Positions 1 to 35,571 of a DNA stretch of 35,571 nt are shown in pieces (position 1 is the stretch's first letter; each line of letters begins with the position of its first letter). The DNA is from Candidatus Cloacimonadota bacterium. Lineage in GTDB: Bacteria; Cloacimonadota; Cloacimonadia; Cloacimonadales; Cloacimonadaceae. The stretch lies in the NCBI GenBank assembly GCA_017994635.1, contig JAGOKK010000010.1:1-35571 (forward strand). Reading direction: 5' to 3'. A program made the position numbers and the translations under genes. Under the pieces are notes generated by a model that saw nothing but the letters and a program-made list of their open reading frames with translations, had not been told where the DNA came from and made no database searches.

Positions 1-98
1 TGTAGGGTTTCCCCTTAACTTTTGTTTTTTTCCCTTTTTGCCTTTTGCAAGTTTGAAGGGGAAGGGATTAAGCTTTGAAGCGACCGTAAGTAGGAGGT

Positions 99-120
99 GC
101 AGGGGGATTTATCCCCCTGC
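99..120. repeat. Perfect inverted repeat at the broken 5' end of the RT
   Basis: Ten-base arms (gcagggggat / atccccctgc) are separated by only two bases (tt). The element ends six bases before the point where recognisable reverse-transcriptase coding begins (126). No T-run follows, so it is not a typical terminator on the + strand. It could be a REP/MITE-type element or the scar of the event that removed the 5' part of the RT. Bases 1-98 upstream contain T-rich and G-rich stretches and no gene I can support. Confidence 0.6.
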
Positions 121-125
121 CCGCC

Positions 126-743
126 AAGTATTTTGCCAGCATCGACCATGAGATTTTGCTTGGACTGATTAAAAGGAAGATCAAAGACCCCCATGTGATC
201 AAGCTCTGCGAGACAATTCTCGATAACCAGAATCTGAGCATGGGTTGCAGCCAGGGGACCGGCCTGCCGGTGGGTAACCTCACCTCGCAATTTTTTGCCA
301 ATATCTATCTCAATCAGCTTGACCACTTTATCAAACAGGTGTTGAGATATAAGGGCTATGTACGCTACATGGACGATTTCATCTTGTTTGCCGATGATTC
401 GCAGCGCTTGATAGACGACCTGCCTTTGATCCACGAATTTCTTGCCGCCCATTTGCGGCTGAATATCAAAGAGGGGGCTGCACAACTAAATAGGGTCAGG
501 CAGGGCATGCCGTTTTTGGGCTATCGTGTCTTTCCCCGCTTGCTCAGGATTCGCCGGGAAAATCTGAAGCGTTGCCTGCGAGGGATCTACCTGCAGGAAT
601 CGGCTTACGTCAAAGGAGAAATCGATTCAGAGATACTTTATCAAAGCACCCGTAGCCGGCTTGGCTTTATCGGCTTTGCCAATAGCCTGCGGTTGCAAAA
701 GAATATATGGGGCAAGGATCAGCAAGCGGTTCCAACCGTGTGA
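126..743 (+). pseudogene. DGR-type reverse transcriptase, 5'-truncated remnant
   Basis: About 205 codons of an RNA-directed DNA polymerase of the diversity-generating-retroelement class are readable. They begin inside motif A (KYFASIDHEIL, 126-158). Next comes the GNLTSQ form of motif 4 (273-290), which separates DGR reverse transcriptases from retron and group II intron types. The YMDDF catalytic box is at 366-380, followed by a PFLGYRVFP motif and a basic C-terminal thumb. Motifs 1-2 and the first catalytic Asp of motif A are missing: where families read D-I-x-K-Y/F-F this frame reads L-P-A-K-Y-F. An in-frame stop lies at 87-89 and no start codon with a ribosome site is present; the first possible codon (TTG 156) is inside the conserved core. 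The remaining part has no internal stop or frameshift, suggesting recent loss. The stop at 741-743 lies inside the template repeat. A defective enzyme is likely; an assembly or recombination junction near 99-125 is an alternative. Confidence 0.85.
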
Positions 744-850
744 AACGCGGCGGTAGCTGGAACAACAATGCCAACAACTGCACCGTTTCGAATCGGAACA
801 ACAACAATGCCACGAACAGCAACAACAACATTGGCTTCCGCATCTGTAGC
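728..850 (+). repeat. DGR template repeat (TR), adenine-rich
   Basis: In the frame set by 734-736 the DNA reads like the C-terminal core of a formylglycine-generating-enzyme/sulfatase-modifying-factor protein: N-R-V-x-R-G-G-S-W, then Asn clusters, ending I-G-F-R. In this stretch 15 codons are Asn (12 AAC, 3 AAT), concentrated at 761-829. Runs of AAC are the signature of DGR template repeats, because adenine-directed mutagenesis during reverse transcription turns AAC into many codons in the target's variable repeat. A real protein's variable region would show mixed residues at these sites. The TR directly follows the RT remnant and overlaps its 3' end. It has no gene context of its own (no domain upstream in frame), so I read it as template RNA, not protein. 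Exact ends need the matching variable repeat, which is not in the window. Confidence 0.82.
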
Positions 851-911
851 ATCTTTCAATCACAAGCCTGCTCTGCACGCACGGCAGGATGATAATGGGA
901 AATCCAGATCC

Positions 912-934
912 TTGTCCTGTTCCCGAAGGGACAA
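912..934 (+). other. Small hairpin downstream of the TR
   Basis: Arms ttgtcc (912-917) and ggacaa (929-934) flank an 11-base loop; an alternative fold pairs tccc (921-924) with ggga (928-931) around gaa. DGRs often carry a hairpin near the end of the repeat, but this one is short and may be chance. Confidence 0.3.
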
Positions 935-944
935 ATAGATCCTC

Positions 945-993
945 CACAGCAGCCAAGTAGGTTTATCATCTCGAACGGCTGCTGTGTTTTTTT
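945..993 (+). terminator. Rho-independent terminator-like hairpin after the TR
   Basis: Ten-base perfect arms (cacagcagcc 945-954, ggctgctgtg 977-986) with a 22-base loop are followed by seven T residues (987-993). It would end the transcript carrying the RT remnant and the TR. The long loop is unusual for a plain terminator. Confidence 0.65.
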
Positions 994-1264
994 CCAGATG
1001 CAAATATCGAAACTTATTCACATCCTGTATTGTACGATCCCTTCTGTTGTGGTTCAGCCAAGCCGGTTATTTGCAGCGAAAGTGATACTATTTGCAATTT
1101 TACTTGATACTTTGTATCTTTTTCCACAAACGGCTGGGGAAGCATCCTCCAGGATCCATGACTTCAGAGCTTGTTATCTCTGGGAGAAAATCTAGGATAT
1201 ACATTCTCAATATCTGCGATGAATTGATGGATTAAGCATTCAAAGGCTACAGACCTTTTTCTCC
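994..1264. other. Gene-free interval between the DGR remnant and rocD
   Basis: The short open frames here show no family resemblance, no convincing ribosome site and no signal peptide. I see no RNA gene. The interval is AT-rich and probably holds only upstream promoter sequence for the next gene. Confidence 0.5.
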
Positions 1265-1270
1265 TTGACA
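1265..1270 (+). promoter_or_regulatory. TTGACA -35-like box upstream of rocD
   Basis: The box lies 63 bases before the rocD start. A weak -10 candidate (taatag, 1286-1291) follows at a short 15-base spacing. The same hexamer occurs 50-70 bases upstream of five other genes in this window, which raises its credibility. Confidence 0.4.
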
Positions 1271-1333
1271 CCAAAAGTGCTTTTTTAATAGCTGCTTAAG
1301 CTAGAAGAAGAAAAACAAGAACATGGAGGAATC

Positions 1334-2575
1334 ATGTCCGACAATCTCAAATATGGCAAGATCAGTTCTCGTGAAGCGATGGAACTGGAAGAAAAGTACG
1401 GGGCGCATAACTATCACCCGCTGCCCGTAGTTTTGGCTAAAGGTGAAGGCGTTTTCATGTGGGATCCGGAAGGAAACCGTTATTACGATTTTCTTTCCGC
1501 ATATTCTGCCGTAAATCAGGGGCACTGTCACCCCCGCATCATCAAGGCTCTGTGCGATCAAGCTCAGGAGCTTACTCTCACCTCACGCGCTTTTTACAAC
1601 AACAAGCTGGGTGAATATGAGAAGTTTATCACCGAATTCTTCGGATTTGATATGGTATTGCCGATGAATAGTGGTGCCGAAGGGGTGGAAACCGCCATGA
1701 AGCTTGCCCGTAAATGGGCTTACAATGTGAAGGGCGTGGAAGATGGCAATGCCATCATCATTTTTGCTGAAAACAATTTCCATGGCCGCACCATCGCCAT
1801 CGTGTCCGCCAGCTCGGATCCCGATTGCTATGAAGGCTTCGGTCCCTTTACCCCCGGCATCGTGCGCGTTGCATACAACGACGCCAATGCCCTGAAAGAA
1901 TATCTGCTAAAGCACGGGAAAAACGTGGCTGCCTTTATCGTGGAACCGATTCAGGGCGAAGCCGGCGTATTTGTACCGGACGATGGCTATCTGAAAGCCT
2001 GTTTCGATATCTGTAAAGAACACAACGTACTCTTCATCGCCGACGAAATCCAAAGCGGTATCGCCCGCACCGGTAAGCTATTGGCTTGCGATTATGAAAA
2101 TGTACGCCCTGACATCCTGATCCTGGGTAAAGCCATTTCCGGCGGTGTATTGCCTGTTTCAGCAGTCCTGGCAGATCGCGAGATTATGCTACAGATCAAA
2201 CCCGGTCAGCACGGATCCACTTTCGGCGGATTCCCGCTTGCCTGCGCCGTGGCAAAAACAGCCCTGGAAGTAGTACGCGACGAGAAACTGGCAGAACGCG
2301 CCTACGAATTGGGCGAATACTTTAGAGAAGAATTGCGCAATCTGAACCACCCGATGATCAAGCTGGTGCGCGGACGCGGCCTGCTGAACGCCATAGTGGT
2401 GGAACCCAAAGACGGCGTGGAAGCCTGGGACGTATGCGTGATGCTAAAAGAAAAGGGTCTGCTATGCAAACCTACGCATCGTCACATTATTCGTTTGGCT
2501 CCGCCCTTGGTGATCACCAAAGAACAGCTTGCTGAATGCGTTCAGATCATCAAAGAAGTCTTTGCCACACTATAA
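1334..2575 (+). CDS. rocD: Ornithine--oxo-acid aminotransferase
   Basis: A 413-residue class III PLP aminotransferase that transfers the delta-amino group of ornithine to 2-oxoglutarate, giving glutamate semialdehyde and linking arginine/ornithine with proline and glutamate metabolism in the cytosol. The N-terminal A-H-N-Y-H-P-L-P-V motif (about 24-32), the SGAEGVETA cofactor loop (113-121), the ADEIQSG segment with the PLP-pyridine Asp237, and the Schiff-base lysine Lys266 in ILGKAISGG are all visible. Length and motifs match ornithine aminotransferase better than acetylornithine or GABA aminotransferases, which carry different N-terminal signatures. The ATG at 1334 is preceded by GGAGG at 1325-1329. 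The gene is transcribed alone: a hairpin follows its stop. In an amino-acid fermenter it would act in catabolism; that role is inferred. Confidence 0.93.
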   Translation: MSDNLKYGKISSREAMELEEKYGAHNYHPLPVVLAKGEGVFMWDPEGNRYYDFLSAYSAVNQGHCHPRIIKALCDQAQELTLTSRAFYNNKLGEYEKFITEFFGFDMVLPMNSGAEGVETAMKLARKWAYNVKGVEDGNAIIIFAENNFHGRTIAIVSASSDPDCYEGFGPFTPGIVRVAYNDANALKEYLLKHGKNVAAFIVEPIQGEAGVFVPDDGYLKACFDICKEHNVLFIADEIQSGIARTGKLLACDYENVRPDILILGKAISGGVLPVSAVLADREIMLQIKPGQHGSTFGGFPLACAVAKTALEVVRDEKLAERAYELGEYFREELRNLNHPMIKLVRGRGLLNAIVVEPKDGVEAWDVCVMLKEKGLLCKPTHRHIIRLAPPLVITKEQLAECVQIIKEVFATL

Positions 2576-2591
2576 AGAATAGATAATGTAC

Positions 2592-2626
2592 GGGTGAGCT
2601 TCAATCAAGCTCACCCTGCTTTGTTT
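2592..2626 (+). terminator. Hairpin after rocD, abutting the era start
   Basis: Perfect ten-base arms (gggtgagctt 2592-2601, aagctcaccc 2607-2616) around a five-base loop are followed by tgctttgttt. It has terminator form with an imperfect T-run. The ATG of era lies 14 bases after the stem, so it also occupies the place where the era ribosome site should be. Confidence 0.7.
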
Positions 2627-2630
2627 GAAT

Positions 2631-3515
2631 ATGGTTTCAGCAGATTTCAAGAGTGGCTTTGTGGCCATCATCGGCAAACCCAATACCGGTAAATCCACCC
2701 TGATGAACCGCATCCTGGGTGAAAAGCTTTCCATCACATCGCCTAAACCGCAGACCACTCGTTATGCCGTCAAGGGTATCTGGAATACCCCTCAACATCA
2801 GATCGTTTTCATCGATACTCCGGGCTATTTAAAGCCCCGCTACGAGATGCAGGAAAAGATGTCTCGCATCATCTCCGATAGCTTTCGCGATGTGGATCTC
2901 CTGATCTTTATGACGCAGATTCCGGGCTTTCCCAGCGATTACGATACTGAGGTTTTGGGTCTGATCAAGCACCTGCGCTGTCCCATTCTGGCAGTATTTA
3001 ATAAGAGCGATCTGGCTCCCGACTGTGATCCGGAAGCGCTGAAGGCTCTGCTGCCGCAGGGGATTACGGAAAGCATCTTCGTTTCCGCCAAAACGGGGGA
3101 AAACATCGAAAGCTTGAAGCAGCGCATCTCCTTTTATATGCCCTATCACGATCCTTATTACGACGAGGATCAGCTCTCCGATCTGCCCCTGAGGTTCTTT
3201 GCCAAGGAAGTGATCCGCGAAGCGATCTTCCATCAGTTTGAAGAAGAAATACCCTATGCCACTGCGGTATTGATCGAACGCTTTCAAGAAGGCGAGAGCA
3301 AGGTGGTGATCGATGCCGTGATCTGGATCGAGCGAAGTAGCCAAAAGCCCATCATTATCGGAAAAGGCGGCGCGAACCTGAAAAAGATCAGAGAATATTC
3401 CGAGCTGCAGCTAGCTGAATTTCTACAGATCCCGGTGGATATTCACCTCTTTGTAAAGGTAAACGAAAACTGGCGAAAGAAAGGTACTGCGCTCAGAGAA
3501 TTGGGCTTCGATTGA
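2631..3515 (+). CDS. era: GTPase Era
   Basis: A 294-residue Era GTPase that binds the 3' end of 16S rRNA and assists assembly of the small ribosomal subunit. The G1 motif GKPNTGKS is at residues 15-22, the G3 motif DTPG at 62-65 and the G4 motif NKSD at 124-127. The C-terminal KH RNA-binding domain carries its GKGG loop at 244-247. Length is typical (about 300). I chose ATG 2631; an in-frame TTG six bases earlier (2625) would add two residues. No Shine-Dalgarno is seen because the upstream 40 bases form the hairpin 2592-2616, so translation may be weak, leaderless-like, or controlled by that structure. Confidence 0.95.
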   Translation: MVSADFKSGFVAIIGKPNTGKSTLMNRILGEKLSITSPKPQTTRYAVKGIWNTPQHQIVFIDTPGYLKPRYEMQEKMSRIISDSFRDVDLLIFMTQIPGFPSDYDTEVLGLIKHLRCPILAVFNKSDLAPDCDPEALKALLPQGITESIFVSAKTGENIESLKQRISFYMPYHDPYYDEDQLSDLPLRFFAKEVIREAIFHQFEEEIPYATAVLIERFQEGESKVVIDAVIWIERSSQKPIIIGKGGANLKKIREYSELQLAEFLQIPVDIHLFVKVNENWRKKGTALRELGFD

Positions 3516-3779
3516 GTTTTTTAGGCATCATAGCAGCAGTATCAGGCTCACTTTCTCAATAGGGCATGGCCAAAAGAGACGCTCCCTGCCCCTTCGACCA
3601 CGCAGGTCACCGGAGTTTAGGTGTGATAACCTCTTTATTAGATGGCTTGCATAGCTTATCATGAGTATCGGAATAAGCTCCAATAGCTTAAAAAAAAGCT
3701 TGCCTAATCTGGGGAAGTCAGAATCGTGGCCTAAAATAAGATTTGTGGGCTTTGCAACCCAGAGCCCGGGGGAGAGTTA
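3516..3779 (+). promoter_or_regulatory. Long structured leader of the rnf operon (no gene)
   Basis: This 264-base interval contains several possible hairpins. They include gggca/tgccc (3562-3566 with 3587-3591), a seven-base stem agcttat/ataagct in the 3650-3680 part, agctt/aagct around an A-run just before 3700, and gggct/agccc shortly before the rnfC ribosome site (gggggagag). It matches no riboswitch I can name. I see no tRNA, no supported reading frame and no clear promoter hexamers. Confidence 0.4.
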
Positions 3780-5099
3780 ATGCGATTAAAGACCTTTCCT
3801 GGGGGTATCCACCCTCATGACGAGAAGCATTATTCAGCAGCAGCACCCATCACAATTTTCCCTACCCCGCAGCGGGTGATCATTCATCTATCTCAGCACA
3901 TCGGTACTCCCTCCACGCCAATAGTGGAAGTGGGTGACGTGGTCCAGAGGGGCCAAAAGATAGCTGAAGCTTCCGGATTTGTTTCCATCCCTCAGCACGC
4001 TTCTATCAGCGGTAAAGTAAGCAAGATCGGCAAATTTCTGCATCCCACCGGCACCATGGCCATGGGGATCGAGATCACTCAGGACGGCTCTGATAACGCT
4101 CTGGAAATGATCGACGATCCTGGCTATATGGATCTGGAGATTGCAGAGCTGAAACGGCGCGTTGGCGATGCCGGCATCTGCGGTATGGGCGGCGCTGGTT
4201 TCCCCAGTATCGTAAAGCTTTCTCCCCCCGAGGATAAACCCATCGACACGGTAATCCTGAACGGCGTGGAATGTGAACCCTTTCTTACCAGCGATTATCG
4301 CCTGATGCTGGAACGCGCAGAGGATATCATTACCGGGCTGAAGCTGATCATGAAGATGGTAAACGCCAAAAAAGGGATGATCGGCATCGAAGCCAACAAG
4401 CCGGACGCCATTATGAAGATGGAACAACTGCTGGCTAAAGAAAGCAATCTGGAAGTGGTGGGTCTGAGGATGCAGTATCCCCAGGGCGCAGAAAAGCAAT
4501 TGATCTACGCTGCCACCAAACGTAAGGTACCCGCAGGTGGATTGCCGATGGCAGTGGGGGTGGTGGTGCAAAACGTAGGTACTGCGCTCGCTATTTACGA
4601 AGCCATCCGCTATCAAAAGCCCCTGATCGACCGGGTAATCAGCGTTACCGGCTCTCCCGTGGCCAAACCGATGAACCTGCTGGCACCAATCGGAACCTTG
4701 TACAGCGAATTGGTGGATTTCTGTGGTGGGGCCAAAGAAACCGTGGGAAAAGCCATCTCCGGTGGCCCCATGATGGGTTTCGCACTCCCTTCTCTGGATG
4801 CCGCGATGACCAAAGGCAGCAGCGGTCTGGTGCTCTTTGGAGAAAAGGATGCTAGATCTTTGGCGGAGCATACCTGTCTCAGATGTGCCCGTTGCGTGGA
4901 TGTATGTCCGATGAATCTGGTGCCTTCCATCATTGCCAACGCAGTTAAATACAAGGATCTGGATCTGGCCGTGCAAGCAGGCGTGAACGACTGTATCAAG
5001 TGCGGATCCTGCGCCTATGTGTGCCCTGCTCAAATCCGTCTGGTGCAATACATCGATACCGGGAAAATCCGCTATGCAGAAGCTCAGAGGAAGAAATAG
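3780..5099 (+). CDS. rnfC: Rnf complex subunit C (NADH/ferredoxin-side, 2x[4Fe-4S])
   Basis: A 439-residue RnfC, the peripheral cytoplasmic subunit where NAD(H) is thought to bind. The glycine-rich GMGGAGFP segment (135-142) is the flavin/nucleotide motif shared with NuoF-type proteins. Two [4Fe-4S] motifs follow near the C-terminus: Cys366, 369, 372, 376 and Cys405, 408, 411, 415. Length fits the short acetogen-type RnfC without the long repetitive tail found in gamma-proteobacteria. Start ATG 3780 has a strong purine-rich site (gggggagag) just upstream. It opens the operon rnfCDGEAB; rnfD starts one base after its stop. Confidence 0.95.
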   Translation: MRLKTFPGGIHPHDEKHYSAAAPITIFPTPQRVIIHLSQHIGTPSTPIVEVGDVVQRGQKIAEASGFVSIPQHASISGKVSKIGKFLHPTGTMAMGIEITQDGSDNALEMIDDPGYMDLEIAELKRRVGDAGICGMGGAGFPSIVKLSPPEDKPIDTVILNGVECEPFLTSDYRLMLERAEDIITGLKLIMKMVNAKKGMIGIEANKPDAIMKMEQLLAKESNLEVVGLRMQYPQGAEKQLIYAATKRKVPAGGLPMAVGVVVQNVGTALAIYEAIRYQKPLIDRVISVTGSPVAKPMNLLAPIGTLYSELVDFCGGAKETVGKAISGGPMMGFALPSLDAAMTKGSSGLVLFGEKDARSLAEHTCLRCARCVDVCPMNLVPSIIANAVKYKDLDLAVQAGVNDCIKCGSCAYVCPAQIRLVQYIDTGKIRYAEAQRKK

Positions 5100-5100
5100 T

Positions 5101-6201
5101 ATGAACGACAAATATATAGTATCTCCCGCTCCGCATTTCCACGATAAGAGCACGGTCAAAAACGTGATGTGGAATGTGGTTATCGCCTTGATCCCCGCTC
5201 TGATCTTTGCTGTTTATTACTGGGGTCTGAGAGCTCTGATCCTCTCTTTGACGGGCGCCATCACCGCCGTCATCACTGAAGCTCTCATCCAGAAACTGCG
5301 TAAAGTACCTGTCACAGTGCATGATGGCTCGGCCTTTCTCACCGGCCTGCTTTTGGCATACAACATCCATGCCGGCGCACCGATCTGGCTGCCCATAGTC
5401 GGAGCAGCTTTTGCCATTGGCGTAGGCAAACAGGTCTTTGGCGGCCTGGGCAACAATCCGGTAAACCCCGCTCTGTTGGGACGTGCGTTCCTGCTTGCCA
5501 GCTGGCCCACGCAGATGACTGCAGGCTGGGTAGCGGTGAAAGGATCGGCCATGAGTGGGCTGAACAATCTATCCCGCATTGCTACAAATCTTCAGGAGCT
5601 TTCACCCAAGGCCTATGAACTGGTAACCGGAGCTACTCCCTTGAAGGTGGCTCAAACCCTGCGAGACAGCACATTTGTTTCCGATATAAACGCGCAAGCT
5701 GGAGGTCTGGACCTGGCTGGCAGAATCTTTGGCAGCCTCACCGAGATGGAGACCCTGAAGAGTCTCTTTTGGGGCAATATCGGTGGCTGTATTGGCGAAG
5801 TATCCGCTTTTGCATTGCTTTTGGGCGCAGCTTACCTATTGTGGAAAAATATTATAGAGTGGCGGATACCGCTTTTCTATATCAGCACGGTCTTTGTGCT
5901 TAGTTTCATCTTTGGCGGAATTCCTGGCAGCGGAACCTCCGTGATGTTGCCTTTCTTCCATATCTTTGCCGGCGGATTGATGCTGGGCGCGTTCTTTATG
6001 GCCACAGATTATACCACAACGCCGATCACCAAAAACGGACGCATTATCTTTGGTATTGGTTGCGGTTTGCTCACCATCGTGATTCGTCTGGTGGGCGGAT
6101 ATCCGGAAGGCGTAAGCTATAGCATTTTGTTGATGAACGTCTTTACCCCGCTGATCGATAAACTCACTATGCCGAAAGCCTTCGGAAAGGTGGCAAAATG
6201 A
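5101..6201 (+). CDS. rnfD: Rnf complex subunit D (covalent-FMN membrane subunit)
   Basis: A 366-residue RnfD/NqrB-family integral membrane protein with about nine to ten hydrophobic segments. The flavinylation motif TGATPL places the covalently bound FMN on Thr179. The C-terminal half (TDYTTTP, then GGYPEGVSYS) is typical of the family. The ATG at 5101 is chosen because it is one base after the rnfC stop and gives a normal N-terminus (SPAPHF, conserved in RnfD); a longer in-frame extension into rnfC is not plausible. It conducts electrons and probably Na+ or H+ across the membrane together with RnfA, E and G. Its stop overlaps the rnfG start (ATGA). Confidence 0.95.
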   Translation: MNDKYIVSPAPHFHDKSTVKNVMWNVVIALIPALIFAVYYWGLRALILSLTGAITAVITEALIQKLRKVPVTVHDGSAFLTGLLLAYNIHAGAPIWLPIVGAAFAIGVGKQVFGGLGNNPVNPALLGRAFLLASWPTQMTAGWVAVKGSAMSGLNNLSRIATNLQELSPKAYELVTGATPLKVAQTLRDSTFVSDINAQAGGLDLAGRIFGSLTEMETLKSLFWGNIGGCIGEVSAFALLLGAAYLLWKNIIEWRIPLFYISTVFVLSFIFGGIPGSGTSVMLPFFHIFAGGLMLGAFFMATDYTTTPITKNGRIIFGIGCGLLTIVIRLVGGYPEGVSYSILLMNVFTPLIDKLTMPKAFGKVAK

Positions 6202-6743
6202 AAGACTATCTGAAGCTTGGATCGATTCTCCTCATCTTTTGCGTAGTGGCGACAGGCATTCTGGCCTATTTGAATACCCTTACGCAGCCCGTGATTGCGG
6301 AGCGTAAAGCCAACGAAGCGGTGGAGACCCGTAAAGAATTGATTCCGGGGGCCAGTTTTCGTGAAGAAAGTACTGCCACGGGAGAAGTCTATTACGTAGC
6401 CACTGCCGAAGCCGATAGCAGCCAGGTACTTGGCTACACTTTCGTATCCTCCGAAACCGGATATTCGAGTACCGTACAGACCATGGTGGGTGTGGACAAA
6501 GATTTCAAAGTCCTTGCCATCAAGGTGATCAGCCAGTCCGAAACCCCTGGCTTGGGTGCAAATTGCACGCAGCCATCATTCGTGGATCAATTCAAGAATC
6601 TGATTCTGGCAGATCTGAAGGTGGATAAAGATGGCGGCAAGGTCAAATCCCTTTCCGGTGCCACCATCACTTCGCGTGCGGTTACCAATTCCATTGCCTC
6701 ATCGATAGCCGCCATTCAAGCTGACCTGGGAGGTGAACAATGA
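6198..6743 (+). CDS. rnfG: Rnf complex subunit G (covalent-FMN protein)
   Basis: A 181-residue RnfG with one N-terminal membrane anchor (about 5-25) and an extracytoplasmic FMN-binding domain. The motif SGAT (153-156) marks Thr156 as the predicted covalent FMN site, and the ETPGLGA segment earlier in the domain is also typical. It overlaps rnfD upstream and rnfE downstream by four bases each, indicating translational coupling. RnfG passes electrons between the other flavin and Fe-S centres of the complex. Covalent attachment requires an ApbE flavin transferase, which is not encoded in this window. Confidence 0.94.
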   Translation: MKDYLKLGSILLIFCVVATGILAYLNTLTQPVIAERKANEAVETRKELIPGASFREESTATGEVYYVATAEADSSQVLGYTFVSSETGYSSTVQTMVGVDKDFKVLAIKVISQSETPGLGANCTQPSFVDQFKNLILADLKVDKDGGKVKSLSGATITSRAVTNSIASSIAAIQADLGGEQ

Positions 6744-7330
6744 ATTTTGTGAAAGAACTGACCAAGGGTATCATAAAGGAAAATCCCATCTTTGTGATCG
6801 TGCTGGGCATGTGCCCCACGCTTGCTGTTTCTTCATCGGTAATGAATGCTCTGGGTATGGGACTGGCAGCCACCTTTGTGCTGGTCTGCTCAAACATGTT
6901 TATCTCCATGATCAAAAATGTAACCCCATCCAAGATCCGCATTCCTGTGTATGTGGTGGTGATCGCGGCTTTTGTGACCATCGTAAACATGGTGATGGAG
7001 GCCTATGTCCCCGCCTTGCACAAGAGTTTGGGGCTGTTCATCCCCCTGATCGTGGTAAACTGCATCATCCTGGGCAGAGCCGAAGCCTTTGCCAACAAGA
7101 ACAACGTAATCATGAGCATCGCCGATGGCATCGGCATGGGCTTGGGTTTCACTCTGTCATTAACCGTGATCGGCACCATCCGGGAGATCCTGGGGGCGGG
7201 TACCTGGCTGAACTTGCGGGTGATGCCTGCCACCTATGATCCCATGCTGGTGGCAATCCTGGCTCCCGGTGCCTTTATCACGCTGGGCTTCCTGATGGCC
7301 ATTCTCAATCTGGTGAAGGAGAAAAAATGA
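6740..7330 (+). CDS. rnfE: Rnf complex subunit E (membrane)
   Basis: A 196-residue RnfE/NqrD-family membrane protein with about six hydrophobic helices. The GMCPTLAVSSS segment near the N-terminus and the VVNCIILGRAEAFA segment in the middle are family hallmarks; the conserved Cys residues in these half-helices are thought to bind the membrane-embedded iron centre shared with RnfA. Start ATG overlaps the rnfG stop (ATGA) and its stop overlaps rnfA in the same way. Confidence 0.95.
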   Translation: MNFVKELTKGIIKENPIFVIVLGMCPTLAVSSSVMNALGMGLAATFVLVCSNMFISMIKNVTPSKIRIPVYVVVIAAFVTIVNMVMEAYVPALHKSLGLFIPLIVVNCIILGRAEAFANKNNVIMSIADGIGMGLGFTLSLTVIGTIREILGAGTWLNLRVMPATYDPMLVAILAPGAFITLGFLMAILNLVKEKK

Positions 7331-7935
7331 GTTATCTTGCTGAACTTTTCGTGATGGCGATGACCGCCATCTTCATCCAGAACTTCGTGCTGTCTCGTTT
7401 CCTGGGTTTGTGTCCCTATCTGGGAGTCTCCAAAAAGCTTGATTCCGCGATCGGGATGGGCATGGCGGTGATCTTTGTGATGACCATGGCCAGTGCCTTT
7501 ACTTTCCTGATCAATAAATACCTGCTCCTGCGTTTCGACATTGTGTACCTGCAGACTATTGCCTTCATTCTCACCATAGCCGCCCTGGTTCAGTTTGTAG
7601 AGATGGTGATCCAAAAGAATGCCCCCGCGCTGTACAAATCTCTGGGTGTCTATCTGCCCTTGATCACCACGAATTGCGCAGTATTGGGCGTGGCTATCCT
7701 GAATACCGGCGCGATGCGCAGTGATGGCGTGACTCCATACAACTTTCTGGATAGCGTTTTGAACGGCTTCTTTAGCGGCGTTGGCTTCACTGTGGTGCTG
7801 CTGGCCATGGCAGGCATCCGGATGCGTCTGGAAATGGTGGAATTGCCCCGCAGTATGAAAGGTATGCCCATCGCTCTGATCCTGGCGGGGATTATGGCGC
7901 TGGCTTTCTACGGCTTCATGGGCTTCAAGATTTAG
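7327..7935 (+). CDS. rnfA: Rnf complex subunit A (membrane)
   Basis: A 202-residue RnfA/NqrE-family protein, paralogous to RnfE, with about six membrane helices. The QNFVLSRFLGLCPYLGVS segment near the N-terminus and LITTNCAVLG in the middle are diagnostic; their Cys residues correspond to those of RnfE and probably coordinate the intramembrane iron centre. The start is coupled to rnfE by an ATGA overlap. rnfB follows after a nine-base gap that contains a ggggagagg ribosome site. Confidence 0.95.
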   Translation: MSYLAELFVMAMTAIFIQNFVLSRFLGLCPYLGVSKKLDSAIGMGMAVIFVMTMASAFTFLINKYLLLRFDIVYLQTIAFILTIAALVQFVEMVIQKNAPALYKSLGVYLPLITTNCAVLGVAILNTGAMRSDGVTPYNFLDSVLNGFFSGVGFTVVLLAMAGIRMRLEMVELPRSMKGMPIALILAGIMALAFYGFMGFKI

Positions 7936-7944
7936 GGGAGAGGA

Positions 7945-8967
7945 ATGATGTTGACGATAGTAATCCTGCAATCCACATTTTCGGCCATCGGAATCCCGGT
8001 GATCGTGATCGGAGCTCTCGGCCTGGCCTTTGGCTTGATCCTGGCATTTGCTGCCAAGGTATTTGAAGTAAAGATCGATCCACGCGTGGAAGCCATCATA
8101 TCGGCCCTGCCAGGTGCCAATTGCGGCGCTTGCGGACTGGCCGGTTGCGCGGGCTACGCAGATAAAATCGTACACGGCGGCGAAGCTGTAAATAAATGCG
8201 CTCCCGGAGGTGCTGCTGTGGCAGCCACCATCGCCAAAATCATGGGAGTTTCCGCCGAAGCGATGCAGCAGAAAGTGGCGGTAATTCATTGCAGCAGCGG
8301 CGGTAAGGATAATACCCGCTGGAAGTATCACTACGATGGCGTAAGTTCCTGCAAGGCAGCCGTGAATGTGGCCGGTGGACCCAATAGCTGCTCCTGGGGC
8401 TGTTTGGGCTTAAACGATTGTCAGGCTGCCTGTATGTTCGATGCCATCTCTGTGGATGCCAATGGCATGCGCGTGATCGATTATGAAAAGTGCACCGCAT
8501 GTGGCGCTTGCGTAAGAGCCTGCCCCAGACAGCTCATCATGCTGATCCCGATCAATCGCAATGTATATATCAAATGCTCGTCCAAAGAAAAGGGACCCGA
8601 TGCCAAAGCAGTTTGTGGCAGTACTCATCCTTGCATCGCTTGCGGCATCTGCAGCCGTAAATGCCCCGTACAAGCCATCACTGTAAAGGACAATCTTGCC
8701 CGTATCGATTACGATAAGTGCATCAATTGCGGACTCTGCGCCACGGTATGCCCCACGAAAGCAATCCAGGATCTGCTGGCCGGCTGCCGCAAGAAAGCCG
8801 AGATCAATCCAGAAGCCTGCATTGGCTGCACCATCTGTGCCAAAGTATGCCCGGTAACCGCCATCAGTGGCGAATTGAAGCAGGTACACACTGTGGATAA
8901 AGATACCTGCATCGGTTGCGAACAGTGCGTAGCCAAGTGCCCCAAAAAAGCTATTGAGATGGTGTAG
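7945..8967 (+). CDS. rnfB: Rnf complex subunit B (multi-cluster ferredoxin subunit)
   Basis: A 340-residue RnfB, the entry point for electrons from ferredoxin. One N-terminal membrane helix is followed by the family's own Fe-S domain with Cys60, 63, 68 and 85. The C-terminal half then holds six ferredoxin-like Cys groups: one atypical (C-SWG-C-LGLND-C-QAA-C) and five classical CxxCxxCxxxCP motifs. This arranges as three tandem 2[4Fe-4S] modules, suggesting seven clusters in all, more than the short proteobacterial RnfB. ATG 7945 or the adjacent ATG 7948 may be used. It is the last gene of the operon; a strong terminator begins 22 bases after it. Confidence 0.95.
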   Translation: MMLTIVILQSTFSAIGIPVIVIGALGLAFGLILAFAAKVFEVKIDPRVEAIISALPGANCGACGLAGCAGYADKIVHGGEAVNKCAPGGAAVAATIAKIMGVSAEAMQQKVAVIHCSSGGKDNTRWKYHYDGVSSCKAAVNVAGGPNSCSWGCLGLNDCQAACMFDAISVDANGMRVIDYEKCTACGACVRACPRQLIMLIPINRNVYIKCSSKEKGPDAKAVCGSTHPCIACGICSRKCPVQAITVKDNLARIDYDKCINCGLCATVCPTKAIQDLLAGCRKKAEINPEACIGCTICAKVCPVTAISGELKQVHTVDKDTCIGCEQCVAKCPKKAIEMV

Positions 8968-8989
8968 CCACACCACAAAGCTATATCCG

Positions 8990-9014
8990 CCCCGGCCTGA
9001 AAAGCCGGGGTTTT
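8990..9014 (+). terminator. Terminator of the rnf operon
   Basis: Seven-base GC arms (ccccggc 8990-8996, gccgggg 9004-9010) around a seven-base loop are followed by tttt. It is placed directly after rnfB and is a classical intrinsic terminator. Confidence 0.88.
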
Positions 9015-9099
9015 ACTTACTCTCCAAATCTATGAGATTTGAGATATGAGGATTAGTCGACGCAGAGGGTGCATGTAGCTCTTACTGGCTGATGTCTCC

Positions 9100-9169
9100 C
9101 ACACATCTCAAGCACATGTCAAACACATTCCAAGCCCCGCTTAGGATGTATTTGGGATGATCTTGGACA
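9100..9169 (-). repeat. Dispersed intergenic repeat, copy 1 (reverse orientation)
   Basis: Read on the - strand, this roughly 60-70 base segment aligns with 26762-26820 on the + strand. Shared blocks are catcccaaa, tcctaagcg, ggcttgg, atgtg and a second ttg-atgtg. It contains an inverted pair (atcccaa ... ttggatg-like) and a near-tandem cttgggatgtg unit. It encodes nothing supported. Confidence 0.65.
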
Positions 9170-9232
9170 GCGCGGTACTTAACAGGTCGGGGGAGAGTAC
9201 TGAAAAATGGGTTTTCCAAATCATAAATCAGC

Positions 9233-9238
9233 TTGACA
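9233..9238 (+). promoter_or_regulatory. TTGACA -35-like box upstream of the 9290 gene
   Basis: The box lies 51 bases before the ATG at 9290. A possible -10 (ttgtag, 9257-9262) follows at 18 bases. It belongs to the set of TTGACA boxes found at similar distances before other first genes here. Confidence 0.35.
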
Positions 9239-9289
9239 TGCATAGCCTCTTTGCTTTTGTAGGCAAAAACATAAACAGTAGGATGAATC

Positions 9290-9931
9290 ATGACCAAAGA
9301 CGACAATAACTTCGAGAAAGATTATAGCGTACAGGATGAGGCAAAATTACATGAACTCATTGATGGGGCTGAATCGGATCAGCAAAACACCCAAGCTTAT
9401 TTGCATGATATGGAACGCGACTACCGAGATCCTGAAATAGCAGACGACGATATGACTCTGACCGGAGAAGAAGAACAGCCGGAGGGGATCCCTGGAACTC
9501 TTCCCTACGGTATGATGGGAAAGGTTCTCCTGCCTCTGATAACGGCCATCCTGGTGATCGCGGGATCGTACGCTTTCTACAGTGTGCTGAATTCACTCGG
9601 CGGCTTTGAGGCACGGGTATTTATTCTCATTGGCGCTGTGGCTTTTACCATCCTCTCACAGACTTTTCTAATCAATGGGATCAAGGACCTGATAAATCAC
9701 AAAGCAGATCCGGAACGTCCAATGAATATTGGAGCTTACATCATCAATGCAGCCCTGTGGATTCCCTTTTTCGGGTTCACACTCTATTCTGCGATCCGTT
9801 CCTTCATCACTTATTCCGGAATTGGAGTCTCTCTGGCCTTTTATGTGGCGGTTCCGGCATTGGTGCTGGCAGCCATTTCCCTTATTCAAAGCACTCTGTT
9901 TGTGCTGGTGGCACGGGGACTAAAGAAGTAA
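9290..9931 (+). CDS. Unrecognised membrane protein with acidic N-terminal domain
   Basis: A 213-residue protein I do not recognise. Residues 1-70 are hydrophilic and strongly acidic, rich in Asp, Glu and Gln. From about residue 78 there are four hydrophobic segments (about 79-98, 107-128, 145-165 and 180-210). There are no catalytic motifs, cysteine motifs or signal peptide. The C-terminus ends with a short basic tail (RGLKK), consistent with a cytoplasmic end. It opens a three-gene group: the DUF975-type gene starts ten bases after it, and a small secreted protein follows. A role in envelope organisation or sensing is only a guess. The start is the ATG at 9290. Confidence 0.75.
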   Translation: MTKDDNNFEKDYSVQDEAKLHELIDGAESDQQNTQAYLHDMERDYRDPEIADDDMTLTGEEEQPEGIPGTLPYGMMGKVLLPLITAILVIAGSYAFYSVLNSLGGFEARVFILIGAVAFTILSQTFLINGIKDLINHKADPERPMNIGAYIINAALWIPFFGFTLYSAIRSFITYSGIGVSLAFYVAVPALVLAAISLIQSTLFVLVARGLKK

Positions 9932-9941
9932 AGGAGTTACA

Positions 9942-10520
9942 ATGTCTTTTGAGGAGATAAAAGCACGTGCGCGCGAGATGATGAGCGCGCAGATGGGAAA
10001 CCTGATCATAGTCTTTTTGATCTATGTACTCATTCTCAGTGGGCTCAGTTCTTTTTCCATAGGGCTGGCCTGGCTGGTGGTATATGGCCCCCTAAGTGTG
10101 GGCATAGCTGCGATTCTGTTGAAACTGGATCGCGGAGAAAACATTACAGTGGAGGAATTGTTCTCCGGCTTTAACGATTTTAGCCGCACTTTGGTGGCGG
10201 GGTTGCTGGTGTCGCTGTACACCTTTTTGTGGAGTCTGCTGCTGATCGTCCCCGGCATCATTGCAGCACTGGGCTACAGCATGACATTCTTCATCCTGAG
10301 TGAGAATCCCAGGATTGGTGCCGAAGAGGCCCTCACTGCCAGTAAAAACATGATGATGGGGCACAAAGGGGAGCTTTTTGGGCTCTTTATCAGTTTCATC
10401 GGTTGGTGGTTGCTCTGTCTGGTTACTTTCGGGATCGCCCTTATCTACGTCCTGCCATATTATGAATGCGCTCTCACAGTGTTTTATCAGAATCTGAAGC
10501 AAGAGCAGGGATCCCTTTGA
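9942..10520 (+). CDS. DUF975-family integral membrane protein
   Basis: A 192-residue membrane protein resembling the DUF975 family: an amphipathic N-terminus (about 1-15), paired hydrophobic segments, a central YGPLSVG-like motif with a soluble loop (GENITVEELFSGF), then helices ending in LPYYECALTVFYQ. The PG-II helix turn (LIVPGIIAALGYSM) and a segment of the EALTASKNMMMGHKGELF type are typical for the family. Function is unknown; such proteins are small multi-helix membrane proteins of firmicutes and other anaerobes. The ATG at 9942 is preceded by aaaggag. Its stop overlaps the TTG start of the following gene. Confidence 0.8.
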   Translation: MSFEEIKARAREMMSAQMGNLIIVFLIYVLILSGLSSFSIGLAWLVVYGPLSVGIAAILLKLDRGENITVEELFSGFNDFSRTLVAGLLVSLYTFLWSLLLIVPGIIAALGYSMTFFILSENPRIGAEEALTASKNMMMGHKGELFGLFISFIGWWLLCLVTFGIALIYVLPYYECALTVFYQNLKQEQGSL

Positions 10521-10981
10521 AATCCTTTTTGCTGACCCTGAGTCTGGCGCTTTGTCTATGCCCCATCTTTGCTGAAGCTGGTTTACTGGGGCTGGATTTT
10601 AGCCAAGGCTATGCCGAAGCAGCCAGGAATCTGCAAGAAAACGGCTTTGCCTGCGATGCCAGCGAACCCAATAACTTCCTGCACTCCGGGGATGAAAGTA
10701 TCATTGATGTGTCTCTGACCTTTAGTCCCGAAGATTCGCTCTTGATCTGCTGGCTGATTACGATTCCCCTTGGTGATATGGATGATTATGAATTGGAAGC
10801 CGATATGTTGCGGGAAATATCTCAACTGCATGGCTTTGAGTATGAGTATGATGAGTCCTCTTTTGAAGCTTTTTGGAAACTGGATGATCTGCATTATGTG
10901 ACAGCGGCTTTTGATGAAGAACTTACCACATACTATGTGTTTTACGGCGATGTACGCTACGAAGATTGTGTGCCATACTAA
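10517..10981 (+). CDS. Small secreted protein, unknown function
   Basis: A 154-residue protein with a clear signal peptide (Lys2 then a hydrophobic core, probable cleavage after A-E-A near residue 23). The mature part is acidic and rich in aromatic residues and shows no known domain to me. I chose TTG 10517 because it places the signal sequence at the N-terminus and overlaps the previous stop (TTGA), which is a common coupled start; longer frames would put the signal sequence inside the protein. It probably acts outside the cytoplasm along with the two membrane proteins upstream. Confidence 0.7.
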   Translation: MKSFLLTLSLALCLCPIFAEAGLLGLDFSQGYAEAARNLQENGFACDASEPNNFLHSGDESIIDVSLTFSPEDSLLICWLITIPLGDMDDYELEADMLREISQLHGFEYEYDESSFEAFWKLDDLHYVTAAFDEELTTYYVFYGDVRYEDCVPY

Positions 10982-10996
10982 GGGCAAAGGAATACT

Positions 10997-12676
10997 GTGG
11001 AAGAAAACAAGGTAATCTACCAGATGTCAGGTGTGGGCAAGGTAGTGGATGGCAACCGCTATATCCTCAAAGACATCTACCTGGGTTATTATTACGGCGC
11101 CAAGATCGGTGTGGTGGGTCTGAACGGGTCCGGTAAAAGCACCCTGCTCAAGATCATGGCCGGTCTGGATAACGATCATCTGGGGCAGGTGGCGATGAGC
11201 AAAGGCTATAGCATCGGCTATCTGGAACAGGATCCTCAGCTCGATCCCGAGCGCACGGTACGGGATATCGTACAGGAAGCGGTGCATGAGACGACTGCGC
11301 TTTTGCAGCGTTTTGAAGAGATCAATCAAAAGTTTATGGAACCGATGGACGATGATGCCATGAATGCCCTCCTGGCGGAACAAGGAGAAGTGCAGGACAA
11401 ATTGGACGCACTCAATGCCTGGGATCTGGATAGCCGCCTGGAACTGGCGATGGATGCGCTACGTTGCCCACCGGCGGATTTGCCCATCAAACTCATCAGC
11501 GGTGGCGAAAAGAGGCGGGTGGCACTCTGCCGTCTACTCTTACAAGCCCCCGATATCCTGCTGCTGGATGAACCCACAAACCATCTGGATGCGGAGACCA
11601 TCCTCTGGCTGGAACGCCATCTGAAACAGTATCGTGGTACCGTAATCGCCATTACGCACGATCGCTATTTCCTGGATAACGTTGCCGGCTGGATTCTGGA
11701 GCTGGATAGGGGAGAAGGCATTCCCTACCAGGGGAACTACTCCTCCTGGCTGGAACAGAAACAAATCCGTCTCGCTCAAGAACAAAAGGCCGATACTAGG
11801 CGGCAAAAGGCTCTCGCCGATGAACTGGAATGGATCCGCAGCTCACCCCATGCGCGGCAGGCAAAGAGCAAAGCCCGCATCCAAAACTTTGAAAAGCTCT
11901 CAGAACAGAAGTACGAGAAAGAACGGTCCACCGATGAGTTACCGATCTTCCCAGGCCCAAAACTGGGCAACAAAGTTATCCTCGCCAAAGGGGTTAGCAA
12001 GGGCTTTGATGAAAAGCTGCTTTACGAGAATCTGGAATTCAACCTCCCTGCCGGAGGCATAGTAGGTGTCATCGGTCCCAATGGTGCCGGCAAGACCACG
12101 CTTTTTGAGATGATCGTGGGGCATATCACTCCAGATAAAGGCAGCTTCGAAATGGGAGAGACCGTCCGACTTTCCTATGTGGATCAAGCTCGCATGATGG
12201 ATACAGAACAGACCTTACTGGAGCTGATCGGCCAGGATAGGGATGTTCTCACCATCGGTGATCGGGAAATGAAAGTTCGGGAGTACATCGCCAAGTTCAA
12301 TTTTGCGGGGAAAGATCATATCAAACCCGTGAACATCCTTAGCGGTGGCGAAAAGAACCGCGCCTATCTGGCACTGACTCTGCAGGCAGGCGGCAACGTC
12401 TTGTTGCTGGACGAGCCGACCAATGATCTTGACGTCTATACTATTCACGCGCTGGAAGAAGCTCTGCTCTCTTTTGCCGGTTGCGCAGTGGTGATCAGCC
12501 ACGACCGCTATTTCCTGGATCGCGTGTGTACACACATCCTTGCCTTCGAAGGCGAGAGTCAGGTGAAGTGGTTTGAAGGTAATTTCAGTGACTACGAAGA
12601 AAACAAACTGATGCGCCTGGGAGATAAAGCTCTCATCCCCAAACGGATCAGCTATCGCAAACTCACCAGAGACTAG
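10997..12676 (+). CDS. ettA: ABC-F translation factor EttA
   Basis: A 559-residue ABC-F protein with two ATPase domains and no membrane part. Walker A sites are GLNGSGKST (41-49) and GPNGAGKTT (360-368). The signatures are LISGGEKRR (166-174) and ILSGGEKNR later, and the first Walker B/DEPTNHLD is at 191-198. The linker between domains (about 240-300), with GNYSSWLEQK and a basic helix, is the tRNA-interacting region. Sequence and length match EttA, which binds the ribosomal E site and gates entry into elongation according to ATP level, more closely than Uup or resistance ABC-Fs. The start is GTG 10997 with an upstream aaagga site. It may be read through from the genes before it, 15 bases away. 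Confidence 0.93.
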   Translation: MEENKVIYQMSGVGKVVDGNRYILKDIYLGYYYGAKIGVVGLNGSGKSTLLKIMAGLDNDHLGQVAMSKGYSIGYLEQDPQLDPERTVRDIVQEAVHETTALLQRFEEINQKFMEPMDDDAMNALLAEQGEVQDKLDALNAWDLDSRLELAMDALRCPPADLPIKLISGGEKRRVALCRLLLQAPDILLLDEPTNHLDAETILWLERHLKQYRGTVIAITHDRYFLDNVAGWILELDRGEGIPYQGNYSSWLEQKQIRLAQEQKADTRRQKALADELEWIRSSPHARQAKSKARIQNFEKLSEQKYEKERSTDELPIFPGPKLGNKVILAKGVSKGFDEKLLYENLEFNLPAGGIVGVIGPNGAGKTTLFEMIVGHITPDKGSFEMGETVRLSYVDQARMMDTEQTLLELIGQDRDVLTIGDREMKVREYIAKFNFAGKDHIKPVNILSGGEKNRAYLALTLQAGGNVLLLDEPTNDLDVYTIHALEEALLSFAGCAVVISHDRYFLDRVCTHILAFEGESQVKWFEGNFSDYEENKLMRLGDKALIPKRISYRKLTRD

Positions 12677-12717
12677 GCATTTATGTTTGAAACATCTGGA
12701 GTATGGGCAGAATATCA

Positions 12718-12723
12718 TTGACA
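12718..12723 (+). promoter_or_regulatory. TTGACA -35-like box upstream of the lipoprotein gene
   Basis: The box lies 70 bases before the chosen ATG at 12794, between ettA and the lipoprotein gene. No convincing -10 hexamer follows at the usual spacing. Confidence 0.35.
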
Positions 12724-12793
12724 AAAATATGCTGATATCAAGGTTGGAATTTATGTGAAAAATAATGAGCCTTTGGCTCATGGAGGTATAAAA

Positions 12794-13384
12794 ATGAAAG
12801 CACTTAGAGGAATGAACTTGGGAACACTTCCCATCCTGATGATTCTTCTCTTTACGGGATTGCTCCTAGGCGGATGCGCTCCCAGACTAGTATTGGATCC
12901 GGGTATTCCCAGTTCCGTGGTTCAGATTGGTAATTCAATGGCCGAAGTAGCTGCGGCAGTTCCCACAGGGAATGCCGACCTTCATTACATTCAACCCGAT
13001 GATTACTTCTATAGAGAAGAAGTTTGGCCCGGCAGCACCTGGGAATATGTCGAGCTGGGAAAGCTCATCACTCCCCCCACTCCGGAGACCAAAAATCAAG
13101 CTCAATTTATGAGTGTGAAAACCGGTGCCCCTGTATGGGCTAAATGGTGGGTAAAGACTCGCATCGCTACTCGGGCTGATCTGCAGCTTGGTAAAGAAGT
13201 TATATGCTTTGATTCCAATGGTTATGACGACGTATATATGGCTCCAGAAAACACTGAGATGGCTCGTACGGATAGCTGGTTTATCGCCAGGATCACCGAT
13301 ACTTCAGAGCTTTTCCGCGGCTACGTATTGGTATCTGGTGGCTACAAGGTTAGCGAAAAGAACCTTCGCGTAATCGTTCAGTAA
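12794..13384 (+). CDS. Unrecognised lipoprotein
   Basis: A 196-residue protein with a lipoprotein signal: a hydrophobic stretch ends in L-L-G-G-C, the lipobox, with the lipidated Cys at about residue 28. The mature part is rich in Trp, Thr and Lys and contains no domain I know. ATG 12794 is chosen because a clear GGAGG (12782-12786) sits seven bases upstream; a GTG at 12755 in frame would add 13 residues and lacks a ribosome site. It has its own putative promoter box and terminator, so it is likely a single-gene unit. The mature protein is probably anchored to the inner or outer membrane. Confidence 0.75.
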   Translation: MKALRGMNLGTLPILMILLFTGLLLGGCAPRLVLDPGIPSSVVQIGNSMAEVAAAVPTGNADLHYIQPDDYFYREEVWPGSTWEYVELGKLITPPTPETKNQAQFMSVKTGAPVWAKWWVKTRIATRADLQLGKEVICFDSNGYDDVYMAPENTEMARTDSWFIARITDTSELFRGYVLVSGGYKVSEKNLRVIVQ

Positions 13385-13407
13385 GCACTGACTGACCTTT
13401 TTGATAC

Positions 13408-13434
13408 AGGCCGGATATACCTCCGGCCTTTTTT
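13408..13434 (+). terminator. Intrinsic terminator after the lipoprotein gene
   Basis: Seven-base arms (aggccgg 13408-13414, ccggcct 13423-13429) around an eight-base loop are followed by five T residues. Confidence 0.87.
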
Positions 13435-13522
13435 GTGGGTTACCAATGGGTGCATCATGTTACCCAGGTAAAGCCGTGGACTTGAATATATGAGCGGGCA
13501 GCCATACCAATCGATTTTCCCC

Positions 13523-13528
13523 TTGACA
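13523..13528 (+). promoter_or_regulatory. TTGACA -35-like box upstream of the acyl-CoA dehydrogenase gene
   Basis: The box lies 62 bases before the ATG at 13591. The following sequence (catagactaag) offers no strong consensus -10. Confidence 0.4.
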
Positions 13529-13590
13529 CATAAGCCCATCATAGACTAAGCTCCACCGCATATAAACTCTAGTAAACATAGGAGATACAT

Positions 13591-14736
13591 ATGAACTACT
13601 TTTTCACTGAAGATCAGCTGGAGATGCAGGAATTGGCGCGTAGAATCGCCAACGAAAAGATGAAACCCCTATCCGAACATTATGATCAGGAAGGGATTTT
13701 CCCTTGGGACATCGTGGAAGTAATGCGACAGAGCGATCTCTTTGCCATCCTGATACCCGAAGAATACGACGGTATCAGCGGCAAGGTGATGGATCTGGCG
13801 ATCGTTACTGAAGAGCTTTGCGCGGTGGATGCTGGCATCGCTCTGGCTTTCGGTGCCACTGGTTTGGGTATGTACCCCATCTTGATCGCCGGTAGTGAGG
13901 AACAGAAACAGAAGTATCTGCCGATCATTGCCGCAGGTGAGCAGCTTTGTGCGTTTGCACTTACCGAGGCCAACGCCGGCAGCGACGCCGGAGCCATCGA
14001 GACCACAGCTCGCAAAGAAGGGGATTACTACATCCTGAATGGTACCAAACAGTGGATCACCAATGGCGGCGAAGCCGGTATCTACACGGTGTTTGCCATG
14101 ACCGACAGGACCAAAGGTGCCCGCGGATGCTCCTGCTTCATCGTGGAAAAGGATACTCCCGGCTTCACTTTTGGTAAAAAGGAAAACAAGATGGGGATTC
14201 GTGCTTCCGCGACCAGAGAATTGATCTTTGAAGATTGCAAGATTCCCGCCAGTAACCTTTTGGGTCGCGAGGGAACCGGATTTATCACCGCGATGAAAGT
14301 CTTCGACAAATCCCGTCCAATGGTGGGCTCACAGGCTGTGGGTATCGCCCGGGGTGCTTTTGAAGCTGCAGCACGCTATTCGCAGCAGCGCCACCAATTT
14401 GGCAAACCCGTATCTAGCTTCCAGGCAGTACAATTCATGCTTGCAGATATGGCCACCCAGATCGAAGCCGCTCGTGCCCTGGTCTTCCAAACTGCGAAAA
14501 TGGTGGATTCTGGAGCCAAGAATTACTCCAAAGAAAGCGCAATGTGCAAATACTACGCTTCGGATGTAGCGATGAAGGTTACCACTGACGCTGTGCAAAT
14601 CCTGGGTGGATACGGCTATATGAAGGAATACCCCGTGGAAAAGATGATGCGCGATGCCAAGATCCTGCAGATCTACGAAGGAACAAACCAGATCCAGCGC
14701 GGAATCGTGGCTGCAAACATCCTCAAAGAGTTCTAA
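13591..14736 (+). CDS. Acyl-CoA dehydrogenase (short-chain/butyryl type)
   Basis: A 381-residue flavoprotein that oxidises acyl-CoA to 2-enoyl-CoA (or, in fermenters, runs with electron-transferring flavoprotein in the reductive direction). The N-terminal helical domain carries the EEYDGISG segment. The FAD-binding beta domain contains FALTEANAGSDAG and NGTKQWITNGG, followed by the R-Q-F-G-K helix. The catalytic base is Glu363 in YEGTNQIQR. Length and the Glu position match short-chain (butyryl/isobutyryl-type) enzymes; exact chain length cannot be read. ATG 13591 has an aggaga site upstream. No etfAB genes lie nearby. It is the first gene of a compact group continuing through 16526. Confidence 0.93.
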   Translation: MNYFFTEDQLEMQELARRIANEKMKPLSEHYDQEGIFPWDIVEVMRQSDLFAILIPEEYDGISGKVMDLAIVTEELCAVDAGIALAFGATGLGMYPILIAGSEEQKQKYLPIIAAGEQLCAFALTEANAGSDAGAIETTARKEGDYYILNGTKQWITNGGEAGIYTVFAMTDRTKGARGCSCFIVEKDTPGFTFGKKENKMGIRASATRELIFEDCKIPASNLLGREGTGFITAMKVFDKSRPMVGSQAVGIARGAFEAAARYSQQRHQFGKPVSSFQAVQFMLADMATQIEAARALVFQTAKMVDSGAKNYSKESAMCKYYASDVAMKVTTDAVQILGGYGYMKEYPVEKMMRDAKILQIYEGTNQIQRGIVAANILKEF

Positions 14737-14737
14737 G

Positions 14738-15073
14738 ATGCACGAATGGATCAAAGAACTGCCGGTGGCAATCACCGTATGTGATCTACAGGGAATAGTC
14801 CTGGAAATGAACGATAAAGCCGCTGCCACCTTTAGCGATAGAGGCGGCAGAAAGCTGATCGGCACTTCCATTTTTGACTGTCATCAGCCCCGCAGTATTG
14901 AGATCATAAATCAGATGCTGGAAACTGGCATTCCACATACCTATACCATCGAAAAAGCCGGGCAGAAAAAGCTGATCCATCAGCAACCCTGGTATCAAGA
15001 AGGCAAGATGGCAGGTTTGGTGGAGTTTTCCATTGTTTTACCATCAGAAATGCCTCACTACGTACGTTCATAG
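14738..15073 (+). CDS. Small PAS-domain protein
   Basis: A 111-residue protein consisting of little more than one PAS-like fold. A core of the form ELPVAITVCDLQGIV begins near residue 6, followed by MNDKAAATF and a GTSIFDCH segment, then a second beta part (KKLIHQQPWYQEGKMAG) with the tail SIVLPSEMPHYVR. It has no kinase, output or DNA-binding domain, so it is a free sensor or ligand-binding module; ligand unknown. The ATG at 14738 begins one base after the dehydrogenase stop, and the ATG of queH follows its stop directly. The tight spacing suggests co-expression with the acyl-CoA dehydrogenase. Confidence 0.8.
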   Translation: MHEWIKELPVAITVCDLQGIVLEMNDKAAATFSDRGGRKLIGTSIFDCHQPRSIEIINQMLETGIPHTYTIEKAGQKKLIHQQPWYQEGKMAGLVEFSIVLPSEMPHYVRS

Positions 15074-15622
15074 ATGAAGATACTGCTTCATAGCTGTTGC
15101 GCGCCCTGTCTCATAGCTCCATATCAGAAGCTGAGTGAGGCAGGGCACGCTGTTTCCGCGCTTTGGTTCAATCCCAACATTCATCCCCTGCTGGAGTATC
15201 AAAAACGGCGCGATACTCTGAGGGATTTTGCGGCAAGAGAAGGCTTCGAACTGATTGAAGCCGGTGAGTATGGCCTGCACAGCTTTCTCCAAAACACTCT
15301 GGATAAAATCGACCAGAGATGTGAATACTGCTATCTCACCCGGCTGGAGACGACTGCCAAACTTGCCTGTGAACGAGGCTTTGACGCCTTTAGCAGCACC
15401 TTACTATACAGCCGCTATCAGAAGCATGAGCGCATCATCGAGATTGCCCAAACTATGAGTGAAAAATACGGGGTGCCCTTCTTCTATGAAGATTGGCGAA
15501 CGCTCTGGCAGGACGGCATCAGACTATCCAAGGAAGCGGGAATGTACCGCCAGCAATACTGCGGCTGCATTTTCAGCGAAGAGGACCGCTACAATGAGCA
15601 GATACGAAGAAATAAATCTTGA
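15074..15622 (+). CDS. queH: Epoxyqueuosine reductase QueH
   Basis: A 182-residue QueH (formerly DUF208), which reduces epoxyqueuosine to queuosine in tRNA and is unrelated to QueG. The Fe-S/metal cysteine pattern is clear: HSCCAPC with Cys8, Cys9 and Cys12, then Cys83 and Cys86 in QRCEYCY, then Cys163 and Cys165 in QYCGCIFSE. Conserved SSTLLYSRYQ lies near residues 107-116. The start ATG adjoins the stop of the PAS gene. Other queuosine genes are not in the window. The following gene starts inside its 3' end (29-base overlap). Confidence 0.92.
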   Translation: MKILLHSCCAPCLIAPYQKLSEAGHAVSALWFNPNIHPLLEYQKRRDTLRDFAAREGFELIEAGEYGLHSFLQNTLDKIDQRCEYCYLTRLETTAKLACERGFDAFSSTLLYSRYQKHERIIEIAQTMSEKYGVPFFYEDWRTLWQDGIRLSKEAGMYRQQYCGCIFSEEDRYNEQIRRNKS

Positions 15623-16526
15623 AAACTTGAAGGCTTATTCGATTACAGACCGCAGCAGCAAAGTAAATCCCGATCTCTTTGCCAAAAAAGGCAAGGCAGA
15701 GATGACTCCTTTTTTGGATTGTTTACCGGATGTTTTAAGCGCGAAAGACCTGAAATCACTGATAACAAAGATCAAAGAGGCCAAAGCAAAGGGCAGGGCG
15801 ATCATCATCGGCCTGGGTGGACACGTGATCAAATGCGGCTTGGCTCCATTGCTGATAGAGCTGATGGAAGCAGGTTATGTAAGCGCGCTGGCCGTGAATG
15901 GCTCAGTGATGATCCACGATTACGAGCTGGCCTTCTTCGGGCATACCTCGGAGGACGTCTCCAAATCCTTGGCAGACGGATCATTCGGTATGGTGTTTGA
16001 GACCACACATGGCATCAATACCATCATCACCAAAGGCTCCGCAGCCGGAATGGGCCTGGGCGAAGCCGTGGGCAATGAGATCCTGGAGAAGGCTCCCAAC
16101 AAGGATATGTCTCTGCTCGCGATGGCTAGTAAGCACAAGATCCCGCTCAGCGTACATGTGGCGATCGGCACCGATATCATCCATCAAACTCCCTGTGCGG
16201 ACGGGAAGGCCATCGGGGACTGCTCACTGCGGGATTTTCGCATCCTCTGCCGCCAGGTCTGTGATCTGGACGAGGGCGGGGTATATCTGAACTTCGGTTC
16301 AGCGGTGATTCTGCCTGAAGTTTTTTTGAAAGCACTCACCGTGGCGCGCAACATAAACGGCCATGTGAAGAACTTTGCCACCGCCGTGTTTGATATGAAT
16401 ATGCATTACCGCGCACGGGTGAATGTGGCGCAACGCCCCGTGGAGACTGGCGGATCCGGGTATTACTTCATCGGCCAGCATGAAATCCTGATCCCGCTAC
16501 TGATAAAGAGCTTGATTACATGCTGA
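15594..16526 (+). CDS. Deoxyhypusine-synthase-like conserved protein
   Basis: A 310-residue protein of a bacterial family that resembles deoxyhypusine synthase in its NAD-binding fold. IIIGLGGHVIKCGLAPLL (about residues 64-81) and later the SVMIHDYE, TSEDV and THGINTIITKGSAAGMGLGE segments are the most conserved parts. The reaction in bacteria lacking eIF5A is not known, so I do not assign one. I use ATG 15594, with GAGG at 15581-15584, because it gives a natural N-terminus and a 29-base overlap with queH; a longer frame opening far inside queH is unlikely. It is the last gene of the acyl-CoA dehydrogenase group. Confidence 0.75.
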   Translation: MSRYEEINLENLKAYSITDRSSKVNPDLFAKKGKAEMTPFLDCLPDVLSAKDLKSLITKIKEAKAKGRAIIIGLGGHVIKCGLAPLLIELMEAGYVSALAVNGSVMIHDYELAFFGHTSEDVSKSLADGSFGMVFETTHGINTIITKGSAAGMGLGEAVGNEILEKAPNKDMSLLAMASKHKIPLSVHVAIGTDIIHQTPCADGKAIGDCSLRDFRILCRQVCDLDEGGVYLNFGSAVILPEVFLKALTVARNINGHVKNFATAVFDMNMHYRARVNVAQRPVETGGSGYYFIGQHEILIPLLIKSLITC

Positions 16527-16563
16527 AAAAAAGCTCCCCCCAGATGAAATGGAGGGAGCTTTG
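16527..16563. terminator. Bidirectional terminator between converging genes
   Basis: The arms aaagctccc and gggagcttt pair across a short loop, between the deoxyhypusine-synthase-like gene (+) and the PDZ gene (-). On the - strand the stem is followed by seven T residues, so it is strongest for the PDZ gene; on the + strand the T-run is poor. Confidence 0.75.
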
Positions 16564-16585
16564 GATGTTTAGGGAGTGCTTTTTC

Positions 16586-17770
16586 TTAAAATCCGAACCA
16601 GGGTCCTACCGAGAAGGTGATTCCCTCGTATTTGGTATTGGGCGAGCCACTTACTTCATATTCTTCTTCGCCCATGCCGATTATGCGCCAGTCGTCACGC
16701 AGGTTGATGCCATACACATAGCCACCTTCAGCGCGAATGCCGAGCCAGGGGGTGAATCTCACCAGTAGTTCTGCTCGCGGTTGAGCGATCAAATATCCTT
16801 TGCCCAGTTTGAAGTGGGTGTTGCTCGAATTGGTTATGATGTTCGGCAGATTGGCCCAGTCGTAATCAGCATCGGTATTCACAAATTCGAGTTCGTGATT
16901 GGCGCCGCCCACCATCAGACCCAGTGAAGTAACGATGTTTTTGGTGATGGGAATGCGTTTATCCAGAGTAACGCCGCCCATTGTGCTGGTATACTGCATC
17001 CAGACGTGATAGTTTGAGTCATCGACATTCTTGCGTTTACTGTCATCATACCAGGTGATTTGCCCACCCAGGAAATATCCTTTTCCCACGGGGAACTTGC
17101 CACCCAGGCCTTGTTGCAGTACATATTCATCAGGAAACTCGGAAAAGCCAAGCGCGGGATTGGTGATCAGACCGTTAATATCGTCCATATCCATATCGAC
17201 CCACATGGGGATCCATGATCCGCCGCCATAACCGGGGCTCAGTTTACGCTTCTTAGTTACTTGAGGGGTACTGCTTTCGCTGGAACTGCCTCCGCGGGAG
17301 CCAACAGTGAGGTCGAAGCTTTCGTTTTGGGTATCGCGGAATACCACGATGGTAACCACATCACCAGCTCTGAGCGTTTTTTGGATCTTCTCGAAAGTGG
17401 CGTAATTGGTCACTTCTTTATTATTGATGCTGAGTATGATGTCATCTTCCTGGATCCGATAGGTCCAGGCTGGGGAGTCTTTCACCACGCCGGTAACCAG
17501 GACGCCGATGGTGCCTTTGTAGCCAAGAGCTTGTGCCTTGGGGAAGGTGAGGTCTTCCATATAAAGGCCGAAATATGCTGCATCTGCAGCTTCTTTACCG
17601 CCTTGGTGATTGATGCTCACTTTGGTATTGACATCATCCAGACCTTTCAGTTCCATGATGATGCGACGGGCGTTTTCTACGTCTTGAAGGTCTTGGTCTA
17701 GTTCATCGTCTGCCATCAGGAATGAACTGAGGGCCAGGATCAGGATCAGGGCTAAACTTATCTTCTTCAT
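16586..17770 (-). CDS. Exported PDZ-domain protein with barrel-like C-terminal domain
   Basis: A 394-residue exported protein. A signal peptide (Lys2, Lys3, then a leucine-rich core ending near ALSSFLMA) is followed by a short acidic helix, a PDZ domain (about 65-160; core VKDSPAW, then IQEDDIILSINNKEV), and a Ser/Gly/Lys-rich linker (about 165-190). The C-terminal part of about 200 residues is rich in Gly and aromatics with alternating strands, ends in G-P-W-F-G-F, and resembles an outer-membrane barrel whose last residue is Phe. There is no HtrA protease domain. ATG 17770 is preferred over an upstream start because it begins directly at the signal sequence with a gaggt site before it. Function unknown; a PDZ fused to a barrel-like domain would bind other envelope proteins. 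Confidence 0.8.
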   Translation of the reverse strand: MKKISLALILILALSSFLMADDELDQDLQDVENARRIIMELKGLDDVNTKVSINHQGGKEAADAAYFGLYMEDLTFPKAQALGYKGTIGVLVTGVVKDSPAWTYRIQEDDIILSINNKEVTNYATFEKIQKTLRAGDVVTIVVFRDTQNESFDLTVGSRGGSSSESSTPQVTKKRKLSPGYGGGSWIPMWVDMDMDDINGLITNPALGFSEFPDEYVLQQGLGGKFPVGKGYFLGGQITWYDDSKRKNVDDSNYHVWMQYTSTMGGVTLDKRIPITKNIVTSLGLMVGGANHELEFVNTDADYDWANLPNIITNSSNTHFKLGKGYLIAQPRAELLVRFTPWLGIRAEGGYVYGINLRDDWRIIGMGEEEYEVSGSPNTKYEGITFSVGPWFGF

Positions 17771-18046
17771 TAGTCTTACCTCGCTTGCTGTTTTCTTTAT
17801 CACTGTGCAAAAGCCGTGCCAATTCTAAAGTATCATGTTACTTGTCTAAATAGCAATACGTTAGCTCGAGGCACGCATAGCCAGGAGGGCAGTAATCATA
17901 TCATAATGATATAAGAGTATATCAAATTGAGATCGGGGGCGGGGATGGAACACCGTGAATCATCGCGCAGATAAGTCTTGCTCTTTCTTGTATATAAAGG
18001 AAGAATGGGAACGCAATTTGCACAGCAGAAGGGAATACTGAAATCC
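17771..18046. promoter_or_regulatory. Divergent intergenic region with a perfect palindrome
   Basis: The region separates the PDZ gene (-) from the M28 peptidase gene (+), so it must hold both promoters. A perfect 15-base odd-centre palindrome (atatcat-a-atgatat, 17898-17912) lies in its middle in AT-rich surroundings and is a candidate operator. No regulator gene is adjacent. I see no coding sequence. Confidence 0.4.
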
Positions 18047-20935
18047 ATGGAGGATAAGGTGAAGAGAATAGTCGTAATATTCTGTCTGATTGGTATTTGG
18101 GGTATCCTGTGCGCCAGCGCTGGAGATCTGGCCATCAGCAAGCTAAGAGGGATCAAACCTGGAGCTGAGAATTTGAACGCCACGATCAGAGCTATCGCAG
18201 CCAGAGGCGCTGTGATCTATCATTATAACGACCAATATGTGTTGGCGGGAATCCCAAAAAGCATGGGGAACGACGACTGGCAGTGGATTCATCCGCGTTC
18301 GGCGGGGCAAACCCTGTACCTTTACAGCAAGATCAAGGCGTCTGCACCCGCAGAGATAGCAGCCCACGTTGATATCCTGGCTGATCTGGGCTCAGAATTG
18401 CTCATTGCCAGCGATCTTGATGTCACAGTTTTGCGTGGTGCATTGCGTGGATCATTCACTCCCCTGAAGCTCGAGGCAATCAGCATTCCCGATCCTTCGC
18501 CCCGCTTTGAAGCAACCAAAGAAACGAGTACCGACATCCAGAACTTTATCTCTCAAGTATCTGCCGATAGTGTCCTGGCTTTCATCCAGGGCATGCAAGA
18601 CCTGCAAACCCGCTACGCTCTGGCAGACAATCGCTTGGATGTTGCCAACTGGATAAAGGGTCAGTTTCTGCGTTTTGGCATAACCAATGCGAGCCTGCAG
18701 CCTTTCACCTGGAACAATACCACTCAGTACAATGTGGTTGCCACCATTGAAGGTACTGACTATCCTGATGAATACATAGTGGTGGGCGGGCATCACGATT
18801 CCATCACATATACCACGCCCTATGTGTTTGCTCCTGGGGCGGACGACAACGCATCCGGTTCAGTAGCCGCCATAGAAATGGCAAGAGTCCTGATGGCAAA
18901 TAATTACCAACCCAAATGCAGTATCAGATTTGTAACCTTCGCCGCGGAGGAGTTTGGGCTTCATGGCAGTATCTACCATGCTCAAACTGCCCAGCAGAAT
19001 GGCGAAGACATCCGTTTGATGATCAATCACGACATGATAGCCAATAGCGATCCTGGTGAAACGCTGGTACAACTGATGCCATACGATGGTTCTCTGGAGC
19101 AGAGCCAGCATGCGGAATTGCTTACTGAACAATACACTTCCCTGGATGTGGCCTATGGCTACATGAATAGCTCCAGTAGTGACAGCCATCCCTTCTGGCA
19201 GAGAGGGTATCCAGTGATTTACTATTTCGAGTATGACTTCTGCCCTTATTATCATAGTGATCAGGATGTTATCACGTATATCAATCCAGATTATGCAGCG
19301 GAAGTGATTCGGGCCTCAATGGCAGTTACGATCAGCTTTGCCGATATGCCGGGAGCTCCAGACAATCTGCAAGTTCTTGATGCGGGTAATGGCACTTCGC
19401 TGTATGTTTCGTGGGATGATGTTGCCGATCCGGGAGTAAATGCCTATCGATTGTATTACAGTAACGATTTTTGGACTACCACGAATACTGTGGATGTGGT
19501 GGAGAACTACTACACACTTAGTGGCCTCAATGAGGGGACGCTGTACCAGATAGCCATCAGCAGTATCGATCTGGACGGATCGGAAAGCTATCGGGTCTTT
19601 TCCGAGGGGATACCTCTTGTCAATCCCCGGATTCCACAGGCTATATCAGGAACTCCTCGTCCCGGAGAAGTACTGCTCACCTGGGAAGCAAATACCGAAA
19701 TGGACTTTTCTGGTTACCGGATCTACCGATCCACTGATCCTGGTCAAACCGGTAGCGTCATCTCGCCAGCTTCTCTCGTTACCGCTCAATTCAGCGATAC
19801 CAATGTATATGGTTCGCCGGATTTGTATTACTATTACAGAGTATCGGCTGTGGATGAGGATGGGAACGAAAGCTCCCTTTCTCCTGCAGTAAAGAGCCGT
19901 CCGGTCACTTTGAATAATGGCATTTTGATCATCGACGAAAGCGAGGACTATACAGGCAGTACGCCATTCTTACCCACAGATGAGATGGTGGACGATTTCT
20001 TCAGCTCTATCATGGCTTTCGATACACATCAAATGGACCTGAATGCTATGGGAGTCCCCCTTCACCTGGCTGATATCGGAATCTATTCATCCATTCTGTG
20101 GCACAATATGGACAGTTCCAATCCTTCTGCGCCTTATGCAATGCTGGAAGACCTGGAGCAGTATCTACAGTATGGGGGAAATATCTTCTACACCGGCTAC
20201 ACACCTTCCACGGCCTTCGCGATGAATGGCAGTTATCCGGCTGAGTTTCATGCGGGGAGCTTCATTTACGACGTTTTGGGGATCGAAGATGTGAATTACA
20301 GTATGCAAAGCCGCTTCAAATATGCTTTACCTCAATTGGATGGATTCCCGCCCTTACAGGTGGATAGCCTAAAGACAAATTCTGCATTATCCGGGCACAT
20401 TATCCGCGTGGAAACCATCGATCCCAACGCATCGGCCACATCCCTATACACCTTTGGTTCGGACTATGAAACCCAGACTCCACAGGGTCAATTCAACGGT
20501 GAGACGGTAGCAGTATTAAACGAGTATGGCCAGGGACGGGTAATCACGCTCAGCTTCCCTCTGTATCACATGGAACAGAGCAGTTCGCGGAGCCTGATGC
20601 ACCACGTATTCCGTTACTTTTTCGATGAAAGCAGCTCCAACGAAGACCATACTCATCCCGTGATGCCGCTTCAGGTAAGCAGCTATCCCAATCCGTTCAG
20701 AAACAACAGCAGCTTCCGGCTCAAGGGATTGAATCCGTTGGAGCCCATGAAACTGCAAATCTTTAACCTGAAAGGCCAGCTCATACGCAGTATAGCCTCC
20801 GAATCTGCAAAATCAGAGATCGCTTGGGATGCCAAAGACGAAGCCGGAAAGGACGTGGCAAATGGCATCTACTTCGTAAGGCTAAGTCAAGCTGGACGCA
20901 GTGTGACCAAAAAGGTAACTCGGATAAAGCGCTAA
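18047..20935 (+). CDS. Secreted M28-family zinc aminopeptidase with FN3 repeats and sorting domain
   Basis: A 962-residue exported metallopeptidase. A signal segment (about 5-25) leads to an N-terminal domain, then the M28 catalytic domain. This contains GGHHDS with metal ligands His249 and Asp251, GADDNASGS with the bridging Asp267, AAEEFG with Glu301/Glu302, and NHD with Asp329. A later HSDQD supplies the last His. Two fibronectin-type III domains follow (about 430-600), then a domain of about 230 residues I cannot name. The last 85 residues begin with SSYPNPFRNN and end NGIYFVRL...TKKVTRIKR; this is the FlgD-like/type IX secretion sorting domain of FCB bacteria. Start is uncertain: ATG 18047 gives the best signal peptide, ATG 18005 has an aaggaaga site and is possible. 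It probably degrades peptides outside the cell. Confidence 0.9.
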   Translation: MEDKVKRIVVIFCLIGIWGILCASAGDLAISKLRGIKPGAENLNATIRAIAARGAVIYHYNDQYVLAGIPKSMGNDDWQWIHPRSAGQTLYLYSKIKASAPAEIAAHVDILADLGSELLIASDLDVTVLRGALRGSFTPLKLEAISIPDPSPRFEATKETSTDIQNFISQVSADSVLAFIQGMQDLQTRYALADNRLDVANWIKGQFLRFGITNASLQPFTWNNTTQYNVVATIEGTDYPDEYIVVGGHHDSITYTTPYVFAPGADDNASGSVAAIEMARVLMANNYQPKCSIRFVTFAAEEFGLHGSIYHAQTAQQNGEDIRLMINHDMIANSDPGETLVQLMPYDGSLEQSQHAELLTEQYTSLDVAYGYMNSSSSDSHPFWQRGYPVIYYFEYDFCPYYHSDQDVITYINPDYAAEVIRASMAVTISFADMPGAPDNLQVLDAGNGTSLYVSWDDVADPGVNAYRLYYSNDFWTTTNTVDVVENYYTLSGLNEGTLYQIAISSIDLDGSESYRVFSEGIPLVNPRIPQAISGTPRPGEVLLTWEANTEMDFSGYRIYRSTDPGQTGSVISPASLVTAQFSDTNVYGSPDLYYYYRVSAVDEDGNESSLSPAVKSRPVTLNNGILIIDESEDYTGSTPFLPTDEMVDDFFSSIMAFDTHQMDLNAMGVPLHLADIGIYSSILWHNMDSSNPSAPYAMLEDLEQYLQYGGNIFYTGYTPSTAFAMNGSYPAEFHAGSFIYDVLGIEDVNYSMQSRFKYALPQLDGFPPLQVDSLKTNSALSGHIIRVETIDPNASATSLYTFGSDYETQTPQGQFNGETVAVLNEYGQGRVITLSFPLYHMEQSSSRSLMHHVFRYFFDESSSNEDHTHPVMPLQVSSYPNPFRNNSSFRLKGLNPLEPMKLQIFNLKGQLIRSIASESAKSEIAWDAKDEAGKDVANGIYFVRLSQAGRSVTKKVTRIKR

Positions 20936-20960
20936 TCCTCATCATTCCTAAATGGTCTTT

Positions 20961-20999
20961 GGGTGATGGTTTCTTCCAGCGGGAATCATCACCCTTTTT
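20961..20999 (+). terminator. Terminator after the M28 peptidase gene
   Basis: Arms gggtgatg (20961-20968) and catcaccc (20987-20994) are followed by five T residues. The stem can extend past one mismatch. Confidence 0.8.
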
Positions 21000-21098
21000 G
21001 TACCTCGTAGTATCAACAATGGCGGCGTCTGCCAACACCGGATCTGACCTGAGGATAAGCACTTGCATCATCATGGTCATGGCATTGCTGGAAATATG

Positions 21099-21104
21099 TT
21101 GACA
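21099..21104 (+). promoter_or_regulatory. TTGACA -35-like box upstream of the subtilase gene
   Basis: The box lies 63 bases before the ATG at 21168. A weak -10 candidate (tatctg, 21122-21127) follows at 17 bases. Confidence 0.4.
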
Positions 21105-21167
21105 TATAAAGACATCTTCACTATCTGGCGGCTATTGAATGTTATCACATACTGGAGAAATGATTGT

Positions 21168-24100
21168 ATGCACAGAAGTAGAATCGCTCTGCTCACATTG
21201 TTTATTTTCTGCTGCCTCGGCAGTGTTGGTGCTCAAACGAGACCGGACAACAGCCACAAGCCCAGTTCCAAGAGCTCAATTCCATCATCCACCCGTCCCC
21301 GCTTTGCTACTGATAGAATAAAGATCAAACTGAGCGAGGACGCTCTACTGCTGGCAAATCTTCCCACAGGACTCTATGCGGAAGCCTCTGCCTTCAATAT
21401 CAATGAACTTGACCAGCTATTCCGCGTGAACGGAGGAGACAAGATTATCCGTGCCCATCGCAAAGTGAATGACACTGCCTGGGAAAGATCCACAGGATTC
21501 CATCGCTGGTTTTTGATCACCCTGGAGGGTAAAACGAGCGTAGAACAAGCCATCAAGAGTTTCAAGGCAAACCGCTACATCGAGGAAGCCATACCAGAGT
21601 ACATTGCCTATACCACAGCGATTCCAAACGACCCCTATTATGCCAATAACTGGGGTCACAATAACACGGCTCAGCTCCCAGTATACTCTGGAGGAAGCCA
21701 TTCTGGAGCGGGTGTAGGTACAGTTGGTTTTGATGCTCACATGCAGTTGGCCTGGGATCAATCTCAAGGATATGGAGATATCTACACCATTATCGCCATC
21801 ATTGATACAGGAGTAGATACTTCCCATCCCGACCTGAGGCTGGTGGCAGGCTACGACTATGGCGATAACGACGCAAATCCCATGGACAACAGCGCCGATC
21901 CGGGGCATGGAACTGCATGTTCTGGGGTTGCTGCCGGTAGGGCCAATAACGGACTGGGTGTTACAGGTGTAGCCGGAGGCTGCAGTGTGATGCCGCTCAA
22001 AATTGCCAGTTCAGACGGTTCACTTTACTTCACAGCCATAGAGAACGCACTCACTCACTGCGGTGACAACAATGTGGACGTGGCCAGCATGAGTTTCGGA
22101 GCTGAGGAAGGCATGGGAGAAGGTGATTCCTCCTCCACAGATTCAGCATTGGAATATGCCTATAGCCACGGAGTTACGCTGCTGGCGGCCACTGCAAACA
22201 GCAATGCTGCCGTCATCGCATATCCCTCCAATCACAATAAAGTGATCAGTGTCGGTGCTTCCAGCCCCACGGGTCAACGTAAAAGCACATCTTCTTCTGA
22301 TGGAGAAAACTGGTGGGGCTCAAACTACGGAACTGCCACGCAAGACGATCAGAACGCCGTGGATATCATGGCTCCCACGATTCTTCCCGCCACCGATATT
22401 ACCGGTACCGGAAACGGTTACAATACCTCCAGTGATTATTATATGTGGTTCAACGGTACTTCCTGCGCTACGCCTTATGCCGCTGGAGTAGCCGCTTTAC
22501 TCATTTCCAAAGATAACACCCTCACTCCGGCCGCTGTTCGTCAAGCTTTGGTTTCCACCTGCACGGATATGACCATAGACGGTGGAACAGGATGGGACAG
22601 ATACACGGGATATGGCATGGTGAATGCCAATGCGGCACTCAGTTCCCTGGTTCCCGGAATGCCAAGCTGCAATATCACTGCTCCTTCATCCGGGGAGACG
22701 ATAGACTTGAATAGCTCTGTGACAATAAATGTAGCTGCCACAGACACCGACGGCATCATCAACAACGTGAAGTTTTACATCGATGACGTGCTAAAGAGTA
22801 CAGATACTACATCACCATACTCCTGGAATTGGAATACCACCGGTTACAGCGCTGGTTCTCACTCCATAAAAGCTATCGCCACTGACAATAGCGCTAACAC
22901 CTCCACCAGCGTTGTTACTATAACCCTGATTCCCCCCGCGAATGAAGGTTTTGAGACCGCAGATTTCAGCGCTTACCCCTGGGTGAACAGCTCGGCTATT
23001 CCCTGGACAGTGCAAAGCACGGATTCATACAGCGGAACCTATGCTGCACGAAGCGGCCAGATCGGAGATGGCACCAATACCGTCCTCAGTCTGAGTCTGA
23101 ACGTAGTAGATCCTGGTAGTATCAGCTTCTATCAAAGGGTTTCCTCCGAGAGCGAATGGGACTATCTGCGCTTTTATCTGGACGATGAGCTGCAGGGAGA
23201 ATGGTCTGGGGAGGTAAATTGGACTCCACAGAGCTATCCGGTTAGCCTCGGATTTCACACTTTCAAATGGGAATATTCTAAGGATTCCAGCGACTCAAGC
23301 GGTTCCGACTGTGCCTGGCTTGATCATCTTGTATTGCCTATATTCAATGACTTCTTTCCTCCCAGGAATCTGAGCGGATCAGCCGGCAGCGGCACTATCT
23401 CTCTTGGTTGGAATGCACCCGACGCAAACACTCCCAGTAGCTATAATATCTATCGCGATGGCAGCTTGCTTACCAATGTCACCGGCACCAGCCACACTGA
23501 TAACACCGTCCAAAACGGAGTATCATACACCTATTACGTGACATCGCTATATACCTCTGGATCAGGAGAGTCAATCCCTTCAAATTCCATAACCCTTACT
23601 CCGGGTATGGTATCCAATGATTACACGATAGGTACGGGAACCAGCGCCACCGGCTCCACTGTAGCCTGTCCAATCAATATTTATTACAAAAGCCGGCATG
23701 GTCAGTCCATATATACTGCTGCAGAATTGATTGCCGCAGGGATCACTGGTCCTGTTGACATCACACGGATTGGTTTCTACATCGATTCTGTCCCAAACGA
23801 AGCATTGCCGAATTTTATCGTCAGGATGAAACACACCAGCGCTGCCGATGTGACCGATTGGCAAAGTGCCGAAGGGATGACAACAGTGTACACCAGTGGA
23901 AGTTATATGCCAGTAGCTGGGGACTTTCACATGCTGGAACTCAGCTCTCCATTCACCTGGGATGGCGTCAGCAACTTGCTGGTGGATACGGCATTTAGCC
24001 AGGTAAGTCAATGGTCTCAATCTGGTTCAGTAAGGTATTCCTCGATCGCCAACGGCTATCGTTATACACAATCGGACTCCGCTGACCAAACCAATGTGTT

Positions 24101-26561
24101 CAGTGCCGGCTACACACACATTTCCAGGCCCAACATCCGGTTTACCACCGCCTTCTTACCACCTCTTCCGGCCATCGAGGTAACTCCTGAAAGCATGTTG
24201 TTTGGTACTGTAATGATAAATACCTCATCTGCTCATAGCTTCCAGATTTCCAATCCCGGAACCGCAACTCTTACCGGTAACATCAGCACCCCTATTGCAT
24301 ATACAGTATCATCATCCCGGGATGCGGGGGCCTTACTTAGTGCTGCCGGTTCCAAAAAGCAGGAAGGTAGAAATTCGCTGGAATTCAGCATTCCAGCCGG
24401 AGAATCCTCAACGTTTAACCTTAGTTTCACTCCCACAGCAGTGCAAGCGTATAATGGGACTATCACAATTACTCACAATGTGGGAGGCGCCAATCGAACC
24501 ATTATCCTAAGCGGACAAGGCGGGAAACCAGGATTGAACCTCAGCGCCACCAGCTTCACGGCAAATCTTGTCCCTAATGATTCTGAAGCACAGGTACTGA
24601 CTGTGTCCAATAGCGGTAACATGGACTTAGCTTATAGCATGTCCATCTCCGGCTCGGTTCCCTGGCTCAGTTTTGCGGGGAGTAGTACTGGATCCATCTC
24701 TGCTGGGGGTGCGGCACATAACCTCACCCTTGCTTATGATGCTACAGGACTGTCCGCGGGGATCTATAGCGCAAGCATCATCGGCAGTTCTAACGATCCC
24801 AATAATACCAGCGTCACTGTGGATATCGCTTTGAATGTACTGGCTCCTTTGATAACTGTAAGTCCTGGCAGCATTGATTTTGGGATGGTTCCAGTGGGGC
24901 AAAGCCATAGCGAGAGCTTCACCATCAGCAATCCCGGTACTGCCACTCTTACGGGGCAGATCGTTACCCCCCTCTTCCTTGCTGTCAGTGCAGCTCGAGG
25001 ATCCGCACTCCGTACAGCTCAGTTTACCAAATCCCGAGAGGCTATAGGTGACCGGAACACCATCAGCTTTGAGATCCCCCCTGGTGAAAGCGAAGACTTC
25101 TCAGCTAGCTTCTCCCCCACAGATGTAACTGAATACCATAGTGCCATACTCATCATGCACAATGCTGATGTTCCCCAACAAGAGATCGAGTTTTACGGTA
25201 TCGGTGCCCAGGCGATCCTGCAATGGAATCCTCCGTCAATAGAGGTAGATCTACCGTTTTCGGGTTCCACCATGATTTCTCTCGATTTGGATAATATGGG
25301 CAACATCCCGCTGACATTTACGGCAAATCGAGCCTCTGGTTCATACCCATTCATGATAAATGGTTCCAGCAGTTTGAGCGGGAGCATTTTGCCATGGTCG
25401 AGTTTTATGCTTCAGCTACATTTTTCTGCTCCTCCTACGGGAGAAGACACATACATTGCTGCAATTGATATCCACAGCAATGATCCTGATCATGATTTCG
25501 TACGAATTCCCATTACGATCAATGTATTCAATCCCAATCATCCGCCTGTACTGAATCTGCCCCCCGAGATGAATGTGCCCTACAATGGTTCCAAAGCGGT
25601 GAACTTTTTGGCCTATGCAGCTGATCAGGATGATGATGACCTTTATGTAGTCTCAGTGATTACTGGACCGCATATCACGCTGGTTGGCAACCGTCTGACA
25701 CCCGATCTGAACTGGTATGGCGAGGAAGAGATGCAAGTTACTATCAGCGACGGCGAATTTGAAGATACCGATCAGATGATGATCATCGTTAATGCCCCTC
25801 CCACGCTGGATATCCCTGATGAGTTCAGTTTCAATCGCAATGACTCCTTATTCGTAAATTTCAGAGATTACATCATTGATCCAGAGATGGATGATTATAA
25901 TATCAGCTTCACTGGCAATAGCGCAATCAGCATCCACCAACTCGGTACAAGAGCTTCTTTCAGCGCACCCAATGGCTTTGCTGGCAGCGAGTCCATCACG
26001 ATAAGCGTAAATGACGTCTGGAACACGGTTCAGGATAGCTTCACGATCAATGTGATCAATCATGCTCCGGTTTTGTCGGTTCCAGATGGTTACAGCCTGG
26101 ATCAAAACGGAAGTTTGACGGTGGATTTCACTCCCTATATCAGCGATCCCGATGGCGACGCTCTGGATTTGAGCTATTCAGAGAATGGCAACGTGATGGT
26201 AAACATCGATGGCTACAGCGTTACCTTTAGCCCCGCCCTGGATTGGTTTGGAACTCAGACCATCAACTTCAGCCTTTCTGATGGTTATCTACAAAGCTCC
26301 GATACAGTGAGCATCACAGTGGAACAGGTGATAGACCATCTGGATAGCCCAGTGGTGACCATCCAGGGGAATTCCAATGGGATCATGATTCACTGGCCTG
26401 CTGTGGAATATGCTACCCAATATCAGGTATTCAGAAGCGCCGATCCTTACGGAGGCTACGAATTGATCGCCACCACCACCAATCCGATGTATTACGACAA
26501 CCTCCCTCCAGATAAGGCCTTTTATCACGTAAAAGCGGTGTATACTCCCTACAGTAAATAG
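21168..26561 (+). CDS. Large secreted subtilisin-like (S8) peptidase with Ig/ASH/FN3-type domains
   Basis: A 1797-residue exported serine peptidase. After a signal peptide (about 1-23) and an I9-like propeptide (about 45-155), the S8 domain has Asp213 (IIDTGVD), His247 (GHGTACSG) and Ser432 (NGTSCATP). Beyond the catalytic domain come an Ig-like domain (about 500-580), a jelly-roll-like module starting E-G-F-E-T, one fibronectin III domain, a region with VRMKHT motifs, and two related ASH/choice-of-anchor-D domains. These are at about 1000-1120 and 1225-1345, both containing I-S-N-P-G-T-A-T-L-T-G. Three cadherin-like repeats (Pro-Pro-V-L-type starts) and a final FN3 domain follow. It ends within that FN3 domain; the PNPF sorting domain of the neighbouring peptidase is absent. 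Start ATG 21168 is chosen for its ggaga site and signal peptide; the longer upstream frame lacks one. Confidence 0.9.
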   Translation: MHRSRIALLTLFIFCCLGSVGAQTRPDNSHKPSSKSSIPSSTRPRFATDRIKIKLSEDALLLANLPTGLYAEASAFNINELDQLFRVNGGDKIIRAHRKVNDTAWERSTGFHRWFLITLEGKTSVEQAIKSFKANRYIEEAIPEYIAYTTAIPNDPYYANNWGHNNTAQLPVYSGGSHSGAGVGTVGFDAHMQLAWDQSQGYGDIYTIIAIIDTGVDTSHPDLRLVAGYDYGDNDANPMDNSADPGHGTACSGVAAGRANNGLGVTGVAGGCSVMPLKIASSDGSLYFTAIENALTHCGDNNVDVASMSFGAEEGMGEGDSSSTDSALEYAYSHGVTLLAATANSNAAVIAYPSNHNKVISVGASSPTGQRKSTSSSDGENWWGSNYGTATQDDQNAVDIMAPTILPATDITGTGNGYNTSSDYYMWFNGTSCATPYAAGVAALLISKDNTLTPAAVRQALVSTCTDMTIDGGTGWDRYTGYGMVNANAALSSLVPGMPSCNITAPSSGETIDLNSSVTINVAATDTDGIINNVKFYIDDVLKSTDTTSPYSWNWNTTGYSAGSHSIKAIATDNSANTSTSVVTITLIPPANEGFETADFSAYPWVNSSAIPWTVQSTDSYSGTYAARSGQIGDGTNTVLSLSLNVVDPGSISFYQRVSSESEWDYLRFYLDDELQGEWSGEVNWTPQSYPVSLGFHTFKWEYSKDSSDSSGSDCAWLDHLVLPIFNDFFPPRNLSGSAGSGTISLGWNAPDANTPSSYNIYRDGSLLTNVTGTSHTDNTVQNGVSYTYYVTSLYTSGSGESIPSNSITLTPGMVSNDYTIGTGTSATGSTVACPINIYYKSRHGQSIYTAAELIAAGITGPVDITRIGFYIDSVPNEALPNFIVRMKHTSAADVTDWQSAEGMTTVYTSGSYMPVAGDFHMLELSSPFTWDGVSNLLVDTAFSQVSQWSQSGSVRYSSIANGYRYTQSDSADQTNVFSAGYTHISRPNIRFTTAFLPPLPAIEVTPESMLFGTVMINTSSAHSFQISNPGTATLTGNISTPIAYTVSSSRDAGALLSAAGSKKQEGRNSLEFSIPAGESSTFNLSFTPTAVQAYNGTITITHNVGGANRTIILSGQGGKPGLNLSATSFTANLVPNDSEAQVLTVSNSGNMDLAYSMSISGSVPWLSFAGSSTGSISAGGAAHNLTLAYDATGLSAGIYSASIIGSSNDPNNTSVTVDIALNVLAPLITVSPGSIDFGMVPVGQSHSESFTISNPGTATLTGQIVTPLFLAVSAARGSALRTAQFTKSREAIGDRNTISFEIPPGESEDFSASFSPTDVTEYHSAILIMHNADVPQQEIEFYGIGAQAILQWNPPSIEVDLPFSGSTMISLDLDNMGNIPLTFTANRASGSYPFMINGSSSLSGSILPWSSFMLQLHFSAPPTGEDTYIAAIDIHSNDPDHDFVRIPITINVFNPNHPPVLNLPPEMNVPYNGSKAVNFLAYAADQDDDDLYVVSVITGPHITLVGNRLTPDLNWYGEEEMQVTISDGEFEDTDQMMIIVNAPPTLDIPDEFSFNRNDSLFVNFRDYIIDPEMDDYNISFTGNSAISIHQLGTRASFSAPNGFAGSESITISVNDVWNTVQDSFTINVINHAPVLSVPDGYSLDQNGSLTVDFTPYISDPDGDALDLSYSENGNVMVNIDGYSVTFSPALDWFGTQTINFSLSDGYLQSSDTVSITVEQVIDHLDSPVVTIQGNSNGIMIHWPAVEYATQYQVFRSADPYGGYELIATTTNPMYYDNLPPDKAFYHVKAVYTPYSK

Positions 26562-26578
26562 CCGTACCACTCCTTTCA

Positions 26579-26632
26579 CTCCCCTGGCCTGTACGTGGAG
26601 TAGATTGATGCCATGTTCAGGCCAGTGGGGGA
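26579..26632 (+). other. Hairpin after the subtilase gene
   Basis: The arm cccctggcctg near 26580 pairs with caggccagtgggg near 26618, with a two-base bulge and a 25-30 base loop. No T-run follows, so it may be a Rho-type or processing structure, or a terminator with a poor tail. Confidence 0.45.
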
Positions 26633-26761
26633 TTCAGGAGGAAGCAAACACTCCATCTCATAGAGGCACAAGGGTATGAGTAGTGGGATCGTAAATTATA
26701 TAAATCCTGGGCACCGAGTTACGCCTTATTTGCTCTCAGCCTGCCTTATGGCTGCCGATCA
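26633..26761. other. Gene-free interval
   Basis: No supported reading frame, RNA gene or known motif is visible between the hairpin after the subtilase gene and the dispersed repeat. Confidence 0.4.
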
Positions 26762-26820
26762 TGTCAAGGGCATCCCAAACACTTCCTAAGCGTGGCTTGG
26801 GATGTGCTTGGGATGTGTAT
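26762..26820 (+). repeat. Dispersed intergenic repeat, copy 2
   Basis: This segment aligns with the reverse complement of 9100-9169 through shared blocks catcccaaa, tcctaagcg, ggcttgg and atgtg. It also contains a direct tandem of cttgggatgtg and an inverted atcccaa/ttgggat pair, so it can fold. It lies 267 bases before the TetR gene, in a 525-base gene-free region. Confidence 0.65.
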
Positions 26821-27024
26821 GATATATGGGTAATTTGCCAGCCAGTATCGGCCAGCAACCATCCTGAATGCTCTATGATTATATTCATTCTCCCGTGCTG
26901 GTCTCACATCTTCATCCCCACCCAGCAGCAGCGACGAAGGCCAACAATGCAGTGAATTCCTGACCGATGGCAGGTGTGAGCCATAGCGAGTAATAAAAAT
27001 GTTTCGATGGATGGTGGAATGTTC
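26821..27024. other. Gene-free interval upstream of the TetR gene
   Basis: No supported reading frame, RNA gene or known motif is visible here apart from the promoter box described next. Confidence 0.4.
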
Positions 27025-27030
27025 TTGACA
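27025..27030 (+). promoter_or_regulatory. TTGACA -35-like box upstream of the TetR-led operon
   Basis: The box lies 56 bases before the ATG at 27087. No strong -10 hexamer follows. A TetR operator, if the regulator controls itself, would be expected around here; I do not see an unambiguous palindrome. Confidence 0.35.
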
Positions 27031-27086
27031 ATATGAACGGATACCAGAAAATGGGATGAGAAACGTAAACAACGAGGATAAGCGTA

Positions 27087-27695
27087 ATGATCGTCAAGAA
27101 ACTGATGGCTCTCATACCGCCAACCATGAGTGGAAAGCAGAAAGCTTTACTCATTGCGGCCTCAAAGCTGTTTCACCGGTATGGTTTTTCCAGAGTAAGC
27201 GTAGAGGAACTATGCCGCCAGGCCCGAGTGAGCAAAGTAACTTTCTATCGATACTACAAGGGCAAGGATGAATTGATCCTGAACCTGTTACGATTCCTCT
27301 TTGACGATATGCTAAGCACATGTCAGGATGTGTTGGATGGCGATCTGAGCTTGAAACAGAAACTTGATACTGTGATGATTTTGAAGCAGGACTTCATCTC
27401 TCTTCTGGGTGCAGAAATATTGGAAGGCTTGTTTCACCATCCTTCTGCCAGAGAGTATTATCTTCGGCTCAGCGAAGAGAGTTTCGCGAGTGTAAGAGCA
27501 TTACTATACCGGGAACAACAGCAGGGCGGGATAAATCCCAGGCTAAACGTGGAGATGTTTCTTGCTCTGCTCAGAGAAGTGGCAAAGATCTTTTCAGACA
27601 ATAGCATAGCCCAGTATAGCACGAGCTTCCCAGAACTGGTGACTCAAGTGAATGACATCCTGATTTATGGCATTTTCCCTCGTGATACCCAATGA
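27087..27695 (+). CDS. TetR-family transcriptional regulator
   Basis: A 202-residue one-component repressor. The DNA-binding helix-turn-helix lies at about 16-62: the ALLIAASKLFHRYGF helix, then VSVEELCRQARVSKVTFYRYYKGKDEL, a nearly canonical TetR motif. The C-terminal all-helical part, which binds a ligand and dimerises, is variable and gives no hint of the inducer. ATG 27087 has GAGG at 27075-27078. The stop overlaps the start of the next gene (ATGA), so the regulator is the first gene of the export operon and probably controls it. Confidence 0.92.
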   Translation: MIVKKLMALIPPTMSGKQKALLIAASKLFHRYGFSRVSVEELCRQARVSKVTFYRYYKGKDELILNLLRFLFDDMLSTCQDVLDGDLSLKQKLDTVMILKQDFISLLGAEILEGLFHHPSAREYYLRLSEESFASVRALLYREQQQGGINPRLNVEMFLALLREVAKIFSDNSIAQYSTSFPELVTQVNDILIYGIFPRDTQ

Positions 27696-28723
27696 AACAG
27701 TTCGCTCTATTCCTGGCCCTTCTATCACTTTGCCCCTGGCTTTCCTGCACCATAAGCAGCAACCGTTTTGCTCTGTATGGTGACATCGCTGAGCAGCAGA
27801 AGAGCCTGGGTGCCCTGTGGGCAATGGATCTATCTGCCGGGCAGAATCTGGGAAAGGTATCGATGCAGGCGGAGTACAGCTTGTACTCGCGCTTTCACAG
27901 CGAATGGGATGGCTCTCATGATGCAACCATGACAGCTGATACCTACCGCGCAAGTATCAGCTGCAGCTTACCTCAAGCGGAGCTTCGAATAGGGCTTCAG
28001 CGCTTAAATTTCGGAAGCGCTCAGATCTTGCGTCCACTGCAGTGGTTTGATTCTTTGGATCCGCTGGATCCACATCAATACACCAAGGGGGTGGATGCTG
28101 CTCTCCTGCGCATTAATTGGCTGAATAACGCCAATCTCTGGATCTGGGGGATAAGGGGCGACCCTGCACCCAAGGGCAGCGAAGTGATAGGCAGCAAGGA
28201 GGATACGATCGAGTTTGGCGGGCGCTTTCAGCATCCAACGCCCATCGGAGAAGCTGCGCTCAGTCTGCATCACCGGGAGCTTGCTGTGGGCAGCGAGGAA
28301 CGTGCCGGGATCGATCTGCGCATGGACTATCTGATGGGGCTGTGGTTGGAAGCATCTCTATCTCGCTTCTCAGTTGTGCGTTATGTTCCCAAGTATCTGG
28401 TGAGCGCGACTATTGGTTCGGATTATACCATCGATGCAGGCAATGGTTTGGCTCTGATGCTTGAGCAAATGGTGGTATCTTCTGCCCCTCAGGGATTGGA
28501 TGAACTAAGCGAAGAAAGGGTGATGAGCGCATTGATGGCCAGCTATCCTTTGGGAATTCTGGATAGCTTGAAAGCCTTGGGCACTTACGATTGGAGTGTC
28601 TTGGAATTGTCTCTGGGCGCGAGCTGGATACGCACTTATGACTATATATCACTGGAAGCATCGCTAAGGAATTCTTCCACAGCAGGACTAAGCCTGCACA
28701 CAATGATAAACGCCCATTTTTGA
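27692..28723 (+). CDS. Putative outer-membrane barrel protein of the export operon
   Basis: A 343-residue exported protein with a signal peptide (about 1-20, ending near the SC of LSCTISS; the Cys could be lipidated but the lipobox is weak). The mature part has alternating hydrophobic/aromatic strands (such as KVSMQAEYSLYSRF, then AELRIGLQRLNF) and ends in Phe (I-N-A-H-F), as expected for an outer-membrane beta-barrel. I do not recognise the family. The start overlaps the TetR stop by four bases (ATGA), and the ABC ATPase follows within seven bases, so it is a dedicated part of the same system. It could be the outer-membrane exit or receptor for the exported substrate. Confidence 0.7.
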   Translation: MKQFALFLALLSLCPWLSCTISSNRFALYGDIAEQQKSLGALWAMDLSAGQNLGKVSMQAEYSLYSRFHSEWDGSHDATMTADTYRASISCSLPQAELRIGLQRLNFGSAQILRPLQWFDSLDPLDPHQYTKGVDAALLRINWLNNANLWIWGIRGDPAPKGSEVIGSKEDTIEFGGRFQHPTPIGEAALSLHHRELAVGSEERAGIDLRMDYLMGLWLEASLSRFSVVRYVPKYLVSATIGSDYTIDAGNGLALMLEQMVVSSAPQGLDELSEERVMSALMASYPLGILDSLKALGTYDWSVLELSLGASWIRTYDYISLEASLRNSSTAGLSLHTMINAHF

Positions 28724-28730
28724 GGATATG

Positions 28731-29444
28731 ATGAAAGAAGTGATTGCGGCCATCAGAGATATGAGCAAGTCTTTCCCCACTGGAGAAGGGGAATTCTGGG
28801 CTCTAAAGAACATCAATCTGGATTTCCATAGAGGGGAATTTGGCGGTTTTGTGGGACCCAGCGGCAGTGGCAAGACAACCCTGCTAAACATCTTGGGCTC
28901 CTTGGATGTTCCCACAAAAGGAGAAGTGGAAGTATTGGGCTACAAGGTTCATGAGATTACACAGCGCCAGGCCAGCATTCTGCGATCTGCTCACATCGGC
29001 TTCATTTTCCAGACTTACAATCTACTTCCGGTGTACAATGTATATGAAAACGTGGAATTCCCCCTACTGCTGTTAAAAATGGAGGCAAGTAAGCGGGATA
29101 AAATGGTGAAGGATGCCATTGAGTGGGTGGGGCTAACAGACAAGATCAAGAGCCGCCCAAATCAGCTTTCCGGAGGGCAATGCCAAAGAGTGGCGATTGC
29201 CCGCGCGATGGTGAAAAAGCCTGATCTGGTATTGGCCGATGAGCCCACCGCCAATCTGGATACAGAGAACTCCCTAAACATCCTGGACACCATGCTGAAA
29301 CTAAACAAAGAGTTTCACACGGGCTTTATCTTCAGCACTCACGATCCCAAGGTGATTGCATATCTACGTCGTGTGATCAAGTTAATCGATGGAGAGGTGA
29401 AAAGTGATGATCTTGCACCTGGCATTCAAGAATATCATAAATAA
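28731..29444 (+). CDS. ABC transporter ATPase, LolD/MacB type
   Basis: A 237-residue ATPase subunit of an ABC transporter. Walker [10 protein letters not shown] is at 42-50; LSGGQCQR (signature) and LVLADEPT (Walker B) follow, with a His-loop near FSTHD. The [11 protein letters not shown] segment and overall size match the LolD/MacB group that works with FtsX-type permeases rather than importers. Of two adjacent ATGs (28728, 28731) the second has the better spacing to the gagga site. It overlaps the first permease gene by about 38 bases, showing tight coupling. Confidence 0.92.
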
Positions 29445-30582
29445 CGGTTGGCGTAGCCTGATCAATGTGCTGGTGATCACCATTGTGCTCATCATCATGG
29501 TGTGGACTCAAGCCATGTACTACAGTTGGATTCGCCTGGCTGAGATTCAACAGAGCAATTGGGAATATGGCAAGGGCCTATTGCGCGTGAAGAGTTACGA
29601 TCCATACGATCCACTAACCTATGAAGATAGCTATGCCCCGGTGCCAGCAGAATTGAGAGCTGGCATTATCCGCAAAGAGATAGTACCCATCATGTTGGCC
29701 CCTGCAAGTATCTATCCACAGGGAAGAGTGCAAGCTGCTGTGATCAAGGGTATTCCTGATGATCAGCAGGTGCTTGCTTTCCCCGGGGGGAAGTTGAGTT
29801 CTGAAGCTTCAGACATGGTTCCCGTGCTTATCGGTACCGCCATGGCAAAAAGCACACGTCTGCAGGTGGGGGATATCTTCAGCATTCGCATCCGCGATAT
29901 CAATGGTACATACAATGCCATTGATGCGGTCGTGGAAGACGTGCTATCCATCCCTGCCCCGTCCGCTGATATCTCCACGATCTGGGTGAATCTGAAAATG
30001 CTGGAACGCATCCGTGGAGCTGAGGGAATGGCGAGCTACTTCGTCCTCGGCAACGATAAATACCGCCGATTGGCTACGAAAGACTTCCGCTATATCGACA
30101 AGGATGAGTACTTCGCAGACCTGTATCAGATGCTGGATAATGAAAGGTTTCAACAAGTACTGATGTACGGCTTGCTGATGCTCCTGGTGCTGATCGCGAT
30201 CTTCGATACTCAGGCTCTGGCAGTGTTCAAACGCTGCCGGGAGATAGGTACCCTGTCAGCACTGGGCTTTACCAAGGCCAGGATCACCTTGCTTTTTACG
30301 ATTGAAGGAGCTTTGTACAGCCTGTTTGCCATAGTGCTAACGCCTATATTGGGCTTTCCATTGTTCTGGTATTTTGCCACATACGGGTTCCCGATCATTG
30401 ATGGATACGATGAATTTGCCCTGCCTGGCTTCAGCGAACCCATCAAGTTTATATATCCACTGCATGAGATCGCTATAGTGTTTTTACTAATCATGGTCTT
30501 CACTATATTAGTCAGTTGGCTTCCCACCCGGAGAATTGCCCGCATGAGTCCTGTGGATGCCCTGCGGGGGAAGGTGAATTGA
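29407..30582 (+). CDS. FtsX/LolC-type ABC permease 1
   Basis: A 391-residue permease with one N-terminal membrane helix, a periplasmic domain of about 230 residues (MacB-like), and three C-terminal helices forming the FtsX module. The sequence AVFKRCREIGTLSALGFTKARI is the cytoplasmic coupling segment that contacts the ATPase. ATG 29407 is used, with ggagagg nine bases upstream; a GTG one codon earlier is possible. It resembles LolC/LolE and MacB-like permeases. The neighbouring gene encodes a second, different permease, so the transporter is probably a heterodimer. Confidence 0.9.
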   Translation: MILHLAFKNIINNGWRSLINVLVITIVLIIMVWTQAMYYSWIRLAEIQQSNWEYGKGLLRVKSYDPYDPLTYEDSYAPVPAELRAGIIRKEIVPIMLAPASIYPQGRVQAAVIKGIPDDQQVLAFPGGKLSSEASDMVPVLIGTAMAKSTRLQVGDIFSIRIRDINGTYNAIDAVVEDVLSIPAPSADISTIWVNLKMLERIRGAEGMASYFVLGNDKYRRLATKDFRYIDKDEYFADLYQMLDNERFQQVLMYGLLMLLVLIAIFDTQALAVFKRCREIGTLSALGFTKARITLLFTIEGALYSLFAIVLTPILGFPLFWYFATYGFPIIDGYDEFALPGFSEPIKFIYPLHEIAIVFLLIMVFTILVSWLPTRRIARMSPVDALRGKVN

Positions 30583-30583
30583 T

Positions 30584-31855
30584 ATGTTTAAGTTTGTGTT
30601 AAAAGGAGTGTTTCGCGATCGTCATCGCTGGCTGTTCCCAGTGCTGATCGTGGTATTTGCAGTTGGGCTAATGGTCTTTGCCTATACCTTTATGGAAGGC
30701 TTCAAGACCAGTTATATCCGCCAAAACGCACGCTTTAACAGCGGTCATCTGAAAGTGGTCAGCCGGGCTTATGCCGAAATGCTGGATCTGAAACCTTACG
30801 ATCTGGCATTGATGGACGTTACCCCCTTGCTGGAAGAGTGGAAAAAGGACTATCCCCAGTTAGATTGGGTGGAGCGGATCAATTTCGGAGCGATCTTGGA
30901 TGTCCCTGATGAAGAGGGAGATACGCGGGTACAGACCGAAGTCCTGGGTTTCGGGGTGGATCTACTGGGATCTGAAGAAGAACAGAAGCGCCTGCGTCTG
31001 GCAGAGGGATTGAGAAACGGCCGCATTCCCGAAAAATCCGGTGAATTGCTCTTGAGTGCTTCAGCCGCCAATAGCATGGGGCTGGAAGTGGGAGATACTG
31101 TTACACTGATGAGTTCCACTGTCTTTGGAGCTATGACTCTGCGAAACTTCGTGATTTCTGGTACAGTGGAGTTTGGCGCTTCCAGCCTGGACCGGGGAGC
31201 TCTAGTGGCCGATCTGCAGGATATCCGCGAAATGCTGGATATGCAGGACGCAGCGGGGGAAATCCTGGCGTACTTCAAGAATGGTGAGTATAACGTAAGA
31301 GCGGCAACTGAGGTAATGAACGGATTTAATGAACGGTATAGTAAAGCTACCGATGAGTTCTCACCCCAGATGTTGCGCCTCAACGATCAGGGAAACATGG
31401 GGCCGATACTGAAGATGTTTGATTATAGCAAGCTATGGATGTCCATCGGGTTCATATTTGTGCTCAGCATCGTGCTTTGGAATGCGGGACTGCTAAATGG
31501 CATCCGCCGATATGGTGAATTTGGCCTGCGTCTGGCGATTGGAGAAAGTAAGAAGCGCGTCTATCTAGCGCTTACTGCTGAAGCGGCGATTGTAGGGATT
31601 GTGGGGGGACTCCTTGGCATTCTCCTGGGTTTGGCAATAAGCTTGTACTTCAATAATATCGGGATGGATATGAGCGCTTACACCCGCAGTTCTGCCATGA
31701 TGACCGAAAACACTTTATACACCACCATCACAACACAGGCAATCATCCTGAGTTTTCTTCCCGGATTTGTTTCCACCATATTTGGGGCTGCTCTGGCTGG
31801 GCTCGCAATCTTCAAACGGGAAACCTCACAACTAACCAAGGAGTTGGAAACATGA
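30584..31855 (+). CDS. FtsX/LolE-type ABC permease 2
   Basis: A 423-residue permease with an N-terminal helix (about 15-38), a large periplasmic domain, and three C-terminal helices. The LLNGIRRYGEFGLRLAIGESKKRV segment is the coupling motif of FtsX-type permeases. It starts one base after permease 1 and its stop overlaps the LolA-like gene (ATGA). The periplasmic domain differs in sequence and length from that of permease 1, supporting a heteromeric complex. Confidence 0.9.
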   Translation: MFKFVLKGVFRDRHRWLFPVLIVVFAVGLMVFAYTFMEGFKTSYIRQNARFNSGHLKVVSRAYAEMLDLKPYDLALMDVTPLLEEWKKDYPQLDWVERINFGAILDVPDEEGDTRVQTEVLGFGVDLLGSEEEQKRLRLAEGLRNGRIPEKSGELLLSASAANSMGLEVGDTVTLMSSTVFGAMTLRNFVISGTVEFGASSLDRGALVADLQDIREMLDMQDAAGEILAYFKNGEYNVRAATEVMNGFNERYSKATDEFSPQMLRLNDQGNMGPILKMFDYSKLWMSIGFIFVLSIVLWNAGLLNGIRRYGEFGLRLAIGESKKRVYLALTAEAAIVGIVGGLLGILLGLAISLYFNNIGMDMSAYTRSSAMMTENTLYTTITTQAIILSFLPGFVSTIFGAALAGLAIFKRETSQLTKELET

Positions 31856-32595
31856 AAAGATACCTAATGCTGTCTCTTGTGGGAGCACTTTCAGCGATCA
31901 TGCTTTTCGCTCAAGTACCTTCCGCAGAGGAGATTATCCGTGCGGTTGACCGCAATATGATCACCAAGAGCTCCAAGATTCGTAGCCGTATGATTGTGCA
32001 TTCGCGTCGGGCTTCCCGGACTATGGAGATGCTCAGTTATTCTTCAGGGAACGACAAGTCATATAGCGAGTATCTGTCACCTCCCAGGGATAAAGGCACA
32101 AAGATGCTCAAACTGGGCGATGATCTCTGGATCTATGATCCTGGTACAGACCGTAGCATCACGATTTCCGGAAACATGCTGAAACAATCTGTAATGGGCA
32201 GTGACCTATCCTATGAAGATATGATGGAGGAGACCCATCTACTAGATAGCTACAAAGCTGTGATCAAAGGATCCACCAAGTATGATTCACGCAGTGTATG
32301 GATTATCGAACTCACTGCCAAACACGCGGGAGTTACCTATCAAAAACGTAAAGCATACATCGATACGGAGCGCTATGTGTGCTTGTATGAAGAGTGGTAC
32401 GCGAAGAGCGGCAAGCTGTTGAAAACGGTGAAGGCTTCCGACGTGAAAAGGATAGATGGACGCTGGTATCCCACTCGCTTTGTGTTTAAAGATGAATTGA
32501 AACAAGGTAAGGGCACAGAGTACATCATCGATACAATCGAGTTTAATGTGGCCATCCCTGCCTATACCTTTAGCAAGGCAGTACTGAAGAAGTGA
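31852..32595 (+). CDS. Periplasmic LolA-like outer-membrane lipoprotein-sorting protein
   Basis: A 247-residue exported protein with a signal peptide (about 1-21, ending M-L-F-A-Q). The mature protein matches the 'outer membrane lipoprotein-sorting protein' group with a LolA/LolB-like half-barrel: the EEIIRAVDRNM start, the repeated beta-strand pattern, KGTKMLKLGDDLWIYDPGTDR, and KKAYIDTERY-like segments. LolA-type proteins carry lipid-modified substrates through the periplasm. Its start overlaps permease 2 and its stop overlaps the flavoprotein gene (GTGA). The set of ATPase, two permeases and LolA-like carrier recalls the LolCDE-A pathway but is separately regulated by the TetR protein. Confidence 0.88.
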   Translation: MKRYLMLSLVGALSAIMLFAQVPSAEEIIRAVDRNMITKSSKIRSRMIVHSRRASRTMEMLSYSSGNDKSYSEYLSPPRDKGTKMLKLGDDLWIYDPGTDRSITISGNMLKQSVMGSDLSYEDMMEETHLLDSYKAVIKGSTKYDSRSVWIIELTAKHAGVTYQKRKAYIDTERYVCLYEEWYAKSGKLLKTVKASDVKRIDGRWYPTRFVFKDELKQGKGTEYIIDTIEFNVAIPAYTFSKAVLKK

Positions 32596-33755
32596 CGATC
32601 ATAATTGGCGCGGGACCTGCTGGTTTGGGAGCAGCCCTTGCCCTGAATCGACCAGCTTTGATCCTGGAACGGAACAGCTTTGCCGGCAGGAAACTACTGC
32701 TTTCAGGTAGCGGGCAATGCAATGTGACCAATGCTGCAGAGCCGGAGCTATTCCTACAGCGTCTGGGCGACTTCAAGAATTTTCTGAAACCGGCTTTCTA
32801 CGCTCTCAGTAATCGCGCTCTGATGGATCTGCTCGAAGCTGGCGGGTGTCCGCTCCTTACTCGTGAAGATGGCAAAGCATTCCCCGTCTCCATGCACTCT
32901 GCTGAAGTGAGAAACTGTCTGCTGAAGCTGGTACTGGCCAAAGGACACACAGTGGAGTATGGGGTAAAGGTCATCGGGATAATGCACTCCAAAGACGGAT
33001 TCTCGATCCAGTCTGAGAATGGCAATTCTTATCCTGCCCAGAAGGTAATCCTGGCTGGTGGAGGAGCATCCTATCCAGAAACCGGGAGTGATGCCAGCGC
33101 TTATCGTCTGGCCAGGGCTCTGGGACACACTGTTCTGGAGCCGCATCCTGCCCTGGCACCTCTCAAGATCAGTGATTTTGGCTGTTTTAGCACCTGTGCC
33201 GGAATTACACTGAAAGGCATCCAGCTAAAGCAGGGTAAAAAGAGCTGCCATGGCGATCTGCTCTTTACTCATCAGGGTTTTAGCGGCCCAGTGATCCTGG
33301 ATCACTCATATCGGATAAACAAGGGGGATACGGTGTCTCTGGTCTTTGATGCATCGGGTGCTTTCCCATCGCTGCTGGCCCGTTACCCAAAGAAGAAGTT
33401 ATCCTCGGTATTGCACATGCTGGATCTGCCTCATAGCCTGTGTGCCGCCATATTGAAGCACTTAGGGGTGGCAGATCAGCCTGCCGCAGATCTACGGGCA
33501 CATGAGCGTAAACATTTGCAACAGTGGTTGCAATGTGCACCTTTCCTGGTTCGGAGCCTGGCCTCATTGGCGGAATCGATGTCGGACTATGGAGGTGTAG
33601 CTTTGAAGGAAGTAAAGGCTTCCACGCTGGAATCGCACATAATCCCCGGGCTTTATCCTGTGGGTGAGACCCTGGCTTATTCTTTGCCCACGGGAGGTTT
33701 CAGTATACAAATGGCTCTTTCCACAGGATATCTGGCGGGAAAGCATGCAGAATGA
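32592..33755 (+). CDS. HI0933/BaiN-family flavoprotein (NAD(P)/FAD-dependent oxidoreductase)
   Basis: A 387-residue FAD-binding protein. The dinucleotide fold starts at residue 2 with IIIGAGPAGLGAALAL and the conserved RKLLLSGSGQCNVTN motif comes at about 35-49. A second FAD segment (ILAGGGASYPETGSDA) and the C-terminal GLYPVGE region complete the family pattern. The substrate is not known for most members. It starts on GTG 32592, overlapping the LolA-like gene by four bases, and may therefore be co-transcribed with the export operon although its activity is cytoplasmic. Confidence 0.9.
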   Translation: MTIIIGAGPAGLGAALALNRPALILERNSFAGRKLLLSGSGQCNVTNAAEPELFLQRLGDFKNFLKPAFYALSNRALMDLLEAGGCPLLTREDGKAFPVSMHSAEVRNCLLKLVLAKGHTVEYGVKVIGIMHSKDGFSIQSENGNSYPAQKVILAGGGASYPETGSDASAYRLARALGHTVLEPHPALAPLKISDFGCFSTCAGITLKGIQLKQGKKSCHGDLLFTHQGFSGPVILDHSYRINKGDTVSLVFDASGAFPSLLARYPKKKLSSVLHMLDLPHSLCAAILKHLGVADQPAADLRAHERKHLQQWLQCAPFLVRSLASLAESMSDYGGVALKEVKASTLESHIIPGLYPVGETLAYSLPTGGFSIQMALSTGYLAGKHAE

Positions 33756-33815
33756 AGATTTGGAATACAGACTTTTTTGGTTATCCTGTATGAGATAAGA
33801 CTCGATGGAGTGTTG

Positions 33816-35504
33816 ATGATTCAGTTACAAACATATACCCTGAAAGCAATGCTAAAGCAGACCGTGGAGCGTCATGGAAACCGTCCAGCGCTTACGATGG
33901 TGGATGCCGAACCCATCACCTACCAGCAATTGGATGGTCTGATCGATGATGTGATCGACCTGATGCGCGATCATGGCATCCAAAAGGGAGACCGGGTAGC
34001 GATCTTGTCCCAAAACATGCCCAATTGGGGCGTAGCTTATCTGGCGATCACTTCCATGGGCGCCATTGTGGTTCCCATCCTGGTGGATTTTCACCTTAGT
34101 GAGATTCTGCAGATCATACGTCACAGCGGAGCCAAAGCAATCTTTGTGTCTGCCTTGCACTACGATAAAGTGGCATATAGCGATCTGGATCCCATGCCCG
34201 TAATGTTCAATCTGGAAAGCCTGGAAACGGTGGACCCGAATCTGCCCAAGGACAAAATCACTGAGTTCATTCAAGAACGCAGCATGGCGTTTAAGCGTCT
34301 GCGAAACAAGGCAAAAGAAGCTGTTGGCCTGGCCGGAGAACCCCACGAGGACGACCTGGCAGCCATCATCTATACTTCCGGTACCACCGGCAGTTCCAAG
34401 GGCGTGATGCTCACACACAGGAACCTCGTGAGGGACGCCTGGCTTACTTTGCATATCCAGGAAGTAAACGAACGAGACCGCCTAATCTCAGTTTTGCCCC
34501 TTTCTCATACATACGAATGCACTATCGGATTTATCATCCCGATGATGACCGGTGCCTGTGTATACTATCTGGATAAACCGCCCACGGCGCGAATCCTGAT
34601 CCCCGCCATGCAAAAGGTCAAGCCCACTATGATCCTCACTGTGCCGCTAATCATCGAAAAGATCTTCAAAATGCAGATCTTCCCACAGCTCACCCGCAAT
34701 CTACTGATGCGAGAGCTGTACAAATTGCCCCCGATTCGCAAGGCTTTACACACTGTGGCAGGCAAGAAACTGATGAAGACCTTTGGCGGTAAGATCCATT
34801 TCTTCGGGATAGGCGGTGCGTTGCTATCGCATGATGTGGAACGTTTCTTATATGAAGCCGGCTTCCCTTATGCCATCGGTTACGGGCTTACCGAGACTTC
34901 ACCCCTGATCGCGGGTTGCACGCCAGCGGTGGTGAAGTTCAGATCCACTGGTACGGTATTGCCGGAGCTGGATGTTCGCATTGCCAATCCCGATCCGAAA
35001 ACCAAGATCGGTGAAATCCAGATCAAGGGCCCCACTGTGATGAAGGGTTATTACAAGGACAAGGAGCGCACTGAGCAGGCCTACACTCCAGACGGATACT
35101 TTAAGACCGGCGATCTGGGGCTGCTGACCAAGAATAACTACCTTTACATCAAGGGGCGCATCAAGAATGTGATCATCGGTCCCAATGGCGATAACATCTA
35201 CGCCGAAGAGGTGGAAGCCAAGCTGAATGAAGCGGAAAGCGTATTGGAATCCCTCGTTTATGAAAGCGGGGGAAACATCGTGGCTAGAGTTTTTCTAAAT
35301 TATGAGATTCTGGACAAGCTGCACGGCATCTCAAAGATGGGGAATACACAGACCGAAAAGTTCATCGAAAGGCACCTTTTGGATCTGCGTGCCCATATCA
35401 ATGCCAACGTGGCGTCGTTTTCCAAGATTCATAAGATCATCGAGCAGAAAGAACCCTTTGAGAAGACGCCAACTCAAAAGATCAAACGCTTCCTCTATCA
35501 ATAA
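33816..35504 (+). CDS. Long-chain fatty acid--CoA ligase (AMP-forming)
   Basis: A 562-residue adenylate-forming enzyme that activates a carboxylic acid with ATP and CoA. The P-loop-like YTSGTTGSSKG is at 186-196, YGLTETSP begins at 356, the adenosine-binding Asp433 is in FKTGDLG, and a C-terminal Lys in TPTQKIKR would be catalytic. The sequence agrees with long-chain FadD-type enzymes, but substrate chain length cannot be read and activation of other acids is possible. ATG 33816 (ggag five bases upstream) is chosen over a longer frame from 33777. Confidence 0.88.
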   Translation: MIQLQTYTLKAMLKQTVERHGNRPALTMVDAEPITYQQLDGLIDDVIDLMRDHGIQKGDRVAILSQNMPNWGVAYLAITSMGAIVVPILVDFHLSEILQIIRHSGAKAIFVSALHYDKVAYSDLDPMPVMFNLESLETVDPNLPKDKITEFIQERSMAFKRLRNKAKEAVGLAGEPHEDDLAAIIYTSGTTGSSKGVMLTHRNLVRDAWLTLHIQEVNERDRLISVLPLSHTYECTIGFIIPMMTGACVYYLDKPPTARILIPAMQKVKPTMILTVPLIIEKIFKMQIFPQLTRNLLMRELYKLPPIRKALHTVAGKKLMKTFGGKIHFFGIGGALLSHDVERFLYEAGFPYAIGYGLTETSPLIAGCTPAVVKFRSTGTVLPELDVRIANPDPKTKIGEIQIKGPTVMKGYYKDKERTEQAYTPDGYFKTGDLGLLTKNNYLYIKGRIKNVIIGPNGDNIYAEEVEAKLNEAESVLESLVYESGGNIVARVFLNYEILDKLHGISKMGNTQTEKFIERHLLDLRAHINANVASFSKIHKIIEQKEPFEKTPTQKIKRFLYQ

Positions 35505-35516
35505 TTGGAGCACATC

Positions 35517-35571
35517 ATGACCATCGGTAGCATTTTGGAACACCTCGAGCAGTACGCACCCAGGTCATTGG
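35517..35571 (+). CDS. N-terminus of a probable Nif3-family protein (cut by window end)
   Basis: Only 18 codons are in the window, starting at ATG 35517 with a ggag site at 35507-35510, twelve bases after the ligase stop. The reading M-T-I-G-S-I-L-E-H-L-E-Q-Y-A-P-R-S-L resembles the first helix of Nif3/YbgI-type dinuclear metal proteins (often ending A-P-x-S-L-A-E-x-W-D-N). That assignment is tentative. Confidence 0.45.
   Translation, partial: MTIGSILEHLEQYAPRSL

Follow-up and report, generated by a model that had tools for sequence, protein, structure and literature searches.

The start of the window, by which we mean the whole analysed stretch of 35,571 nucleotides, is very probably the right half of a transposase-less transposon that carries a diversity-generating retroelement (DGR), was inserted recently and was stripped of its mutator genes after, or just before, that insertion. 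The window corresponds, from base 1, to contig C73 of genome G000, a 92% complete MAG assembled in 149 contigs, and begins at the contig end. Genome G004, from a sister species of the same genus, was used as the intact reference (DGR locus L063). A search of Rfam gave no match at the gathering score. The argument draws on the following features.

Positions 1-18, plus strand: last codons of the DGR target gene (CRVSP-stop), directly after the variable repeat (VR), 100% identical to the end of the 525-aa G004 target.
Positions 99-120, no strand assigned: hairpin downstream of the VR, with a 9-bp stem (GCAGGGGGA/TCCCCCTGC) and a 4-nt loop; DNA folding energy -13.7 kcal/mol, z -5.1.
Positions 122-127, plus strand: deletion junction at the 6-bp repeat CGCCAA, with 1187 bp missing by comparison with G004.
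Positions 123-743, plus strand: C-terminal remnant of the DGR reverse transcriptase (RT), covering residues 138-343 of 343 and lacking the motif A catalytic Asp.
Positions 725-849, plus strand: template repeat (TR), identical to the G004 TR.
Positions 880-939, plus strand: stretch following the TR, also conserved in an RT-less relative (locus L119, 81% identity across 63 bp).
Positions 1047-1116, plus strand: transposon right end with two repeats of about 21 nt and a terminal inverted repeat at 1090-1116; matches the right end of locus L118 at 80% over 70 bp.
Positions 1117-1121, no strand assigned: target-site duplication TCTTT, with its other copy beside the left end on contig C65.

The intact G004 cassette consists, in this order, of a 280-aa ORF, a 525-aa target gene with an FGE-sulfatase-like domain, a 146-aa HRDC gene, a 112-aa bAvd gene, a 343-aa RT and the TR. 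Window positions 1-127 and 122-1116 match this cassette with zero substitutions, and the 1187 bp that lie in G004 between two copies of CGCCAA are missing, comprising HRDC, avd (the G004 bAvd scores 65 bits) and the N-terminus of the RT with the catalytic Asp136. A preliminary description of this DNA had suggested very recent inactivation, which the absence of any substitution relative to an intact copy over both intervals bears out.

What is left of the RT amounts to its C-terminal 60% and is 100% identical to the corresponding part of the intact G004 protein; its named close relatives are mainly Candidatus Cloacimonadota MAGs, and a search of viral contigs with the RT returned no relative. 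The frame at 126-743 scores 46 bits against Pfam RVT_1, covering only profile positions 78-204 of 205, and alignment with full-length relatives (335-349 aa) places its beginning after Asp136 of motif A (KLDIAKYF). The G004 copy displays the SQ motif, the YxDD box and all the catalytic motifs expected of a DGR RT; the window copy keeps SQ and YMDD, with D136 gone. Profile coverage, full-length alignment and comparison with G004 agree with the earlier view of a broken DGR, and its component observations stand: GNLTSQ and YMDDF both lie in the frame at 126-743, the first catalytic Asp falls in the missing part of the alignment, and upstream the open frame extends no farther than about position 90, with no ATG close to the break. 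Because RT, Avd and HRDC are gone, the window copy would be incapable of diversification in cis.

The remainder of the unit is found on contig C65 of the same assembly (L121), which contains the left end and the 280-aa ORF together with the 408 codons at the 5′ end of the target gene, and is 99.2% identical to G004. Between C65 and the window, which holds the TR, lies an unassembled gap of 335 bp containing the unit's own VR, the adjacency of the two contigs being based on the shared duplication and on similarity to G004 rather than on reads. The target gene has a C-type-lectin-like C-terminal VR domain, for which the G004 copy scores 112 bits against FGE-sulfatase. Compared with the reverse complement of L063 at 5913-5950, C65 shows about 14 clustered differences in the target gene within 2.4 kb of otherwise near-identical sequence, which may reflect gene conversion or mixed-strain assembly.

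The deletion junction falls 1 nt after the hairpin, which is located about 80-95 nt past the end of the target gene and is present in five of the six sibling cassettes whose post-VR sequences were examined. Retrohoming in BPP-1 requires a hairpin just downstream of the VR (4-34 bp in phage DGRs; PMC3240598); the window hairpin lies farther from the VR and has a different loop, and it may share the role of its BPP-1 counterpart. The 1187 bp would have been lost between the CGCCAA copies beside this hairpin, after or just before insertion, most simply through replication slippage, and the deletion would since have become fixed in the population. An appreciable, though clearly smaller, probability attaches to the alternative that only a minority of the population carries the deletion, or that it arose artificially at the hairpin in the library or the assembly, and that the DGR at this position is intact, and possibly active, in the population. 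The proximity of the junction to so strong a hairpin and the identity of the remainder of the unit to an intact copy are in keeping with this alternative. So is the termination of both contigs near the VR, an effect expected if the VR varies within the population, although repeated FGE-domain sequence could produce it too. Conversely, the 6 bp shared at the junction are far shorter than assembly k-mers, so that the assembler would have needed real junction-spanning reads, and the missing 1187 bp appear nowhere in the G000 assembly, even if a 1.2-kb contig carrying them may have gone unbinned.

The TR was first recognized from its codon content, and reading confirms 15 Asn codons, 12 of them AAC. 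In G004, 16 of the 41 adenines of the TR are altered in the VR, against 0 of its 84 remaining bases (Fisher p = 1.7e-9), and in five sibling cassettes TR and VR of the same cassette differ at 16-25 adenines and at no more than one other base each. Since the identical G004 TR is paired with a VR showing adenine-only changes, the segment at 725-849 is a genuine TR, and an ordinary coding gene or a chance AAC-rich sequence is ruled out. Its reported overlap with the RT stop is confirmed and is the usual arrangement: G004 and five of six further sibling cassettes show it too. The preliminary description had further taken the undecayed state of the TR as a sign of recent inactivation or continued use; the TR is indeed undecayed, but this says little, since the dead RT remnant is equally free of decay.

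Its second suggestion, that a DGR RT encoded at another locus of G000 continues to use the TR, we regard as very improbable. The TR is intact, and trans-acting DGRs have been reported in Thiohalocapsa PB-PSB1 (PMC10907252), but neither another DGR-type RT nor an avd or HRDC homologue of this cassette family was found in the G000 assembly (92% complete). Apart from the remnant, the assembly yielded a single RT, on contig C76, which carries QGGVISP in place of the DGR SQ motif and is thereby ruled out as a substitute. Contig C62 (L027) holds, at 6996-7274, a 5′-truncated fragment of a target gene with a VR-like end, followed by post-VR sequence as in window positions 1-62. This VR-like end differs from the TR at 25 adenines and at 16 other positions; the latter imply that the window TR was not its recent writer, rule it out as a current target and argue against a TR still in service. 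Judging from its sequence, the C62 stretch is a relic of an older or different DGR. Under the preferred reading of a recently stripped transposon, the TR would now lie unused and the target gene could no longer vary unless the cell harbours a complete DGR; diversification or transposition of the unit in trans is possible.

The right boundary of the unit is sharply defined. Similarity to G004 ends at position 1116, beyond which the chromosome resembles another G004 contig at just 79% identity, and a 27-bp end motif, found as paired inverted ends, has its outermost base at 1116; the right end in the window attains a motif score of 35.5 against a shuffled maximum of 11.8. A chimeric contig, in which positions 1-1116 from the G004 species were misjoined to G000, would account for near-100% identity to another species that stops abruptly at 1116 next to a 79% flank, but it is highly implausible, because the break coincides to the base with the end of a transposon, whose opposite end stands on an independent contig, C65, next to an identical TCTTT.

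DGR units bounded by inverted ends and flanked by 5-bp duplications occur in four genomes: G000 (TCTTT), G004 (CTTAA; 5029 bp, ends at L063 5101-5127 and 10103-10129), G035 (AGGTT; 4937 bp, with a 1-nt shift needed at the right end) and G002 (ATGAT; 5083 bp). The end motif has matches in 10 of 40 genomes, with 46 in the 39 genomes other than G000 and 0 for the reversed control. A scan of 67 DGR loci from many phyla for inverted repeats with 5-bp duplications recovered just the units of G004 and G002; as each run with shifted controls produced 2-7 matches by chance, the generic inverted-repeat scan is not specific on its own. The single-contig genome G020 contains a 63%-identical DGR without recognizable ends. 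In G000, the insertion would have taken place between the C65 flank and an aminotransferase gene; synteny comparison did not find the C65 flank genes beside the aminotransferase genes of other genus members, and no empty site is therefore demonstrable.

A candidate source of transposase is provided by a 10.4-kb element of G004 (L118, contig C3) with the same ends and the duplication GCCAC, which encodes a 663-aa transposase (Mu-transpos_C, with PDB matches to TnsB) and an AAA/TniB-like ATPase. Its left 281 bp are 79% identical to the left end of the G004 DGR element and its right 70 bp are 80% identical to the window. No transposase gene was found among the ORFs of the DGR units, as an autonomous element would require; they have ends in common with a transposase-encoding element and 5-bp target-site duplications, as is characteristic of non-autonomous TnsB/TniA-type elements. 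Close homologues of the L118 transposase are common in the family, but the G000 assembly yielded only a 44-aa transposase piece, at a contig end. Based on these sequence comparisons, L118 is probably the helper for the DGR units. An intact unit of about 5.0 kb would carry the 280-aa ORF, the target gene with its VR, HRDC, bAvd, RT and TR as cargo, and its 27-bp ends would be recognized by a TnsB/TniA-like transposase acting in trans, generating the 5-bp target duplications. The intact form would diversify its VR by adenine-mutagenic reverse transcription of TR RNA, a function that we infer from its family and from the adenine-only differences between TR and VR.

Shorter relatives share these ends. 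A 3.3-kb element of G018 (L119, contig C2, 709-4010; duplication ACTGG) contains the target gene and VR and lacks HRDC, avd, RT and TR, and an element on G004 contig C45 (L126, 3359-3914) has the same ends and is interrupted by the contig end. Both have kept the post-TR sequence, and both may be targets in trans. A relative in G023 measures 464 bp and is flanked by the duplication GGATC.

In most of its components the cassette resembles described DGRs with HRDC and Avd, HRDC and MSL being known DGR accessories (PMC10053308): intact siblings combine an RT bearing GNLTSQ and YMDD with bAvd, HRDC, a TR and adenine-specific TR/VR changes, and the VR lies in a C-terminal FGE-sulfatase-like domain. 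The window copy differs in having lost HRDC, avd and the RT N-terminus. In Thiohalocapsa PB-PSB1, mobile elements and MITE-like repeats occur at DGR loci, RT-deleted variants exist and diversification in trans has been proposed (PMC10907252). Mobile elements at the locus and an RT-deleted variant are common to both systems; the repeats and insertions in PB-PSB1 lie within or beside DGR loci (PMC10907252), whereas in the present case a pair of inverted ends, flanked by a target duplication, encloses the entire cassette, in four genomes. The parts of the DiGReF survey considered here note DGRs near Tn7-type sequences, propose transposon-borne transfer and interpret truncated RTs with adenine-only TR/VR differences as very recent inactivation (PMC3521204); base-precise ends and target duplications, as given here, are not described in those parts. 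Hankyphage, a transposable Bacteroides phage with a DGR (PMC12135933), likewise has its DGR on a transposing element, whereas the DGR unit reported here is devoid of phage genes. The proximity of DGRs to transposons, the truncation of DGR RTs and variants with a deleted RT have already been published (PMC3521204, PMC10907252). To this, the present analysis adds precise limits for the unit, the duplications of its target sites and a candidate transposase, with an earlier description possible outside the open-access literature searched.

The Mu-transpos_C domain and AAA/TniB-like ATPase of L118, the repeated end sites of about 21 nt and the 5-bp duplication are shared with DDE transposons of the Tn7, Tn5053 and Mu types. 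Unlike these, the DGR units contain no transposase and their ends begin with TATAAAG or TACAAAG, whereas Tn7 and Mu ends begin with TG.

DGRs are scattered across bacteria, and their vectors have mostly been inferred from nearby mobile genes. Because the unit is delimited to the base, shows target duplications at four DGR insertions and has a candidate helper transposase, DGR transposition becomes directly testable, and the window illustrates a unit that has lost its mutator yet keeps its variable gene and template. More tentatively, TnsB/TniA-type transposons of Cloacimonadota might spread both complete DGRs and RT-less derivatives, such as those in the window, in L119 and on G004 C45, that are re-diversified in trans; if so, mobile hypermutation cassettes would have an ecology of autonomous and non-autonomous forms.

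Two minor observations concern the wider distribution of related sequence. Short MITE-like pairs of the end motif, without a 5-bp duplication, occur on G004 contig C62 (L123, 6768-7150) and on G008 contig C2 (L124, 2573-2704). Within the L118 element, at 8380-9246, lies an FGE-sulfatase-like gene that at its end resembles the VR and the post-VR sequence.
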